This document shows positions 1 to 64,000 of a stretch of DNA of 64,000 nt, in pieces. The translations under genes were made by a program, and so were the position numbers. The notes beneath the pieces are model-generated. The model was given only the letters and a program-made list of their open reading frames with translations. It was not told the origin of the DNA and did not search any database. Every line of letters begins with the position of its first letter. Position 1 is the stretch's first letter. Source of the stretch: Candidatus Stahliibacteriota bacterium. GTDB taxonomy: Bacteria > Hydrothermota > Tepidihabitantia > B3-TA06. The stretch covers positions 1-64,000 of the forward strand of contig SOJW01000056.1 of assembly GCA_004375895.1 (NCBI GenBank). Direction: 5' to 3'.

Positions 1-459
1 GATCGGCCCGCCGTCCAGGGAGGCATCAACAAAGTGCACCGTCGCACCTGAGTATTTCACCCCGTGTTCCCATGCCTGACGCTGAGCTTCCAGTCCTTTG
101 AACGATGGGAGGAGGGCAGGGTGGATGTTGAGTATCCGACCCGCAAAAGCATCGAGCATGGGTTTTTTTATTACCCGCATGAATCCGGCAAGGAGTACAT
201 AGTCAATGTTGTGCTCTCGCAACACCTGGATCCATTTGGCTTCAACCTCAGGGATAAGGAAGGTATGTTTGGGGCCCGGGTCAAGCCAGATCGCCTTAAC
301 CCCCAGGCTGCGTGCCTTATCAAGAACCGGCGCATCGGGGTTGTCCGATAGAACAATTGCTACCTCTGCAGGGAAATCTTCCGCCTGGGTCGCTTTGATA
401 ATGGCAACCGCGTTCGAGCCCCGGCCTGATGCAAGGATCGCAAGCTTGGCTTTTTTCAT
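1..459 (-). CDS. purN: Phosphoribosylglycinamide formyltransferase, 3' end cut by window
   Basis: Transfers the formyl group of 10-formyl-THF to GAR in de novo purine synthesis (cytoplasm). The 153 visible codons read MKKAKLAILASGRGSNAVAI at the N-terminus, the usual PurN phosphate-binding opening. They also contain NIHPALLPSFKG, with the catalytic Asn and His, and the folate-site stretch GATVHFVD, whose Asp is catalytic. The C-terminal quarter lies outside the window. The ATG at 459 lies 7 bases after a -10 box, so the mRNA is probably leaderless. No Shine-Dalgarno sequence is present. Confidence 0.95.
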   Translation of the reverse strand, partial: MKKAKLAILASGRGSNAVAIIKATQAEDFPAEVAIVLSDNPDAPVLDKARSLGVKAIWLDPGPKHTFLIPEVEAKWIQVLREHNIDYVLLAGFMRVIKKPMLDAFAGRILNIHPALLPSFKGLEAQRQAWEHGVKYSGATVHFVDASLDGGPI

Positions 460-466
460 CTAGCGT

Positions 467-494
467 AGAATACTCAGGATTCAGGTTGCGTCAA
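467..494 (-). promoter_or_regulatory. Promoter of purN
   Basis: TTGACG, 16 bp, TATTCT on the minus strand. The -10 box ends 7 bases before the purN ATG, placing the predicted transcription start at or beside the start codon. Confidence 0.7.
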
Positions 495-577
495 GTAAAC
501 GTGCCTGCGACAGGCATTTTAATTGTAAAATTCAAAGTGCAAAATGCAAATTGAAGCGGAGTAGTTGCGGCAAGCGT

Positions 578-1471
578 CTAAAAGGATTTCTGAGGAGGGC
601 AAGGGGGCTGAGGAGGGCAGGGTTCCGCCGAACCCCACTCGTCCTGGAACACGAACCACTGGTCAGGATAGCTGCGGATGGCGGCTACCAACTCCTCAGA
701 GATCGCTTGTGTGATGGAGACGGTTTTTTCCTTCAGTGATCCTTTGGGCTTCAGCTCAAGCACCGGATTTATGACACACCGGTAGCTCTTTCTGTTTTTC
801 TCCCAAACGAAGTATCCGATTTGGATGCAAGCGCCGGTCCGCAAAGCAAGTAGTGCAGGACCCACAGGAACGCGTCTTATGCCTTTACCAAAGGGCACAC
901 ACACACCAGTCCCTTCCAGGTCTCGGTCAGCTAGAAGCACGAGTATCTTGCGCAAGCGAAGTATCTTGAGCATTCGAGGGACATCAGAGTATCCGACCAC
1001 CCCCATCCCGAAGCGGCGGCGGATGCGGTTGAAGACCTGAGTGTGTCCGCTTGGTATATCCTCCACCACTGCATAGACAGGAAGATCGAAGGATGCAAGA
1101 TACGAACCGGCCAGTTCGTAGTTACCAAGATGGGCTGTAAGCAGCACTACTCCGCGCTTCATGAGAAGTGCCTGGTTGAGATTATGGCTCCAGCGGTCTT
1201 GAACCATGCCCTGAAGCTTGTTTTTGGAGAACCACAGGGAGCTCAGTTGGTCTGAGAGGGAGTATGTCCAGTTCTCGATGGTTCGTGTGATTCGATCTTG
1301 AGTTGCTTGAACCCCGATCAAGGAGAGGTTGCGTTGGAGCACCCTTCGTCTTTTCTTTTGAATATTGGCCAGCATCCGTCCGATGCTCTTGGTCAACACA
1401 GACAGGAGTTTTGCGGGCATAATGCGTTGCATCAATGCGATATATGGAATCAACCGTGCAGCGGCACTCAT
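578..1471 (-). CDS. LpxL/HtrB-family lysophospholipid or lipid A acyltransferase
   Basis: A 297-residue inner-membrane acyltransferase that probably adds a secondary acyl chain to lipid A or a related envelope lipid. The key motif is HLGNYE at residues 114-119, the H-x4-E catalytic pair of the family. It follows an Arg/Lys-rich stretch (38-47), and a DQW-x-FQ-like motif lies near the end. The last residues, PCPPQPPCPPQ, are an unusual Pro/Cys tail encoded by a GCCCTCCTC-type DNA repeat and are not a family feature. The start overlaps the end of the RNase H gene by 4 bases, so the two are translationally coupled. The exact acceptor lipid cannot be read from the sequence. Confidence 0.8.
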   Translation of the reverse strand: MSAAARLIPYIALMQRIMPAKLLSVLTKSIGRMLANIQKKRRRVLQRNLSLIGVQATQDRITRTIENWTYSLSDQLSSLWFSKNKLQGMVQDRWSHNLNQALLMKRGVVLLTAHLGNYELAGSYLASFDLPVYAVVEDIPSGHTQVFNRIRRRFGMGVVGYSDVPRMLKILRLRKILVLLADRDLEGTGVCVPFGKGIRRVPVGPALLALRTGACIQIGYFVWEKNRKSYRCVINPVLELKPKGSLKEKTVSITQAISEELVAAIRSYPDQWFVFQDEWGSAEPCPPQPPCPPQKSF

Positions 1472-1893
1472 CTGCGTCTTCGGGCTGCTCGTGCCAGCCG
1501 GTCGGCTTCGCTGTTCTGCTCGCGGGGGATATACTTTATCCTGAAATCCTTGAGGTCTTTGAGCAGCTCCCTGATCTTGGCAAAAAGCTCCTTGATGCGC
1601 GGGTTGCGTATCCGATACCGACCGGTGAGCTGACGATGCAGGAGTTCGCTGTCGGTATAGACCACGAGGCGTTTGATCCCGAGCTCAAGAGATTTGCGAA
1701 TCGCCAGGATAAGGCTTTTGTACTCTGCGACATTGTTGGTGGTCTTGCCCAAAAACTCCTGCCAGCTCCCCAAAACCTCGTTACCTTTCTTTATAATCAC
1801 CCCTGCCCCTGCCGGTCCAGGATTGCCTGATGAGGACCCATCAATCCAGGCCTGAGCCGTGGTTTTATCTTCGCCAGAAAGATGTTTCTGCAT
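1468..1893 (-). CDS. rnhA: Ribonuclease HI-like protein
   Basis: Cleaves the RNA strand of RNA-DNA hybrids. The 141-residue protein has all four acidic catalytic positions: D18 (in WIDGSSSGNPGPAGAG), E57 (NNVAEYKS), D81 (VYTDSELL) and D131 (NSEADRLA). This is the compact RNase HI type common in archaea and many bacteria, without an N-terminal hybrid-binding domain. It sits between the zinc-ribbon gene and the acyltransferase in one minus-strand operon and overlaps the latter by 4 bases. Confidence 0.88.
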   Translation of the reverse strand: MQKHLSGEDKTTAQAWIDGSSSGNPGPAGAGVIIKKGNEVLGSWQEFLGKTTNNVAEYKSLILAIRKSLELGIKRLVVYTDSELLHRQLTGRYRIRNPRIKELFAKIRELLKDLKDFRIKYIPREQNSEADRLARAARRRR

Positions 1894-1919
1894 CTTTGGT
1901 TGGCTTCCCCCTTGTTTGG

Positions 1920-2621
1920 TTACGGAAACAGGATGCGTCCGCAGTACTCGCAGAAGATTAGCGTGTTGGAATGAGCGGCCTCGATTGCCTGCTGGGTTGG
2001 GACAGGGTTAAGACAGGCGGAACAACGATTCGCATCCAGTATCCGCGCTACAGCCAATCCGTGCTTGCTTTTCTTGATCCTATCATAGAGTACAAGGATG
2101 TTCGCAGGCAACTCTTTGCGTAGCCGTTCGTACTTTTCGCGCACCTCCTTGAGCCTGGCCTCCAACTGCGATTGTGAAGCCTTCACCGCCTGAATCTCTT
2201 GTTTCTTCTTGCTCTCCTCGGTCTCTTTCTCAGTTCTTCGTTTGGCGAGCTGGACTTCCTCTTGCTCGATGCGTTCCATGAGCATGATTATCTGATCCTC
2301 CATCTCGTTCTTCTTGCGCTCTGCGGTTTCGATCTCCTTGAGAAACGCTTTGTATTCTTCGTTTGTTTTGGCGCTGAATAACTGCGAGTTGTATTTGGCG
2401 AGCGTCTCTTCCTGTGAGGTTAGATTGAGTTCTGCAAGCTTTAGTTCCGTACGGGAGTTTGTGAGTTTCTGCTTGGCTTCTTCAAGACGGTGGCTCAACA
2501 GGTTGATCTCCTGCTCAAGGGCGGCGATTTTTTCAGGGATCGCCTCTCGTTCGGCTGTCAGGGTGTGAAGTTCCGTGTCGGTGGCCTGAAGTTCTTTAAG
2601 TAGCTCCTTCAGGTCAGGCAC
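1920..2621 (-). CDS. Coiled-coil protein with C4 zinc ribbon (DUF164/CdsZ-like family)
   Basis: The first ~175 residues are a long, highly charged coiled coil. The C-terminus carries two CxxC pairs (RCSACLN and FCEYCGR, about 20 residues apart) that form a zinc ribbon. This matches the widespread DUF164 family, whose members are often linked to RNase H genes, as here; the role is not settled. The open frame continues upstream through tRNA-Val. I therefore chose the GTG at 2621, which has AGAGGAAT eight bases upstream and gives 233 residues. The gene is co-transcribed with the tRNA ahead of it and rnhA behind it. Confidence 0.8.
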   Translation of the reverse strand: MPDLKELLKELQATDTELHTLTAEREAIPEKIAALEQEINLLSHRLEEAKQKLTNSRTELKLAELNLTSQEETLAKYNSQLFSAKTNEEYKAFLKEIETAERKKNEMEDQIIMLMERIEQEEVQLAKRRTEKETEESKKKQEIQAVKASQSQLEARLKEVREKYERLRKELPANILVLYDRIKKSKHGLAVARILDANRCSACLNPVPTQQAIEAAHSNTLIFCEYCGRILFP

Positions 2622-2645
2622 AGGGCCATTCCTCTGAGGATAGGA

Positions 2646-2721
2646 TGGGCGATACTGGACTTGAACCAGTGACCTCTTGCATGTCAAGCAAGCACTCTAA
2701 CCAAAACTGAGCTAATCGCCC
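2646..2721 (-). tRNA. tRNA-Val (GAC)
   Basis: All four arms fold: acceptor GGGCGAT/ATCGCCC, anticodon stem CTTGC/GCAAG around loop TTGACAT, and T arm ACTGG-TTCAAGT-CCAGT. The anticodon is GAC and the discriminator base is A. CCA is not encoded. It is the first element of the operon that continues into the zinc-ribbon, rnhA and acyltransferase genes. Confidence 0.93.
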
Positions 2722-2736
2722 GAGATGCATACGCTA

Positions 2737-2764
2737 ACTATATTCACCTCAGACGATTTGTCAA
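2737..2764 (-). promoter_or_regulatory. Promoter of tRNA-Val and downstream operon
   Basis: TTGACA, 16 bp, TATAGT. The tRNA begins 15 bases after the -10 box. The -35 box overlaps the stop codon of the upstream methyltransferase gene. Confidence 0.75.
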
Positions 2765-3531
2765 GGTGGTGATCGGTAGATTCCGGTTATCAACCAGCTG
2801 AATTCCCTAAGTTGGGTTTTTAAAAAGAGCCTATCCAATGAACACATGAAGTGAAGCAATGGTCGCCATTGGATTTTAGGGAACCTTTTCCCAAGAACGG
2901 GTATAATGGGTGAGATGATAAAGCTTGGATAGTAAACGAGTTCCTTGAATCCCTCTCGATAAAGTGTTTTTCTGAACACAGAAGGTATAAACGGTTTTTC
3001 ATCCGGGGTGTGAATGTTAGAAGGGAAGAAAGTTCTGCGTATCCATGCTACGGGGTTAAGCAATCCGGGTTCAGCAGCGATATAAAGATATCCGCCTGGG
3101 ATGAGTACCCTTCGGATTTCCTTGAGCGCGGCTTGTATATCGAGGTGGTGCAGAATGGCGCTGCAGTAAACTACGTCAAAAACTTTGTCAGGAAAAGGAA
3201 GGTCTTCTGCATCGGCTATTATAAATCTTACGTCAGGATAAGATTCTCTGGCCAATCCAATCATTCTTTTGGATATATCGATTCCTATAATTTCCTGGGC
3301 GTACGATTTCAAAGTTTTGACTACACCTCCTCTTCCGCATCCTAATATTAAAACTCGTTTCCCTCGCACATAGCGTGATAGTGCCTTTTTCTGGAAACCC
3401 ACACGTTCACCGTATAGTTCAGACATAAGATTGCGGTCCCAAGCATAGTAATCCGTCTCTCCTCGTCCTTTGAGGCGATCGTATACTTCTTTTTCCCGAA
3501 GTTTCCTTGCTTGAGAGTTTCCCTTTCGCAT
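2761..3531 (-). CDS. Class I SAM-dependent methyltransferase (Methyltransf_11 type)
   Basis: A 256-residue protein with the SAM-binding fold: motif I LILGCGRGG (about 61-69), an acidic residue after strand 2 (IIGIDIS), then DAEDLPFPDKVFD, HHLD and a strand ending in PGGYLYIAAEPG. The C-terminal ~90 residues are variable and presumably bind the substrate, which cannot be identified. It stands alone with its own promoter and an AGGAGG ribosome site. Confidence 0.85.
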   Translation of the reverse strand: MRKGNSQARKLREKEVYDRLKGRGETDYYAWDRNLMSELYGERVGFQKKALSRYVRGKRVLILGCGRGGVVKTLKSYAQEIIGIDISKRMIGLARESYPDVRFIIADAEDLPFPDKVFDVVYCSAILHHLDIQAALKEIRRVLIPGGYLYIAAEPGLLNPVAWIRRTFFPSNIHTPDEKPFIPSVFRKTLYREGFKELVYYPSFIISPIIPVLGKRFPKIQWRPLLHFMCSLDRLFLKTQLREFSWLITGIYRSPP

Positions 3532-3548
3532 TCTCGTCTCCTCCTATA

Positions 3549-3576
3549 AATATACTGCTTATAGGAAATTTGTCAA
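3549..3576 (-). promoter_or_regulatory. Promoter of the methyltransferase gene
   Basis: TTGACA, 16 bp, TATATT. The leader of roughly 10-17 bases contains TAGGAGGAG, so this gene uses a normal Shine-Dalgarno start. Confidence 0.7.
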
Positions 3577-3711
3577 GAGTTAGCTTCAGTAGTCAATCAC
3601 CTTTATTTTTACCAGTTTACCAGATATTCCACTCTAGCTGAAGGATGTTAAGCCGCGGAAATTTAAGTCAAAACAAATTCCTAGGGAAATCTTTAAGGAA
3701 GCGTGAGGCTC

Positions 3712-3742
3712 AAATAGATAAAGGCCAGCCTTGCGGCTGGCC
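3712..3742 (-). terminator. Rho-independent terminator of the Rrf2-cutA-sufT operon
   Basis: Read on the minus strand, GGCCAGCC-GCAA-GGCTGGCC is an 8-bp perfect stem followed by TTTATCTATTT. It lies about 20 bases after the SufT-like stop codon. Confidence 0.75.
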
Positions 3743-3764
3743 TCTTGACCTTTCCCCGAATGTG

Positions 3765-4067
3765 TTACTCACTCCAGCCCAGCTTGCGTTTTGCATCCTC
3801 ACTCATCATCTTCGGGTTCCAGGGTGGGTCCCAGGTAAGTTCGAGCTTGACGTCCTTGATCCCTTCCACTGCTCGCACCGCCTTCTCGGCCTGCTGGGTA
3901 AGCATGTTTGCCAGGGGGCAGCCTGGAACCGTAAGGGTCATACAGACGTGGGCTACATCATTCTCTACCTTGACGTCGTATATAAGCCCCAGATCCACGA
4001 TGTTGATTCCGATCTCAGGATCAATTACCCTCTTTAAGGCTTCGCGCACCTGGGCTTTAGTTACCAT
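3765..4067 (-). CDS. MIP18/SufT-like iron-sulfur assembly protein (DUF59)
   Basis: A 100-residue single-domain DUF59 protein with the signature DPEIGINIVDLGLIY (16-30) and the conserved Cys50 in TVPGCPLAN. Relatives help insert or mature Fe-S clusters (SufT, MIP18, PaaD). It is the last gene of an operon headed by an Rrf2-type regulator with a possible Fe-S ligand set, which supports an Fe-S role. One base separates it from cutA. Confidence 0.82.
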   Translation of the reverse strand: MVTKAQVREALKRVIDPEIGINIVDLGLIYDVKVENDVAHVCMTLTVPGCPLANMLTQQAEKAVRAVEGIKDVKLELTWDPPWNPKMMSEDAKRKLGWSE

Positions 4068-4388
4068 TTATTCCTCCTTTGCAAGGCTCTGGCTGATCCA
4101 GGCAAGGTAACTTTTTGATCCAGAGCAGATAGGTGTAGCTACAATCATGGGTACCTCGTAGGGATGCAGCTCTAAAATCCGTCTCTCCAGCGCCGGGTAG
4201 GTTTCCTCGTCGGTCTTTAAGATTACCAGCACCTCGTCTTCGGCCTCCACACTTCCTTTCCAGTGGTATATCGAGTGGGCAGGCAATATGTTGACGCATG
4301 CGGCGAGCTTTTCGTTCACGAGGATACGGGATACCCGCTCTGCATCCGTACGGTTTGAAAAGCTGGTATGGACAGCGAGGAACGTCAT
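4068..4388 (-). CDS. cutA: Divalent-cation tolerance protein CutA
   Basis: A 106-residue CutA1 protein of the small trimeric ferredoxin-like fold family. The conserved stretches are LAACVNILP, SIYHWKGSVEAEDEVLVILKT and HPYEVPMIVATPI. The family was named for copper tolerance, but its biochemical role is uncertain. The start overlaps the Rrf2 gene by 4 bases (ATGA type), so the two are coupled. Confidence 0.92.
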   Translation of the reverse strand: MTFLAVHTSFSNRTDAERVSRILVNEKLAACVNILPAHSIYHWKGSVEAEDEVLVILKTDEETYPALERRILELHPYEVPMIVATPICSGSKSYLAWISQSLAKEE

Positions 4389-4786
4389 TCCTTAAAGCTG
4401 ACAAGGGTGGTATTGTTGAAGAAGTCATCCAGGAGTTTCTGGAGCTTGTTCCAGTAGTTAGTAGCTTTGCACTCCTTCTGGCGTTCGCAGCGGCCCCTGC
4501 GTTTGGTGCATGGCGCGGCATAAATCCCATCGGCTTGAACCGCCCGGATGACGTCACCTATCGTGACCTTTTCCGGAGGCCTGGCCAGAAAATAGCCACC
4601 GTGCATGCCTCGTACGCTTTTCACGAGCCCGGCTTTGCGCAGCTTAAGGAACAGCTGCTCGAGATACTTGATAGATAGCCCCTCTGACTCAGAGATTGAC
4701 TTGATAGAAAGAGGACGATCGGTCTGCTGCGCCAAAAGAAGCGTGGCTCGAACAGCATAGCGAACTGTAGTGTTAAGTCTGTTCAC
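4385..4786 (-). CDS. Rrf2-family transcriptional regulator, possible Fe-S sensor
   Basis: A 133-residue winged-helix regulator. The wing and dimer helix match the Rrf2/IscR pattern (LSIKSISESEGLSIKYLEQLF, then RGMHGGYFLARPPEKVTIGDVIRAV with the residues between). Three cysteines follow in a C-x6-C-x5-C spacing (CTKRRGRC then EC), close to the C-x5-C-x5-C cluster site of IscR. I chose the GTG at 4786 because NRLNTTVRYAVRA is the usual N-terminus and a perfect TATAAT ends 7 bases upstream. An in-frame ATG 20 codons earlier lies upstream of the promoter. It probably controls its own operon with cutA and the SufT-like gene. Confidence 0.85.
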   Translation of the reverse strand: MNRLNTTVRYAVRATLLLAQQTDRPLSIKSISESEGLSIKYLEQLFLKLRKAGLVKSVRGMHGGYFLARPPEKVTIGDVIRAVQADGIYAAPCTKRRGRCERQKECKATNYWNKLQKLLDDFFNNTTLVSFKE

Positions 4787-4793
4787 AATTCTT

Positions 4794-4821
4794 ATTATAA
4801 CGCTATGGATTAAATTGTCAA
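4794..4821 (-). promoter_or_regulatory. Promoter of the Rrf2 operon
   Basis: TTGACA, 16 bp, TATAAT: both boxes are perfect. The -10 ends 7 bases before GTG 4786, so the mRNA should be leaderless. It is divergent from the rfbD promoter 18 bp away. Confidence 0.85.
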
Positions 4822-4839
4822 CCCCTCTTGTAGGGATTC

Positions 4840-4868
4840 TTGACACAAGCCCTTTTGGGGACTAGACT
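4840..4868 (+). promoter_or_regulatory. Promoter of rfbD
   Basis: TTGACA, 17 bp, TAGACT. Only TCGGT separates the -10 box from the rfbD ATG, so transcription should begin at the start codon. Confidence 0.75.
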
Positions 4869-4873
4869 TCGGT

Positions 4874-5716
4874 ATGGGTTCCATTCTCGTTACCGGTGCC
4901 AGAGGAAGGTTGGGTTCGGCTCTTTATGATTTCCTTGTTTCCAGGGGTGAGGAGGTTAGGGCGATATCCAGAAATGAGCTTGATCTTTCCGAGAAGGCAG
5001 GGGTGAGTAAATGCCTTGCCGCACTTCCTCCTGATCTTATATTCCACACCGCAGCTATGACTGACGTGGACGAGTGTGAACGAGACCCGACGCGTGCTCG
5101 GCGCGATAACGTAGAGGCTACACGTAATCTGGCCGAGGTAGCAGCTGCGCTCAACGCCCGGTTTATCCATTTCAGCACGGACTACGTCTTTGACGGTCAC
5201 AAATCTTCGCCTTACACCGAGACTGACACCCCAACTCCCTTGAGCGTCTATGGCAAGACTAAGCTTGAGGCTGAACGTGCGGTGAGCTTGTTGGTCCGCG
5301 ATCATGTGATCATAAGGATGGCCTGGTTGTTCGGGGTAGAAAGAGATTTCTGCTCCTTCGTTAAGGGAGAGATCGCTCAAGGGCGTTCCCCTAAGCTTGC
5401 TACAGACCATCAAGGTTCGCCCGGCTATATACCGGATTTGCTTCCGGCAATTTATGAGATCGCCCAATCCAGTGCTTGCGGCATCTTTCACCTTACCAAC
5501 AGAGGTAGCTGTAATCGTTTCGAGATGGGGCAGGAGATTATCCGAATCCTTGGAAGCCGGGTTAAACCAATACCTTCCACAGGTGCTGAGATCGGCTTCA
5601 TTGCCACAAGGCCCAGGCAGTCGGTCCTTTCGTGCGCTAAATTCGAGCAGGCCTTTGGACGTACCCCAAGGCCATGGCAGGAGGCGCTGCGTGCTTACCT
5701 TAAGAACACCGGCTAA
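4874..5716 (+). CDS. rfbD: dTDP-4-dehydrorhamnose reductase
   Basis: A 280-residue short-chain dehydrogenase that reduces dTDP-4-keto-L-rhamnose to dTDP-L-rhamnose for cell-surface polysaccharide. It has the dinucleotide motif GARGRLG at 8-14, HTAAMTDVD (57-65), STDYVFDG (100-107) and the catalytic Y125-x3-K129. The C-terminal half has the RmlD features DHQGSPGYIPDL and HLTNRGSCNRFE. No rfbA, rfbB or rfbC lies nearby, so another sugar-nucleotide reductase of the family is possible. The ATG at 4874 is set by the promoter. Confidence 0.85.
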   Translation: MGSILVTGARGRLGSALYDFLVSRGEEVRAISRNELDLSEKAGVSKCLAALPPDLIFHTAAMTDVDECERDPTRARRDNVEATRNLAEVAAALNARFIHFSTDYVFDGHKSSPYTETDTPTPLSVYGKTKLEAERAVSLLVRDHVIIRMAWLFGVERDFCSFVKGEIAQGRSPKLATDHQGSPGYIPDLLPAIYEIAQSSACGIFHLTNRGSCNRFEMGQEIIRILGSRVKPIPSTGAEIGFIATRPRQSVLSCAKFEQAFGRTPRPWQEALRAYLKNTG

Positions 5717-6536
5717 GGTAAATATCGGTCTGTGGGTGGAGCGCCGGCGCCCGGACGGCTATCACGAGTTACGTTCGCTGTTCTTTCCGGTAAGCCTTTT
5801 CGACCGGTTGAGCTTTGAGGCTCGTGAGCAGGGCATAGAGCTTTCGTGTGAGATGCCGCACGTTCCATCCGATTCCAAAAATCTTGTTTGGCGTGCAGCC
5901 GATCTTTACTTTACGTATACGGGTGTTCGTTCCGGGGTGAGGATCGAGTTGGAGAAAGAAATACCAGTAGGTCATGGGCTGGGTGGAGGTTCCTCGGATG
6001 CGGCGGCAACGCTCCTTGGATTGGACAGGCTTTTTAATACACGTCTTTCTCGTGATGAACTTCACTCGCTTGCGATAGAGTTGGGGATGGATTGCCCCTT
6101 CTTTCTTGATCCACGTCCCTGCCTGGTGATCGGGCGCGGCGAGAGGATGGAACCCCTGAATGTTCCTTCGTTTGATCTTGTGATTTACTCGCCTGGGTTC
6201 GGCATCTCAACCCGGTGGGCTTACAAGCAGCTTAAGCGGTTGACAAACGGCAAAAACCCATGTAAACTTCTCGCTAAAGCGCTTCGCGAGCGCCGCTACC
6301 ACGAGGCGTCGCGGTGGCTTTATAACTCTTTTGAAGAGGTGGTTTACAAGCGGTGCCCGGAACTTGAAAGAATGGTGGGGTGGTTTGTCTCCAATGGTGC
6401 GTGGTTTGTAGGACTTTCGGGATCAGGGTCTGCTTTGTTTGCCGCGGTTGGGCCGGATGTGGAGTTTGAACTTCCTGCGGGAGTACGTGGATGTTTGCTT
6501 CGTGTAAGAACGCTTGAGCATTGGGGCGTCGTCTAA
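5691..6536 (+). CDS. ispE: 4-diphosphocytidyl-2-C-methyl-D-erythritol kinase
   Basis: A GHMP kinase of the MEP isoprenoid pathway. The GTG at 5691 has a perfect AGGAGG six bases upstream and yields 281 residues starting VLTLRTPAKVNIGLWV, the standard IspE N-terminus. The longer open frame upstream is not family-like. The ATP loop IPVGHGLGGGSSDAAA lies at 91-106 and the third GHMP motif is GLSGSGSALFA. The gene starts 26 bases inside rfbD. Its TAA stop (6534-6536) lies inside tRNA-Gln. Confidence 0.93.
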   Translation: MLTLRTPAKVNIGLWVERRRPDGYHELRSLFFPVSLFDRLSFEAREQGIELSCEMPHVPSDSKNLVWRAADLYFTYTGVRSGVRIELEKEIPVGHGLGGGSSDAAATLLGLDRLFNTRLSRDELHSLAIELGMDCPFFLDPRPCLVIGRGERMEPLNVPSFDLVIYSPGFGISTRWAYKQLKRLTNGKNPCKLLAKALRERRYHEASRWLYNSFEEVVYKRCPELERMVGWFVSNGAWFVGLSGSGSALFAAVGPDVEFELPAGVRGCLLRVRTLEHWGVV

Positions 6537-6592
6537 TGGCAGGACGGAGGATTTTGGTTCCTCCAATCGGGGTTCGACTCCCTGCGCCCCAG
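6522..6592 (+). tRNA. tRNA-Gln (TTG)
   Basis: Acceptor TGGGGCG/CGCCCCA, anticodon stem GAGGA/TCCTC with loop TTTTGGT (anticodon TTG), T arm CGGGG-TTCGACT-CCCTG, discriminator G, no encoded CCA. The first 15 bases of the tRNA are also the last codons and stop of ispE on the same strand. Confidence 0.93.
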
Positions 6593-6608
6593 TAGACAAA
6601 GGAGGCTT

Positions 6609-7550
6609 GTGGAACGAGATACTATGGAGGTATTCTGTGGGAACTCGGTTCCTGGATTGGCTAAGGCCATTTGTGAGAAGCTTGGAGTTCCCTTTGGTAA
6701 AATAACCGTGGATCGGTTCTCGGACGGCGAGATAAGGATCAAGATAGAGGAAAACGTTCGTGGGGTGGACGTTTTCTTCATCCAATCCACCCACCCGCCT
6801 GCAGAGAACCTAATGGAGCTCTTGTTGATGCTTGACGCGGCAAAGAGGGCATCGGCTGCTAGGATAACAGCGGTGATCCCATACTACGGCTATGCCCGTC
6901 AGGATAAGAAGGACGAGCCCCGGGTGCCCATAAGCGCCAAGCTTGTGGCCGACCTCTTGACCCAGGCCGGTGCGAACAGGGTGCTGGCTCTTGATCTTCA
7001 CGCCGAGCAGATACAGGGGTTCTTCTCCATACCGGTTGATCATCTCTATGCCTCGCCGGTTTTCGCAGAGTTTTACGCCAAACGCGATCTATCTGATTAT
7101 GTAGTGGTTTCACCGGATGCAGGTGGCGCAAGACGTGCCCGAGGTTATGCAAAGCGTATGGGCGGTTTGCCTATGGCGATCGTGGACAAGCGTCGTGAGA
7201 AAAAGGACAGGCCTGAAGCCCTTAACCTGGTGGGAGATGTAGAGGACAAGACCTGTTTACTTCTGGATGATGTGGTGACTACCGGTACTACCCTTATCGA
7301 GGCTACGGAGCTTCTCTTGAAACACGGAGCACGTGGGGTTCGAGCTGCTATCAGTCACGGGGTATTTGCAGGAGAAGCAATAGCAAAACTTACTGCCTCT
7401 CCAATGGAGGAGATAGTTGTTACCGATTCGCTTCCGGTGCACGATCGACTCACAAACGAAAAATTCCGCGTACTTTCAATTGCGGGATTACTTTCTGAAG
7501 CGATGCGCCGCATACATGACGGTGAATCGGTGAGTTCGTTGTTTATTTAA
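6609..7550 (+). CDS. prs: Ribose-phosphate pyrophosphokinase
   Basis: Makes PRPP from ribose-5-phosphate and ATP for nucleotide, His and Trp synthesis. It has FSDGEIRIKIEENVRG, the divalent-metal/pyrophosphate stretch VVSPDAGGARRA, and the PRPP loop LLDDVVTTGTT. It ends in the family-typical SVSSLF. GTG 6609 follows AAAGGAGG with a tight 3-base gap. ATG 6624 (MEVFCGNSV) matches the usual N-terminus better but lacks a ribosome site, so the start is open by five codons. It directly follows tRNA-Gln. Confidence 0.95.
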   Translation: MERDTMEVFCGNSVPGLAKAICEKLGVPFGKITVDRFSDGEIRIKIEENVRGVDVFFIQSTHPPAENLMELLLMLDAAKRASAARITAVIPYYGYARQDKKDEPRVPISAKLVADLLTQAGANRVLALDLHAEQIQGFFSIPVDHLYASPVFAEFYAKRDLSDYVVVSPDAGGARRARGYAKRMGGLPMAIVDKRREKKDRPEALNLVGDVEDKTCLLLDDVVTTGTTLIEATELLLKHGARGVRAAISHGVFAGEAIAKLTASPMEEIVVTDSLPVHDRLTNEKFRVLSIAGLLSEAMRRIHDGESVSSLFI

Positions 7551-7571
7551 GGTTGCAACTGAAGGAGAACG

Positions 7572-8219
7572 ATGGCGAAGAATGTGCTTCACTTTGAGAC
7601 AAGAGAGGGTACGGGCAAGTCGGTTACCCGTAAGTTGCGCAGGGATGGCAAGATTCCTGGTGTGATTTACGGACGCGGTGAAGAAAGCTACCCTATCACG
7701 GTAGATGCAGAGGAGTTCAAAAACCTCATCTCGCACCTTCGAGGAAAGCTCATGATAACCGAGCTCCTGCCTCCTAATGGTGATGTTTTCCGTGCGGCTA
7801 TAAAGGCGATCCAGAAGCATCCTTTGACCGATGAGTTCCTCAACATTGACTTCCAGAAGATTCATCCTGGCGAGGTTTTGCACGTCAAGATACCGATCAT
7901 AATCCATGGCACCCCGGAAGGACTCAAGATGGGTGGTATTCTCGATCACATCCGCTACGAGGTTGATGTTCGAGGGCCGGTTGAGAAACTCCCCTTGCAT
8001 ATGGATATCGACATAAACCACCTTGAGTTGGGCGATGCGGTCAGGATACGCGACCTTAAGTTCGAGGAGGGTATCGAAGTAGTTGATCCTCCTCAGGCTG
8101 TGATCGTGACCATCGCCTCTCCTCGTCGTGTTGAGGAGGTCGCCGCTGAGGAGGAAGGCGAGGTCGAGGAAGCTGCCGAGGGCGAAGCCGCCGCAGAGGA
8201 GACCGAGGGCAAGGGGTGA
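7572..8219 (+). CDS. rplY: 50S ribosomal protein L25/TL5 (CTC family)
   Basis: A 215-residue 5S-rRNA-binding ribosomal protein of the long TL5/CTC type. The N-terminal L25 barrel (RKLRRDGKIPGVIYGRGEE) is followed by the beta-rich TL5 domain. The acidic Glu/Ala/Gly tail after residue ~185 is common in this family. It overlaps pth by 4 bases (GTGA), an order also seen in many bacteria. Confidence 0.93.
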   Translation: MAKNVLHFETREGTGKSVTRKLRRDGKIPGVIYGRGEESYPITVDAEEFKNLISHLRGKLMITELLPPNGDVFRAAIKAIQKHPLTDEFLNIDFQKIHPGEVLHVKIPIIIHGTPEGLKMGGILDHIRYEVDVRGPVEKLPLHMDIDINHLELGDAVRIRDLKFEEGIEVVDPPQAVIVTIASPRRVEEVAAEEEGEVEEAAEGEAAAEETEGKG

Positions 8220-8764
8220 TTGTATTCGGTCTGGGTAATCCAGGCGATGAGTACCTTTTTACGAGGCACAATCTTGGATTTATGCTTGCAGACGCCCTGG
8301 CTCTTGAGCTTGGCTGGCGATTCCGGCCCCATGGCCAGGCCCTTATCGCAGAGGGGAAATACCGCTTGCAGGAGCTCTGGTTGGTAAAACCGCTATCCTA
8401 CATGAACCGCTCGGGACAGGTGGTCAAGGACGTTTTGGAAAAGTGCAGCGATGATTTCCTGGTCGTGGTCGATGATGTTGACCTTGAGTGGGGTCAACTG
8501 AGACTTCGGAAGAGGGGGGGTACTAGCGGTCACAATGGACTTGACTCTATCCGGGATCATCTTGGAGGCGAGGATTTCCCAAGGCTGCGTATCGGCATCG
8601 GTCCGAGGCCTGATGGAGCTGATCTCTCCGAGTACGTGCTTTCGCCCTTTTCCAAAACCGAGCTTGCCGAGCTTCCTGGAATGATCGAACGTGCGCGTGA
8701 TGCAGTTCTACTGGCAACGAGTGAAGGGATTGATATCGCGATGAATAAGGTCAATCCGGCATGA
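8216..8764 (+). CDS. pth: Peptidyl-tRNA hydrolase
   Basis: Releases tRNA from peptidyl-tRNA that has dropped off the ribosome. A 182-residue protein with FGLGNPGDEYLFTRHNLG (catalytic His18), MNRSGQVV, DDVDLEWGQLRLR and GGTSGHNGL, all family hallmarks. The GTG start overlaps the L25 stop and the end overlaps ychF, both by 4 bases. Confidence 0.95.
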   Translation: MIVFGLGNPGDEYLFTRHNLGFMLADALALELGWRFRPHGQALIAEGKYRLQELWLVKPLSYMNRSGQVVKDVLEKCSDDFLVVVDDVDLEWGQLRLRKRGGTSGHNGLDSIRDHLGGEDFPRLRIGIGPRPDGADLSEYVLSPFSKTELAELPGMIERARDAVLLATSEGIDIAMNKVNPA

Positions 8765-9789
8765 GGATAGGCATCGTTGGATTGCCCAACGTGGGCAAAT
8801 CGTCCATTTTTAATCTCCTTACCAAGGCAGGGGCGGCGGTCGAGACCTATCCATTTACCACCATCGACGCCAATCGTGGCATGGCGGTCCTTGCAGACCA
8901 TACTTTGGATCGCCTGGGTCAGATGCTATCCCCCCAAAAGCTGACCCTTGCCCAGATAGAGGTAATCGACATAGCGGGTCTTATCAAGGACGCGCACAAA
9001 GGAGAAGGACTGGGCAACCGCTTCCTCGGCCATATCCGGGACGTGGATCTTCTGCTTCACGTGATCAGGGGATTTGCCGATGAGAACATTCCCCATGTTT
9101 TCGACACCGTCGATCCTTGCCGCGATGCCGAGATTGTCCTCTCAGAGCTTGCCCTTGCCGATCTGGAGATAGTCGAGCGCAGGTTGGCAAAACAGCGCAA
9201 AAAGCCCCAGGCTTGCGATGAGGTTCAGCTACTTGAACGCTACCACTCGCTTACCTCCAGAGGTGCTTTCAGCCTGAATGATTCCTACACAGAGGATGAG
9301 ACGCTGTGCTTGAGGTTATGGGGTCTTCTTATCCCTCGTCCACGCATCGATGTGCTTAACCTCCCTGATAGGTGCTCTTCGGTGGAACTTCGTGGCGCCT
9401 ACCGGTTATCCGTTGGATTGGAGGAGGTCCTTGATGGGTTTGATCCGGGTGAGCGTGAGGAGCTGCGTGGGGAGGTCGGTGTGGACAACAGGGGGGTGGG
9501 CGGTCTCGTGGAAGAGGGGCGCAAGGTTCTGGGACTTATACGTTTCTATACCATCAAGGGTTCCGAGGTTCGCGCCTGGCTGATCACTGAAGGTTCCACA
9601 GCGCACGAAGCCGCGGCAAAGATTCACACCGATATAGCAGATGGGTTTATAAAGGCCGAGGTTGTGGGTGCCGGTGATTTGATAGAGGCTGGTTCTTGGC
9701 AGGAGGCCTCTGGATCAGGAAAGATGAAAGTCGAAGGAAAGGATTACGTAGTGCAGGATCAAGATGTCCTGCTTGTTAAATTCAGATAG
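8761..9789 (+). CDS. ychF: Obg-like ATPase YchF
   Basis: A 342-residue ribosome-associated P-loop NTPase. It has G1 GLPNVGKSS at 7-15, then VIDIAGLIKDAHKGEGLGN, and a C-terminal TGS domain (LIRFYTIKGSEVRAWLITEGSTAHEAA region). The NxxE specificity motif seen in ATP-preferring YchF is not obvious in the diverged middle region. It is coupled to pth by a 4-base overlap. Confidence 0.93.
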   Translation: MRIGIVGLPNVGKSSIFNLLTKAGAAVETYPFTTIDANRGMAVLADHTLDRLGQMLSPQKLTLAQIEVIDIAGLIKDAHKGEGLGNRFLGHIRDVDLLLHVIRGFADENIPHVFDTVDPCRDAEIVLSELALADLEIVERRLAKQRKKPQACDEVQLLERYHSLTSRGAFSLNDSYTEDETLCLRLWGLLIPRPRIDVLNLPDRCSSVELRGAYRLSVGLEEVLDGFDPGEREELRGEVGVDNRGVGGLVEEGRKVLGLIRFYTIKGSEVRAWLITEGSTAHEAAAKIHTDIADGFIKAEVVGAGDLIEAGSWQEASGSGKMKVEGKDYVVQDQDVLLVKFR

Positions 9790-9797
9790 GAGGATCG

Positions 9798-10124
9798 TTG
9801 AGACGCTATCAGGCCGTATTAATACTTGACCCGGATCTTGAAGACAAGGCCCTTGAGGATTTCCAAGCGGGATTCCATAAGCTCCTTAAAAAAGGCAAGG
9901 CCGTCAACGTCAAGGAACTACAAGCAGATGTGCGCGATATGGCGCATTCTATCAAGAAGCATCCTCGTACACGCTTCTGGAGAGTGGCCTTTGATGCAGA
10001 GCCCGACTTGATCGCCAAGCTGAAGGAAGAGATCCGTCACGACGAACGTCTGCTGCGTCAGATGTATCTGAGTGTTGCTCCGGGGCAAGAAGAGGAGTCT
10101 TCACAGGAGGAGAAAAATGGCTGA
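9798..10124 (+). CDS. rpsF: 30S ribosomal protein S6
   Basis: A 108-residue protein beginning MRRYQAVLILDPDL (TTG start at 9798, five bases after TAGGAGGA). It is the first gene of the classic rpsF-ssb-rpsR-rplI block. It contains the helix DMAHSIKKHPRTRFW and a short Glu/Gln-rich tail. S6 pairs with S18 on the small-subunit platform. Confidence 0.95.
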   Translation: MRRYQAVLILDPDLEDKALEDFQAGFHKLLKKGKAVNVKELQADVRDMAHSIKKHPRTRFWRVAFDAEPDLIAKLKEEIRHDERLLRQMYLSVAPGQEEESSQEEKNG

Positions 10125-10542
10125 CTTACGGCTGCCCAATCTTAACCTGGTCATAGTGTCGGGTCGTCTGGTGGCCGATCCAGAGCTGCGCTACACCCCT
10201 AAAGGAACAGCCGTGTGCTCGTTCCGCATAGCCGTTTCACGCTACTACAGAGACCGTGATGCAGGCGGATTCAAGGAGGAAACAAGTTTCTTCAACGTGG
10301 TTGTCTGGGATCGCATGGCGGAGATGGCCGGGGAGCGTTTGCGTAAAGGCTCGCCCGTTCTCCTCGAAGGGACACTGCGTTCCCGTTCCTACGAGACCCA
10401 GGACGGGAGCAGACGTTACGTGGTGGAGGTCGTCTCGCGACGCTTGCAGTTCCTTGAGAAGGCACCCAGTGCGGGCGAGGTTTCTCCGGAGGCAGGCTCC
10501 GCTGACCCGGATGGTAATGAGGAAGACCCGTTCGAAAGTTGA
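10117..10542 (+). CDS. ssb: Single-stranded DNA-binding protein
   Basis: A 141-residue OB-fold protein: NLVIVSGRLVADPELRYTPKG, FRIAVSR, TSFFNVVVWDRMAE and LRKGSPVLLEGTLRSRSYE. It ends in an acidic tip DEEDPFES-like tail (last residues EEDPFES rather than the usual DDIPF). I chose ATG 10117, eight bases inside rpsF, with AGGAGG just upstream. The longer frame adds 15 basic residues not seen in SSB. Confidence 0.94.
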   Translation: MADLRLPNLNLVIVSGRLVADPELRYTPKGTAVCSFRIAVSRYYRDRDAGGFKEETSFFNVVVWDRMAEMAGERLRKGSPVLLEGTLRSRSYETQDGSRRYVVEVVSRRLQFLEKAPSAGEVSPEAGSADPDGNEEDPFES

Positions 10543-10566
10543 CAACTACCTGAATAATAGTAAACT
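10539..10566 (+). promoter_or_regulatory. Internal promoter before rpsR
   Basis: TTGACA, 16 bp, TAAACT. The -35 box contains the ssb stop codon. This could add transcription of rpsR and rplI to that from the upstream operon. Confidence 0.55.
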
Positions 10567-10593
10567 AGTAGTTATAAGGAACAAAGGAGCACT

Positions 10594-10809
10594 GTGAGAA
10601 TGATGAGACGCCAGAAGGAATGTCGGTTCTGTGCGGGGAAGAAGGATGTGATCTCTCCGTTTGCTGGCTATCTTTCTGATTTCTTGACCGATAAGGGGAA
10701 GTTGCTTGGTCGTCGCAGCACGGGTCTGTGCGCTCGCCATCAACGTAAGCTGACCAGGGCGATCAAACAGGCCCGTAACCTGGGGATTCTGCCTTACGTG
10801 GCTAGGTAG
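10594..10809 (+). CDS. rpsR: 30S ribosomal protein S18
   Basis: A 71-residue S18 with the core DYKD-region equivalent, RRSTGLCARHQRKLTRAIKQ and ARNLGILPYV. It keeps a CRFC pair plus a CARH, suggesting a zinc-binding (C+) version. The GTG at 10594 follows AAAGGAG. ATGs at 10600 and 10603 are alternatives. Confidence 0.95.
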   Translation: MRMMRRQKECRFCAGKKDVISPFAGYLSDFLTDKGKLLGRRSTGLCARHQRKLTRAIKQARNLGILPYVAR

Positions 10810-10821
10810 TAGGAAGGTGTT

Positions 10822-11313
10822 ATGGAAGTGATTCTTACCGAAGACATAGCTAAACTTGGTAAGCGAGGAGAGATAATTGGGGTGAAAGACGGTTACGCTC
10901 GCAACTATCTGATTCCGAAGAAGCTTGCTCTTCGTGCAACCGACGCCAACAGGAGTCATTTTAAAGAGGTGATGCGCCAGACTCGCGCCAGGATACAAAA
11001 ACAGCGCACCTCCGTGGAGGAGCTTCGCGCCAAACTCGATGGGGAGCATGTAAAGTTCACCCTTGCCTTTGGGGAAACAGGTAAGGCCTACGGTTCAATT
11101 ACCGCAAAGCAAATCGCAGAAGGGTTCCGCGAGAAGGGGATTTACTTTGATCACCATCAGGTTATGCTCGAGTATCCCCTCAAGGAGGCCGGTGCTCACG
11201 ACGTGCGGATTCGTCTCTTTGAGGATGTGACCGCCACCGTCAAGGTTTGGATTGTTCCAGAGGGAGAATCCGCTCAGGTAGAGGATGTATCCAAGCCTGC
11301 CAAGGAGGGATAG
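10822..11313 (+). CDS. rplI: 50S ribosomal protein L9
   Basis: A 163-residue L9: the N-terminal domain MEVILTEDIAKLGKRGEIIGVKDGYARNYLIPKKLA, given here by its two ends, then the long connecting helix rich in Arg/Gln/Glu and a C-terminal domain with FGETGKAYGSIT. It is preceded by a short gap with AGGAAGG. Confidence 0.95.
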   Translation: MEVILTEDIAKLGKRGEIIGVKDGYARNYLIPKKLALRATDANRSHFKEVMRQTRARIQKQRTSVEELRAKLDGEHVKFTLAFGETGKAYGSITAKQIAEGFREKGIYFDHHQVMLEYPLKEAGAHDVRIRLFEDVTATVKVWIVPEGESAQVEDVSKPAKEG

Positions 11314-11314
11314 T

Positions 11315-11794
11315 GTGATTGAGGTGGAGGTGCATGGGGTCTCGCTGGATTTGAACAACACGCCGGTGCTTTTGTTGCGTGAACGTGAAGGCAACCGCGT
11401 GCTGCCCATCTGGGTCGGGCCTGTCGAGGCATCTGCTATCACCTATGCTGTTCGCCGCGAACCTTTTGAGCGGCCACTTACCATTGATGTTATCAAACGA
11501 ATTGTTGAGGCGTTGGGGGCCAGAGTGGAGCGGGTCATTATTAACAAGATGAAGAACAACACCTACTACGCGAACCTGGTCCTTTCCCGCGATGGGTCTT
11601 TGATCTCAATAGACGCACGTCCATCCGACTCAGTGGCTATTGCAGTTCACATGCATGCTCCTATCTTTGTTGACGATGCTCTTATGGACGCCCAGGCCAA
11701 GGAGATTGCCGAAGACGAGCAGGCGAAGCTTGACGAGCTTAAGGAGAGGCTTAAGGACACCGATCCGGAGAACTTCGGGGACTTCAGGCTCTGA
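11315..11794 (+). CDS. Bifunctional nuclease family protein (DUF151)
   Basis: A 159-residue protein of the DUF151 family, reported in plants and Thermotoga to have nuclease activity. It contains VLPIWVGPVEASAI, RPLTIDVIKRIVEALGA, NNTYYANLVL and DARPSDSVAIAV, the strongest family signature. GTG 11315, just past the rplI stop with AAGGAGGG five bases upstream, is better supported than the longer frame that starts inside rplI. The C-terminal ~30 residues are a charged helix (UvrB/UvrC-like), as in many members. Confidence 0.87.
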   Translation: MIEVEVHGVSLDLNNTPVLLLREREGNRVLPIWVGPVEASAITYAVRREPFERPLTIDVIKRIVEALGARVERVIINKMKNNTYYANLVLSRDGSLISIDARPSDSVAIAVHMHAPIFVDDALMDAQAKEIAEDEQAKLDELKERLKDTDPENFGDFRL

Positions 11795-11796
11795 TA

Positions 11797-12990
11797 ATGG
11801 CTGAGGAGCTTGCAAAGCTCATGAGAGGGGTCCAGGAGTGTGTGACCGAAGAGGAGCTTCGCGCGAAGCTCGATGCAGCCCAAAAAGATGCTCGTCCACT
11901 TCGCGTCAAACTGGGGATAGACGCAACCGGGCCTGAGATACACCTCGGCTTTGCCGTTCCTCTGCGCAAGCTGCGCGAGTTCCAGGATGAAGGCCACACC
12001 GCAGTTCTCATAGTCGGAGACTTCACCGCGATGATCGGCGATCCATCGGGCCAATCCAAGACACGTCCTCAGCTTACCCGCGAAGAGGTCGAGGCGAACG
12101 TGGTCCGCTACGAACAACAACTTTACCGAATACTCGATCCAAAGCGCACCGAGATTCGCTACAACTCGGAGTGGAGCGAGGCTCTGGGTACACGAGGGGT
12201 GCTTGAACTGCTCGGCAAGTACACGGTTTCCCAGATCCTTCAACGCGAGGATTTTTCAAAGAGGCTTGATGCTGGCGATCCTGTATTCCTTCACGAGCTT
12301 TTATATCCCATCTTTCAGGGGTATGACTCGGTTGCGGTAGAGGCTGACGTGGAGCTGGGCGGATACGATCAGCGGCTCAACCTTATCGTGGGGCGCGAGC
12401 TTCAGCGCTCCTTCGGCCAGCCCCCTCAGGTGATCATGATGATGCCGCTTCTTGAAGGCCTCTCCGGCACCCTCAAGATGTCAAAGTCATACAACAACTA
12501 CGTCGGGATCGAGGAGCCGCCGTCCGAGATGTTCGGCAAGCTCATGTCCATTCCGGATCGTCTTATAGAGCAGTACTTCGACCTGGCCGCATGCGCGGAC
12601 GAGGCTAAGCTTGAGGAGGTACGGAAAAGACTTGCCTCGGGCGAGAATCCACGCGATCTGAAGGCTGAGATGGCAAGGATGGTGGTTGTCCGCTATCACT
12701 CCGAGGACGCCGCACATGACGCAGAGGCCGAATTCAATAAAGTATTTGCCAAGGGCGGTGTGCCTGATGAGATACCTGAGATTGCGGTCGCGTCTGGCTC
12801 CAAGCTGGTGGACGTAATCACTGCCAACAATCTTACTTCCTCCAAAGGGGAGGCTCGTAGACTCATCCAGCAGGGAGCTGTAAGTATCGAGGGTGATAAG
12901 ATAACCGATATCGATCACGTTCTTTCGATTGCCTCACCTGTTGTTCTTAAGGTGGGGAAGCGGAGATTTGCCCGACTCCTGCCCGGTTAG
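11797..12990 (+). CDS. tyrS: Tyrosyl-tRNA synthetase
   Basis: Charges tRNA-Tyr. A 397-residue class I synthetase with the HIGH-equivalent PEIHLGF, the Tyr-pocket stretch ELGGYDQRLN, and KMSKS in GTLKMSKSYNNYVG. It has a C-terminal S4 RNA-binding domain (SSKGEARRLIQQGAVSIEG). The length and the MPLLEGLSG context match the TyrZ-like subgroup. It closes the housekeeping run that starts at prs. Confidence 0.95.
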   Translation: MAEELAKLMRGVQECVTEEELRAKLDAAQKDARPLRVKLGIDATGPEIHLGFAVPLRKLREFQDEGHTAVLIVGDFTAMIGDPSGQSKTRPQLTREEVEANVVRYEQQLYRILDPKRTEIRYNSEWSEALGTRGVLELLGKYTVSQILQREDFSKRLDAGDPVFLHELLYPIFQGYDSVAVEADVELGGYDQRLNLIVGRELQRSFGQPPQVIMMMPLLEGLSGTLKMSKSYNNYVGIEEPPSEMFGKLMSIPDRLIEQYFDLAACADEAKLEEVRKRLASGENPRDLKAEMARMVVVRYHSEDAAHDAEAEFNKVFAKGGVPDEIPEIAVASGSKLVDVITANNLTSSKGEARRLIQQGAVSIEGDKITDIDHVLSIASPVVLKVGKRRFARLLPG

Positions 12991-13021
12991 TCAAGTCAGG
13001 CAACGACCTTAATACAAGTTT

Positions 13022-13076
13022 TATGGAGTGCAATGACACGGTCATTGCAGCAACAACATGGTTGTTGCACTCCAAA
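13022..13076 (+). repeat. Double-hairpin repeat, family C, copy 1
   Basis: TATGGAGT then hairpin GCAATGAC-ACG-GTCATTGC, then hairpin GCAACAAC-ATG-GTTGTTGC, then ACTCCAAA. The outer ends (GGAGTGCAA/TTGCACTCC) also pair. Other copies start at 35818 and 60801. Confidence 0.85.
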
Positions 13077-13080
13077 TCAA

Positions 13081-13105
13081 AGGGCACGGCGTGCCGTGCC
13101 CCTAC
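13081..13105 (+). repeat. GTAGGGGC-type palindrome, family B, copy 1
   Basis: GGGCACGGCG/TGCCGTGCCCCTAC palindrome, lying directly after family C copy 1 between the convergent tyrS and nth genes. Confidence 0.75.
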
Positions 13106-13125
13106 TATCTAAAATCGTAGAAATA

Positions 13126-13776
13126 CTACCGAGTCCGTGTAACACCGACCTTACCACAATACTTTTCGATCCTACATGCTGAACAGTACGGCAAGATCGG
13201 TGTACAAACATTCTGTCCGTAAATTACCAGTAGTCTATTTATTTCTATCCAATATCTCTTGGGTAACTTCTCCCTTAAGGCCGTCTCTGTCTGGTAAGGG
13301 TCCTTGGTCTTTACATACCCCCAGCGATTTGTTATCCGGTGCACGTGGGTATCAACGCAGATCGCAGGTATCCCGAACGCCACAGCGAGGATAAGGTTGG
13401 CCGACTTTCGACCTATCCCTGGCAGCGAAAGCAGCTCCTGTATCGTCTGCGGAACCTTTGAGTTGAATTCGTCGACAAGCTTCCTGGCCGTCGCCTTCAG
13501 GTTCCTGGCCTTGGTGCGATAGAAGCCAACAGGGAAGATCAGCTTCTCTATTCTTTCTTCAGATAACGCAGCGATCTTTTCCGGGATCGGTGCCGCAGCG
13601 AAGAGCCGATCTGCTGCAGAACCGGTTGTGTCATCTTTGGTCCTTGACGAAAGAAGCACCCCTACCAGAACCCTGAACGGGCTTGTGCGGTTTTTCTTCT
13701 CTGCCAGAGGTGGATTAAGTCGCTTTGTCTCGTCTCTCAGGATACGGAAGACCCTTTCCAGATCTTCTGTTCTCAC
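13126..13776 (-). CDS. nth: Endonuclease III (DNA glycosylase/AP lyase)
   Basis: Base-excision repair of oxidised pyrimidines. It has the helix-hairpin-helix LPGIGRKSANLIL with the catalytic Lys, then VDTHVHR with the catalytic Asp. The [4Fe-4S] loop has exact C-x6-C-x2-C-x5-C spacing (CTPILPYC, SAC, RIEKYC). The GTG at 13776 overlaps the ATPase stop (GTGA), giving 216 residues; the longer frame lies wholly inside the ATPase gene. Confidence 0.93.
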   Translation of the reverse strand: MRTEDLERVFRILRDETKRLNPPLAEKKNRTSPFRVLVGVLLSSRTKDDTTGSAADRLFAAAPIPEKIAALSEERIEKLIFPVGFYRTKARNLKATARKLVDEFNSKVPQTIQELLSLPGIGRKSANLILAVAFGIPAICVDTHVHRITNRWGYVKTKDPYQTETALREKLPKRYWIEINRLLVIYGQNVCTPILPYCSACRIEKYCGKVGVTRTR

Positions 13777-16388
13777 TGGATCTTCGTGGCTCGGCGCAGG
13801 AGATTGATGCAGATTACCGGAATCAACGAAGCGACGGCTATAACAACCAGGTGAATCCAACTCAGAGGAACGGTTTTGAAGATTCCAGATACCGGGCCGA
13901 AGTAGATCACCGCAGCCTGAAGCGCAAGAGAGAGCCCGAACGCGCCGTTAAGGAACAGGTTGCGCAGGGTTTGTTTTGAAAAGAGGAAACTGCGTCCCAC
14001 GCGGAAGTTGAATGCGTGTAGCAACTGACTGAAAACCAGGGTCGAGAAGGCTATGGTGCGGGCGAGATTGACGGTGTAGGCTTGGGCCTGTCCCTCACCC
14101 AACCGGGGGAGCCAGCCCGGAATCCAGTTGGGAAGGAGATACAGGGAGGCGGCGTAGGCTCCCAGCACCCCCACGGTCAATATCAGCCCCTGAAGGATTA
14201 TGCCCAGAAGCCCCATCTGGGTAATGATGCCTTCACCCAATTTGCGCGGAGGGGAGCTCATTAAATCTCGGTTGGGTTTGTCAGACCCAAGGGCTAAAGC
14301 AGGCAGGCCGTCGGTTACCAGATTTACCCACAAGATCTGGATCGGGAACAGGGGGAAGGGCATCCCTAGAAGTGAGGCTAAAAGCACGGTGAGCACCTCG
14401 CTCACGTTGCATGACAGAAGGAAGTGGACGAACTTCTTTATGTTTGAAAAGATCAACCTGCCTTCCCTTACCGCGGAAACGATGGTGGCGAAGTTGTCGT
14501 CGGTTAGGACCATCTCAGATGCCTCCACCGCCACGTCGGTGCCGGTAATACCCATCGCCACCCCGATGTCCGCACGCTTCAGCGCCGGTGCGTCGTTTAC
14601 CCCGTCACCGGTCATGGCCACTACCTGGTCGCGGTACTTAAGCGCCTCAAGTATCTTCACCTTCTGTAGCGGGGAGATTCGTGCATATACCCCGATATCC
14701 TGCACCCGATCGTAGAGTTCCTCATCGCTCATCCTGGCCAGTTCCTCGCCTGAGAGTGCCTCTCCTTTAAGACCCACACGCTCGGCTACAGCCTGAGCGG
14801 TGGCCATGTGATCGCCCGTAATCATTGCCACGCGAATCCCTGCATCAAAGCACTCCTTGAGTGCAGCCGGCACCTCGGGACGCGGGGGATCGCTTTCCGC
14901 TGCCAACCCCAAAAACTCCATATCCTCCTCATGGGATGAATCGGAGCTCATCTGTGAGACCTTCTTTCTGGCAAAGCCGAGCAGTCGGAACCCCTGACGA
15001 GAAAGCCTCTCGCAGCGTCTGTACCATTCTTTACGTTGCCTGTCGTCGAGATTGGCACAGCGTTCCAGAACCATTTCCGGAGCACCCTTGGTCATGGATA
15101 CGAAACCACTGTCGGTGCGGTGCAGGGTGGTCATCATCTTGCGCTCCGAGTCGAATGCAAGCTCATCTACCCTGGCACAGGATTGACGCATCTGTTCTAA
15201 AACAAGCCCCCTCTCTTCTGCAAAACGCACCAGGGCGGTCTCGGTTGGATCACCCACCAGCTCCCCCTCGCCCGAGTGATGGGTGTCGTTGCATAAAAGC
15301 ATTGCCTGAAGAAGCGTCCTTTCTGAGTTCGGATCAAGGGTAAGGATCTTCTCCACCCTCATGCGGTTCTCGGTGATGGTACCGGTTTTGTCTGTGCAGA
15401 TAAAGCTTGTTGATCCAAGGGTTTCTACCGCATGCAGGCGGCGCACGATAGCGCGGCGTTCGGCCATGCGTCTTACCCCCAGGGCAAGCGAGATGGTAAC
15501 CGCAGCAGGCAGCCCTTCAGGGATCGCTGCCACGGCCAGGCTGATAGCCACAAGCAGAGGCGTGAGCCAGTTGCTTTCCGCACTTTGCTTGAAGAGCTCG
15601 ACCAGGAACACCACCGCACAGGTGCCTAGAACTATAAACAGTATCTTGGAGCCCAGCTTGCGCAGGTCTTTCTGAAGCGGGGTTTCTTCCTTCTTGGTTG
15701 CAAGGGAGGAGGCCACCTTTCCCATCTCGGTTCCACGGCCGGTCGCCGTTACTACAAACGCCCCACGTCCCTTGACCACGCTGGTTCCCAAAAAGGTCAT
15801 GTTGCGCTTCTCGCCCAGAAGACGCGTTTGGGCCTCAAGCGGAGCGGTTTGCTTATCCACCGCAACCGATTCCCCGGTGAGGCTGGCCTCATCCACAAGT
15901 ATGTGCTTTGCGTCGATAAGACGACCATCAGCAGGCACCTTATCACCTGCCGCAAGCAGAACCACGTCGCCTGGAACTAACTCCTCGGTATCGATCTCTT
16001 TTATACTTCCTTCCCGCATCACCCGGCAGCGCGGGCTTGCCAGTTTCTTTAAGGCCGCCAGGGTCCTGTCCGCGCGGTACTCCTGAACGAAACCTAAGAC
16101 AGCGTTCAGGATCAGGATTACGCCGATGGCCGCGGCATCAAGCCACTCACCCAGGATAAAGCCCGATACCACCAGTGCCGCCACCAGAATGAGAACGATA
16201 GGGTCAATGAACTGGGAGGCGAACATCGCAAGGGGATTAGGTCTCTTCTCCTCTACCCACCGGTTCGGCCCGTGCGCTTTAAGCCGTCTTTGGGCCTCTT
16301 CAACTGAAAGGCCAGAAGCAAGATCGGTTTCAAGTATCTTGCTCGTTTCTTCTGGTGTGCGGCGGGTCCAGTCTGTCGAGTCAGACAC
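13773..16388 (-). CDS. P-type cation-transporting ATPase, Ca2+ (PMR1/SERCA) type
   Basis: An 871-residue inner-membrane pump. It has an N-terminal cation-ATPase domain, actuator loop TGES (171-174), PEGLP in M4 (290-294) and the phosphorylated Asp333 in CTDKTGT. The hinge is MTGDGVNDAPALKRADIGVAMG (given in part). A C-terminal transporter domain follows with NLVTDGLPALALG. M4 and M6 patterns suggest Ca2+ or Mn2+. It is translated from GTG 16388, one base overlapping the lipoprotein stop, and coupled to nth. Confidence 0.9.
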   Translation of the reverse strand: MSDSTDWTRRTPEETSKILETDLASGLSVEEAQRRLKAHGPNRWVEEKRPNPLAMFASQFIDPIVLILVAALVVSGFILGEWLDAAAIGVILILNAVLGFVQEYRADRTLAALKKLASPRCRVMREGSIKEIDTEELVPGDVVLLAAGDKVPADGRLIDAKHILVDEASLTGESVAVDKQTAPLEAQTRLLGEKRNMTFLGTSVVKGRGAFVVTATGRGTEMGKVASSLATKKEETPLQKDLRKLGSKILFIVLGTCAVVFLVELFKQSAESNWLTPLLVAISLAVAAIPEGLPAAVTISLALGVRRMAERRAIVRRLHAVETLGSTSFICTDKTGTITENRMRVEKILTLDPNSERTLLQAMLLCNDTHHSGEGELVGDPTETALVRFAEERGLVLEQMRQSCARVDELAFDSERKMMTTLHRTDSGFVSMTKGAPEMVLERCANLDDRQRKEWYRRCERLSRQGFRLLGFARKKVSQMSSDSSHEEDMEFLGLAAESDPPRPEVPAALKECFDAGIRVAMITGDHMATAQAVAERVGLKGEALSGEELARMSDEELYDRVQDIGVYARISPLQKVKILEALKYRDQVVAMTGDGVNDAPALKRADIGVAMGITGTDVAVEASEMVLTDDNFATIVSAVREGRLIFSNIKKFVHFLLSCNVSEVLTVLLASLLGMPFPLFPIQILWVNLVTDGLPALALGSDKPNRDLMSSPPRKLGEGIITQMGLLGIILQGLILTVGVLGAYAASLYLLPNWIPGWLPRLGEGQAQAYTVNLARTIAFSTLVFSQLLHAFNFRVGRSFLFSKQTLRNLFLNGAFGLSLALQAAVIYFGPVSGIFKTVPLSWIHLVVIAVASLIPVICINLLRRATKIQ

Positions 16389-17314
16389 TATTTTTTCGAC
16401 GCTTCCTCCTCGGGCAAGATATGCAGCTCGTGGACGATTCCAAAGAGTTCGCTAAGATCGTCGAATACCGGCAGATGATAGGTACCAACGCAGATGAATA
16501 TATATCGGGCTTGACTTATCTTTGGCATTTCTCCCGTCAACTTTTCACTGCTCAGTACGTTGGCCGTATCTATCATGTCATTGCGGATCTGTGCGTAAAC
16601 CCGTCGAGCAGCAGCCAGGTTTAAGGGATGGGCAAGAAAGATGGTGTCGTATTCAACAAGAAAGCTTTCTATAGAGTCAGCGGGAAGCGAACTGTAGGAA
16701 GCAATCACCTTCACGTAGCGTGCGCGGGCTTTCTCGCTTAATGAATGGAGCGATTCCTTGTCAGGGAAGATGCTGTTGAGGACGGCGAAGTGGATGTCCT
16801 TCAAGGTTAGGAGTGGATGTGCCCCGGAGATGAGGCGATGCGTTACTTCTTCCCCTAGAGGTGAAACTATCGGATCGAAGGTAGGTATATCCAGTTCTTT
16901 TGCGACCCAGGTGAAGAAGTAGAGCTCGGGCAGTACGGGATCTTCCTCCTCACAACCCTCCACAAGGAAAACCCACTCATCTGGATTTTGAATAAAAGGC
17001 AGCACGTTGCGCAGGAAGCGGATGATGGCCAGCCTGGACTCGTGACGGATGCCCAAGATATGGATGATGTGATCACCCACAGTATCCGTGCGTTCCTGTA
17101 TTTTATCCTTTGACATATCGTAGTCCTCAAAGCGTTCCATTGCGTGGCGGTAGACCTGGGCAAGGTTTGTGCCCTTTTGCTCATCGTAGTCTAAGAGTAT
17201 ATCAAAGGTGCTGATCTCGGTTACAGGCGGAGTGGGGCGGCGACAGCTACCGCTGGCCAGCAGCAGCAAGATAGTGACTGCAAGCTCTGTTATCGTTCGC
17301 TTACCCTTTATCAT
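16388..17314 (-). CDS. Putative lipoprotein, possibly TraB/GumN-like
   Basis: A 308-residue exported protein. The N-terminal hydrophobic stretch ends in LLLLASGSC, an imperfect lipobox. The mature part is acidic and mostly helical. An early IIHILGIRHES and a late FICVGTYHLP resemble the paired His-containing motifs at the two ends of TraB/GumN/ChaN-type proteins. That match is weak and the function is unknown. It is leaderless and heads an operon with the P-type ATPase and nth. Confidence 0.6.
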   Translation of the reverse strand: MIKGKRTITELAVTILLLLASGSCRRPTPPVTEISTFDILLDYDEQKGTNLAQVYRHAMERFEDYDMSKDKIQERTDTVGDHIIHILGIRHESRLAIIRFLRNVLPFIQNPDEWVFLVEGCEEEDPVLPELYFFTWVAKELDIPTFDPIVSPLGEEVTHRLISGAHPLLTLKDIHFAVLNSIFPDKESLHSLSEKARARYVKVIASYSSLPADSIESFLVEYDTIFLAHPLNLAAARRVYAQIRNDMIDTANVLSSEKLTGEMPKISQARYIFICVGTYHLPVFDDLSELFGIVHELHILPEEEASKK

Positions 17315-17320
17315 CGGTTA

Positions 17321-17348
17321 AGATTATTCAGGGTTTAGTGATTGTCAA
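17321..17348 (-). promoter_or_regulatory. Promoter of the lipoprotein-ATPase-nth operon
   Basis: TTGACA, 16 bp, TAATCT, then TAACCG and the ATG at 17314. The mRNA is predicted to be leaderless. Confidence 0.7.
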
Positions 17349-17356
17349 CCCGACCA

Positions 17357-17388
17357 TGCTCCTTTTCTCCTTCGGAGAAAAGATCGCA
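17357..17388 (+). repeat. TGCTCC-stem-GATCGCA repeat, family A, copy 1
   Basis: TGCTCC, TTTT, stem CTCC/GGAG, AAAA, GATCGCA. It lies between the two divergent promoters and faces copy 2 about 100 bp away in the opposite orientation. Confidence 0.85.
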
Positions 17389-17489
17389 GGAATTAGGTTC
17401 GTCTTTCCCTAAAGTCTTCAGCACCCCTGAACGGGAAGGATCTGAGATGGAATATGTAGAGATCAGCCTGACTTTGATCTTCTTTTAAT

Positions 17490-17521
17490 TGCGATCTTTT
17501 AGCCATAGGCTAAAAGGAGCA
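17490..17521 (-). repeat. Family A repeat, copy 2
   Basis: Reverse orientation: TGCGATC, TTTT, stem AGCC/GGCT, AAAA, GGAGCA. Its stem differs from copy 1 at all four pairs while the flanks are the same. Confidence 0.85.
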
Positions 17522-17523
17522 TT

Positions 17524-17543
17524 GGTGTGTTACGGGTTACGGG
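17524..17543 (+). repeat. GTGTGTTACGGG repeat, family E, copy 1
   Basis: GGTGTGTTACGGGTTACGGG, joined directly to the -35 box of the sigma-factor promoter. Confidence 0.7.
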
Positions 17544-17571
17544 TTGACTGAATAATTTCACTGGGGATAAT
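17544..17571 (+). promoter_or_regulatory. Promoter of the ECF sigma factor operon
   Basis: TTGACT, 16 bp, GATAAT, six bases before the ATG at 17578. It looks like a housekeeping promoter rather than an ECF autoregulatory one. Confidence 0.7.
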
Positions 17572-17577
17572 GTATAG

Positions 17578-18144
17578 ATGGTAGACATGAACACCGCCGA
17601 TGCGGAGGCGATCAGGCTCACCCTGAGCGGGGATAAAGATGCCTTTGCAGTAATCGTGGCAAGATACACGGAAAGGGCTTACCGAATGGCTTTATACGTT
17701 CTTGGGAACGAGCAGGACGCAATGGATGTATCTCAGGACGCGTTCATTCGCGCATATCGAAACCTGAACCGTTTCGACACCAACCGCCCATTCTTCCCGT
17801 GGTTTGCCACGATTCTCCGTAACCTGTGCTACAACTTCCTGCGGCGCCGTAAACGGAAACAGGCCTATAACATAGAAGACTTTCAAATCGCAGAGCCCTC
17901 CTCGCCCTCCTCACCCTCCTCAGAGCCCTGCTCAGGGATCGCCGTCGAGACTAAGGTTGCTCTCAACAATGCACTTAGTAAACTTTCGCCGCAGGATAGA
18001 GAGATCATCGGAAAGTTCTACTTTGAAGACCTCTCCTACAAGAAGATTGCGGATGAGCTGGGTGTTCCGATCGGAACGGTTATGTCCAGGCTCTACTACG
18101 CCCGCAAGCATCTGAAGGATCGTATGTTAAAGGGGGAAAGATGA
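17578..18144 (+). CDS. ECF-type RNA polymerase sigma factor
   Basis: A 188-residue two-domain sigma factor. Region 2 has DAMDVSQDAFIRAYRNL and PFFPWFATILRN. Region 4 has LSPQDREIIGKFYFEDLSYKKIA (given in part) and GVPIGTVMSRLYYARKHL. The linker carries an SSPSSPSSEP run encoded by a CCCTCCTC-type DNA repeat. ATG 17578 fits a leaderless mRNA; ATG 17587 is an alternative. The next gene encodes its likely anti-sigma partner, overlapping by 4 bases. Confidence 0.9.
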   Translation: MVDMNTADAEAIRLTLSGDKDAFAVIVARYTERAYRMALYVLGNEQDAMDVSQDAFIRAYRNLNRFDTNRPFFPWFATILRNLCYNFLRRRKRKQAYNIEDFQIAEPSSPSSPSSEPCSGIAVETKVALNNALSKLSPQDREIIGKFYFEDLSYKKIADELGVPIGTVMSRLYYARKHLKDRMLKGER

Positions 18145-18590
18145 CTCACGAGCGCTTCAAGCATCTGCTCTTGAAGGTGGTTGATGGGGTGGCCTCGGAT
18201 AAAGAACGGCAGGAGTTTTTGGCCCACATCCGTTCCTGTGAAGAGTGCCGGTGTGAGTACGGAGAGTTCAGAAACCTGGAGGAACTTATGTCTACCATCA
18301 AGTTGAAGGATCTAAGTGAGGACGCGCGCGCCGCTTACGCCCGCTCGCTCTACAACCGTCTGGAGCGGGGGCTGGGTTGGATCTTCCTATCCCTGGGCGC
18401 GATCCTTTTACTGGGGTTCGGCGGGTTCATGTTGATAAAGGAGTTCATTATCAACCCCGCGGTATCGGTTATCCTCAAGATAGGGGTGTGTGCGGTTCTG
18501 GCCGGTTTGATCGTGCTCCTCGTAAGCGTGCTTAAGGAGCGATTGTTTGTTCGCAAATACGACAAATACTCGAAAGAGGTGAAGTTATGA
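18141..18590 (+). CDS. Zinc-finger anti-sigma factor, membrane-bound
   Basis: A 149-residue protein with an N-terminal zf-HC2-like segment (AHIRSCEECRCEY; H-x3-C-x2-C) that should bind the preceding sigma factor. Two transmembrane helices follow (about 77-98 and 106-127), and the basic C-terminus is cytoplasmic. Both ends overlap neighbours by 4 bases, so sigma, anti-sigma and the YbjQ-like gene are one translational unit. Confidence 0.82.
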   Translation: MTHERFKHLLLKVVDGVASDKERQEFLAHIRSCEECRCEYGEFRNLEELMSTIKLKDLSEDARAAYARSLYNRLERGLGWIFLSLGAILLLGFGGFMLIKEFIINPAVSVILKIGVCAVLAGLIVLLVSVLKERLFVRKYDKYSKEVKL

Positions 18591-18916
18591 TTATCGCAAC
18601 AACTAACGAGGTCCCCGGGTACAAGGTAAAAGAGACTCTGGGGATCGTTAAGGGTAACACTGTTCGCGCCCGGCACATGGGCCGCGATATCCTTGCCGGA
18701 TTGAGGAACATTGTCGGCGGCGAGATCACCGACTACACCAAGCTTTTAGCCGAGTCGCGCGAGCAGTCGCTTGATAGGATGATCGAGCGTGCCTACGAGC
18801 TTGGGGCTGATGCTATCATCGGCATCCGGTTCATGACCTCTTCCGTTATGCAGGGTGCTGCCGAGCTTCTGGCCTACGGCACCGCGGTGAAGCTGGAGAA
18901 GCTGGAACGACACTAA
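18587..18916 (+). CDS. YbjQ/DUF74 family protein
   Basis: A 109-residue YbjQ-type protein (heavy-metal-binding domain superfamily, role unproven). It has TTNEVPGYKVKETLGIVKGN, the family opening, then LAESREQSLDRMIERAYELGADAIIGIRF (given by its ends). The domain forms pentameric rings in known structures. Its fusion into a sigma/anti-sigma operon suggests an envelope or metal-stress output, which is inference. Confidence 0.88.
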   Translation: MIIATTNEVPGYKVKETLGIVKGNTVRARHMGRDILAGLRNIVGGEITDYTKLLAESREQSLDRMIERAYELGADAIIGIRFMTSSVMQGAAELLAYGTAVKLEKLERH

Positions 18917-18938
18917 TCGCCTGATCTGGGATAGAATA

Positions 18939-18991
18939 CGTAAGGGCCGACGTTGAGGTTATTAAACGTTCTCTTCGCGTAAGGTCGGCCC
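18939..18991 (+). repeat. Family B palindrome, copy 2
   Basis: TAAGGGCCGAC ... GGTCGGCCCG, with a longer central segment than the other copies. Confidence 0.6.
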
Positions 18992-19059
18992 GTTGATGTG
19001 AATTATTGCGGGTTGGTCTAAAGACAGGTCCCTACTTCTTGAAATCCGTTACGTGATCT

Positions 19060-19446
19060 TTACTGCTGCCTTTCCAAAACGGCGTTTACATTCTCCTGGT
19101 CCAATTCGTACCAAGCTCCAGTGGCGGCATCTATAACAATAGGTATGAGGCCACCGAGGACATCTAGGATAACCCACCCCACGCCAACATGGTTGGTGAT
19201 AGTGAAGGTTTTGGTTTCGTAGCCCTCTTTTTTGAATTCGATGTTGTAGACCCTTTTGGATTCAAGTTTCAGCTTTACGGGAGTGGTGCCCATTAGATTT
19301 CCATTGACATAGACTTTAACCCCATGAGGATCAGAACTGAAATAAACCGGGCTCGATGTGCCCTTAAAAATAGTGGCACATGAGGTAAGCAAGCCAGAAG
19401 AAATTGCTATTGAGAGGATGATAAGGGTTGAAACAACCTTTTTCAT
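19060..19446 (-). CDS. PEGA-domain lipoprotein
   Basis: A 128-residue lipoprotein: MKKVVSTLIILSIAISSGLL then TSC, a lipobox at about residues 20-23. A PEGA domain follows (VYFSSDPHGVKVYVNGNLMG, TTPVKLKLESKRVYNIEFKKEGYE), a surface-layer-type beta fold. A hydrophobic glycine-rich segment (VGWVILDVLGGLIPIVIDAATG) lies near the end. I chose ATG 19446, preceded by GAGGAGGCGAT. The 36-base leader has a standard ribosome site. Confidence 0.85.
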   Translation of the reverse strand: MKKVVSTLIILSIAISSGLLTSCATIFKGTSSPVYFSSDPHGVKVYVNGNLMGTTPVKLKLESKRVYNIEFKKEGYETKTFTITNHVGVGWVILDVLGGLIPIVIDAATGAWYELDQENVNAVLERQQ

Positions 19447-19482
19447 ATCGCCTCCTCGCGTATGATTGAAGTTTAACACACT

Positions 19483-19510
19483 ATTATATTAAGGGGAAGT
19501 ATTTTGTCAA
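19483..19510 (-). promoter_or_regulatory. Promoter of the PEGA lipoprotein gene
   Basis: TTGACA, 16 bp, TATAAT: both boxes perfect, with about 36 bases to the ATG including a GAGGAGG site. Confidence 0.85.
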
Positions 19511-19923
19511 GGTTTTTAGCTTGATTAGGAGGAGGAGCAAGGGTATTACAGAACCCTCACCCTAACCCTCTCCCAGAGGGAGAGGGGACAATCCCCCTTT
19601 AGTTCCCCATTCAAAAGAGGGAGCTGAGAGAAGTCCCCCTTATTAAGGGGGATACAGGGGGATCACCTCCTCAATCAAGGAGGAGTAAAATTCCCCCTCC
19701 CTGGTGGAGGGGGACAAAGGGGGCGGGGGTTAAGCGATTGCAGGCGGCTTTGTCAAGCCCTTTTAGCTTGATTGTGAAGATAAGTAAGGTAGATAAAATC
19801 GGTGGTAAGGAGTAGGGTTGTGCTTTCCGATTGTTGCTTAGGCGGCTATCACTTCACCGTTTTGATCTCTACATCTGCGGCTATCTTGAACTCGCGGAGT
19901 TGATCTGTTTTATAAAGGGCAAT
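19511..19923 (+). other. Non-coding gap with low-complexity repeats
   Basis: No credible gene. It contains a CCCTCACCCTAACCCTCTCCC-type repeat (family D, see 19553), then several runs of CCCCCTT/AAGGGGG and GGGGGAT words resembling broken copies of the same class of repeat. It also contains two copies of TTAGCTTGATT. Confidence 0.6.
19553..19588 (+). repeat. CCCTCACCC...GGGAGAGGG repeat, family D, copy 1
   Basis: CCCTCACCCTAA then CCCTCTCCC-AGA-GGGAGAGGG hairpin. Similar sequences start at 49599 and 56243. This type is widespread in bacterial genomes. Confidence 0.75.
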
Positions 19924-20850
19924 TTAGTCAGCGGGCTGAGGTGTGAAGGGCACGAGTAGGGTTCTCTGGCGTTCTCTGAACGTTTTTCCCTCCCACTGGT
20001 TCTTGTAGACCTTCATGGACATGGTATCGGCTTTGGGGTTGCCCGAGGACTTCTCGATCGTCACCTCAGCCAGTTGACCGGTCGAGTCGATCACCACCCG
20101 GAGCGTGCCTTGCTGGGGGAGAACCTTGCCGGCGAAGCCCTCTGCTTCCTCAAGGTAGGGTTCGGCTGTCTTAGCCACAGCGGCAGGTTTTGACTTCTCA
20201 TCCTTCCGTAACATCCTTTCCGTCCTTGAGGGCTCCGTGGGTGGCGTTGCAGCCGCTCCCGCACCTTTCGTTGCCATATCAGCTTCAGAAGGCATTGCGG
20301 TGAGGGGAGATTCCCCGCCTATCTCAACGGGTTCTGCCCCCAGTATCTCATCGGTAGAGACCAACTTCTTATCCCTCAACTCAATCTTCTGGGCTTCCGG
20401 CTCGCCTTCAAACCTTTTGAAGCTCACGTCTGACTTCTTTGGTGGGGCGGTGATCTCTGCGATTTCTTCTTCTGTGAACTTCGCAGGTGCTCGTTTAAGA
20501 AACGGTATGCTTATGACTATTGCAAGGAACACTGCCACAGCTGCGGATAGGTATGGAAGCAGCCTGAATCCCAGTGGTCGGGGACGGTGAGGGCGTATTA
20601 TGGCTTCCCTCCTGGGGATAAGCCTTCTTGTGACGCGATGAGAGAAGCTGTGCCAGTAGTGTTTACCTGGATCAGGCACCCGTTCCGCGTCCCCATCTAT
20701 AAGCAGCTCATCCAGGGCCCCAAGTTCAGCGAGCTTTGCCTGGCATTTGGGACATTTCTCAAGGTGGCGCTCTACGGCTTCGCGCTCTTTTGCCGAAAGT
20801 TCCCCGTCATGATAGGCTTGAAGAAGTTTTTCTATCTCCTTGCAGTTCAT
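19924..20850 (-). CDS. Anti-sigma factor with zf-HC2 and TonB-C-like domains
   Basis: A 308-residue membrane protein. The cytoplasmic zinc-finger domain has the H29-x3-C33-x2-C36 ligand set (VERHLEKCPKC). One transmembrane helix spans ~94-115 (LLPYLSAAVAVFLAIVISIP). A long disordered Pro/Glu/Lys/Ala linker follows. The last ~60 residues (TLRVVIDSTGQLAEVTIEKS, NQWEGKTF) resemble the TonB C-terminal fold. It overlaps the sigma gene by 4 bases. The periplasmic domain may sense the envelope, which is inference. Confidence 0.82.
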   Translation of the reverse strand: MNCKEIEKLLQAYHDGELSAKEREAVERHLEKCPKCQAKLAELGALDELLIDGDAERVPDPGKHYWHSFSHRVTRRLIPRREAIIRPHRPRPLGFRLLPYLSAAVAVFLAIVISIPFLKRAPAKFTEEEIAEITAPPKKSDVSFKRFEGEPEAQKIELRDKKLVSTDEILGAEPVEIGGESPLTAMPSEADMATKGAGAAATPPTEPSRTERMLRKDEKSKPAAVAKTAEPYLEEAEGFAGKVLPQQGTLRVVIDSTGQLAEVTIEKSSGNPKADTMSMKVYKNQWEGKTFRERQRTLLVPFTPQPAD

Positions 20851-21437
20851 AGCAATCCCTTGAGTTCCTCTTTCACCGCCTGGCGGGCACGAGCAAGGCG
20901 CGACATCACGGTACCGATTGGTATATCAAGCACCTGGGCGATCTGGGAGTAAGGCCAGTCTTCATAAACCCGTAACACAAGTACTTGTCGTAACTTAAGG
21001 GGCAATCTTGCAATGGCGGCATGGACCTTACGCCGGGTCTCGACCTGTTCCAAGACACTCACCGGGTTATCAGCAGAGGGCTTGCGCTCAAGATCGGCGT
21101 CCACCATCGGCAAGCGGCGCTTCTTGAGATGGTTAAGCGTGAGATTGATCGCGATCCGGTACATCCACGGGCTGAATGGGTAGCGCAGATCGAAGCGGCC
21201 TATGGCCTTGAAGGCCCTGATAAACGCCTCCTGGGCCAGATCGTCGGCCTCGGTATGATTTCTTACGAATCTGTAGATCACTGTATACACCCTTCTTTGA
21301 TAACGCTGGACCAGTTTGCCGAATGCATCGGTGTTCCCGTTCTTTGCTTCGGCTAAGAGTTTCTTTTCATCCTCAGGCGGTTGTGTTGGTTCTGCCTGTG
21401 GTTTTGCCTCTTCATCTCGTAATACAGGAATAGGCAT
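20847..21437 (-). CDS. RpoE-like ECF sigma factor
   Basis: A 196-residue ECF sigma factor. Region 2 has FGKLVQRYQRRVYTVIYRFV, EADDLAQEAFIRAFKAIGRFD (given in part) and SPWMYRIAINLTLNHLKKR. Region 4 has RLPLKLRQVLVLRVYEDWPY, then SQIAQVLDIPIGTVMSRLARAR (given in part). It is separated from the kinase gene ahead by 3 bases, so it sits at the end of the lysine operon. It is coupled to its anti-sigma factor. Confidence 0.92.
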   Translation of the reverse strand: MPIPVLRDEEAKPQAEPTQPPEDEKKLLAEAKNGNTDAFGKLVQRYQRRVYTVIYRFVRNHTEADDLAQEAFIRAFKAIGRFDLRYPFSPWMYRIAINLTLNHLKKRRLPMVDADLERKPSADNPVSVLEQVETRRKVHAAIARLPLKLRQVLVLRVYEDWPYSQIAQVLDIPIGTVMSRLARARQAVKEELKGLL

Positions 21438-21440
21438 GAT

Positions 21441-22988
21441 TTATTCCCGTGACAGGAAGCGCCGCACGTCGGTGTCCATCTCTGCTGGGTCGCGTCCGGT
21501 GCGAAGCACGTGGTGTGGCAGCTTACCCTCAGGCTCAAAGCGCTCCTTCATCGCCAGGTATATCTCCCAGGTGGCGTCGGACTGTTTATCGCTCTCCTTG
21601 CGCTGCTCGATCCATGTTCTGACCTGCTCGTCCGAAGCCTCGCATCTGATGAAATGGACCTCGGCTTCCAGTTTCTCTCCCGCCTCTTTAAGTTCAGCAC
21701 GCTCCTTTTGCTTGCTGTAGGTAGCGTCTATTATAAGTGACTGGTTTTGTGCGAGATAGGTTCGAGCCTTATCCTTTAACGCCTCATAGACCCGGTTGCT
21801 CATCTCAGGTGAGTAGAGGTCTTTGCCGAAGGATGCATAGTGATGCTCGTCAAGCGAGGCGCTTGCAAGCAGTCTGCGAACAATATCCGATCTGATATGG
21901 ATAGCGTTCGTCCAGTTCCGGGTTCTTGATGCCATAAGCGATTTGCCGGTTCCTGGGAGACCGTAAAACACGATAAGCTGCGGCTTAGCGAACAAGGTAG
22001 AGGCATAAAGCTTGGCCAGATCGAAGTATGCACTTGCACGATTCTTTATCTCCGCTGGATTTACAGGGTTCTGTCCCAACTGGAAGCCGATCACCTTACC
22101 CCGAACGTAGGCGCGGTAGCAGCGGAAGAAGTCGTGGAAGCGCAAAAGCTCGTAGTCACCGGTCTCGTCCAGATAGCGGTCAAGCAGGAAATCCGAAAGA
22201 TTACGTTTTCCATGGAAATCCAGATCCATGGTGAGAAACGCAAGGTCCGCGGCTGTGTCCGAGCAGGCAAAGCGCAGGTTGAACTCGATTCTATCAAAGA
22301 TATGAATCTTACCTTCGTGCACGAAGATGTTGCCCGAATGCAGATCGCCGTGGCAGTATTTTATATAACCATCCTTCTCCCGCTTGCGGAAGGCTGGCTC
22401 GTTTTCTGTCAAAAAGCGCTCGATTCTACCCGTGATGAAGCGAAAATCTTCATGCGATATGGTAACACCCCTCACGTCCTCTGTCTGGGCAAAGTTCTCC
22501 TCCCAGTTGAAGCGTACCGAATCAAGCGAGCCTTGGCTTGTGATCTCATCCGACCTTCTTGCTTTCTTGTGGAATCTTGCGGTCTCGCGGGCTAACTTAT
22601 CTATAATAACGTAGCCTACTTTATCCTCAACAAGCAGGTAGCTCATCATGGTTTCCTGGGGGAGTTCTTTCATAACCACAGCATACTCCACGACTTCCCC
22701 GTTCTCACCCAACTTAAGATTGCCTTTTTCATCCATGGTGATGGGTTCGACCCCCAGATAGAGATCGGAAAGCTCGCGGTTTAGCTCGACCTCACGTTCG
22801 CAGAAGGTCTTGCGTTTCTCTAATGTAGAGAAATCAAGGAACCCGAAGTTTACCGGTTTCTTTATCTTGTAGGCACGTTTTCCTGTGAGGAACACCCAAG
22901 CGGTGTGGGTCTCGGCCCGGCGGACTTTTTCTACATCATGTGAATAAAACCCCGGATTACTGAAGGCTTCAAGGATTCTTTGCTGCAC
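21441..22988 (-). CDS. Fused aminoglycoside-phosphotransferase-like kinase and AAA P-loop kinase
   Basis: A 515-residue two-domain protein of a recognised bacterial family with no firm substrate. The N-terminal part (about 1-320) has the APH/choline-kinase-type catalytic loop CHGDLHSGNIFVHEG and IFDRIEFN. The C-terminal part has a Walker A motif GLPGTGKS and the zeta-toxin/AAA_33-type LIIDATYSKQKERAELKEAG stretch. It starts at GTG 22988 after AGAGGAG, 17 bases downstream of glycerate kinase. There is no sign that it confers drug resistance. Confidence 0.85.
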   Translation of the reverse strand: MQQRILEAFSNPGFYSHDVEKVRRAETHTAWVFLTGKRAYKIKKPVNFGFLDFSTLEKRKTFCEREVELNRELSDLYLGVEPITMDEKGNLKLGENGEVVEYAVVMKELPQETMMSYLLVEDKVGYVIIDKLARETARFHKKARRSDEITSQGSLDSVRFNWEENFAQTEDVRGVTISHEDFRFITGRIERFLTENEPAFRKREKDGYIKYCHGDLHSGNIFVHEGKIHIFDRIEFNLRFACSDTAADLAFLTMDLDFHGKRNLSDFLLDRYLDETGDYELLRFHDFFRCYRAYVRGKVIGFQLGQNPVNPAEIKNRASAYFDLAKLYASTLFAKPQLIVFYGLPGTGKSLMASRTRNWTNAIHIRSDIVRRLLASASLDEHHYASFGKDLYSPEMSNRVYEALKDKARTYLAQNQSLIIDATYSKQKERAELKEAGEKLEAEVHFIRCEASDEQVRTWIEQRKESDKQSDATWEIYLAMKERFEPEGKLPHHVLRTGRDPAEMDTDVRRFLSRE

Positions 22989-23005
22989 CGCTGCTCCTCT
23001 TAAGC

Positions 23006-24109
23006 TTATGCCAGCAGGCGTCCGATCTGGGTGGCGGTCTGTTTGAGATTCTCTTTAGTTGCAGCTATAGCCTTGCTGCGATCGATCGGCCCTGGTTGTA
23101 TGGATATGGCGGCAGTCCTGCGGTCGCGTGGTGCTATCTGAACCCCTATCTCTCCGCACAGGAGTATCAGTTTGCTGTGCGGTAACCGACGCAGCGCCCC
23201 TATTACCTTGTAAGATAGGCTCTGCTTGTCCAGTCTGCCCTCGCCGGAGATTACGATGTCTTCTTTCTTCAGCTTATCCCTGAGGCCTGAGAGTCTTAGG
23301 AGGTAGTCTGCGCCGCTCATTAGCTTGCAGCCTGCAAGGACGGCGAACCCGAATGCGATGCCTCCTGCAGCACCCATGCCTCGGCGGTGATCAAGCCTCT
23401 GAGCGATTGCCAGTTCGGCCACCTCGGCGTAGCGCTGCAGGCTGAGTTCAAGCGCCTTAAGCTCTTTTTGGCCGGCACCCTTCTGAGGGGCATAGATCAA
23501 GGCTCCATATGGGCCGAGTAAGGGACTGTCGACGTCCCAGAGTATCAGTACCTGTTTCTTGACCCTCGGGTCTATGCCGGATAGATCTATTCTTTCAAGG
23601 TCTGTAAGTTCAGCAGGCCCAGGCCCCAGGGGATTATCTTTTGAATCCAGGAAACGAACACCTAAAACCTCCAACGCATCCCTGCCCCCGTCAACCGTGG
23701 CGCTTCCTCCCAGTCCAACGACCACCTCCTCCATGCCTTTATCAAGCAGTGCAAGGATAGCCTCGCCCAACCCCTTTGAGGTGGTTTTAAGGGGGTCGCG
23801 TTCCTGGGGGACCACGAGCCTGAGTCCGAGGATGGAGGCCGATTCAATAAAGGCCTGCCTGCCTGAGATAAGGGCTGAGGTTTTGATCTGCCCGCCGGCA
23901 GGGTCGGTTACCTGAAGTGTCACGTTCCTCAAGCGTTGGCCCTTGAAGTAGTATGAGATGCATTCAAGGAATCCGTCGCCGCCGTCTGAAAGTGGGTAGA
24001 GTTCGATCTTTTTCCTCTTCAGGCTGCTTTTCAGGCCTGTGGCTATGGCACGTGCCGCAGCAACAGGTCCCAAGGCCTCCTTGAACGCTGTTGGAGCTAC
24101 GATGATCAT
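23006..24109 (-). CDS. Glycerate kinase (GlxK type)
   Basis: Phosphorylates D-glycerate (2-kinase type I family). A 367-residue protein with MIIVAPTAFKEALGPVAAAR, PLSDGGDGFLECI, the glycine loop VVGLGGSATVDGGRDALEVLG (given in part), GAAGGIAFGF and VISGEGRLDKQSLSYKVIGA, all family marks. It overlaps lysC by 4 bases. Its place among lysine genes has no obvious metabolic reason. Confidence 0.9.
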   Translation of the reverse strand: MIIVAPTAFKEALGPVAAARAIATGLKSSLKRKKIELYPLSDGGDGFLECISYYFKGQRLRNVTLQVTDPAGGQIKTSALISGRQAFIESASILGLRLVVPQERDPLKTTSKGLGEAILALLDKGMEEVVVGLGGSATVDGGRDALEVLGVRFLDSKDNPLGPGPAELTDLERIDLSGIDPRVKKQVLILWDVDSPLLGPYGALIYAPQKGAGQKELKALELSLQRYAEVAELAIAQRLDHRRGMGAAGGIAFGFAVLAGCKLMSGADYLLRLSGLRDKLKKEDIVISGEGRLDKQSLSYKVIGALRRLPHSKLILLCGEIGVQIAPRDRRTAAISIQPGPIDRSKAIAATKENLKQTATQIGRLLA

Positions 24110-25329
24110 TTTGACCTCACCATCAGATTAAACTCCTCAAGCAGTCTTGCGATGGCGCGTTTAAGGCTGCGCGCACGCAAAAAGAACGTCAGTTTGAGTT
24201 GGGAGGTGGCAAACGCCTCTATGTGAACGTTTTCTGCGCGCAGTACCTCGAATGCGCGTCTTGTGATATGCGCATCCTGTCCTGCACCAGGACCCACAAG
24301 CGAGACCTCGCTTATCTGCTTCATAACAGAGAGTCTTGCCGCACCGGTCTCCTTACGGAATGCGTTTAATATCTTCTCGGTTAGCGTAGCATCTTCCTTT
24401 GATACGATGAAGGCTAGGTCGAAGGCTTCTGCTTGGGGATGACCATGTGAGTAGGATAGGATATGCACCCCAACATCAGCCAGACGAGCGACCGCCTGAG
24501 TCATCACCGTTGGATTCTTGGGCACGTCCTTAACCGTGAACCGCACCAGTCCTTTCTGCTGCGTGACGGCGCGCACAAAGCGGTCCTCGAGCTCCTTGAA
24601 ATCCCCCACCTTGGTTCCTCGCTTTTCAGGGGCAAGGCTTGAGCGTACCTCCAGTGGAACCTTGTAGCGCATGGCTAGTGCCGCAGCACGTGGATGCAGC
24701 ACCCGGGCGCCGTAATCGGAAAGTTCAACAAGTTCCTCATAGCTTATCCTTTCTAGACACGTGGCTTTTGGAAACAGGTGCGGATCTGCCGTGCACAACC
24801 CCTTGACTGTCTTGTATAACTCACAAGAATCTGCGCCCAGAAACTTGGTAAGGGCCACTGCCGTGGTATCCGATCCGCCGCGGCCAAGTGTGGTTACCTC
24901 TTTACCTTCCGCACTTACCCCCTGGAATCCGGCCACTATGGGTATCTCGCCTGCGTCAATGGTTTCTCTTAAGCGATGGCCCTTTACAAACAGTATGCGG
25001 GCTTCGTTGTGGCTCTCGTCGGTGTGTATGCCTACCTGTGAACCGGTAAAGGAGCGGGCCTTGACCCCTCGTTCGGCAAGTGCCATGGCCAAAAGGCTCA
25101 TGGTGATGCGCTCTCCAGCGGTAAGAAGCATGTCAAGCTCCCTGCCTTTGGGTTTGGTAGTTACAGATCGTGCTAAGGCGTTAAGCTCATCGGTCTTAGT
25201 GCCCATCGCCGAGACCACAACCACCAGCTTGTCTTCTCTTGCCCTGTCAGCTAGATAAGAGGCCACCCTTTTTAATTGCCGCACGGTGGCGAGTGAACGA
25301 CCTCCAAACTTGGTTACTATCAGAGCCAT
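24106..25329 (-). CDS. lysC: Aspartate kinase
   Basis: First step of the aspartate family. A 407-residue protein with the KFGGRS opening (IVTKFGGRSLATV), GRGGSDTTAVAL and YGARVLHPRAAALA. It has two C-terminal ACT domains (FTVKDVPKNPTVMTQAVARL, then VSLVGPGAGQDAHITRRAFE), so feedback control by an amino acid is likely. It overlaps the aminotransferase by 10 bases. Confidence 0.95.
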   Translation of the reverse strand: MALIVTKFGGRSLATVRQLKRVASYLADRAREDKLVVVVSAMGTKTDELNALARSVTTKPKGRELDMLLTAGERITMSLLAMALAERGVKARSFTGSQVGIHTDESHNEARILFVKGHRLRETIDAGEIPIVAGFQGVSAEGKEVTTLGRGGSDTTAVALTKFLGADSCELYKTVKGLCTADPHLFPKATCLERISYEELVELSDYGARVLHPRAAALAMRYKVPLEVRSSLAPEKRGTKVGDFKELEDRFVRAVTQQKGLVRFTVKDVPKNPTVMTQAVARLADVGVHILSYSHGHPQAEAFDLAFIVSKEDATLTEKILNAFRKETGAARLSVMKQISEVSLVGPGAGQDAHITRRAFEVLRAENVHIEAFATSQLKLTFFLRARSLKRAIARLLEEFNLMVRSK

Positions 25330-26465
25330 TTCCCTAACCGATCCACAGCTTCTTGGATTTGAGCGCGGTCGAGTGTCAGCGAGAAGCGAACGTAGCCCTC
25401 GCCCGCCTCGCCAAAACCTATACCCGGTGTTACAAGGACGCCGGTTTCAGCAAGCATCTTGCGAGCGAACTCCAGGGAGGAACTGTCTTTATGTGGAACC
25501 TGTGCCCATACGTAGAATGTGGCCTTTGTGGATGGGATCACCCAGCCCAGCTGGTTGAGCCCTGCAAACAAGGCACCTCTGCGCGATTTATAAAGTGCCC
25601 GTATCTCTTTACCCACTTCGCCTACCAGCTCAAGGGCGGTCTGGGCCGCTCGCTGGATCGCTACGAAGACCCCTGAGTCGGTGTTCCGTTTGATCTTTAA
25701 GAGGGCGGCGATCATCCGTGCATTTCCGACAGCAAACCCGATACGCCAGCCGGTCATATTGAAGGTCTTGGAGAAGGAACCGAACTCCACTGCGCACTCT
25801 TTGGCTCCTGGCACGGCAAGTATACTGGGCGGCTCCTCGTCGAAGTAGATCTCGGAGTAGGTGTTGTCGTTGGCAAGCCACATGTTGTGAGCGCGCGCAA
25901 ACTGCACCGCCTCGGCAAGATGGATGGGTGAAGCTACGGCTGCGGTGGGGTTTGAGGGATAGTTAAGGATTAGCAGTTTGGTCTTGTGGGTAGCCTTAAG
26001 GCGTGGAATATCCATAATGAAGTGATTTGCTTCAAGCAGAGGGGCAGGGATAGGTGTCCCTCCTGCAAGGAGGGTCTGGTTGCGGTAGACCGGGTATGAG
26101 GGATCGGGATAGATCACCTCATCGCCCGGATCAACAAGTGCCCAGATAAGGTGGCCTATACCCTCCTTTGAGCCGATGAGCACACAGACCTCGGTCTGGG
26201 GGTCTAGGTCCACCCCAAAGCGAGCCTTGTACCAGTAGGCGATGTCTCGGCGAAGGCTCAGCGTTCCCTCATAGCTGGGGTAACGGTGGGTAGACGGATC
26301 GCTTGCCGCGTGAGAGAGAGCGTTAACGATCTCAGGGTGGGTCGGCTGATCAGGGTCTCCTACACCGAAGTCAATGACCCCCTCTCCGTAGGTGGCTTTA
26401 GCCGCATCAAGCTCTGCAAAGAGGTAGGGGGGAAGCAGGTCTAAACGCCTGGCGTGTTCCCTCAC
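25320..26465 (-). CDS. dapL: LL-diaminopimelate aminotransferase or close relative
   Basis: A PLP-dependent class I aminotransferase, 381 residues. It has VIDFGVGDPDQPTHPEI, the PLP contacts IGSKEGIGHL and NYPSNPTAAVA, DNTYSEIYFDE, and the PLP-Lys in SFSKTFNMTGWRIGFAVGN. The position between dapB and lysC, and the absence of dapD and dapE here, favour the one-step DapL route from tetrahydrodipicolinate to LL-DAP. A different amino-acid aminotransferase cannot be excluded from motifs alone. Confidence 0.85.
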   Translation of the reverse strand: MREHARRLDLLPPYLFAELDAAKATYGEGVIDFGVGDPDQPTHPEIVNALSHAASDPSTHRYPSYEGTLSLRRDIAYWYKARFGVDLDPQTEVCVLIGSKEGIGHLIWALVDPGDEVIYPDPSYPVYRNQTLLAGGTPIPAPLLEANHFIMDIPRLKATHKTKLLILNYPSNPTAAVASPIHLAEAVQFARAHNMWLANDNTYSEIYFDEEPPSILAVPGAKECAVEFGSFSKTFNMTGWRIGFAVGNARMIAALLKIKRNTDSGVFVAIQRAAQTALELVGEVGKEIRALYKSRRGALFAGLNQLGWVIPSTKATFYVWAQVPHKDSSSLEFARKMLAETGVLVTPGIGFGEAGEGYVRFSLTLDRAQIQEAVDRLGKWL

Positions 26466-27229
26466 TTATCCTCCAGGAGGTCGGCGAATTGATAGAATCT
26501 TTTCGGTTTATGTGCGATAAATCTTATTGCTTTCAGTGTTCCTTTGGCGAAAGCAAGACGACTTGAGGCACGGTGGACGAGCTCAAGCCTCTCGCCTTCG
26601 GTCGCAAAGTAAAGGGTGTGCTCGCCCGCCACGTCGCCTCCGCGCAGGGCAAGGACGGCCAGTTCGTCCGGGGCACGCTCTCCAGTGTGACCCTCACGTC
26701 CGTAGATGACTTTCTTGATCCTCCGGTTCGCTTTGATAATCCCTGCAAGCTTCTTTGCGGTTCCTGAAGGCGCGTCCTTTTTGTGGCGGTGGTGCATCTC
26801 AACTATCTCAACGTCGTAGTCGGGCAGCGCTCTCGTCACTTCCGCTGCAAGCTTGAACATAAGATTCACGCCTACAGACATGTTCGGCGCCCATAGGATA
26901 GCTCTCTCTGCAGCGGATTCCTTGAGTCGGTTGAAATCTTCCTCTGAGAGCCCGGTTGTACCCGAAACAAGCGGCAGTCTGGAGGGTCTCATGGTCTCGA
27001 TGATCTGGAATAGACCCTCAGGCGATGTAAACTCCACAACAACGTCAGCCTTTTCCAGAAGACTCGCCAACTCCGCCGTGATGTCCACCCCATAGCGGGA
27101 CTTACCGATCTCTGGATGATCGGCTCGCTCCGCGATTCCCACAAGCTCCATATCCTCGGCCTCACTCACCAACCTTGCTACCTCCCCGGCCATGCGGCCG
27201 CAGCCGCCTGCAACTATTACCCGGATCAT
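26462..27229 (-). CDS. dapB: 4-hydroxy-tetrahydrodipicolinate reductase
   Basis: A 255-residue NAD(P)H-dependent reductase of lysine/DAP synthesis. It has a dinucleotide loop VAGGCGRMAGEVA, SGTTGLSEEDF, APNMSVGVNL, and the catalytic/substrate motif EMHHRHKKDAPSGTAKKLA. It overlaps dapA and dapL by 4 bases each. Confidence 0.95.
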   Translation of the reverse strand: MIRVIVAGGCGRMAGEVARLVSEAEDMELVGIAERADHPEIGKSRYGVDITAELASLLEKADVVVEFTSPEGLFQIIETMRPSRLPLVSGTTGLSEEDFNRLKESAAERAILWAPNMSVGVNLMFKLAAEVTRALPDYDVEIVEMHHRHKKDAPSGTAKKLAGIIKANRRIKKVIYGREGHTGERAPDELAVLALRGGDVAGEHTLYFATEGERLELVHRASSRLAFAKGTLKAIRFIAHKPKRFYQFADLLEDK

Positions 27230-28113
27230 ACCGCCAGACCGTATGCAAGCATCGCTTCGCGAAGCTTTGCCAGGTTCTCTTCGGATACCGGCGCCAAAGG
27301 CAGCCGCACCTCGCCGGAGTTTATGCCCATAAGACCGGTTGCCGCCTTGAGGGGTCCGGGATTGGTCTCCGCAAAGAGTGCCTTCACGAGCGGAAAGAGC
27401 TTCTGATGTATGGTCAGCGCAGCCTCGAAATCGCCCTGTTCGAAGAAGCGCACCATGTTCGCGGTATCGTAGGGAGCGACGTTGGATACCACCGATACCA
27501 CACCCTTGCCGCCCACAGCCAGGATGGGCAGGGTCAAGCTGTCGTCTCCTGAAAGCACGGCCAGTTTCTCCCCGCAGCGCCTGACGATATCGGTGGACTG
27601 ATCCAAGTTGCCCGATGCCTCCTTCACCGCCACTATCTTATCGTACTTGTCAGCAATCCGCTGCACGGTTGCGGGCAGGATGTTGCCGCCAGTGCGTGAA
27701 GGCACGTTGTAGATAACTATGGGCAGGTCGGTCTGTTCACAGATCTCGGCATAATGTCTGTACAATCCCTCCTGGGTGGGTTTGTTGTAGTATGGAGTGA
27801 CCACAAGTGCCGCGTCAGCTCCCAACTCCTTAACCTGGTTTACCCTCTTGATAGTCTTTGTTGTGGAGTTGGTGCCTGCGCCTGCCAGGACCGGGACCTT
27901 GCGGTCAGCATCCTTGGCTAACTTGACGGCGGTTGATACCACCGTGTTCTGTTCATCTTGGCTAAGCGCGGGAGTTTCGCCGGTTGTGCCGCAGGCCAGA
28001 AGCCCGTCAATACCTTGCTCTACCTGCCAGCGGACGTGTTTCTCCAGCGCCTCAATATCCAGCCCGCCGTTTCGAAACGGCGTTACGAGAGCGGTTATTG
28101 CGCCTCGGAACAT
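27226..28113 (-). CDS. dapA: 4-hydroxy-tetrahydrodipicolinate synthase
   Basis: Condenses pyruvate with aspartate semialdehyde. A 295-residue class I aldolase-fold enzyme with ACGTTGETPAL, VTPYYNKPTQEGLYRHY, YNVPSRTG (Tyr of the catalytic triad) and the Schiff-base Lys in IVAVKEASG. First gene of the run dapA-dapB-dapL-lysC and onward. The ATG at 28113 is preceded by AAGGAGG. Confidence 0.95.
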   Translation of the reverse strand: MFRGAITALVTPFRNGGLDIEALEKHVRWQVEQGIDGLLACGTTGETPALSQDEQNTVVSTAVKLAKDADRKVPVLAGAGTNSTTKTIKRVNQVKELGADAALVVTPYYNKPTQEGLYRHYAEICEQTDLPIVIYNVPSRTGGNILPATVQRIADKYDKIVAVKEASGNLDQSTDIVRRCGEKLAVLSGDDSLTLPILAVGGKGVVSVVSNVAPYDTANMVRFFEQGDFEAALTIHQKLFPLVKALFAETNPGPLKAATGLMGINSGEVRLPLAPVSEENLAKLREAMLAYGLAV

Positions 28114-28132
28114 TTCGCCTCCTTGGTAGGTA

Positions 28133-28160
28133 ACTATACTCCATTTGACGGGAAAATCAA
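28133..28160 (-). promoter_or_regulatory. Promoter of the dapA operon
   Basis: TTGATT, 16 bp, TATAGT. The leader of roughly 13-19 bases contains AAGGAGG, so it is a leadered message. There is no room for a lysine riboswitch. Confidence 0.65.
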
Positions 28161-28213
28161 GATATTTTATACCCCAGAGGAAACCGTGGTTTTCCTCTGG
28201 GGACCCCGAAGAA

Positions 28214-28246
28214 TGCTCCTTTTCTCTTTACAGAGAAAAGATCGCA
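28214..28246 (+). repeat. Family A repeat, copy 3
   Basis: TGCTCC, TTTT, stem CTCT/AGAG, AAAA, GATCGCA; upstream of the dapA promoter. Confidence 0.85.
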
Positions 28247-28490
28247 GAGGGGACCTCGAGACTGTATTCCGTCATCGTGAGGGCACTGCAGGTGCCCGTG
28301 GCGATCTCATAACAGATACCTTTGATCTTTGTGGTGATTTCTTTCAGTCCGCGCTGTGATTTTGCACAGAACAGACAGGAATGTCCGTTCTACATCTAAG
28401 GCACCCAATGACAAACAAGTAAGGGCCGACTCGCGCCAGACCTGGTGCGTTAAGACCGGCCCCTACCGAGTTACGTTCAGGCTCGCGAAG
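28247..28490 (+). other. Non-coding gap with two palindromes
   Basis: No gene seen. It holds a palindrome ending in CCGTTCTAC (28369-28393, GAACAGACAGG/ATGTCCGTTC) and a diverged family B copy (28429-28467, AAGGGCCGAC ... ACCGGCCCCTAC). Confidence 0.6.
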
Positions 28491-28658
28491 CTACCCCCGG
28501 CAGTTACCCTCCTTTTCTTTCGCCTGGCACTCGTCGCAGAGTTCGCCATAGGTAGGCCTTTTATAGCTCACATTTACATCTGAACCCGTAGGATAATTAG
28601 AACAGTTGGTGCACCAGTGCCAAGTGTCGCTGTTTTTTCTTTTGACGTACCTCGGCAT
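28491..28658 (-). CDS. Small double-CxxC protein, 55 residues
   Basis: Starts at ATG 28658 after a strong AAAGGAGG and reads MPRYVKRKNSDTWHWCTNC, then NYPTGSDVNVSYKRPTYGEL, then CDECQAKEKEGNCRG. The WCTNC and CDEC pairs should bind one zinc ion. Similar short TWHW-C-xx-C proteins occur in other bacteria as conserved hypotheticals, from memory and unchecked. It has a near-perfect promoter and a leader of ~90 bases. The role is unknown. It is a likely real gene because codons, ribosome site and promoter agree. Confidence 0.75.
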   Translation of the reverse strand: MPRYVKRKNSDTWHWCTNCSNYPTGSDVNVSYKRPTYGELCDECQAKEKEGNCRG

Positions 28659-28757
28659 CGTACCCTCCTTTGGACTTATTCGTCCAGGTTGACATTTGTG
28701 AAAGGAATAGGATTGGCCTGATTCTTTTTTTGCACTCTCTATACATCTCGTTGCTTT

Positions 28758-28785
28758 ATTATATTGAACTTTTTAGAAAAGTCAA
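28758..28785 (-). promoter_or_regulatory. Promoter of the small CxxC gene
   Basis: TTGACT, 16 bp, TATAAT. The ~90-base leader has a small hairpin (GGAC/GTCC) just before the ribosome site. Confidence 0.7.
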
Positions 28786-28965
28786 GTTCTTTACGTATTA
28801 TCAGGTATGTGTTAGTTTATCCTTGAAGGTTTACTTAGGTGCGCAGACGGCGAAGCAGGCGGGGCCAGTCTATCTGCCTGATCTAAACACCCCCATACTC
28901 AAAGAAGGCCTTGGCGAGCCGGTTTAACAGTAGTATCAATAAAAGGGCAAGACTCGACACCACAC
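28786..28965 (+). other. Gap between divergent promoters
   Basis: AT-rich at its left end and otherwise featureless. No gene or repeat could be supported. Confidence 0.5.
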
Positions 28966-28993
28966 TTGACATCCTGATCAAGGCTCATATACT
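28966..28993 (+). promoter_or_regulatory. Promoter of the pilM-like operon
   Basis: TTGACA, 16 bp, TATACT, then TTGCCC and the ATG at 29000; leaderless arrangement. Confidence 0.75.
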
Positions 28994-28999
28994 TTGCCC

Positions 29000-29848
29000 A
29001 TGACCTACGGGATTGATATTTCTGAGGAGGAGATCCGTTGGGTTCGCCTGCCTAAAGGAGAGAACCCGGCTGCTTGCGGTCGTATCCAGCTTGAGGATAA
29101 TGACCGCTCGCCAAGGCGGATCAGGCAGGTGCTTAAGGAGTTCTTCTCCCGCGAAAGGGTGTCCCGCTTTGTGTTTCCCTTGTGCGGTCAGGGGGTGCGT
29201 GCCAGGGTTTTTGCCTCCGACAAGGTGGACATCTCCGAGCTAGAGGATAACGTGGCCTGGGAGGCAAAGTTCATGCTTACCTATGACACACGCCGCGACG
29301 TCTTAAGCTTCGATCCTTTACGCAGCGTAGGCAGCCAGACCTGGATTGTTGCAGTGGCGGCTCCGCTTGAGGTGATCCAGCGCAAAAGCGGGCTCTTCCC
29401 CAAAAAACCTACCCATATCGAGACCGCGTTGACCGCGCTTGCGAACGCGGTGCTTCACTCCAAGTGGGGAGAGAAGGATATTATTATTCTGCATCTTGAC
29501 CGTAGCAGAGGTTTCCTTGTTGTTGTAAGTCACGGCAATCCGATCCTTATGCAGGAGATCCCTCGGGTCAATCTGAAAGAGGCAAGGCTTAGCGAGGAGG
29601 CTTTGAGCCTCTGGCATGATGAGCTTAAGGTCAGGCGCAACTTCCTTCCCCAGGACAAACGCAGGCTGGATCACTTCCTCTTGTCCGGTGAGGCGGCACT
29701 TGTGTCTGAGAACGCCCGAGCCCTTGGTGAGTGCATTGATCTGACGGGCGAGGTGTTTGATCCTTTCGAAGGGGTGGAGATTGAAGGCGAGAAGGATAAG
29801 GCACCGCTTTTTACCATGGCCTATGCATGCGCTTTGAGGGGCGAGTGA
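29000..29848 (+). CDS. pilM: PilM-like actin-fold protein
   Basis: A 282-residue cytoplasmic protein whose opening MTYGIDISEEEIRWVRL is the first nucleotide-binding strand pair of the PilM/FtsA-like fold. Two similar genes follow in the order M-N-O of type IV pilus (or type II secretion) platforms. It is shorter than typical PilM (~350). I chose ATG 29000 over TTG 28994 because the -10 box ends at 28993 and TTG would be upstream of transcription. Confidence 0.7.
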   Translation: MTYGIDISEEEIRWVRLPKGENPAACGRIQLEDNDRSPRRIRQVLKEFFSRERVSRFVFPLCGQGVRARVFASDKVDISELEDNVAWEAKFMLTYDTRRDVLSFDPLRSVGSQTWIVAVAAPLEVIQRKSGLFPKKPTHIETALTALANAVLHSKWGEKDIIILHLDRSRGFLVVVSHGNPILMQEIPRVNLKEARLSEEALSLWHDELKVRRNFLPQDKRRLDHFLLSGEAALVSENARALGECIDLTGEVFDPFEGVEIEGEKDKAPLFTMAYACALRGE

Positions 29849-30369
29849 TGATACGCATCGATCTTGCCGTGCCGAGACGTCGTGAAAGGCTGACCACCTG
29901 GCATTATCTCGTCATCTGGGTGTGTGTCTTTCTTTTCGTGGTGGTTGGTGCAGGTATAGGTCTTGTGTTTCAAGGACGGCGTTTGGAGAGCATCGAGCAG
30001 GAAAACGCCAGCCTTAGGGCAACGAGCGATTCGCTTAAGACCCAGAAGACGGCTGTTGCCCACTACGAGAGCATCGAAGCCCAATACCGCGAGCTTCTCG
30101 GCAAGATAGAGGATGCGAGTCGGTATAACGAAAGGTATCTGGAGGTAATGCGGCTCCTGGATGCCAAGCTCGGCCCGCGTATGAAGCTCGTTTCGTTCCA
30201 GATCGAGGCCGACAGCGCAACAGCGATGGTCCTGGCACCCTCAAATCTGGAAGTTCGGCGCTATGTGGACGCGCTCTTGGGGAGCGCGATGTTTGAGCTT
30301 ATCACGAGCGAGCCGCAGGGATCGCGTGAAGGGTTGATACAACACAGACTCCTCCTGAGGGTGAGATGA
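29848..30369 (+). CDS. PilN-like membrane protein
   Basis: A 173-residue bitopic protein. MIRIDLAVPRRRERL is a short cytoplasmic tail with the IDLxP-type motif that docks on PilM. A single helix (about 21-43) and a periplasmic coiled coil follow, then a small alpha/beta domain. The start codon shares one base with the PilM stop (TGATG). It fits the PilN role by position and topology more than by sequence. Confidence 0.68.
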   Translation: MIRIDLAVPRRRERLTTWHYLVIWVCVFLFVVVGAGIGLVFQGRRLESIEQENASLRATSDSLKTQKTAVAHYESIEAQYRELLGKIEDASRYNERYLEVMRLLDAKLGPRMKLVSFQIEADSATAMVLAPSNLEVRRYVDALLGSAMFELITSEPQGSREGLIQHRLLLRVR

Positions 30370-30854
30370 AGGTTGCCATAAGCGTTATCTTCGGGATACT
30401 GACGGCTCTTGTCTTAGTGATCGGAGGCTATCTGGGGTTTGTAACCATCAGGGAATCGAAGGGCCTTTTGAGGGAAGTGGACTCGCTTCAAACAAGAGTA
30501 AACTCGCTTAAGTCCGAGGTAGCAGGCCGGGCCGAGCGTTTGCAAGAAGAGGCTACAATAGCGGCTGAACTTGACAGCCTTCGGAGCGCGCTTCAGGCAT
30601 CCGAAGAGGGCATTGAGGAGCGATTCACCAATCGGGGCCGGCCTACCTCGAAGGCCGTGATATCCGATTCCCAGAAGGTGGAAGGTATCTATCCTTTCAA
30701 ACTTAAGGTTGATGGCGCCGCCTCGGCTGTTGATTCCTTCCTTATCGAACTCCAGAAACAAGTGCCGCTTGTGCGTTTCGAGAAGCTTGAAGGGGTCAGA
30801 AAGGGCAGGAACCTGAGGCTTGAAGCGACCGGGTCGGTGCGCTTCCCGCGATAG
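30366..30854 (+). CDS. PilO-like membrane protein
   Basis: A 162-residue protein: an N-terminal transmembrane helix (about 4-26), a coiled coil with LREVDSLQTRVNSLKSEVAG, then a ferredoxin-like domain. It overlaps the PilN-like gene by 4 bases. PilP and the secretin PilQ are not adjacent, so the rest of the machine must be elsewhere. Confidence 0.66.
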   Translation: MKVAISVIFGILTALVLVIGGYLGFVTIRESKGLLREVDSLQTRVNSLKSEVAGRAERLQEEATIAAELDSLRSALQASEEGIEERFTNRGRPTSKAVISDSQKVEGIYPFKLKVDGAASAVDSFLIELQKQVPLVRFEKLEGVRKGRNLRLEATGSVRFPR

Positions 30855-30867
30855 CCCGTAACACACC
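30853..30867 (-). repeat. Family E repeat, copy 2
   Basis: GCCCGTAACACACC, the reverse of GGTGTGTTACGGG, in the 19-base gap between the pilO-like gene and mazG. Confidence 0.65.
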
Positions 30868-30873
30868 AATCCC

Positions 30874-31650
30874 ATGAATAGCTCTGATGATAAAGACTTG
30901 GGGAGGCTGCGCGAGATAGTAGAACGGTTGCGCAGCCAGTGTCCCTGGGATCGTAAGCAGACGCTTTCTTCCATAAAACATCTTTATATCGAGGAGGCCT
31001 ACGAGCTTTCCGAGGCGTTGGAGTCTGGCGACGGTGCAAGGATCGAGGAGGAGCTGGGTGATCTTTTATACATCGTTTTGATGGGTATCCAGATAGCCAA
31101 GGACGCGGGTCTGACGGATTACGAGAAGGTCGAAGAGATAGCGTCAGCCAAGCTTATACGCCGCCACCCACACGTGTTCGGGGGAACAAAGGTATCAGGG
31201 GAAGGCGATGTGCTTGCCAACTGGGAGCGCATCAAGGAAGCGGAGAAGAGGGGAGAGGCGGGATTCTTCGAAGGCATCCCCAAGTCCTTGCCCGCTCTCA
31301 TTCGCGCCCAGATGATGCAAGAGCGTGCAGCGCGGGTGGGTTTCGACTGGCGAAGCGCTAAGGGTCCTTTGGCCAAGGTCAGGGAAGAAACCCAGGAGTT
31401 AACCGAACACATCGGGAAGGCTCATGATGATCTTGAGCACGAGCTTGGAGATCTGTTGTTTTCGGTGGTGAACCTTGCCCGACACATAGGGGTGCGAGCA
31501 GAGGAGGCGCTGACTTGCTCAAACCGCAAGTTCGAACGTCGGTTTGAGGGAGTCAGGCGTCTGGCTCAGGAACGCGGGCTTGATCTGGCCAAGATGGATA
31601 TCGAGGAGCTGGATAAGCTCTGGGACGAGGTAAAGGAAGCAGAAGAATAG
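30874..31650 (+). CDS. mazG: Nucleoside triphosphate pyrophosphohydrolase MazG
   Basis: A 258-residue tandem-domain MazG that hydrolyses NTPs/dNTPs to monophosphates. Domain 1 has CPWDRKQTLSSIKHLYIEEA and EEELGDLLYIVL (EExxE...ExxD). Domain 2 has GFDWRSAKGPLAKVREETQE and ELGDLLFSVVNLARH. It matches the housekeeping MazG of E. coli in layout. No ribosome site is visible; it may be translated after read-through from the pilO-like gene. Confidence 0.92.
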   Translation: MNSSDDKDLGRLREIVERLRSQCPWDRKQTLSSIKHLYIEEAYELSEALESGDGARIEEELGDLLYIVLMGIQIAKDAGLTDYEKVEEIASAKLIRRHPHVFGGTKVSGEGDVLANWERIKEAEKRGEAGFFEGIPKSLPALIRAQMMQERAARVGFDWRSAKGPLAKVREETQELTEHIGKAHDDLEHELGDLLFSVVNLARHIGVRAEEALTCSNRKFERRFEGVRRLAQERGLDLAKMDIEELDKLWDEVKEAEE

Positions 31651-31683
31651 ACAAACCACAGATTTCGCAGATTAACACAGATT

Positions 31684-31708
31684 GTAGGGGCAAGGCACGC
31701 CTTGCCCT
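31684..31708 (+). repeat. Family B palindrome, copy 4
   Basis: GTAGGGGCAAGGC/ACGCCTTGCCCTC. It is flanked by an ACAGATT/CGCAGATT-rich repeat that recurs near 35690, including GATTGAAACTCGTTTCACTC. Confidence 0.7.
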
Positions 31709-31829
31709 CTTTTTTATCCGCAGATTGAAACTCGTTTCACTCGGTTCCCTTCGGTAGAACTCCTTACAGTCGTTCTCCTTCGGTACGCAGATGACGCAGA
31801 TCAATGCAGATCAGGTTAAAACGGGAGCA

Positions 31830-31856
31830 GTAGGGGCGACGCATGCGTCGCCCCTG
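31830..31856 (+). repeat. Family B palindrome, copy 5
   Basis: GTAGGGGCGACGCATGCGTC then GCCCCTGC: a nearly perfect palindrome with a stem different from copy 4. Confidence 0.75.
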
Positions 31857-31877
31857 CAGATGGTATATAATAAATAA

Positions 31878-31895
31878 ACGGGCTAGAGAGCCCGT
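31878..31895 (+). terminator. Hairpin downstream of mazG, possible terminator
   Basis: ACGGGCT-AGAG-AGCCCGT stem; a T6 run follows only after 11 bases (TCTACACGTG), so terminator strength is doubtful. Confidence 0.4.
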
Positions 31896-31910
31896 TCTAC
31901 ACGTGTTTTT

Positions 31911-31944
31911 TGCGATCTTTTTAGCCGGAGGCTAAAAAGGAGCA
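31911..31944 (-). repeat. Family A repeat, copy 4, overlapping a gene end
   Basis: TGCGATC, TTTTT, stem AGCC/GGCT, AAAAA, GGAGCA. On the minus strand it supplies the last codons (CSFLASG) and the stop of the methyltransferase-like gene. Confidence 0.85.
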
Positions 31945-32505
31945 CACTGGGATGAAGCAGAGTCTCAAAAACGCAAACAGATATAGGAGACCTACCACGA
32001 TCCACGTCTGATACTCACGAAGTGCCCAGGAAAGCTTGAACCTGCGAAACAAGGGACCTTCGAATCGCCTGGGGAAGAAGGGGGAAACCCTTTGGCGGTA
32101 TTCGTCATACTCCTTGCCGTGCTTCAGAGAAAGATGCTTCTCCTCGGCTCTGGCGATCAGGATGTAGAGTATTAAGAATCCTATTGCCGTCAGGCTCGTA
32201 AGAATCCAATGAGGTCTGAGCAGGAGGAGCCCTGCTAGGACCAGAAAGGCATTACCTATATACAAAGGGTGTCTTGCAAGGGCGTAAGGGCCGCGGGTGG
32301 CTAAATGATCCGCTGAAATAGAAGGTTTGCGCGAGGTCGGACCTATGAAACCCGCGGCCCAGAACCTTATCAGAAGTCCTGGTATAAAAAGAACTGCGCT
32401 CCATACACTTATCCAGGGATGGGAAAAGGCGAGCAGCAAAAGCACCCACAGCGCTGCAAGGACGCTGCGGGTACGGAAGAGGATTTGGTCTAAAGGAACC
32501 TTCAA
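31921..32505 (-). CDS. Isoprenylcysteine-methyltransferase-like membrane protein (ICMT/PEMT superfamily)
   Basis: A 194-residue integral membrane protein with 4-5 helices and the SAM-binding signature LARHPLYIGNAFLVLAGLLL, followed by EEKHLSLKHGKEYDEYRQRV. Bacterial members methylate lipids or small molecules; the substrate is unknown. It starts at TTG 32505 with a weak AAGAAGG site. The final residues come from a family A repeat, which may have shifted the stop. Confidence 0.8.
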   Translation of the reverse strand: MKVPLDQILFRTRSVLAALWVLLLLAFSHPWISVWSAVLFIPGLLIRFWAAGFIGPTSRKPSISADHLATRGPYALARHPLYIGNAFLVLAGLLLLRPHWILTSLTAIGFLILYILIARAEEKHLSLKHGKEYDEYRQRVSPFFPRRFEGPLFRRFKLSWALREYQTWIVVGLLYLFAFLRLCFIPVCSFLASG

Positions 32506-32820
32506 GCCAGCCTTCTTAAGTCTTCAATGAGACCTTTTAGCTTTAGTAATTGTCCATAAGTGCGGATGGGTGAGGTCGTGAGGGATTACTACAACCGTTA
32601 TTTGTCAGGCTCTTATGGTGGGTACAGATTCTTCCCCTCCCTTGACGGGAGGGGGTAGGGGGAGGATAGTGTTTTGTGCTGCGAACAAAAGCATTTCCTT
32701 TCTTACTTACGTGAAGAGGTCTGAACATCGCTGTTACCAAAGCAAGCTGTTGATTTAAACAAGCTTGGCAGTTTACAACTCATCAAATCACTTCGAGTTC
32801 ATAGATGATCACCTTCGCCT
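32506..32820 (+). other. Non-coding gap
   Basis: No gene supported. It has a CCCCTCCC-TTGA-CGGGAGGGGG hairpin (about 32635-32655) of the same low-complexity type as at 19.6 kb. The rest shows nothing I can name. Confidence 0.5.
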
Positions 32821-33162
32821 TCAATGCAGGTAAATCTCTACCTTCTTGCCTTCTTCGTCCTTTACCTCGAACACCTTGCCGGGCTGTGCCTGGTCCAAAG
32901 CCGCAAGGATGGTATCGGCAGGGATCTCCTGTTTAGCAAGCACACTCGCAGGGATGAAGTTCATGGCGAATCGCGCCAGGGACAGAGGCAGGTTGATCCT
33001 CACGTTGGGCTTCTCCTTATCTTTCTCGAAGATCAAGAGGGTTATTTCCCGAGCCTGAGGTCTTGCACCTTCTATGGCTTCAATCAGCTTCTCCGCCTGT
33101 TCTGCCGATATCTTTCCTTCGCTTACCATTCGCAGGATACGCAGGGTGGCTTCGCTACTCAT
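32821..33162 (-). CDS. SHOCT-like-module protein, last gene of the shared-module operon
   Basis: A 113-residue soluble protein. The N-terminus (about 5-30) is the short helical module EATLRILRMVSEGKISAEQAEKLIEAIE (given elsewhere in parts), shared with four neighbours. The rest is an alpha/beta segment with PNVRINLPLSLARFAMNFIP and a Lys/Glu-rich end, resembling parts of YvlB/LiaX-type proteins. I chose ATG 33162 (MSSEATL), overlapping the preceding gene by 8 bases. Confidence 0.7.
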   Translation of the reverse strand: MSSEATLRILRMVSEGKISAEQAEKLIEAIEGARPQAREITLLIFEKDKEKPNVRINLPLSLARFAMNFIPASVLAKQEIPADTILAALDQAQPGKVFEVKDEEGKKVEIYLH

Positions 33163-33634
33163 GACGGCAGCTTCCTTTGCGCTTGGAGCAACGTATCTCC
33201 TCCACCGCCTCATCAACGTCTATCTCGCCGTCCTCAAGCTTGTCTATTACAACGCTTACCTTGCGGGGCCGTTTGCGAGCTTTGTGGACTATCACGCTAA
33301 GGATTATCATGATTCCCACTACCACGATCAAGGCCCACCACCACTGGCCGAACCCGGCTATCAGCCCGATATTGGAGAACCAGATGGCTAATCCTACCGC
33401 CACTAACAAAAGCGCCCGGAAGGTTTTACTGCCAACATGTTTGAATTGGATTCCTCTCCTTGAGCGTCTTATCACCGACTGGATCAGTTCCACCAGACCG
33501 AGAAGTCCGATGATCACAAAGATTATGGGCCAGGCGACTTTGAAGGCGAAGGTTTGCGGGGCAACACTCGATCCCAGCCAGATCCAGAATCCGATCCAGA
33601 CTACAACCAAACCCCAGAATATCCCGCGGATCAT
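33155..33634 (-). CDS. Four-helix membrane protein with C-terminal SHOCT-like module
   Basis: A 159-residue protein. Hydrophobic segments lie at about 4-24, 32-52, 70-88 and 96-115, a layout like LiaF/YvlD-type or DUF5668 membrane domains. The cytoplasmic tail carries VVIDKLEDGEIDVDEAVEEI, the same module as its neighbours. The ATG overlaps the small membrane gene's TGA (ATGA). Function unknown; probably an envelope-stress component. Confidence 0.7.
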   Translation of the reverse strand: MIRGIFWGLVVVWIGFWIWLGSSVAPQTFAFKVAWPIIFVIIGLLGLVELIQSVIRRSRRGIQFKHVGSKTFRALLLVAVGLAIWFSNIGLIAGFGQWWWALIVVVGIMIILSVIVHKARKRPRKVSVVIDKLEDGEIDVDEAVEEIRCSKRKGSCRHE

Positions 33635-33792
33635 CTTGCTCTCCTTTCAGATCGGGTACGTATCTTGACAGCTTCCAGCTTTTGTTCTTCTCTGCGTTTG
33701 AGCAGGAGGTAAAGACCCGTAGGAATCCCAGCTAAGACGAGGGTAACTATCCCCACTGTAACTAGCAAGTTATAAACGAGTCCTGATATCAT
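33631..33792 (-). CDS. Small single-pass membrane protein, 53 residues
   Basis: Reads MISGLVYNLLVTVGIVTLVL then AGIPTGLYLLLKRREEQKLE, with a basic tail. One transmembrane helix spans about 5-31. It starts on the last base of the DUF4097 stop (TGATG) behind AAAAGGAG and ends in an ATGA overlap with the next gene, so it is tightly built into the operon. No known family recognised. Confidence 0.7.
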   Translation of the reverse strand: MISGLVYNLLVTVGIVTLVLAGIPTGLYLLLKRREEQKLEAVKIRTRSERRAR

Positions 33793-34658
33793 CAGATTCT
33801 CCTTTTACGGATGTTTAAATCACCTCTCTTAAGTTTGACGTAAAGTTTCGCTTCAGGTTTCCCGATAACGGCTTTGAGTTCATCCTCTTCGTCAGAAGGC
33901 TCAAGGTCGAAGTCGCTTGAGATGTCTCCATATTTGGGTTTGTGGATGGTAAGCTCAACGTTTGCCTTTTCAGGGATTGTGAGATTGATATCCCCACCAC
34001 CGAGCTCGATGCGTCCCACCCCTCGGCATGCCGAAAGGTCCAGGTCTATATCACCACCACCTACCTTAATGTTGAGTTCGGCAGAGATATCCTTGCCTGC
34101 CAGATCGCCTCCGCCCACGCCTGCGGAGAGTTTGCCGGCGATATTCTCCAGATCCAAATCGCCTCTACCGATGCGCACTGTGAGTTCCGAATCGAGGTTG
34201 CTTACCGATACATCGCCAGCGGCTGCCTTCATCACCACTTTCTGGGATTTCGGGACCTTTACGTCAAGGTCTCCGGACATGACCTTGATGGCCAGCTCGT
34301 TTTCGGTTTCGTTTACCTTATGTCCGCCCTGAAGCTTGATGCGGATGGATTGCTCGTCATCCCCAGTGATCCTCACATCGCCTGCTACCGCCTTGACGGT
34401 AAATCGTTCCCTGGGGTCGAACTTGAGTTCCTTTTCTGCACCTTTGGTGGCAAACCAGATGTTGCGTTCGATCATCTCAGGCAGGCCTTTGAGAGAAAGC
34501 TCCACCTTACGGGCGATTCGCTTGCCGAGGTCAGGACCTGGTCCGTGTCTCGGAGCCCAGCGGTAGGTCTCGCCTAAGGCGTTAAGGAGTTTGGCAGCCT
34601 CGTCGGCGTTTATCTTGCCCTCCTCCAATAACTTAAGGATTCGTTCTCTTTCTTCCAT
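33792..34658 (-). CDS. DUF4097 beta-helix protein with N-terminal SHOCT-like module (YvlB/LiaX-like)
   Basis: A 288-residue protein. Residues ~4-30 hold ERILKLLEEGKINADEAAKL, the shared module. From ~95 on there are regular short beta repeats (VKVMSGDLDVKVP, VKAAAGDVSVSN, VRIGRGDLDLENI, VGGGDLAGKDIS, VGGGDIDLDLS), typical of the DUF4097 right-handed helix. Bacillus YvlB and enterococcal LiaX have the same architecture and belong to cell-envelope stress responses. There is no signal peptide. Confidence 0.85.
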   Translation of the reverse strand: MEERERILKLLEEGKINADEAAKLLNALGETYRWAPRHGPGPDLGKRIARKVELSLKGLPEMIERNIWFATKGAEKELKFDPRERFTVKAVAGDVRITGDDEQSIRIKLQGGHKVNETENELAIKVMSGDLDVKVPKSQKVVMKAAAGDVSVSNLDSELTVRIGRGDLDLENIAGKLSAGVGGGDLAGKDISAELNIKVGGGDIDLDLSACRGVGRIELGGGDINLTIPEKANVELTIHKPKYGDISSDFDLEPSDEEDELKAVIGKPEAKLYVKLKRGDLNIRKRRI

Positions 34659-34668
34659 TCCTTCCTCC

Positions 34669-34968
34669 TCAGCCGTAGCAGCCGAACGTCATGAGCTCGA
34701 TATCTTCGGGGTCCTCGCAACACTCGCCCCTCATCTTGACGATCACCTTCTTATGAGGGGGGTGGCAGCAGGTGTCGAAGTGATGCCTGCCGAAGCTGTG
34801 CTTGATGAACATCGGTCCACAATGTGGGTGAGCGTGTGCGTTACTGGCGTAGCTGTGCTTTAAGGCTTCCAGGAGTTTGGCCGCCTCATCCGCTGTTATC
34901 TTGCCGTCTTCCAGAAGCTTGAGGATTCTTTCCTTTGGATTCATTGTCTTCTCCACTTGTTCTTTCAC
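34669..34968 (-). CDS. His/Cys-rich protein with N-terminal SHOCT-like module
   Basis: A 99-residue protein. The module ERILKLLEDGKITADEAAKL lies at about 13-32. After it, HAHPHCGPMFIKHSFGRHHF, DTCCHPPHKK and GECCEDPED make a region with about ten His and six Cys, suggesting metal binding. GTG 34968 is preceded by AAGGAGG five bases upstream. Paralogous to the N-terminus of the next gene. Family unknown. Confidence 0.7.
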   Translation of the reverse strand: MKEQVEKTMNPKERILKLLEDGKITADEAAKLLEALKHSYASNAHAHPHCGPMFIKHSFGRHHFDTCCHPPHKKVIVKMRGECCEDPEDIELMTFGCYG

Positions 34969-34979
34969 GTCTTCCTCCT

Positions 34980-35363
34980 TTATTCTTCTTCTGACTCTTC
35001 TTTTTTGATGAGCTTTACCGCGTCCTCTGCAGAGAGCTCGCCTGCTTCAAGTTTATCAAGTACGTCACTTATCTCTTCATGGGAGGCGCGGGCGGTGATG
35101 ATGCCCATCTTGGCCAGTAATGCGTCCAGGCGGTTACGCACCGTAGGGTAGGAGAGCGCAAGTTCCCTTTGTACGTCTCTTAGGCTGCCCCTGGAGCGCA
35201 GGAAGATCATCAAAAACTCGCGCTCATCGTCTGTAAGTCGCGAGAACATGGGAACTTCAAACTCCCCCCGGATCTTTACCTCGCACTCGCGGCAGCTAAG
35301 TTCCGAAATATAGAGACTTCCGTTACAGGCCGGACATCGTCCGATGAGTTTCTTCTCAGTCAT
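34980..35363 (-). CDS. DUF2089-family zinc-ribbon/HTH transcriptional regulator
   Basis: A 127-residue regulator and the first gene of the operon. A zinc ribbon (CPACNGSLYISELSCREC) is followed by a FSRLTDDEREFLMIFLRSRG and SLRDVQRELALSYPTVRNRL helix-turn-helix. The C-terminus carries VLDKLEAGELSAEDAVKLIK, the module found in the proteins it probably controls. It starts six bases after a perfect -10 box and is leaderless. Autoregulation is inferred from position. Confidence 0.85.
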   Translation of the reverse strand: MTEKKLIGRCPACNGSLYISELSCRECEVKIRGEFEVPMFSRLTDDEREFLMIFLRSRGSLRDVQRELALSYPTVRNRLDALLAKMGIITARASHEEISDVLDKLEAGELSAEDAVKLIKKEESEEE

Positions 35364-35369
35364 GGTGAA

Positions 35370-35397
35370 ATTATAGTGAATTTTTGAACTTTGTCAA
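35370..35397 (-). promoter_or_regulatory. Promoter of the shared-module operon
   Basis: TTGACA, 16 bp, TATAAT, then TTCACC and ATG: both boxes are perfect and the message should be leaderless. Confidence 0.88.
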
Positions 35398-35529
35398 GTC
35401 CCTCTTGAACAATGTTAAACTAATTGGGTGAAATTAAGAATTTCAGTTAATCGGAAGTAAACTTTATCCCCAAATCGGCATCGGCCATCCCGCACCCGTC
35501 GCGTCAGGTTTACATCGCACTCGTCACAA

Positions 35530-35584
35530 AAAAGCTGGTCAAAAGCTGGTCAAAAGCTGGTCAAAAGCTGGACAAAAGCTGGAC
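35530..35584 (+). repeat. Tandem 11-bp repeat, five copies
   Basis: AAAAGCTGGTC three times, then AAAAGCTGGAC twice. The near-helical period keeps each A4 tract on almost the same face of the DNA. Confidence 0.9.
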
Positions 35585-35736
35585 AAATGACAGCTCACGG
35601 CTGACGGCTAACAGCTGACGGCAGGGGATGCGCTTTATAGTTCCCCCTCCACAAAGGGAGGGGGAATCTCTTTTTTAACCACAGATTGAAACTCGTTTCA
35701 CTCGTTTCCCTTCGGAACGCAGATTTTCACAGATTG

Positions 35737-35762
35737 TAGGGGCCGACTTTCAAGTCGGCCCG
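35737..35762 (+). repeat. Family B palindrome, copy 6
   Basis: GTAGGGGCCGACTT/AAGTCGGCCCG, a 10-bp stem with a two-base loop. Confidence 0.75.
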
Positions 35763-35773
35763 AATTATAATAA

Positions 35774-35802
35774 TCCTGGCGGACCTTAAGGTCCGCCCCT
35801 AC
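35774..35802 (+). repeat. Family B palindrome, copy 7
   Basis: GGCGGACCTT/AAGGTCCGCC is a perfect 20-bp palindrome, followed by CCTACG. Confidence 0.75.
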
Positions 35803-35817
35803 GATAGAGTTCACAGG

Positions 35818-35894
35818 TATGGAGTGCAATGACCGTGTCATTGCTTTTTATACTCCCATTGATTGCGGCGACAACGCGGTTGTCGCACTCCAAA
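35818..35894 (+). repeat. Family C double-hairpin repeat, copy 2
   Basis: First hairpin GCAATGAC-CGT-GTCATTGC; second GCGACAAC-GCG-GTTGTCGC. Relative to the other copies the second stem has an A-T to G-C pair change on both sides. The spacer between hairpins is longer (about 20 bases more). Confidence 0.85.
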
Positions 35895-36016
35895 GCAAAA
35901 TCCCAGTTGGTGTTGTGATGGGATGAGGGAGGTGTTGATCTGAAGGTTAGCTTGCAGGTTTCTAATAAGTTACACTTATGAGGTAAGTTGGGAAGTGGAT
36001 TAAAGGTTTTGGGATG

Positions 36017-37009
36017 TTATTTGGTTTTCCGGGTGAGCAAATAGCCGGTAAAGATTATTAGGGCCCCCGTACCTAATACGATAAGCAGGATAACCCCGAT
36101 ACTTAATTTCTGGTTTTGTAAAAACAATATTCCCCCCGATATAATAGGGATGGATCCAACGATGAAGCTGCCCAGACGTAGGAACTTATTCTGGAATACC
36201 GTATCTATTTTCTCTCCCAGAGTTTTGCCTTGTTCCTCTATTTTTTTAGAAAGGTCGCCGGTCTCTTTTTCGATCTTCGAGGATAACTCGCTTGTTCGCT
36301 TTTCGAATTCGCCCTTCAAAAGTGTTACATCCTTCGAAACTACCTCAAACTTTCCGTGGAGGTCTACTAACTCTGTACCAATATGATTGAATGGATATCC
36401 CGCCTCACGGAGTTGCTTCTTAGGGTCAAGTTTGTCGAAGCTCGACGACACGATTTTATCTTTCGGGATATCAGCGGGAAGGTGACGCGCAGAGCCTTTA
36501 ATACCGTCGGTATCTTGATAAAAATCGGTTTTTCCCTCCCCATACGGTATATCGGGCAATTCATCCTTTTCGAGCAAGAAGATAGTGAGCTTGAAGATAG
36601 GCTCGCCGTATTGGAGGATGAGTTCCTTAGCAGAGCCGTTACGAAGGCCCCAATTTAGATTGCCTCGAAAACCAGCATCAATCTTCGTTGCTACTTGAGC
36701 AATACCTTCTCTCATCATGGTCGTGGTGGGAGTAATTAGGCCCATCAACATTTTGTTAGGGTAGAGATGCTGGACCGTCTTCGCTGTGAAGTCAATCTTT
36801 TCCATACTGGAAATCAAGACAGACTCACCAGGATTAACCTTAAGAAAGGAGTCTGGGTGAAGTTCCTTCGTTTCCCCTGTGGAGTGAAAACGTACTTTTA
36901 CACCCAGACGGAGTTCAATCCCGTTAGGGTTTATAAATTCCTCATCGGCGTCAATGAAGACAGACCCTAAAAGTTTCTTAATCTCACGGTCGGCAAGTAT
37001 TTTAGCCAC
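36017..37009 (-). CDS. dCTP-deaminase-like protein fused to coiled coil and two membrane helices
   Basis: A 330-residue protein. Residues 1-172 follow the Dcd/dUTPase trimer fold: LADREIKKLL, NGIELRLG, LITPTTTMMREGIAQVATKI, DAGFRGNLNWGLRN and PYGEGKTDFYQDTDGI. The catalytic Glu of deaminases (LEF in E. coli Dcd) aligns with Gly121, and the Arg-Ser of GRSS is replaced, so deamination is unlikely. Residues ~205-275 are a coiled coil, followed by helices at ~278-297 and ~302-324. GTG 37009 is the best start. Nucleotide sensing at the membrane or defence are guesses. Confidence 0.75.
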   Translation of the reverse strand: MAKILADREIKKLLGSVFIDADEEFINPNGIELRLGVKVRFHSTGETKELHPDSFLKVNPGESVLISSMEKIDFTAKTVQHLYPNKMLMGLITPTTTMMREGIAQVATKIDAGFRGNLNWGLRNGSAKELILQYGEPIFKLTIFLLEKDELPDIPYGEGKTDFYQDTDGIKGSARHLPADIPKDKIVSSSFDKLDPKKQLREAGYPFNHIGTELVDLHGKFEVVSKDVTLLKGEFEKRTSELSSKIEKETGDLSKKIEEQGKTLGEKIDTVFQNKFLRLGSFIVGSIPIISGGILFLQNQKLSIGVILLIVLGTGALIIFTGYLLTRKTK

Positions 37010-37057
37010 TAGCCATCTCCATCTTTAGGAATAGAGAATTTTCCTCCTTTAAATTAA

Positions 37058-37085
37058 AGTATATCCCAAACTTCGACCTTGTCAA
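37058..37085 (-). promoter_or_regulatory. Promoter of the dCTP-deaminase-like gene
   Basis: TTGACA, 16 bp, TATACT. The leader of ~45 bases has a strong AAAGGAGG (37043-37050), too far from GTG 37009 to serve it. Confidence 0.75.
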
Positions 37086-37090
37086 GTGGT

Positions 37091-38179
37091 TTACTCTTCA
37101 ATTCTAACCGGCGTCCCTACCTTTACCATCTTCTTCAGTTCTTCCACGTCCTCGTTTCTCATCCGGATGCAGCCCTCGGTGGCGCGGGTGCCGATCGATG
37201 CCTCATCGTGTGTGCCGTGGATCGCAATACCTACCCACTGTTTCCCAGATTTTGTCTGCGACGCCAGTGTCGAGAGCCGCAAAAACCACGGGCCGTAAGC
37301 TCCAGAAATCGGCCCCTTGCCGTCACCGAAGTCGTGTTCCCAGGTGTGCGAATCCTCAATCGAGGTGATCGTAAAATCTCCCTCGGGCGTGCGATTGTCA
37401 CCCACCCTCTGCTTGTCCCCGCGTCTCTTGCCGATAGCCACAGGGTAGGTCTTTATGAGGGTGCCGTCCTTGAAGATCAAAAGCTCAAACAGCAACTTCT
37501 TCACAACGATCGAGATACCCCTGGAGTGCTTAGCCTTTGTGGTTGGATTCAGCATATCCGCGCCAAGCACCAGTACCATATCCACAAGATTGGTTCGCAC
37601 CTCAACCCTACCCGTTCTCAGGTAGCCTATGAGCTTCTCGGCAAGCGGGACGTCGCCAGGGGAGCAGAACAGGATAGTCTGCTTAACCGTATGGGAATCC
37701 GCGTCCTGAGGCTGGAGCGGGAAGAGACCGAATCTTTTGTTGAATCTATAGGAGACGTCGCGCGCAAGACCTGCTTTTGAGGTCCCGTTGAGCACGAGTA
37801 TCCGCCTCGAGAAGGGCATCGAATCGAAGCTAAGCCCGTTGATTCCCGTCCAGACGTGAATCTCTCCTTTTGTCTCACCATTGACGATCTCGGCTTGGGG
37901 AAAGATGGGATCAAGTGCATTGAGTCGCCTTCTGTCTCTGGGGTGGACGCAGATGCGCGTATCTATCTGATAGGCCGCTGACATGTCCGGCTCCCCCACC
38001 GAGTCGGGTAATCCCAGTGAATCGAGCAAGATTTTTGTTCGCTTCGTAGGGAACGAGATCTTTCGCAGCTCGGTATATCCTGAACAGGAGTTGTGCAGTA
38101 TAAGGGTCGGCGGCTTGGGTTTGCAGGCGAGGAGTAAGAGCATCGATATGGAAAGGAACCAGAGAACTTTTTGTCTCAT
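37091..38179 (-). CDS. Lipoprotein L,D-transpeptidase (YkuD) with LytR C-terminal-type domain
   Basis: A 362-residue lipoprotein (MRQKVLWFLSISMLLLLAC, Cys19 anchor). A middle segment RRILVLNGTSKAGLARDVSY has the LytR_C look. The C-terminal YkuD domain should cross-link peptidoglycan: IAIHGTHDEASIG and ATEGCIRMRNEDVEEL, with the catalytic Cys in a TEGCIRM context instead of the usual SxGCIRM. ATG 38179 lies five bases after a -10 box. The longer frame starts upstream of the promoter. Confidence 0.85.
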   Translation of the reverse strand: MRQKVLWFLSISMLLLLACKPKPPTLILHNSCSGYTELRKISFPTKRTKILLDSLGLPDSVGEPDMSAAYQIDTRICVHPRDRRRLNALDPIFPQAEIVNGETKGEIHVWTGINGLSFDSMPFSRRILVLNGTSKAGLARDVSYRFNKRFGLFPLQPQDADSHTVKQTILFCSPGDVPLAEKLIGYLRTGRVEVRTNLVDMVLVLGADMLNPTTKAKHSRGISIVVKKLLFELLIFKDGTLIKTYPVAIGKRRGDKQRVGDNRTPEGDFTITSIEDSHTWEHDFGDGKGPISGAYGPWFLRLSTLASQTKSGKQWVGIAIHGTHDEASIGTRATEGCIRMRNEDVEELKKMVKVGTPVRIEE

Positions 38180-38184
38180 AAAAC

Positions 38185-38212
38185 AGTCTATGCGGGTAGA
38201 AGGGATTGTCAA
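38185..38212 (-). promoter_or_regulatory. Promoter of the L,D-transpeptidase gene
   Basis: TTGACA, 16 bp, TAGACT, then GTTTT and ATG; leaderless arrangement. Confidence 0.75.
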
Positions 38213-38222
38213 CTTGCTTTAA

Positions 38223-38254
38223 TGCTCCTTTTGCCTGGAGGGCAAAAGATCGCA
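38223..38254 (+). repeat. Family A repeat, copy 5
   Basis: TGCTCC, TTTT, stem GCC/GGC around TGGAG, AAAA, GATCGCA; lies between divergent promoters. Confidence 0.8.
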
Positions 38255-38364
38255 GGGAGCATCGGCAAATCGGCTTGGAGTATGAACACAGACTTGAAAT
38301 GGCTGTGAGGGGCGGTTTTACAAGTGGTCAGGAGATGCTATGGCCCGTAACACACCCCAATATT

Positions 38365-38479
38365 AGCTTCGAGTAATCATGAAAATACCCGCTCAGGGGT
38401 ACGGGTGTGTTATTTCCTTAATGAGTCGAGCGCAGCTCCAGTAATAATGAAAATGCCCCCTCAAGGGTACGGGTGTGTT
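38365..38479 (+). repeat. Direct repeat upstream of secA
   Basis: Two copies of ~46 bp, 69 bp apart (38365-38411 and 38434-38479). Each is AGCT...GTAATMATGAAAAT, a small CCC/GGG hairpin, then GTACGGGTGTGTT (family E). In the second copy the final TT begins the TTGACA of the secA promoter; the first copy ends TTATTT and has no -35 box. Confidence 0.85.
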
Positions 38480-38505
38480 GACATAGGTCTAAATCCTTAC
38501 ATAAT
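38478..38505 (+). promoter_or_regulatory. Promoter of secA
   Basis: TTGACA, 16 bp, CATAAT, nine bases before the ATG. The AGAGG in this gap overlaps the likely start of transcription. Confidence 0.7.
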
Positions 38506-38514
38506 AGAGGTAGT

Positions 38515-42000
<3,486 letters not shown>

Positions 42001-42003
42001 AAA

Positions 42004-42035
42004 TGCTCCTTTTTCGCTCCGCGAAAAAGATCGCA
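42004..42035 (+). repeat. Family A repeat, copy 6
   Basis: TGCTCC, TTTTT, stem CGC/GCG around TCC, AAAAA, GATCGCA; begins three bases after the secA stop. Confidence 0.85.
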
Positions 42036-42150
42036 ACAACTGGGGGTTATAAAAAACAAGGGCGGCGGCAGAAGCGGGGAAGAGTAGGTGAGGTTGCGTG
42101 ATGGCTCTGCAAGGTTCATTTGGGTTTAATATAGGGTTTAGGTGGACTCC

Positions 42151-42178
42151 GATCTTTTCGCTTCTAGCGAAAAGGAGG
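42151..42178 (-). repeat. Family A repeat, copy 7, diverged ends
   Basis: GATC, TTTT, stem CGCT/AGCG, AAAA, GGAGGA. The outer GCA is lost. It ends 17 bases before the ddl start. Confidence 0.7.
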
Positions 42179-42194
42179 ATAAAAAGGAGGTTCG

Positions 42195-43148
42195 ATGGAT
42201 AAGGGTTTGGTTGAGCCTCTGAAGGGCAAGCGCGTTGTTGTCTGTTCCGGCGGATGGTCGTCGGAGCGTGAGATATCCCTGCTCTCCGGCCGCAACGTGT
42301 TCGAGGCTTTAAGGAGGCAAGGGATCGAGGCGGTGAGCTTCGATCTAGTCTCACCCGATGATCTTCCCAAGCTCCTGAAGGAGAAGCCAGACATTATCTT
42401 CATTGCCCTCCATGGTAGGGCAGGGGAGGACGGTTCGTTTCAGGGGTTCTGCGAGGTTGCAGGTATTCCATACACCGGTTCAGGGGTGGCGGCCTCGGCG
42501 ATCGGGATGGACAAGTGGGTCTCAAAGTGGATCTTTGCCCGCAACGACATACCTACCCCCCGGTTCGTTCCCCTCCCAGGAGATGCAGACCACGTGCCAG
42601 CGGCACAAAAGGCGGCCCAGGAGTTCGGATTTCCGGTAATAATCAAGCCGCGTTTTGAAGGTTCAAGCGTTGGCGTGCATATCGTTCATGATGAGCTTGC
42701 ACTGCTTGAGCAGACCCGGCGCCTTCAGGCCGAGTTCGGTGACGTGCTTCTTGAGGAGTTTATATCAGGTATGACTGGAACGGCAGGTATCCTTGGAGAC
42801 CAGGCGCTGCCTCTGCTGGAGCTTGTCCCCAAGACCCAGGAATTCTACGACTACCAGGCCAAATACACCAAAGGTGCTACCGAGTTCATCTGTCCTGCAC
42901 GCATGGACCCGGAGCGGACCAGACTCACCCAGGAGCTGGCCTTGCGTGCCTTCCGCTCCATAGGCGCCCGTCACTTCGGCAGGGTAGACTTCATGCTGGC
43001 AGAAAACTCTCAACCCTACCTGCTTGAGGTCAACACCATTCCAGGGTTGACCGATTTGAGTGATCTGCCGGCTGCAGCAAATGTTCTCGGCATCTCATAC
43101 GACGAGCTTATACTCCGCATAGCGCTCATGGCTCTTGGGGAGCAGTGA
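42195..43148 (+). CDS. ddl: D-alanine--D-alanine ligase
   Basis: Makes D-Ala-D-Ala for peptidoglycan. A 317-residue ATP-grasp enzyme: VVVCSGGWSSEREISLLSG, ALHGRAGEDGSFQGF, IPYTGSGVAASAIGMDKWVS (the Dd-ligase core), FPVIIKPRFEGSSVGV and LEVNTIPGLTDLSDLPAAA. Strong AAAAAGGAGG ribosome site. It overlaps the next gene by 4 bases. Confidence 0.95.
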   Translation: MDKGLVEPLKGKRVVVCSGGWSSEREISLLSGRNVFEALRRQGIEAVSFDLVSPDDLPKLLKEKPDIIFIALHGRAGEDGSFQGFCEVAGIPYTGSGVAASAIGMDKWVSKWIFARNDIPTPRFVPLPGDADHVPAAQKAAQEFGFPVIIKPRFEGSSVGVHIVHDELALLEQTRRLQAEFGDVLLEEFISGMTGTAGILGDQALPLLELVPKTQEFYDYQAKYTKGATEFICPARMDPERTRLTQELALRAFRSIGARHFGRVDFMLAENSQPYLLEVNTIPGLTDLSDLPAAANVLGISYDELILRIALMALGEQ

Positions 43149-44575
43149 GACTACTCGCTTCTTTAGCGCTCCTTGCATCCGCCGTGCTTGCCGCTTCCTA
43201 TGTCGAGCATGAGGGGAAGGCGTATCTTCTTGATAGCCACGATCTCAGGATCGTAACCTCTGAAGGCTCAAGCCGCGTACCGCTTTTTGGAACCCCGGTT
43301 ACCATACTCGTTGGATCGCGTCCTTATGTTCTTACTTCCCAGGCGCTTTTTGCCGTAGATCCAGCTAACGAGCAGGTGTCGGCGGTCTTCCGGCTGGACA
43401 GGGCATACAGCAGCGCTGTGATCGGCACGGACGACCGAATCTACCTTCTTGGTGCAGATGCGTTAAGCGTGGTGCAAGGCTCGGCTGCAAAGATGAGTTT
43501 GCTTTACACCTATGGGCTGCCTCGATTGGCTTCCTCTATGTTCTTGCTGCCCTCAGGCGAGTTGCTGTTTCTTCCCGCGAGCGGTCTTTCCGCCTTTACC
43601 TACAATCCAAATACCAAGAAGATTATTGATGTGAAGCTGCCCTGGATACCGCGCTATCCATTGCTCATCGGTTCAACCCTTGTCGATCGTAATTCCTTAG
43701 GGCTTTGGTTCTTCTCACCTTCGACAAGGAAATCTGCATCCCTCAATCTAGGCTCAGAACCTACACGCGTCAGCGCCTGGCAGGGCAAGGTGCTTGCCGC
43801 CACTGCCTCAGAGCTTGTTCTTGCCGATCCAGCATCTTCAACCCTCCTCGCACGAACGCAGATTGCCGACATCAGGAAACTCTCCACGATAGATTCAGAG
43901 GGCTTCGCAACCGTCCTTGCCGGTAATTCACTTATCACTGTTAGCCTCCCCTCACTGGTTCCCGCGGATACGTTCAACGCTTCGTGCACCCGTAACACAC
44001 ACTCTTCGGCTTACCCCTTCTTCGGCAAACCGTTGTTCGTGTGCGGGGAGAAGCTTGCCCTTCCAGGTGCAAGCCAGCAGACCAGAAGCTATCTTGTGCA
44101 GCCTGTGAAGATAACCGAAGGTCAGGCCTTTTCCCTGCAGGTGGGTGCGTTCGCAAATCCCATAAGTTTCGGTCCCCTTATGGAGAACCTGGCGCGCCAG
44201 GGCCTACCTTACTACACGGTCAAGGAAGGTGGGCTGACGAAGTTCCGCGTAGGCTTCTTCAGAACCCGTGCCGAGGCCGACCGGTTCAGATCGTTCCTCC
44301 AAGACTACGGGGCCTGGGTGATTGCCGAACACTCCACACGTCAGCTTACCCACTCACTCCACGACCTTAACCTCGACCGCCGCCCTGACGGGATAGTGGC
44401 CAAAGCGGACAGCGTGCTCGTCTTTACCTTAAGCCAGAGAACCTGGATAGAAGTTCTTAAGGCATCAAAGCTGCCTGAGCCTGTGACCAACGTCTATCTT
44501 AAGGGCAATCGCGCCTTTGCCGAACTAAAGCAATCCGGCCTGCGGGAGCTGGTTCTGCCCGACTCCATCCAGTAG
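43145..44575 (+). CDS. Exported SPOR-domain protein with propeller-like N-terminal region
   Basis: A 476-residue protein with a signal peptide (MRLLASLALLASAVLAASYV). The first ~310 residues are short beta repeats with SG/DS turns, resembling a propeller. A SPOR domain follows at about 335-405 (FSLQVGAFANPISFGPLMEN, KFRVGFFRTRAEADRFRSFL), which binds denuded septal glycan. An FG-GAP-like tail LNLDRRPDGIVAKADSVLVF ends it. It is coupled to ddl by GTGA. A family E repeat (43988) is translated inside it as TRNTH. Confidence 0.78.
   Translation: MRLLASLALLASAVLAASYVEHEGKAYLLDSHDLRIVTSEGSSRVPLFGTPVTILVGSRPYVLTSQALFAVDPANEQVSAVFRLDRAYSSAVIGTDDRIYLLGADALSVVQGSAAKMSLLYTYGLPRLASSMFLLPSGELLFLPASGLSAFTYNPNTKKIIDVKLPWIPRYPLLIGSTLVDRNSLGLWFFSPSTRKSASLNLGSEPTRVSAWQGKVLAATASELVLADPASSTLLARTQIADIRKLSTIDSEGFATVLAGNSLITVSLPSLVPADTFNASCTRNTHSSAYPFFGKPLFVCGEKLALPGASQQTRSYLVQPVKITEGQAFSLQVGAFANPISFGPLMENLARQGLPYYTVKEGGLTKFRVGFFRTRAEADRFRSFLQDYGAWVIAEHSTRQLTHSLHDLNLDRRPDGIVAKADSVLVFTLSQRTWIEVLKASKLPEPVTNVYLKGNRAFAELKQSGLRELVLPDSIQ
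43988..44002 (-). repeat. Family E repeat inside a coding region
   Basis: CACCCGTAACACACAC, the reverse of GTGTGTTACGGG, lies within the SPOR-protein gene. Confidence 0.6.
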
Positions 44576-44630
44576 TTTCGTCCTGCCTTTAATCAGTCTG
44601 TGGATCTCTGATATCTTAGGGATCGAGGTG

Positions 44631-47600
44631 TTAGAAGTACATTCCAGCAGATAGCTCGAAGGAGTTCTCCAGACCGCGCTCGTCAGGGTAGAGGTTGCCT
44701 TCGTACTCCAGCCGCATGGAAAGTCCTTTGCCGATTGAGCGCTCCGCACCCGCGGTCCACGAAGGATGCAAGCCCGGCGGGTCGTCGCGTGATATAAGGT
44801 AGGGGAGATCTGTAACGTTCGGCTGGCGCTGGGTGAAGAGCGCTCCGGCGGTCAACTTCAGCTCTTCAAAGCGTTTTTCAAGATTGGTCCCAACCCATGC
44901 ACGTCGTATGATAATTTCCCCTAGTTCAGGATAGTAAAAAGGTTCTTCTGCGGTGAGCGTGCCGAAGCCTATCTGCGGTTCGATCCGCAGCCAGAGGTTG
45001 ATAATTGGTGCAAGGCTTGCCGATACCTCCTCGCGGGAACGCAGCGGTTGCTGGCCTCTGTGCCGCTCCTCGGTATCGTAGGAACCTTCGAGCCTTACGA
45101 GATAATCGGGATGCACGCGTGAGCGCAACTCGATGCGGCTACCCCAGCCCTCCAATGTCTCATCGGTTTGCCCCCATGAGGGGAAACGCTGGCTGCGATA
45201 GCTGGGTTCAAGGATAAGGTTGAGTATTGTCTCTCTTGGCAAGAGTGTGATCCTTCCTGATGCGATAAGGGAGTTCGATATAGGCGATTCCTGGTAGCTC
45301 AATGCACTCCAGAGCCTTATTAGATTAAAGTTGAGGTCTGTGCCGAGATTTGCATCCCGCTCAATCTCCGGGGCTGCCCCTTCCTCTGTTCTTACTATCC
45401 TTTTGTAGCTTCCCTGCTCGTCCGGTATATATTCGCCTGTTTCCGGGTCCCTTGCATAGTCGCCTGTGCCCGGCTCGACAGGTATATACTCCACTATCTG
45501 AGTCCTGCTGCGGGTGGTTTGCTGGGACAGATCAGCGTAAACCCTTATGCGGGACGATGGGGTGTAGTTCGTATAGATATCGGCGTAGAACGCCTGCCAC
45601 TTTTTACCTTCCGCTGCATCCAGGTAAGACATTCTTTCTATTCCGGTGTTGACAGATGAAGAAAGCTTATCTCCCTCCCAATTACCTCCAACGCCGAGAC
45701 GATCGTAGTATAGTGTGTCTTCCCAGTTTTCATCCTTCCTCTGGTCAATGCGTCTTGAGACTGTGGTTTTCATTGTTAATTCATTTATCGGCGAGACCGT
45801 GAGGCCTAAAAGAGGCTCGATGTTCCTTGTATTAGCAGTGTCCAGTGTATAGTTCTCGAACCCAAGTCCTGCCAGCGGGGTGAATATACCTATGCGCGGA
45901 TAGAGGTTTGCCTGCGCGCGTTGCCGCTCTTTTAGCCAGTCTGCCGAAAGATCAAAGAAGGGTGCACTTGATGCGAGTCCTGTCCTGAATTCGTGTTCTT
46001 GGGTCCAAAGATGCCCGCCCTGGGCCCCTAGTGTTAAGGACTCTCGAATCACCGTAACACCAAGGCTCTGTGCGTTAAAACTTCGAGGCAGCGAGTCGCG
46101 GTTCCAACGATCTGCAGCTTCTGCGTCATCACCGTCTGCTGGAATCCAAACCTGGGGTGTCTGTAATCTATGGTCAAGCTCTACCTGGATATGTTCGGTT
46201 TCTATCCCTGTTCTTACCCTGTGCGCATGGCCGAAGAGCATATTAGTTTCGTTATACAGATTCGGCGTCCTGCGTGATCCTATGGTGGAGACGGAAAGAT
46301 TCAAAGCTCCTATGTCTTCATCAAGTGACAAGAATAAGGCCTCCTCGCGTGAAGGCAAGCTCGTGAGTATCTCGGCCCTGTAATCGCCTGAATCCGGGCC
46401 AATGTAGCGGAAGAAGCCTGAGTCAGGATCGAGCACGTAGTCGCCTTCGGCGTCGTCAACCCTGCGGAAACTGACGTCGTATGAGCCTGCACCCGGTCCT
46501 GTCCATACGTAATGATTGTCTTCAATCGTGTAGCTTCCCTTGTTTTCGCCGACATAACGTCCGCTAGGCAGTATCGCCTCTGTACCCCTTGCCGTATCAA
46601 GTACGGCCTGCTGCTCGCCAGACCACGCGTGAAAAAGGTGTGTTCGGGAGTCGGCCTCCCGGTAAAAAAGACCTTCAAAAGGCCCTGTGTTGAATCCTGC
46701 GAGCTCGTTGTTCGAGCGGTAGTCTGTCCCGGCATAGGTGTAGTCTACCTCAAGCCTTGAGTTCGCTTCTATCCTGCGATAGTTTGTAAATCTTATCTCT
46801 CCGGTCGAGTAATCGATGACGTAGTCCTTCTTGATGCCCCTTTCCAGAAGTTTGCCGTCCAGATACACCCGTTCACTTCCTGGGATAACCGGCTGATCCG
46901 AATCCCTTTGGCCCACGTAATAAGGTCCCTGCTTGCCGTCCTCCGTATCTAATACCTCACGTTCCTGTTTTGAACCGTCTATGCCGAACGCGCCACGTGC
47001 CCCAAACCTCTCAAGCGAAAACTCACCGGCAGCGCCTTGCAACCTGCGCTGGATCACACCGTAGCCTGGCAGGGAATGGGCAAGATCAAGATCGCCCATG
47101 GAAAGCTTCCATCTATCCTGGGAAAGGCTTATCGCGATCCTGTCGAACCCCTCGATTCGTTCAGTGGTGCCTTCAGGGATAAAGGTTCCTTCTTCATCTG
47201 TAAGATAGGCCTCGACATCAACCCCTGTAAGCTCACCGGATACGTTAACAGAAAGTCCTTGGTCAATATCGCCTATCCCCCCCTCGTTTACCGATATGGA
47301 AAAGGTCTTTGAACCGTGCACCTCGAGGGTTCCCCTTGTTTGCACCGGAATCTCTCGGCTAGACGAGTCTGATGAGACAAATCGGCTTTCCTTATTTGGC
47401 TCGTGGATCCTTACCGGAGCTATTGCGGTGTCCTCAAGGCTCAGATAGCGAGCTTTCACAACAAGGGTTTCCGCAGGTGGTGCTTCAAGGTAAAGGATTC
47501 CATCCTTAACCTCATATCCGGAATCGAGAGACTCCATCTCAAATGTTCCTTCCACAACAAGAGGGTATATGAGTGGATACTCACTTCTTCCCGGCTCAAG

Positions 47601-47666
47601 GACAAGGGTTTCCTCATGCGGGGTTAGGATGGAAGAAAGTAAGAAGGACAGGAGCAGCAGGTTCAT
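44631..47666 (-). CDS. Large outer-membrane beta-barrel protein of unknown function
   Basis: A 1011-residue protein: signal peptide (MNLLLLSFLLSSILTP), a periplasmic beta region, then from ~480 alternating amphipathic strands ending in ELSAGMYF with the C-terminal Phe that BAM recognises. It has LPGYGVIQRRLQGAAG and repeated DYxxDPxSG/TG stretches (GDYVLDPDSGFFRYI, GDYARDPETGEYIP). Similar barrels seem common in FCB candidate phyla, but I do not recognise a named family. It follows a beta-rich exported protein by 10 bases. Confidence 0.72.
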   Translation of the reverse strand: MNLLLLSFLLSSILTPHEETLVLEPGRSEYPLIYPLVVEGTFEMESLDSGYEVKDGILYLEAPPAETLVVKARYLSLEDTAIAPVRIHEPNKESRFVSSDSSSREIPVQTRGTLEVHGSKTFSISVNEGGIGDIDQGLSVNVSGELTGVDVEAYLTDEEGTFIPEGTTERIEGFDRIAISLSQDRWKLSMGDLDLAHSLPGYGVIQRRLQGAAGEFSLERFGARGAFGIDGSKQEREVLDTEDGKQGPYYVGQRDSDQPVIPGSERVYLDGKLLERGIKKDYVIDYSTGEIRFTNYRRIEANSRLEVDYTYAGTDYRSNNELAGFNTGPFEGLFYREADSRTHLFHAWSGEQQAVLDTARGTEAILPSGRYVGENKGSYTIEDNHYVWTGPGAGSYDVSFRRVDDAEGDYVLDPDSGFFRYIGPDSGDYRAEILTSLPSREEALFLSLDEDIGALNLSVSTIGSRRTPNLYNETNMLFGHAHRVRTGIETEHIQVELDHRLQTPQVWIPADGDDAEAADRWNRDSLPRSFNAQSLGVTVIRESLTLGAQGGHLWTQEHEFRTGLASSAPFFDLSADWLKERQRAQANLYPRIGIFTPLAGLGFENYTLDTANTRNIEPLLGLTVSPINELTMKTTVSRRIDQRKDENWEDTLYYDRLGVGGNWEGDKLSSSVNTGIERMSYLDAAEGKKWQAFYADIYTNYTPSSRIRVYADLSQQTTRSRTQIVEYIPVEPGTGDYARDPETGEYIPDEQGSYKRIVRTEEGAAPEIERDANLGTDLNFNLIRLWSALSYQESPISNSLIASGRITLLPRETILNLILEPSYRSQRFPSWGQTDETLEGWGSRIELRSRVHPDYLVRLEGSYDTEERHRGQQPLRSREEVSASLAPIINLWLRIEPQIGFGTLTAEEPFYYPELGEIIIRRAWVGTNLEKRFEELKLTAGALFTQRQPNVTDLPYLISRDDPPGLHPSWTAGAERSIGKGLSMRLEYEGNLYPDERGLENSFELSAGMYF

Positions 47667-47676
47667 CCTTACGGGT

Positions 47677-48276
47677 CTACTTCCCTACCCTTAAGATTCT
47701 GCGTGAGTCCATTAATACATAAACGCCTTTATCGCACAGAGCCAAGCGGGAAGAGGAGATCTCTTCGATCGTAACCACAGCCTCCGTTAACTTTTGCCTT
47801 AACCCCTCATCAAGCGGCGGCGTCTCCTTATCCTCCAGATAAAGGCTGTCAGCTATCACCCAGATTGAGGCAGGTAGGGTCTTGAGCTTGCGAATCTCAA
47901 GTTCCCTTCCCAAAGGCGAGAGCCGCCGCAGATTGAACGCAGAAAGCACCCATAACTCGCCGTAGCGATTGATGGCCGCATCGTCAACGTCCTCGGCGAT
48001 CACTGCTTTGCGCGAGGTGCGCAGATCAAAAAGCCTCAGGGTGCGCTCTGCAAGGATGTAACATAAAGAGCCTTTTACAAGAATCCTCTGCACCAGGAGA
48101 AAACGCTCGGGCAGGGGAAACTTCTTCCACCCTTCTTCTTCTTTTATTAATATCTCCTCGCCGGTTCTTGAAAGATACCCAAGCTTACCATCGGTTGTGG
48201 CAAAGATAGCCGAGGCAGGTTCTGGAAGTTCAAGTGTATCCATCACCCCACAGAGAGCAAGTAGAAGCATCGCCAT
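47677..48276 (-). CDS. Exported beta-repeat protein, unknown
   Basis: A 199-residue protein with a short signal (MAMLLLALCGVMDTL) and blade-like repeats (GKLGYLSRTGEEILI, GSLCYILAERTLRLFDL, GELWVLSAFNLRRLSPLG), probably a small propeller. It is leaderless and the first gene of a pair with the large barrel. Role unknown. Confidence 0.62.
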   Translation of the reverse strand: MAMLLLALCGVMDTLELPEPASAIFATTDGKLGYLSRTGEEILIKEEEGWKKFPLPERFLLVQRILVKGSLCYILAERTLRLFDLRTSRKAVIAEDVDDAAINRYGELWVLSAFNLRRLSPLGRELEIRKLKTLPASIWVIADSLYLEDKETPPLDEGLRQKLTEAVVTIEEISSSRLALCDKGVYVLMDSRRILRVGK

Positions 48277-48282
48277 TCGTTA

Positions 48283-48310
48283 AGCATAGGCTGTGCAGGG
48301 AAGCTGTCAA
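48283..48310 (-). promoter_or_regulatory. Promoter of the barrel gene pair
   Basis: TTGACA, 16 bp, TATGCT, then TAACGA and ATG; leaderless arrangement. Confidence 0.7.
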
Positions 48311-48381
48311 GGCCGATTAAACCTTTTTGATGTGTTGGTGTCCAACAGTTACGAATCAATCCTTTAATAAGGAGGAATAGG

Positions 48382-48900
48382 ATGCTTAGGATAGCGGCAG
48401 CACTGCCCTTAATCCTGGTCGGTCTTTTCGGGACGCCGCGCGGCCAGCATGGAGGTCCGGGGCACTTCGGTGGTTTGCGCCTTAGATTGCTTCTTACCCC
48501 GCAGGCGGCGGAGGAACTCAACCTTACCGCCGATCAGCAGGAAAAGCTCAAGGAGCTTTGCTACTCCCATCAGGAGAAGGTGCTTGAGATAAAGCAGAAG
48601 ATCGAGCGCGAGCAGCTTGAACTTAAAAAGCTCATGGATGCGGATGAACCTAACGAGTCTAAGATCAAGGCAAAGGTACGCGAGATAGGTTCGCTTCGAA
48701 CCGATCTCCAACTGACTCAGGTTGATCTCTACTTTGCGGCGCGCAATATACTTACCGACGAGCAGATCGAGAAGATCAAGTCCTTGCGTCGTGGTGGAGG
48801 CCGACACCGTGGTCCCCGACGTCGTGGCGGAGGCTTGAGAGGTCATTGGGTTCCGCCAGGTCCGGGAATGTCTCCTGAGGAGATGCCCCCTACCGAATGA
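48382..48900 (+). CDS. Spy/CpxP-like periplasmic protein (LTxxQ)
   Basis: A 172-residue exported helical protein. The signal MLRIAAALPLILVGLFGTPR is followed by two LTxxQ-type motifs (NLTADQQEKLKEL and ILTDEQIEKIKSL) around a long amphipathic helix, as in Spy/CpxP chaperones and metal-resistance sensors. A Gly/Arg/His-rich tail (RRGGGRHRGPRRRGGG) follows, then GPGMSPEEMPP. Good AAGGAGGAATAGG ribosome site; stands alone. Confidence 0.8.
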   Translation: MLRIAAALPLILVGLFGTPRGQHGGPGHFGGLRLRLLLTPQAAEELNLTADQQEKLKELCYSHQEKVLEIKQKIEREQLELKKLMDADEPNESKIKAKVREIGSLRTDLQLTQVDLYFAARNILTDEQIEKIKSLRRGGGRHRGPRRRGGGLRGHWVPPGPGMSPEEMPPTE

Positions 48901-48926
48901 TATCTAGCTGGGACAACCCTCTGGGG

Positions 48927-48955
48927 TTGACTAATCCCTCGTCCATTGGTATGAT
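48927..48955 (+). promoter_or_regulatory. Promoter of the small barrel gene
   Basis: TTGACT, 17 bp, TATGAT. Its -10 box overlaps the left arm of the terminator at 48953. Confidence 0.55.
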
Positions 48956-48987
48956 GGCCGGTGTAAATAACCGGCCATCTTTTTATT
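48953..48987 (+). terminator. Rho-independent terminator of the Spy-like gene
   Basis: GATGGCCGG-TGTAAATAA-CCGGCCATC then TTTTTATT: a perfect 9-bp stem with a T-tract. A transcript from the overlapping promoter would start inside the loop and could not form the hairpin. Confidence 0.88.
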
Positions 48988-49010
48988 GGCTTTCAACCTT
49001 GGAGGAGTTT

Positions 49011-49550
49011 ATGAAACGCATTGCACTTATCCTTGCTTTTGCCGTGATCCTTTGCCCCATTTCTATGGATGCGGCGCGCACAAGCAAGAAAACCTTTCCC
49101 TTGATGCTCGGCCCCAAGCTTTCGGTTGGATTCTTTGAAGGCGATGAGTCCATCTATCCGGTTAGCTTCCAGGGCGAGGCGATGCTGAACCTTTACAAGA
49201 ATCAAATCTGGGTGCGAACCAACATCCTTGAACTTACCGCCTACGAAAACTCAAACTATCTGGGTCTCAACATGGGTTCGCCGATTGAGGGGGTATTCAT
49301 GGGAAGCTACAAGGATTGGCGTCCTTATGGCTTCGGAGGGCTGGGCATAGGCGTTACATCCATAATAAGCGATATCGGAGACATCACCTCTTCCCGGATT
49401 TGGATTACCTTAGGTGGCGGCGCAGCTTACGTTGTCTCGAGATACTCGCACTTCTTCGGAGAAGGCGGTGTTGATTTAAGCTATTTTGCCGACGACTGGG
49501 ACGTGCGTTTGTTCGCAGGCATCGGGGTGTGGTTCGGGCTGAGCTGGTAG
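49011..49550 (+). CDS. Small outer-membrane beta-barrel protein
   Basis: A 179-residue protein: signal MKRIALILAFAVILCPISMD, then about eight amphipathic strands with Gly/Tyr-rich turns (RPYGFGGLGIGVTSI, WITLGGGAAYVVSRYSHFFG) and an end GIGVWFGLSW with a terminal aromatic. OmpA/OmpW-like size; no specific family recognised. I chose ATG 49011 behind TTGGAGGAG. Confidence 0.72.
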   Translation: MKRIALILAFAVILCPISMDAARTSKKTFPLMLGPKLSVGFFEGDESIYPVSFQGEAMLNLYKNQIWVRTNILELTAYENSNYLGLNMGSPIEGVFMGSYKDWRPYGFGGLGIGVTSIISDIGDITSSRIWITLGGGAAYVVSRYSHFFGEGGVDLSYFADDWDVRLFAGIGVWFGLSW

Positions 49551-49566
49551 GACACCCCAAATTAAA

Positions 49567-49598
49567 TGCTCCTTTTGACCAGAGGTCAAAAGATCGCA
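49567..49598 (+). repeat. Family A repeat, copy 8
   Basis: TGCTCC, TTTT, stem GACC/GGTC, AAAA, GATCGCA; 16 bases after the small barrel gene. Confidence 0.85.
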
Positions 49599-49636
49599 GA
49601 CCCTCACCTCTAACTCCTTTCCCAGAGGGCGAGGAG
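49599..49636 (+). repeat. Family D repeat, copy 2, degenerate
   Basis: ACCCTCACCTCTAACTCC then TTTCCCAGAGGGCGAG; joined directly to family A copy 8. Confidence 0.6.
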
Positions 49637-49671
49637 AACCATTACTTCCTTTCCCTCTGGGGCGAAGAAAT

Positions 49672-49735
49672 GTAGGGGCCGACCTCAGCGTGCCCCTTGG
49701 GGTACTGAGTGCCCCATAGGGTATCAGGTCGGCCC
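49672..49735 (+). repeat. Family B palindrome, copy 8
   Basis: GTAGGGGCCGACCT ... AGGTCGGCCCGC with an inner GTGCCCCTTGGGGTAC / GTGCCCCATAGGGTAT hairpin pair. Confidence 0.7.
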
Positions 49736-49741
49736 GCATTC

Positions 49742-49769
49742 TTGACAAACGCTTCTCTCTTGCTAGAAT
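49742..49769 (+). promoter_or_regulatory. Promoter of tRNA-Arg
   Basis: TTGACA, 16 bp, TAGAAT, nine bases before the mature tRNA 5' end, so the precursor has almost no 5' leader. Confidence 0.75.
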
Positions 49770-49778
49770 ACATCTATC

Positions 49779-49852
49779 GCGCCCGTGGCTCAACTGGATA
49801 GAGCAGCTGACTACGGATCAGCAGGTTGTGGGTTCGAATCCCTCCGGGCGTA
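49779..49852 (+). tRNA. tRNA-Arg (ACG)
   Basis: Acceptor GCGCCCG/CGGGCGT (one G-T pair), D arm GCTC/GAGC, anticodon stem GCTGA/TCAGC with loop CTACGGA (anticodon ACG), T loop TTCGAAT. The T stem has one T-T mismatch. No encoded CCA. Its A34 is the normal target of TadA, encoded 200 bp downstream. Confidence 0.92.
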
Positions 49853-49874
49853 TAAAGCGGCCTCTAGGCCATTC

Positions 49875-49902
49875 GTAGGGGCACGGCATGCCATGCCCCT
49901 AC
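49875..49902 (+). repeat. Family B palindrome, copy 9
   Basis: GTAGGGGCACGGCA/TGCCATGCCCCTAC, nearly perfect. Confidence 0.75.
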
Positions 49903-49944
49903 AGGCTCATAAACATCTGGGGTGTAATCCTCCAACGGTAAAAA

Positions 49945-49983
49945 GGGGTGTTACGGGCGTTACGGGTGTTACGGGCGGGCGGG
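49945..49983 (+). repeat. Family E repeat, three units
   Basis: GGTGTTACGGGCGTTACGGG then TGTTACGGGCGGGCGGG, joined to the -35 box before tadA. Confidence 0.7.
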
Positions 49984-50011
49984 TTGACAGCGTTCAACTT
50001 ATCGCTATCCT
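49984..50011 (+). promoter_or_regulatory. Possible promoter of tadA
   Basis: TTGACA, 16 bp, TATCCT. The -35 is perfect and the -10 is weak. A ~35-base leader carries AAAAGGAG. Confidence 0.5.
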
Positions 50012-50052
50012 TAGTCCTGAAGAGGGGAGAGGCCTGAAAAGGAGTCGCAAGA

Positions 50053-50526
50053 TTGATAGATTCAGACGAACGCTGGATGCGTGAGGCGTTGCGGGAGGCC
50101 AAGGCAGCTTGCGCCGATGGCGAGGCCCCGGTTGGTGCGGTAGTTGTGCACGAAGGTCGAATAATAGGCCGGGGGCACAACCAGACCGAAAGGCTTGTCG
50201 ATCCCACTGCGCATGCCGAGATGATAGCGCTTACCGCGGCTGCAGTGGCACTTGAGTCGTGGAGATTGCTGGATTGCACGCTCTATGTTACTGTGGAGCC
50301 ATGCCTTATGTGCGCGGGCGCTGCGGTGCTTGCACGCATCCCGCGGGTGGTTTTTGGCATAAGGGACCCCAAATTCGGAGCGGTCTCATCGCTCTTTAAG
50401 ATCGGTAGTGACGAGCGTCTGAATCACACCTTCAAGGTGACTGAGGGGGTGCTTGCCGATGAGGCGAAGGCGCTGATGCAGTCTTTCTTTAAGGAGCGAC
50501 GCAAGGTCAATACAAATGAGGCGTGA
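50053..50526 (+). CDS. tadA: tRNA-specific adenosine deaminase
   Basis: Converts A34 to inosine in tRNA-Arg(ACG). A 157-residue cytidine-deaminase-fold enzyme with zinc/catalytic H54-A-E56 (DPTAHAEMIALTAAA) and VEPCLMCAGA (C84, C87). TTG start at 50053 with AAAAGGAG eight bases upstream. Its substrate tRNA lies just upstream and tRNA-Ser just downstream. Confidence 0.94.
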   Translation: MIDSDERWMREALREAKAACADGEAPVGAVVVHEGRIIGRGHNQTERLVDPTAHAEMIALTAAAVALESWRLLDCTLYVTVEPCLMCAGAAVLARIPRVVFGIRDPKFGAVSSLFKIGSDERLNHTFKVTEGVLADEAKALMQSFFKERRKVNTNEA

Positions 50527-50581
50527 GATGCGTAGAGATATTTATGCGGGCACGATTGCGAAGCAAGCGTGTCCGCAAACA

Positions 50582-50666
50582 GGAGAGATGGCTGAGTGGA
50601 CGAAAGCGCACGACTCGAAATCGTGTGGGCCGAAAGGCCCCGGGGGTTCGAATCCCTCTCTCTCCG
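50582..50666 (+). tRNA. tRNA-Ser (CGA)
   Basis: Acceptor GGAGAGA/TCTCTCC, anticodon stem CACGA/TCGTG with loop CTCGAAA (anticodon CGA), long variable arm GGGCC-GAAA-GGCCC and T loop TTCGAAT. The long variable arm confirms a class II tRNA. Confidence 0.94.
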
Positions 50667-50756
50667 TGTCTCAGTGAAGACTTGCAAAAAAACTATGGAG
50701 GCAGCCGAGGCATTCTTCGTTTTGATCTTTAACCCGATGGAAGGAGAAAGATACAT

Positions 50757-53700
50757 ATGATTAAACGAATCACCCTTTTAGGGCTTCTGGCCTCGGCGGT
50801 GCTCTTTGCAACACGAATAAAAGTACCGGTGCAGCCTTACCAATCCAGGTTGGATGATCCTTATTATAAAAGTTTGCTGTATCGTTCAGCCACCACCCCT
50901 ACACGGGTTAATACCGCAGCACGAAAGTATCTTCAGTCTATGGCAGGTATTCCGGTTCCCGGGACCTTACGGGTGCTTGCCATAAGGGTTGAGTTTCCCG
51001 CTGACGACGATCCCTTCACCTGGGGCAACGGGAAGATGGACCTTCGCGGCTTCGGCTCACCATCCGACGGGCTTTACTACGATCCGCCGCACGATAGGAC
51101 CTACTTCGAGAACCAGATGGAGGGGCTGCGGAATTTTTATCTCTTGAACTCCAGAGGACGTCTGGTGATCACCTATGACGTTTATCCAAAAGACCCGTTC
51201 CGGTGCTACCAGGTTCCGCACAAGATGACCTACTACGGCGATACAAGCAATCTGGATCGCGGACTTACCCTTTTCATGCGCGACGCGTTGCTGGCTGCTG
51301 CAGAAGACCCTGAGATAGATTTCTCCAGATATCAATATCCGGGTTTTGATATGATTATCATCTTTCATGCGGGAAGCACCATCCAATCCTCATACTGGTT
51401 CGGCTATACCTCAGACCTTGCCTCAGCTACGATAACACCTGGAGCACTTGAGGCCTATACGGGTCTGCCTTACGTGGAAGTCAATGGCGTTCCTATCTCC
51501 ACCGCGTCAATCGTTCCTGAGAGCCCGCGCGTTGAAGGGGTGATGACCGGTCTGCCCGGCCTGCATTATCACGAATTTGCCCATCTCCTGGGCGGATACG
51601 ATCTCTACGACGTTTCAGGTTACACCCAGGGTGTGGGCGCATGGTCGCTGATGGGTGGCGGTGGTTGGCTCGGCTACCCTGCAGGACAGATACCTTCGAT
51701 GCACGATGCGTTCCACCGCTACTGGTTCGGCTGGGAAGACCCTATTGTAGTCACCCAGGACACTACTATCTCCCTTTACTCCGCCGAGTTCGACACCCTG
51801 TTTATACCGGACTGGGAAGCCAAAGAAAGACCTACGCTTATACAAGTTCCTATACGCTACGATGAGAAGGGGAATCCTAAGGAGTATTTTTTGATCGAGA
51901 ACCGCCAGACCGACGTTAAAGCGGTGGATACGGTCGAGGTGGACGTTAAGGGCGGTGTGCCTGTATGGGTGGTGGAGGGCGAGTACGACGCGTTTCAGCC
52001 CGGCTCAGGGCTAATCATCTGGCACGTTGACGAGGACGTGGTGGACGAGTGGGGAGACTACAACTACGTTAACGCCTGGACCGCCTTCGGCAAGCACAAC
52101 GCTGTGGATATGGAGGAGGCGGACGGTATCCAGGACTACGAGCTTATGTACTACGAGAGCTCGGGTTCTTACGCCACCCAGGGCTCCGAGTTTGACCCCT
52201 TCTTTGCAGATGGCGGCAACGCGGAGTTCGGCCCTGCGACTAATCCTTCGACTGATGGTTACTACGGCGAGACAGGCATAACTGTTAGGGTGCTCGACCC
52301 ATCCGACACCGTGATGAGGGTCCAGATTACGTTTGAGGGCAAGCTGGGCGGCTTTCCGCAGGAGGCTTATTATCTTGATGAGATCAACTCGGTCTTTGTT
52401 GCCGATCTGGATGGTGACGGTGATAAAGAGTTGATCGCTTTTGGTGTGCCCTCCAGCTCTGGTGAGCACAGGATAGGCTTTGCCTGGCGCTCGGACGGTT
52501 CGCCCTACAATGGTTTTGAACCTATGTTCCTCAACTTTGATTACCGACTTTCTTCACCGCCGGCTCTCGGGGATGTGGACGGCGATGGCTTGCCGGAGAT
52601 TGTACTTGTAGGAGAAGTGGGCATGGTCTCGGTATATGATCCTGATTCGCTTGTAGGGGGAAGGGTTGCGGCCCTCAAGCAAGGGTTTCCGTTCCGGATG
52701 GAGGGTCGCAGCTTTGCAGCACCCATGCTTGCCGATCTTGATGGGGACACGGATCTTGAGATCCTTACGGCCGATGAGTTCGGTAAGATCTATGCCCTGA
52801 ACGTAGAGGAAGATACGGCGGCGCTACTTGAGAATTATCCTTTAGATCTTAACGAAGAGGTTAGACCCGGATTCGCTCTGGTCCAGCGCTCACCTGCCAG
52901 ATTTGCGGTTCTTGCCACCTCAGGGCGTCTTTACCTCTTTGATGCGGCAGGGAACCTCATGAAGGGTTTCCCCCTGGACTTAGGGATAGGCTCCGCTCAA
53001 AACGATGTTCCGCCCTTGGTTGCCGACATTGACGGGGACGGCGAGCGTGAGATTATCGCTTTCGTTTACGAATACAACAACTACCGCTACCTCTTGGTTT
53101 CCCAGAACGGAACCGTCAAATACCGCTCAAGCCGCAGCTTTGCCTCTCCGCTAACAACCCCAGCACTTGCCGATCTGGACGCAGATGGTCTGCCTGAGGT
53201 CTTATTCGGAGCGGCCAACGGCCTGTGGGCGCTTGACGCCAACGGTGCCGCAGTCCCGGGGTATCCTTTAGTCTTCCCTGAAACCTATCAGGTTCAGGAA
53301 CCCTACGAGTACGGCGGATACCTCTACTTTATCACTTTTGAGGAACCATTTGTGTTCCGCTCCTCGCCGGTCGTAGGGGACTTTGACGCGGACGGCGAGG
53401 CGGAGATTGCCGTAGGTTCGCCTGATCACGGGGTCTACCTTATCAAACAAGGTGCACGGAAACCTTACAAAACCCTCTACACCCGCTATCCGATAGGCAA
53501 AGCTCTGGCACTTGCTGACCTTGACGATGACGGCAAGCTGGAGGTATTGGCAGGTACTGTGGTCGATACTTTAAACAGCAAGGTTCACGTCTGGCGCACC
53601 ACAGGTTCACAGCTTTCATGGGGCGAGTGGATGCACGATGCGGCCCATACCGGTTTGCTGGAAGAGACCTTTAATGCTCTACCTGCTCCTTCGGTTTCCC

Positions 53701-53975
53701 TGTCAGAGGTCTACGTCTATCCCAACCCGGCTCGCTATCACGCGTATCTGCACGTCTTACTGGGTGATGTTGATGCCCTTAAGGTTCAGCTCGTGGATAT
53801 CTCAGGCAAGCTGATGCGAACCATAGAACCTTCGTTTGATCCAAACATGACGAACGATATTCCGCTTGATGAGCTTCTGACCGATGTCGTATCAGGGTTA
53901 TATATCGTTCGCGTTGAAGCCTCCAAGGCTGAGAAGAAAACGGTTGAGCTTTATAAACTCGGTGTGATCCGATAG
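50757..53975 (+). CDS. Secreted M6-family metalloprotease with FG-GAP repeats and type IX-like sorting domain
   Basis: A 1072-residue exported protease. Signal peptide (IKRITLLGLLASAVLFA), M6 catalytic domain with zinc motif HEFAH at 272-276 in YHEFAHLLGGYDLYD and a Met-turn region VGAWSLMGGG. About seven Ca2+-binding FG-GAP/VCBS units follow (VADLDGDGDKELIAFG, ALGDVDGDGLPEIVLVG, VADIDGDGEREIIAF, ADLDDDGKLEVLAGT). The last ~85 residues (YVYPNPARYHAYLHVLLGDV ... GLYIVRVEASKAEKKT) look like a type IX secretion C-terminal domain. Confidence 0.9.
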   Translation: MIKRITLLGLLASAVLFATRIKVPVQPYQSRLDDPYYKSLLYRSATTPTRVNTAARKYLQSMAGIPVPGTLRVLAIRVEFPADDDPFTWGNGKMDLRGFGSPSDGLYYDPPHDRTYFENQMEGLRNFYLLNSRGRLVITYDVYPKDPFRCYQVPHKMTYYGDTSNLDRGLTLFMRDALLAAAEDPEIDFSRYQYPGFDMIIIFHAGSTIQSSYWFGYTSDLASATITPGALEAYTGLPYVEVNGVPISTASIVPESPRVEGVMTGLPGLHYHEFAHLLGGYDLYDVSGYTQGVGAWSLMGGGGWLGYPAGQIPSMHDAFHRYWFGWEDPIVVTQDTTISLYSAEFDTLFIPDWEAKERPTLIQVPIRYDEKGNPKEYFLIENRQTDVKAVDTVEVDVKGGVPVWVVEGEYDAFQPGSGLIIWHVDEDVVDEWGDYNYVNAWTAFGKHNAVDMEEADGIQDYELMYYESSGSYATQGSEFDPFFADGGNAEFGPATNPSTDGYYGETGITVRVLDPSDTVMRVQITFEGKLGGFPQEAYYLDEINSVFVADLDGDGDKELIAFGVPSSSGEHRIGFAWRSDGSPYNGFEPMFLNFDYRLSSPPALGDVDGDGLPEIVLVGEVGMVSVYDPDSLVGGRVAALKQGFPFRMEGRSFAAPMLADLDGDTDLEILTADEFGKIYALNVEEDTAALLENYPLDLNEEVRPGFALVQRSPARFAVLATSGRLYLFDAAGNLMKGFPLDLGIGSAQNDVPPLVADIDGDGEREIIAFVYEYNNYRYLLVSQNGTVKYRSSRSFASPLTTPALADLDADGLPEVLFGAANGLWALDANGAAVPGYPLVFPETYQVQEPYEYGGYLYFITFEEPFVFRSSPVVGDFDADGEAEIAVGSPDHGVYLIKQGARKPYKTLYTRYPIGKALALADLDDDGKLEVLAGTVVDTLNSKVHVWRTTGSQLSWGEWMHDAAHTGLLEETFNALPAPSVSLSEVYVYPNPARYHAYLHVLLGDVDALKVQLVDISGKLMRTIEPSFDPNMTNDIPLDELLTDVVSGLYIVRVEASKAEKKTVELYKLGVIR

Positions 53976-53989
53976 AGAGAGGAGGCCAG

Positions 53990-54670
53990 ATGAGTTTCAT
54001 AATTACCCTGATCTTTATATCAGCAGATACTCCCCAGATGCCTGTTGCAAAGGATGCTTCCGAGATGGCGCTAACAACAAGAGAACTGACCCGTGCCGAA
54101 AAGCTTGCACCTTTCGCCTCCCTTTTTCTACCTGGAACAGGTGAGCTTATTCGGGGCTACAGGCTTAAAGGTGAGCTGTTTTTGTGTGGCGATGGTCTGG
54201 CAATTGCAGGTGCGGCCGGTTTCGGATGGGACGCTTTCAACAAAGGCCAGGCCGCTATAGGGATGGCGGTGATGAATGCTGATGCCAATCCTTCCAACCG
54301 TTCCCGAATCTACCTTGCTGCTATGGAGAAGTATTTCTCCTCAGATGACTACAATCTCAACGTGGCCAGGGAGGCTCGTGATCTTTATCCCGACGACCTT
54401 GCCGCGCAACAGGACTACATTGCTGCTAACAGCTTTACAGGCGGAGATGCCTGGATGTGGCGTTCGGATTCCTTGATGATGGGGTATTTCAACCAGAGGA
54501 TCCGGATGCGCCGGGCACAGCAGACCTCTACTGTGTTTATTGGTGTGATGTTGCTTACACGGCTTGCAAGCACTTTGGACGTTGCATTTTTCTCCCCTGT
54601 AGGCTCCAGTCGTCTGGGGATCGTTCCTCGGTTTGACACACCAGGTATTCAACTGACCTGGCGGTTCTAG
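53990..54670 (+). CDS. DUF5683-like membrane-associated protein
   Basis: A 226-residue protein. After a short hydrophobic N-terminus it has LAPFASLFLPGTGELIRGYR and KGELFLCGDGLAIAGAAGFG, matching the LPGxGQ-like start of DUF5683-type proteins, with two hydrophobic helices. A charged middle and VFIGVMLLTRLASTLDVAFF follow. Function unknown. It sits 14 bases after the protease with a GAGAGGAGG site, so the two are probably co-transcribed. Confidence 0.65.
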   Translation: MSFIITLIFISADTPQMPVAKDASEMALTTRELTRAEKLAPFASLFLPGTGELIRGYRLKGELFLCGDGLAIAGAAGFGWDAFNKGQAAIGMAVMNADANPSNRSRIYLAAMEKYFSSDDYNLNVAREARDLYPDDLAAQQDYIAANSFTGGDAWMWRSDSLMMGYFNQRIRMRRAQQTSTVFIGVMLLTRLASTLDVAFFSPVGSSRLGIVPRFDTPGIQLTWRF

Positions 54671-54673
54671 CAT

Positions 54674-56239
54674 ATGCGTATCGAGACCGACTTCCTTGTG
54701 GTCGGTTCAGGGATGGCGGGTTTGTGGTTTGCCTACCGGATCTCCAATCACGGTCGGGTGCTTGTCCTTACTAAGAAAGATGATTCCGAGTCCAACACCA
54801 ACTACGCTCAGGGAGGGATTGCTGCGGCATTGGGGTCGGATGATTCGCCTCAGCAGCATCTTGAAGATACCGTAAAAGCCGGTTACGGTCTCTGCGATCC
54901 GCAAGCGGTTCAGGTTATGGTCGGAGAGGGGCCTGCTCTTGTAAGGGAGCTACAGAAGTTGGAGATTGAGTTCTCAACAGAGGGCGGTCACCTTGAGTTG
55001 GGCATTGAGGGTGGGCATACCAGGCACAGGGTAGCCCATGTCGCCGATACCACAGGTCAGGCGGTGGAGTGGGGACTTATTAATGCGGTGCGTTCAGCCC
55101 CTAACGTGGCACTCTATGAGCACCATTTCGTTATCGACCTTTTAACTGATGAGAGCGGACGCTGCCGAGGAGTTCTAAGTTTCGACAACGAGAGCGGCAA
55201 GTTTGCAGAGATTCATGCAAGGGTGGTGATGCTTGCAACCGGTGGGCTCTGTGGGGTATATGAGCACACCACCAATCCTCCCATAGCCACCGGCGACGGT
55301 GTAGCCATGGCATGGAGAGCAGGAGCCCAGGTTGCCGACCTTGAGTTCATCCAGTTCCATCCCACCTCCCTCTTCGGCCTCAAGATTGACGGCCGCGCCT
55401 TCCTTATCTCCGAGATGGTGCGAGGCGAGGGTGGAATACTACGAACACCTGACGGCGAGCGGTTCATGTCTCGGTATCACCCGGATGAGGAGATGGCGCC
55501 GCGCAGCGTGGTGGCTCGCGCTATCTACAACGAGCTTCGAACAAGGCGGCTTGACTACGTGCTTTTGGATCTTTCGTCCATACCTAGTAAGCGCATCCTT
55601 GAGCGATTCCCGATGATCGCCGATACGTGTAAGCGCTTCGGCCTTGACATCACCCGCGAGCCTGTGCCTGTGGTGCCTGCGGCCCATTACTCTGTTGGCG
55701 GGGTAAAGACCGATCTCTGGGGAAGAACCTCCATCCCTTGTCTTTACACAGCCGGTGAATGCGCCCATACCGGGGTTCACGGCGCAAACAGGCTTGCATC
55801 CAACTCGCTGCTTGAGGCCCTGGTCTTCGCAGATCGCGCCGCACAGGCTGCCAGCAAGGAAGAGGCTCGTCTTCCCTCTTTAGATAAGATAAATCCGTTT
55901 GAACGTCAACTGCGCAGCATAGAGGACCCGTCGCTCCTTAACTCCCTTGTTTCGTCTCTGAAGCAGACGATGTGGCGGTTTGCAGGGATAGTGCGTTCCG
56001 CGAAGGAGATGGAACGGGGCCGGGCAAGGCTTGCAGAGCTCTCTCGTGAGCTAGAGGCGCTGTATCCGGCGAGAATCTTCAGTCCGGGCATCAAACAGCT
56101 CCGCAACATGCTGATCGTCGGCGATCTTATCCTTCGTTCGGCCCTTGCACGAAAGGAGTCCCGCGGCCTGCACTACGTTGAGGAGTATCCGGACACCCTT
56201 CCTGAAGCGGTCCATACGGTTCTATCCCCCAAAGATTAA
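54674..56239 (+). CDS. nadB: L-aspartate oxidase
   Basis: First enzyme of NAD synthesis from aspartate. A 521-residue FAD protein of the fumarate-reductase family: VVGSGMAGLWFAYRIS, NYAQGGIAAALGSDDSPQQH, HRVAHVADTTGQAV, ATGGLCGVYEHTTNPPIATG and ANRLASNSLLEALVFADRAA. It is closer to L-aspartate oxidase than to SdhA/FrdA in length and end. nadA and nadC are not adjacent. It starts 3 bases after the previous stop without a clear ribosome site. Confidence 0.93.
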   Translation: MRIETDFLVVGSGMAGLWFAYRISNHGRVLVLTKKDDSESNTNYAQGGIAAALGSDDSPQQHLEDTVKAGYGLCDPQAVQVMVGEGPALVRELQKLEIEFSTEGGHLELGIEGGHTRHRVAHVADTTGQAVEWGLINAVRSAPNVALYEHHFVIDLLTDESGRCRGVLSFDNESGKFAEIHARVVMLATGGLCGVYEHTTNPPIATGDGVAMAWRAGAQVADLEFIQFHPTSLFGLKIDGRAFLISEMVRGEGGILRTPDGERFMSRYHPDEEMAPRSVVARAIYNELRTRRLDYVLLDLSSIPSKRILERFPMIADTCKRFGLDITREPVPVVPAAHYSVGGVKTDLWGRTSIPCLYTAGECAHTGVHGANRLASNSLLEALVFADRAAQAASKEEARLPSLDKINPFERQLRSIEDPSLLNSLVSSLKQTMWRFAGIVRSAKEMERGRARLAELSRELEALYPARIFSPGIKQLRNMLIVGDLILRSALARKESRGLHYVEEYPDTLPEAVHTVLSPKD

Positions 56240-56242
56240 TTT

Positions 56243-56277
56243 ACCCTCACCCCAGCCCTCTCCCAAGGGGAGAGGGT
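56243..56277 (+). repeat. Family D repeat, copy 3
   Basis: ACCCTCACCCCAG then CCCTCTCCC-AAG-GGGAGAGGG; starts three bases after the nadB stop. Confidence 0.75.
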
Positions 56278-56279
56278 GT

Positions 56280-56312
56280 TGCGATCTTTTCTCCGTCAGG
56301 AGAAAAGGAGCA
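56280..56312 (-). repeat. Family A repeat, copy 9
   Basis: TGCGATC, TTTT, stem CTCC/GGAG, AAAA, GGAGCA; joined to family D copy 3, in the same pairing as at 49.6 kb but reversed. Confidence 0.85.
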
Positions 56313-56353
56313 TTAAGGGGTCCCCAAGCGAATGCAAAGCGTTCGCTTGGGGT

Positions 56354-56382
56354 AAAAAAAAAGAGGGGCCTTTCGGCCCCTC
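56354..56382 (-). terminator. Rho-independent terminator of the PKD/LVIVD lipoprotein gene
   Basis: On the minus strand GAGGGGCC-GAAA-GGCCCCTC is an 8-bp stem followed by nine T. On the plus strand only a weak T-run follows. Confidence 0.9.
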
Positions 56383-56393
56383 GAATCTTTTGA

Positions 56394-56430
56394 GGTGTGT
56401 TACGGGTTACGGGTGTGTGTTACGGGTTAC
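56394..56430 (-). repeat. Family E repeat, two units at a gene end
   Basis: GGTGTGTTACGGGTTACGGG then TGTGTGTTACGGGTTACC. Its edge contains the stop codon of the lipoprotein gene. Confidence 0.7.
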
Positions 56431-58016
56431 CATTCGATCATGTGTATGGCGTTGAACCAGTCGGCAAGTATTGCCTGGGTTACGTCACCCTCGCTCTTTA
56501 CCCAGACGTCCTTGAGGTCGTTACCTACTTCCTTTGTGCCGATTAATGTCGGATTGAAGGGATCCCGGAGATTCAGAACACGCAACCCATAGGTTCCATC
56601 AGCTAGATAACCTCTCTCGAAGGAGCAGAAGATTCCTTGAGCGTCGTTACCTCTATCTTCGTCTTTCCACGAGCCTGAGATCACGGGATTACCAGGGCTA
56701 GAAAGGTCCACTACAAGCAGACCTTCGGAAGAGATGGCTACGTAGGCGTAAGAGCCGTGGACATATACACGGTTCGCTGCATCGTTGGTGGAGGTGAGGT
56801 TTGCGTAGGTGATGGTACCAGTGCCCTGACTCCAGTTTACAGTTTCCAGCCCCGAGTGTTGTACCGCCACATAGACGTAGTTGCCGCTCACGTAAATATC
56901 TGTGGGCACGTCGTGCAAGAGAGCGGTATCTATAAGTACAGGTGGTCCGATTGGAGGGGGTACGTTGTACCAGTGCAGGATGTGTAGACCGGCTGGGGTG
57001 GTAGTCCCTATGAAGATATCGCTACCTTCCGCGTATATAGCCCTAGCTTCTCCCCCAAGAGCTGCCGTATCTACCAGGTAGAGGGAATCAGGGGCCTGGG
57101 GATTAGTAATGCCATAGAGAACGTAGCCTTCAGTGCCGAACGCCACGTGGAGTAGACTTCCTGAGATTGCCAGATCGTATGCATAAGCAGTGAGGCTGTT
57201 GTTGGGCTGTGGAATAACCGATCCGGGAACAGGTCCTGCCGGGCTTATCGTAAAGCCATAAACCCCTCGTTCCCTGGCGGCACAGAAGATGTAGTTACCG
57301 GTGTTGACAAGACGCACGCCGTGTCCTCCACCCAGGGACTGGCTTCCGCGATGATAGAAGCTCTCCGTTGTAACCTTAATCTCATTGGAGAAGGCCATAT
57401 TGTCGCTTGAGTCAACCGTCGCCACTACATAGTAGTAGTCGGTTCCCGGGTCAAGGCCCTTATCCAGGAATATCGTGTCATTGCGAGTCTTGCCTTGATC
57501 GTAACCGATACTGGCGATCACCTTGCCGTTTTCCCTGGCGTTTGCCTGTTCATCCGAGCGGTAGAGCTTGTATTCATACCAGGTGGGATAGTCACTGCGA
57601 TTCCAGACGAGTGTTACTTCGCGGGTACCTACATCTTCCTCTAGAGGAAGGAGTAACTTTACCGCCGGAATCGCCGCGTAACCCACGGGAACGATTAAGG
57701 TTGAGTCGTAGGCCACTCCTCCAAGCCCATCAGTGACGGTAACGTAGAAGCGATAATCACCAGTTTCCTCTGGTGCGGGCCAGATAAACGAGGCCTCTAT
57801 GTAGGTGGTATCTTCGTCCACCGACTCCCACTCGTAGCTTAGCTGGTTGCCGTCGGCATCATTTGCATTGCAAGTGAGCGTGGCCTCTTCGCCGGGAGCT
57901 ACTGTGCTCGGCGAAGCTGTAACGCTCACTATTTGGGGTGGATGGTTGCCACAACCTGTCAAAGCTACGAATATCACTGCAATCAAAACTGCCGAAACGA
58001 GAAAACGTTTCGCCAT
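56427..58016 (-). CDS. Lipoprotein with PKD, fibronectin-III and LVIVD propeller domains
   Basis: A 529-residue surface lipoprotein: MAKRFLVSAVLIAVIFVALT then the Cys of LTGC. Next come an Ig/PKD-like domain (VSVTASPSTVAPGEEATLTC, LSYEWESVDEDTT), an FnIII domain (YEYKLYRSDEQ, DPGTDYYYVVATVDSSD), and a propeller of LVIVD-type repeats (VHGSYAYVAISSEGLLVVDL, GYLADGTYGLRVLNLRDPFN). Likely a cell-surface binding protein. ATG 58016 has AAGGAGG. An in-frame ATG at 58037 lies 7 bases after the -10 box and would give seven extra residues. Confidence 0.85.
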   Translation of the reverse strand: MAKRFLVSAVLIAVIFVALTGCGNHPPQIVSVTASPSTVAPGEEATLTCNANDADGNQLSYEWESVDEDTTYIEASFIWPAPEETGDYRFYVTVTDGLGGVAYDSTLIVPVGYAAIPAVKLLLPLEEDVGTREVTLVWNRSDYPTWYEYKLYRSDEQANARENGKVIASIGYDQGKTRNDTIFLDKGLDPGTDYYYVVATVDSSDNMAFSNEIKVTTESFYHRGSQSLGGGHGVRLVNTGNYIFCAARERGVYGFTISPAGPVPGSVIPQPNNSLTAYAYDLAISGSLLHVAFGTEGYVLYGITNPQAPDSLYLVDTAALGGEARAIYAEGSDIFIGTTTPAGLHILHWYNVPPPIGPPVLIDTALLHDVPTDIYVSGNYVYVAVQHSGLETVNWSQGTGTITYANLTSTNDAANRVYVHGSYAYVAISSEGLLVVDLSSPGNPVISGSWKDEDRGNDAQGIFCSFERGYLADGTYGLRVLNLRDPFNPTLIGTKEVGNDLKDVWVKSEGDVTQAILADWFNAIHMIEW

Positions 58017-58044
58017 GCGACCTCCTTGTCTAATCATTATTAAA

Positions 58045-58072
58045 ATTATAAGGATTTTGCGCAATTTGTCAA
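58045..58072 (-). promoter_or_regulatory. Promoter of the PKD/LVIVD lipoprotein gene
   Basis: TTGACA, 16 bp, TATAAT: both boxes perfect. The message could be read from leaderless ATG 58037 or from ATG 58016 with its ribosome site. Confidence 0.85.
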
Positions 58073-58117
58073 CCCCCCTAGAGATAAGAAGTTATCTGTG
58101 CGTAAGTTCAGAGGAAC

Positions 58118-58145
58118 TTGACGCAGACGGCTTTCTTTTTATAAT
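58118..58145 (+). promoter_or_regulatory. Promoter of the grpE-dnaK operon
   Basis: TTGACG, 16 bp, TATAAT, nine bases before the grpE ATG. No CIRCE element is present here, so HrcA control is not indicated. Confidence 0.8.
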
Positions 58146-58154
58146 CACAAGCAG

Positions 58155-58721
58155 ATGGTAAAAAAAGGTCCCGTGTCAAAGTTAAAGGAGGAACTCCGCG
58201 CGAAAGATGCAGAAGTGGCGGATATGCGTTCCTTGGCGCTTCGCACCGCGGCGGAGTTCGATAACGCGCGCAAACGCTGGCAGCGCGAGCGTGAAGAGCT
58301 CCGAATCCAGGCTCAAGCCGAGGTGCTGGGAGCGCTAGTAGAGATATGGGATAACTTCGAGCGCGCCCTGGCGGTTGATGCCGAGGATAACGAAAAGACC
58401 TTGGAATCCTATCGCAAGGGAGTAGAGCTTATCTTCTCGCAGTTCTCGGACGCCCTTGCAAAGTATGGGTTAATGCAATATAGTTGTCTGGGCGAAGAGT
58501 TCGATCCAACAAAGGCGGAGGCCTTGGGGTATATGGAGACTTCCGAGGCGAAGCCTGGCCAGGTGGTGGAAGAGCCCAAAAAAGGTTTCATGCTGGGTGA
58601 TTACCTGCTGCGTCCTGCGCAGGTGATCGTGGCCAGAGAGGTTAAAGAAGAGAAGAAAGAAGCTGAAGCTTCAGAAGAGACCACGGGCAAACAGCGATCC
58701 CGTGAAGACAAGGAGGTTTAA
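58155..58721 (+). CDS. grpE: Nucleotide exchange factor GrpE
   Basis: Releases ADP from DnaK. A 188-residue protein with an N-terminal coiled coil (LKEELRAKDAEVADMRSLAL, TAAEFDNARKRWQRERE). The C-terminal beta domain has GEEFDPTKAEALGYMETSEA and GFMLGDYLLRPAQVIVAR. It ends in a Lys/Glu tail, six bases before dnaK. Confidence 0.94.
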   Translation: MVKKGPVSKLKEELRAKDAEVADMRSLALRTAAEFDNARKRWQREREELRIQAQAEVLGALVEIWDNFERALAVDAEDNEKTLESYRKGVELIFSQFSDALAKYGLMQYSCLGEEFDPTKAEALGYMETSEAKPGQVVEEPKKGFMLGDYLLRPAQVIVAREVKEEKKEAEASEETTGKQRSREDKEV

Positions 58722-58727
58722 GAGAAA

Positions 58728-60674
58728 ATGGCAAAGGTTATCGGTATCGATCTGGGAACCACCAACTCATGTGTAGCAGTGGTTGAGCAGGGACAGGCGG
58801 TTGTTATACCCAACCCTGAGGGTGGACGCACCACGCCGTCGGTGGTGTCCTTTGGTAAGGAAAGGCTGGTCGGCACCCTGGCCAAGCGCCAGGCGGTGCT
58901 TCATCCTGATGAGACCATCTACTCCATAAAGCGATTCATGGGCAGGCGCTACTCAGAGGTCGCCGATGAGCGCGAGAGGGTCTCCTTCAAGGTAGTTCCT
59001 GCAGATAACGGCGATGCCTGGGTTCAGGTGGATGGCCGCAAGATGGCGCCGCCAGAGCTCTCGGCGATGATTCTGCAGTATCTCAGGAAGGCGGCTGAGG
59101 CATACCTTGGAGAGCCTGTCAAGCAGGCGGTTATCTCTGTTCCAGCCTACTTCAACGACTCCCAGCGTCATGCTACCAAGGATGCGGGTAAGATTGCAGG
59201 GCTGGATGTCTTGCGAATAATCAACGAACCTACCGCTGCTGCGCTTGCCTATGGTTTAGATAAAAAGACGTCGGCAAAGGTGGCGGTCTATGACCTGGGC
59301 GGCGGGACGTTTGACATCTCGGTTATCGAGGTTGATGTAGAGGCCAAGACCATCGAGGTGCTTTCCACCAACGGAAACACCCATCTGGGCGGTGACGACT
59401 TCGACCAGCGGATCATGGACTATATCATTACCGAGTTCAAGCGCGAGCAGGGAGTTGACCTTTCAAAGGATAGTTCCGCCATTGCACGCATCAAGGAGGC
59501 GGCTGAGAAGGCGAAGGTCGAGCTTTCTTCCAGTTTAGAGACAACTATAAGCCAGCCGTTCATCGCATCCGATCCTGATAAGGGGCCATTGCATCTTGAG
59601 ATGTCTGTGACCCGCACCAAGCTTGAGTCGCTGGTGGGCGATCTGGTGGAGAGCACCTTCGGCCCGGTCAAGCAGGCGCTTACCGATGCAAAGGCAACAC
59701 CTGCCGATATCAGCGAGGTCATCCTTGTCGGCGGCCAGACCCGGATGCCCATGGTGCAGAAGCGCGTGCAGGAGTTCTTTGGCAAGGAGCCTCACAAGGG
59801 CATCAACCCTGACGAGGTGGTGGCCGTCGGTGCTGCCCATGCCGCGTTGGCGGCGTCGCCTGAAGGAGTTGCCGAGAAATCTCTGCTTCTCCTTGATGTA
59901 ACCCCGCTTTCTCTTGGCATAGAAACCCTGGGTGGCGTAATGACTACACTTATCCCACGAAATACCACCATCCCCCATGATAAGACCGAGACCTTTACCA
60001 CGGCTGAGGACAGTCAGCCTGCGGTGACCGTTCACGTGCTTCAGGGCGAGCGTCCCATGGCTCGAGACAACCGCACTCTCGGTCGTTTTGAGCTTGATGG
60101 AATCCCGCCTGCACCCCGCGGCGTGCCCCAGATTGAGGTTACCTTTGACATAGACGAGAACGGCATCCTGGATGTCTCTGCAAAGGATAAAGGCACCGCC
60201 AAGGAGCAGTCAATACGCATCACCGCCTCCTCCGGTCTTTCAGATGAGGAGAAAGAGCGCATGGTCAAGGATGCCGAAACCCACGCTGCCGAGGATCGCA
60301 AGCACCGCGAGGTGATCGATGCCCGCAACAAAGCCGACGGGTTCATCTACTCGGTAGAGAAGAGCATGCGCGAGGCCGGCGATAAGGTTGCGGAGGCCGA
60401 CCGCAAGGCCATAGAAGAAAAGATTGCCGCCCTCAAGGAGGCGATGAAGGGTGAAGACGTGGCTGCGATCAGCAAGGCCCAGGAGGAACTCCAGCAGGCT
60501 TCCTACAAGCTCTCCGAGGTTCTCTACAAACAAGCAGAACCTCAAGCCGGTGGTCCTCAAGCAGGTCCTCAACCGGAGCCCGGCCCGGAGCAGGACGAGG
60601 CACAAAAAGAAGCCGAGGACGTTCAGGCCGACTACGAGGTGATAGACGACGAAGACCCGCAACACACCTCTTAA
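58728..60674 (+). CDS. dnaK: Chaperone DnaK (Hsp70)
   Basis: A 648-residue Hsp70: [17 protein letters not shown] (phosphate 1), [17 protein letters not shown] (phosphate 2), [18 protein letters not shown] (adenosine) and the linker/substrate domain [21 protein letters not shown] Gln/Glu/Pro-rich tail ends DDEDPQHTS. It forms one system with grpE and dnaJ around it, although a 259-bp gap with a family C repeat separates dnaJ. Confidence 0.97.
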
Positions 60675-60800
60675 CGAGCGCTATGGGTGTAATGCTTTGA
60701 TTAATAAGATGTTGCAGTTACAGCGTGTCCGGTCGGGTGTTTCTGTCTGTTCACGGGGCGGGGTGTTCAACAAATCGAACGTCCCCTTCGGGTTCGGTAC

Positions 60801-60860
60801 TATGGAGTGCAATGACCGTGTCATTGCGATATTGCAACAACTTGGTTGTTGCACTCCAAA
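60801..60860 (+). repeat. Family C double-hairpin repeat, copy 3
   Basis: Hairpins GCAATGAC-CGT-GTCATTGC and GCAACAAC-TTG-GTTGTTGC inside TATGGAGT ... ACTCCAAA; lies between dnaK and dnaJ. Confidence 0.85.
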
Positions 60861-60933
60861 TGGCTGGGCATTTTGAGAATTCTATCGGGGGGTCCCCGCG
60901 GCTTCGCGAAGCGAAGACGTGGGGTGATCAAGG

Positions 60934-62064
60934 ATGGCTGAGAAGAGAGATTACTACGGAGTCCTGGGGGTTCCTCGTAACGCTTCAGAGGAGGAGATAA
61001 AGCGCGCCTACCGCAAGCTGGCCCGCCAGAATCACCCTGACGCCAACCCTTCGGACCGCGAGGGTGCACGCGAGCGCTTCAAGCAGGTCAGCGAGGCCTA
61101 CGACGTACTCTCCAATCCCGAAAAGCGCAGACTCTACGATCAGTTCGGCCACGAGGGCGTGAGCCGCCAGTACGGACCGGCCGGCTTCAACATGAACGAC
61201 TTCTTCCGCCAGCACCAGAGCGAGTTCGAAACGGACTCCGTCTTCGGGGACATCTTCTCCAGCCTGTTCGAGAGCCTCTTCGGTTTCGGCAGTGCAGGAT
61301 TTACGAGGGCCGATCCGCGTCGCAGGGTAGGCGGTGATATCCGCATCAAGATTCAGCTCTCTTTAGAAGAGATCGCCAATGGAGCGAGGAAGAGGGTTCA
61401 GGTCTCCCGCTACGATCGCTGCGAGGCCTGCGTGGGCAAGGGTGGCCATAATCCCCAAACCTGCTCCACCTGCCAGGGTAGGGGACAGGTGGTTACCGTT
61501 TCCCGCTCCTTCTTCGGTTCGTTCCAGCAGCGCCAGACCTGCCCGGCTTGCCGCGGGACAGGCGAGACCTTCAAGGAAACCTGTAAGAAGTGTGCAGGTT
61601 CTGGCAGGGTAAAGAAATCGCACAAGATAGAGTTGAACATACCCGCCGGGGTCTCTGAAGGCCAATTCATGAGGTTACGCGGCGAAGGCCACTGGGGACC
61701 AGGGGACCGCGGCGATGTGAACATCGAATTTGTTGAAAAGCCCCACAACCTGTTCAAGCGCATCGGCGACGATATCATGATCGAGTTCCCCATCTCCTTC
61801 ACCACCGCCGCCCTGGGCGGAAACGTGGATGTACCTACCCTTAACGGAAAGCGCAAGATCAAGATTCAGTCGGGCACGCAGTCGGGTGCTGTCTACCGTA
61901 TACGCAAGCAGGGGATCGAGCATCTCAACGGCGGCAAGGGCGACGAGCTGGTTCGAATAATCGTTCACACGCCTAAACGACTTTCCACAGCCCAGCGAAA
62001 GCTCCTCCAAGAGCTTGCCGACAAGGACTACAAGGTTCCCAACCCTCGTAAACCAAAGCGATGA
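60934..62064 (+). CDS. dnaJ: Chaperone DnaJ (Hsp40, type I)
   Basis: A 376-residue co-chaperone. J domain with HPD ([13 protein letters not shown]) and [20 protein letters not shown], a Gly/Phe region, and four zinc motifs [27 protein letters not shown] and CKKCAGSGR. The first lacks the final Gly spacing of CxxCxGxG (it reads CVGKGGH). A C-terminal substrate domain follows. It is coupled to rsmE by a 4-base overlap. Confidence 0.96.
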
Positions 62065-62783
62065 AGGAGCTTTTCTACACACCGGCGAGAACCATCTCCG
62101 GCTCACGGGTTATGATCAGGGGCGAGGAGGCGCACCACATCTTCAAGGTGAAGCGTCACCGGCGGGGGAATCGTATCCTTGTGACCGACGGCGAAGGCTC
62201 CGAGTATAAGGTGCTTATAACATCGGCCTCGGACAGTCTTGTGGAAGGCCGGATTATTTCCACTTTGCGTAAGCCACGTGAGCCTCTGGTTGAGGTGACT
62301 TTGGCTTTCGGCATAATAAAAGCCCCCCGGATCGAGACACTTTTTGAGAAATGCACCGAGATGGGGGTCAGCGCTTTTCAACCGCTGGTTACCTCACGCA
62401 CCGTCCCCGAATGGGAGGAGGAGAAGAAGGTGCCGCGCTTCGAGAGGATTATCGTTTCCGCCATGAAGCAGTCGCTGCGCTCGGTAGCCCCGCAAATCCT
62501 CCCGTTACTTGACTTGCGCGATTTTCTTACTACAATATCTAATTATGACCATGCCTTGGTGGCCTGGGAAGAAGCGCGTCACCAGCTAAGAGAAAGATTG
62601 ACTAAAAGGCGCGTCAGGCGTCTTTTAGTAGTGATAGGTCCTGAGGGCGGTTTTGCGCTCGATGAGGTTGATGCGCTCCTAAAGGCTGGGGCAAAACCGT
62701 TTTCTTTGGGACTGCGCAGGCTGCGATCCGAGACCGCAGCTTTAGCTGCCCTGGCTAACGTTTACAGTTTGTATGATGCATAA
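62061..62783 (+). CDS. rsmE: 16S rRNA m3U1498 methyltransferase
   Basis: A 240-residue SPOUT enzyme. N-terminal PUA-like part ([29 protein letters not shown]) and a C-terminal trefoil knot with [20 protein letters not shown] and [20 protein letters not shown]. dnaJ-rsmE adjacency is common in bacteria. Confidence 0.95.
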
Positions 62784-62816
62784 ACCCTTAGACGCCATAG
62801 AAAGGAGGTGAATCTA

Positions 62817-63020
62817 TTGGCAGGTACAGGTATCAGTGTCCGCGAAGGCGAGTCGTATGAAAGTTTTATGAGACGATTCCGCCGTGCCTGTGAGAGGGCG
62901 GCGGTGTTGCGTGACTACAAGCGTCATCAGTTTTATGAGAAACCTAGCGAGAGACGCAAGCGCAAGATAATCGAGGCACGGCGCAGGGCATGGCGCCGTC
63001 GTCAGAAGGAGCAGTACTAG
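62817..63020 (+). CDS. rpsU: 30S ribosomal protein S21
   Basis: A 67-residue basic protein: GISVREGESYESFMRRFRRA, VLRDYKRHQFYEKPSERRKR and a basic tail. TTG 62817 lies eight bases after AAAGGAGG. The GTG at 62808 overlaps that ribosome site and is unlikely. Confidence 0.95.
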   Translation: MAGTGISVREGESYESFMRRFRRACERAAVLRDYKRHQFYEKPSERRKRKIIEARRRAWRRRQKEQY

Positions 63021-63021
63021 G

Positions 63022-64000
63022 GTGATTGCCTTAGAGACGTTCGAGCGTCTCGATTTTGCGCGTATCCGCACTATTCTGAGCGAGAAGTGTGCAACGATGC
63101 GGGGCAAGCGGCGTGCAGAGGCGCTGGTTCCTTGCAAGGGTATCCAGCAGGTAAGAAGGCTTTTTGCAGAAACCGAGGAGGCTCTGCTTTTTAGGTCTAC
63201 GTTGCCATTCGGCTTATGCGCACCCGGTGACGAACTGCTTGCAAAGCTTGAGAAAGAGGTCTACCTATCACCTTTAGAGTTCCTGAAGTTGGCCCAGGTG
63301 TTGGAGGGGTGTAGGGTTATCAAGCACCCGCTTTCTTCGGCTAGCTACGGGAAGTTCCCTCTCTTGAAAGAAACAGGTGACATGCTTGTCACCTTTGAGG
63401 AGCTTCGCAGGGGTATAACGGCAACGGTGGACGAAGATGGTGTCAAGGAATCCGCCTCCCCTCGTCTGGGAGAGATCAGACGCGCGATGGCTGCGGGACG
63501 CAAGGAGGCTCTGCGCACCCTTGAGGCGTCGGTTGCCTCTGGCAAAGAGATATTTCAGGACTCTCCCATACACTTCCGGGAGGGTAGGCTTATGCTTGCC
63601 GTGCGCAGGGACCGTGAAGCAGAGCTTGAGGGTATAGTGCACGGGGTCTCAAGCGGCGGAGCGACCGTTTTTGTTGAGCCTTTCGAGACCGTTGCCGCGA
63701 ACAACCGATTGCGTCGTCTTCGTGATGAAGAACGCGAGGAGGTTGAACGGGTGCTTATATCGCTTGCCGACGCTGTCAGGGGAAACCTTGCGGATATCCG
63801 CTCCACCCTTGATGTGGTAGCCGAGCTTGACTTCATCTTTGCCAGAGCGGATTGGGCAAGGCGTTTTAAGGCTGCGGCTGTTGATCCGGCGGGCGAGGTC
63901 CTGGAACTCCTTGCCGCTCGCCACCCATTGCTTGCCTTAAAGCGCGAGGTGGTGCCGCTTGATCTTGAGTTTGATCCAGAAACCAAGGTGCTTCTTGTCT
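63022..64000 (+). CDS. mutS2: MutS2-family protein, 3' end cut by window
   Basis: 326 codons of a ~780-residue MutS2 (ribosome-collision/recombination factor). The GTG at 63022, just past the rpsU stop, gives VIALETFERLDFARIRTIL, the typical N-terminus. Then come the lever/core stretches GEIRRAMAAGRKEALRTLEA, REGRLMLAVRRDREAELEGI, VHGVSSGGATVFVEPFETVA and AARHPLLAL. The Walker ATPase and Smr domain lie beyond the window. Confidence 0.92.
   Translation, partial: MIALETFERLDFARIRTILSEKCATMRGKRRAEALVPCKGIQQVRRLFAETEEALLFRSTLPFGLCAPGDELLAKLEKEVYLSPLEFLKLAQVLEGCRVIKHPLSSASYGKFPLLKETGDMLVTFEELRRGITATVDEDGVKESASPRLGEIRRAMAAGRKEALRTLEASVASGKEIFQDSPIHFREGRLMLAVRRDREAELEGIVHGVSSGGATVFVEPFETVAANNRLRRLRDEEREEVERVLISLADAVRGNLADIRSTLDVVAELDFIFARADWARRFKAAAVDPAGEVLELLAARHPLLALKREVVPLDLEFDPETKVLLV

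Follow-up and report, generated by a model that had tools for sequence, protein, structure and literature searches.

SHOCT and SHOCT-like domains occur widely, and we know of no established function for them. In an in silico study, Ravi et al. (2024) described a four-gene Toastrack context in which the DUF2089 protein consists of a zinc ribbon, an HTH and a SHOCT-like domain, and proposed Lia-like signalling from the membrane to transcription (PMC11237479). In the parts of that paper available to us, the SHOCT-like domain lies at the C-terminus of the DUF2089 protein and at the N-terminus of the Toastrack protein, the partner is a LiaI-LiaF-TM protein and the operon is free of PspA, which outlines a predicted, widespread membrane-to-gene signalling system of tagged regulator, β-helix and membrane protein. 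LiaX, a Toastrack-type protein whose N-terminus is similar, takes part in the response of enterococci to daptomycin. DUF2089 proteins are also found in clusters for leaderless bacteriocins, with no function known for them there. Our literature search found no paper testing the SHOCT-like domain in the DUF2089/Toastrack context.

We analyzed a window of 64,000 nucleotides from a Candidatus Stahliibacteriota bacterium, in which one operon has the gene context of Ravi et al. as far as the accessible text describes it, with a DUF2089 protein of the zinc ribbon-HTH-SHOCT-like type beside a Toastrack protein and a membrane protein assigned to LiaI-LiaF-TM at the family level. A sequence-only reading had singled out this operon as a candidate for an undescribed signalling system. 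The word undescribed has to be given up, since the DUF2089/Toastrack/SHOCT-like neighbourhood and a Lia-like role for it appear in the available parts of the 2024 paper (PMC11237479), and a single Pfam family already covers both the C-terminus of DUF2089 and the N-terminus of Toastrack. The present analysis adds the completeness of the tagging and the non-detection of PspA and PspC, as well as the tagged membrane protein, the movable position of the module (at the C-terminus of some Toastrack proteins), a variable His/Cys-rich slot and the promoter; the last four, and the new domain of protein F, are not described in the accessible parts of that paper.

Like the Lia system (LiaFSR-LiaX, LiaIHGFSR), the operon combines a Toastrack protein with a membrane protein that is of LiaI/LiaF type by its family, its module resembles the N-terminus of LiaX, and the HTH of its regulator is LiaR-like in fold. 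It differs in that the operon has no histidine kinase or response regulator (no kinase or receiver protein was found among its six genes), the regulator being one protein with its own module. With the PSP response (PspA/PspC, YvlABCD) it shares a Toastrack protein with an N-terminal SHOCT-like module, as in YvlB, and a membrane partner, but no PspA or PspC was matched in this genome, which is ~90% complete, so that their absence is not certain. The module is, like the SHOCT domain, a short bi-helical terminal domain of many unrelated proteins (PMC3581485); here, in contrast, it is SHOCT-like (PF22746) and repeated on nearly all members of one operon.

Organization of the operon

The six ORFs, named A to F, form a tight operon on the minus strand, running from 35363 down to 32821, and are co-directional and overlapping or nearly abutting. 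Gene A (34980–35363) encodes the DUF2089 transcription regulator, with a zinc ribbon, a LuxR/LiaR-type HTH and a SHOCT-like C-terminus (residues 96–127) in that order and four invariant cysteines. It matched PF22747 (3e-11) and PF09862 (2.4e-19) above the cut-offs and PF22746 just below. The AlphaFold model of A (pLDDT 76) placed a helix pair at 95–106/112–125, and the best fold matches, all with weak E-values, were the HTH domains of VpsT, DosR, LiaR and VraR.

Gene B (34669–34944) encodes a small protein with the module at its N-terminus followed by a His/Cys-rich tail. Gene C (33792–34658) encodes a Toastrack (DUF4097) protein with an N-terminal module; it matched PF13349 at 5.8e-18 (65.6 bits; cut-off 22.9), and its closest named relative, at 78% identity, was from a 'candidate division WOR-3' genome. 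Two further Toastrack genes in the same genome (G000:C72:2558-3340, L002; G000:C69:30996-31532, L003) had no detectable SHOCT-like module. Gene D (33631–33792) overlaps its neighbours C and E at both ends. Its product is the 53-residue, single-TM membrane protein that the sequence-only reading had placed in the set; the frame was confirmed, no module was found in it, and relatives of D turned up solely within the same family.

Gene E (33155–33634) encodes a membrane protein of probable LiaI/LiaF type with four TM helices (two or four among E proteins), a basic stretch and a C-terminal module. All 15 members of the E family matched PF22570 (LiaF-TM) and 14 of the 15 matched PF18917 at E-values up to 0.5 (best 7e-9; 0.1 for the window copy), which points at the family level to LiaF-TM/LiaI-TM. 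By the positive-inside rule, the E hairpin is predicted to be cytoplasmic. Gene F (32821–33162) encodes an N-terminal module and a C-terminal domain of ~80 residues that matched no Pfam or NCBIfam name; the AlphaFold model of F was too weak (pLDDT 64) to assign this domain a fold, and Foldseek gave no usable match.

Outside the operon and on the same strand are two envelope-related genes, one for a phospholipid/isoprenylcysteine methyltransferase-like membrane protein downstream (31921–32505) and one for an L,D-transpeptidase (YkuD) upstream (37091–38212).

A SHOCT-like module on five of six products

The motif common to A, B, C, E and F corresponds to the Pfam family PF22746 ("SHOCT-like_DUF2089-C"). 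Three copies scored above its gathering cut-off of 27 bits: B (5e-12, 45.4 bits), C (3e-10, 39.8) and F (6e-10, 38.8). The copy in A, after whose position the family is named, was just under it (3.7e-5, 23.6 bits). The copy in E was non-significant by itself (0.12, 12.4 bits), and 10 of 15 E homologues matched PF22746 (best 2e-6), supporting the E copy at the family level. As the sequence-only reading had stated, the module is at the C-terminus of A and E and at the N-terminus of B, C and F, and is absent from D. A genome-wide search returned four matches to the module, every one in this operon.

We compared ungapped BLOSUM62 scores of 25-residue pairs with those of 43,261 segments of the window's other frames, and with 20,000 shuffles. 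Nine of the ten module pairs outscored all 43,261 segments, and 0–4 of the 20,000 shuffles reached them; the E-F pair was not distinctive, with 11 segments scoring equal or better. The earlier proposal that five of the six proteins share one module was thus upheld by the PF22746 matches, the E family and the similarity above chance, and random helical similarity was not borne out.

The consensus sequences of the module were dvld.LE.GeiSaeeAv.ll for A, vIIdkLE.GkIdVdeAv.EI for E, rILKlLEeGKItAdEAaRLLEA for C and lrILkMveEGKItaEEA.kLL.A for F. The nearest neighbour of a module copy was the same gene elsewhere in 20/24 cases for A, 26/27 for C and 14/17 for E, and the copies in B, C and F grouped as a single cluster. 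Module identity was the same within loci as between genomes (0.36 and 0.36 for A-C; 0.56 and 0.55 for C-F), which gives no sign of pairwise co-variation or co-evolution of the modules. The B and C modules have 22 residues in common, 9 of them with different codons, so neither was recently copied from the other. A recent origin of the module copies by duplication or gene conversion was ruled out by the gene-wise clustering, the equal same-locus and cross-genome identities and the differing B/C codons. In three relatives (L078, L082, L083) the Toastrack module lies at the C-terminus instead, suggesting that the tag itself is kept and not its place. From these comparisons, the hairpin appears to be maintained by selection as a tag, each copy being inherited along with its gene.

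The five hairpins range from neutral to acidic. Charge pairing of the A and E hairpins with those of C and F was therefore unsupported, and simple charge pairing is unlikely.

Conservation across relatives

Among 61 relatives of the same class, the module was found in 48 and DUF2089 in 43, and each clear DUF2089 gene adjoined further module genes (tables read by eye). The association between DUF2089 and module presence had p 1e-9 in a Fisher test, which is weak evidence because DUF2089 is itself module-bearing and the genomes are related. DUF2089 matches also turned up in the control genomes of Thermus, Deinobacterium and Thermotoga. Near full-length homologues of F occurred in 34/61 relatives. 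At 20 class loci read gene by gene, A, C, E-type proteins and F carried the module at unchanged ends, some loci lacking one or more of these genes. Loci L005, L006, L008, L009 and L011 were in agreement; at L006 (Hydrothermota) four consecutive neighbours carried the module.

Further away, locus counts were taken from domain-only models; whole-protein iterative HMMs merged all families through the common module. At 20 further loci of the phylum, the module was present on F in 18, on A in 16, on C in 15 and on a TM protein in 10, with a permuted gene order (C-F-E-A) at L089, L091 and L092. At 15 loci of one Bacillota class, it was present on A in 15, on a long Toastrack-like protein in 14 and on F in 14, and no tagged membrane protein was seen in these 15. 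The sequence-only reading had staked its case on homologues staying together in related genomes. As annotated from sequence, the DUF2089 regulator, the Toastrack protein, the LiaI/LiaF-type membrane protein and F cluster across the WOR-3 phylum, and the regulator, Toastrack protein and F also do so in Bacillota, so that this part of the claim stood.

Promoter and candidate operator

Gene A is preceded by a sigma-70-type promoter, TTGACA-16-TATAAT (35370–35397, minus strand), with 12/12 consensus bases and a -10 element ending 6 nt before the ATG. Since the zinc-ribbon cysteines follow immediately after this ATG, the start of A is likely right and its mRNA probably leaderless. Among 56 A genes checked, 31 had a promoter with at least 10/12 consensus bases, and in 24 of those 31 the start codon lay 4–9 nt past the -10. 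This layout was present in many WOR-3 relatives and missing from most Bacillota loci.

A candidate operator, GTTCAA-N7-TTGACA-NN-GTTCAA (35384–35410, minus strand), overlaps the -35 and is conserved in the genus and family, where GTTMAA boxes flank the -35 on both sides. The mean pairwise identity upstream of A was 82% at -21 to -60 and 22–32% past -100. The exact pattern had a single match in the 2.2 Mb genome, and at 3 mismatches 0.11 matches were expected per window. The repeat boxes resemble an autoregulatory operator and are assigned to A, as a candidate, by position. A perfect promoter with boxes over its -35 would suggest a repressor.

We also considered a wider regulon and rejected it, as the exact operator occurs once in the genome and 3-mismatch matches were no commoner than those of a reversed control. 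Directly upstream of the operon (35530–35622) is a tandem array of 5.3 copies of AAAAGCTGGTC followed by TGACGGCTAACAGC repeats, and similar 'gaccatcttttgaccatc' repeats occur upstream of L046.

Proposed mechanism

Envelope signalling, as put forward by the sequence-only reading, fits the presence of one tag on the regulator A, the membrane protein E and the YvlB/LiaX-type Toastrack protein C in an operon whose conservation extends well past the genus. By analogy with the distant relatives YvlB, LiaX and LiaF, the operon likely serves membrane-linked stress. Our main reading, to which we give a probability of about 0.45, is a PspA/PspC-independent, Lia-like membrane-stress operon with a hairpin-docked platform capturing A.

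The genes present, their conservation and the promoter sequence are shown; the steps of this reading are inferred, and hairpin docking is predicted. The hairpin of E would be held at the cytoplasmic face of the membrane, and C, F and B would gather at E by means of their hairpins, either contacting one another hairpin to hairpin or competing for one docking site, to form a sub-membrane platform. The hairpin beside the HTH would let A be recruited to this platform. Away from it, A would occupy the repeat boxes that overlie the -35 element of its own promoter and repress the operon. Envelope damage that altered E or C would lead the platform to capture A, and derepression of the operon would yield more platform. 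We consider it an even bet that the module is a docking tag within the operon set. That A is a repressor relieved by sequestration is proposed more tentatively, with activator or release models as the alternatives. An extended version, which we regard as doubtful, is a one-component membrane-to-DNA circuit in which one interchangeable hairpin would be the docking code for anchor, scaffold, co-factors and regulator, with a slot for new His/Cys-rich tagged adaptors, a self-shut perfect promoter and a leaderless regulator mRNA.

If hairpin docking does bring the regulator to the membrane, Bacillota and WOR-3 would commonly have a path from envelope to gene that needs no kinase. An operon with nearly every member tagged, membrane protein and regulator included, is a closed set for a direct test of SHOCT-like function.

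One SHOCT domain, when fused to CD4, failed to oligomerise (PMC3581485). This result and the missing co-variation are compatible with different module copies binding each other or sharing a docking site. They also agree with the strongest alternative, which we nevertheless hold to be unlikely, namely that amphipathic hairpins bind the inner membrane face individually and without mutual recognition, the proteins clustering through a common surface. A leaflet-anchor role of this kind is suggested for SHOCT-like domains in the available text of Ravi et al. (PMC11237479). However, E, already an integral membrane protein, still keeps its module, a fact that anchoring does not readily explain, and the neutral-to-acidic hairpins disfavour binding to anionic lipids.

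It seems less probable still that the hairpins dock all members on one outside protein, such as a protease, a chaperone or RNA polymerase, and serve as a common tag for recognition or turnover. Such a partner would explain why unrelated proteins keep one sequence under purifying selection at one or the other terminus, with no contact between the copies, but it would have to be a dedicated one, because the module is confined to one operon in the genome, and none was seen in the neighbourhood.

The variable slot between A and C

The position between A and C, where B lies, is variable, and in relatives it holds more module proteins with Cys/His tails. Paralogues of B were found in L042, L046, L047 and L048 and were absent from L043–L045. 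A class I SAM methyltransferase lies between A and C in L043 (3041–3640), L044 (1776–2354), L045 (4165–4779), L046 (4486–5091) and L047 (6556–7101) and is absent at this position in the window, and L047 has a MATE transporter (MatE) between C and D.

The tail of B, a Cys-rich B paralogue in L042 and the methyltransferase and MatE genes of these relatives would suit a response to metal or redox stress, sensed by the zinc ribbon of A and the His/Cys tails of B and relieved by detoxification through the methyltransferase and MATE transporter. We find this improbable, as B, the methyltransferase and the transporter were seen in one family only and the conserved core occurs without them. Plain domain shuffling, by which the hairpin spread through duplication in the operon with no common role, could draw on the shortness of the module and on the several paralogous small module proteins in L046 and L047, but it is largely refuted by old, gene-distinct copies that persist over phyla on nearly all members.

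At L042 (4523–4750), the module carries a fused tail in which CCE motifs are repeated (CCEPKDECCESTSDECCETKDEECCEPD) and which may bind metal.
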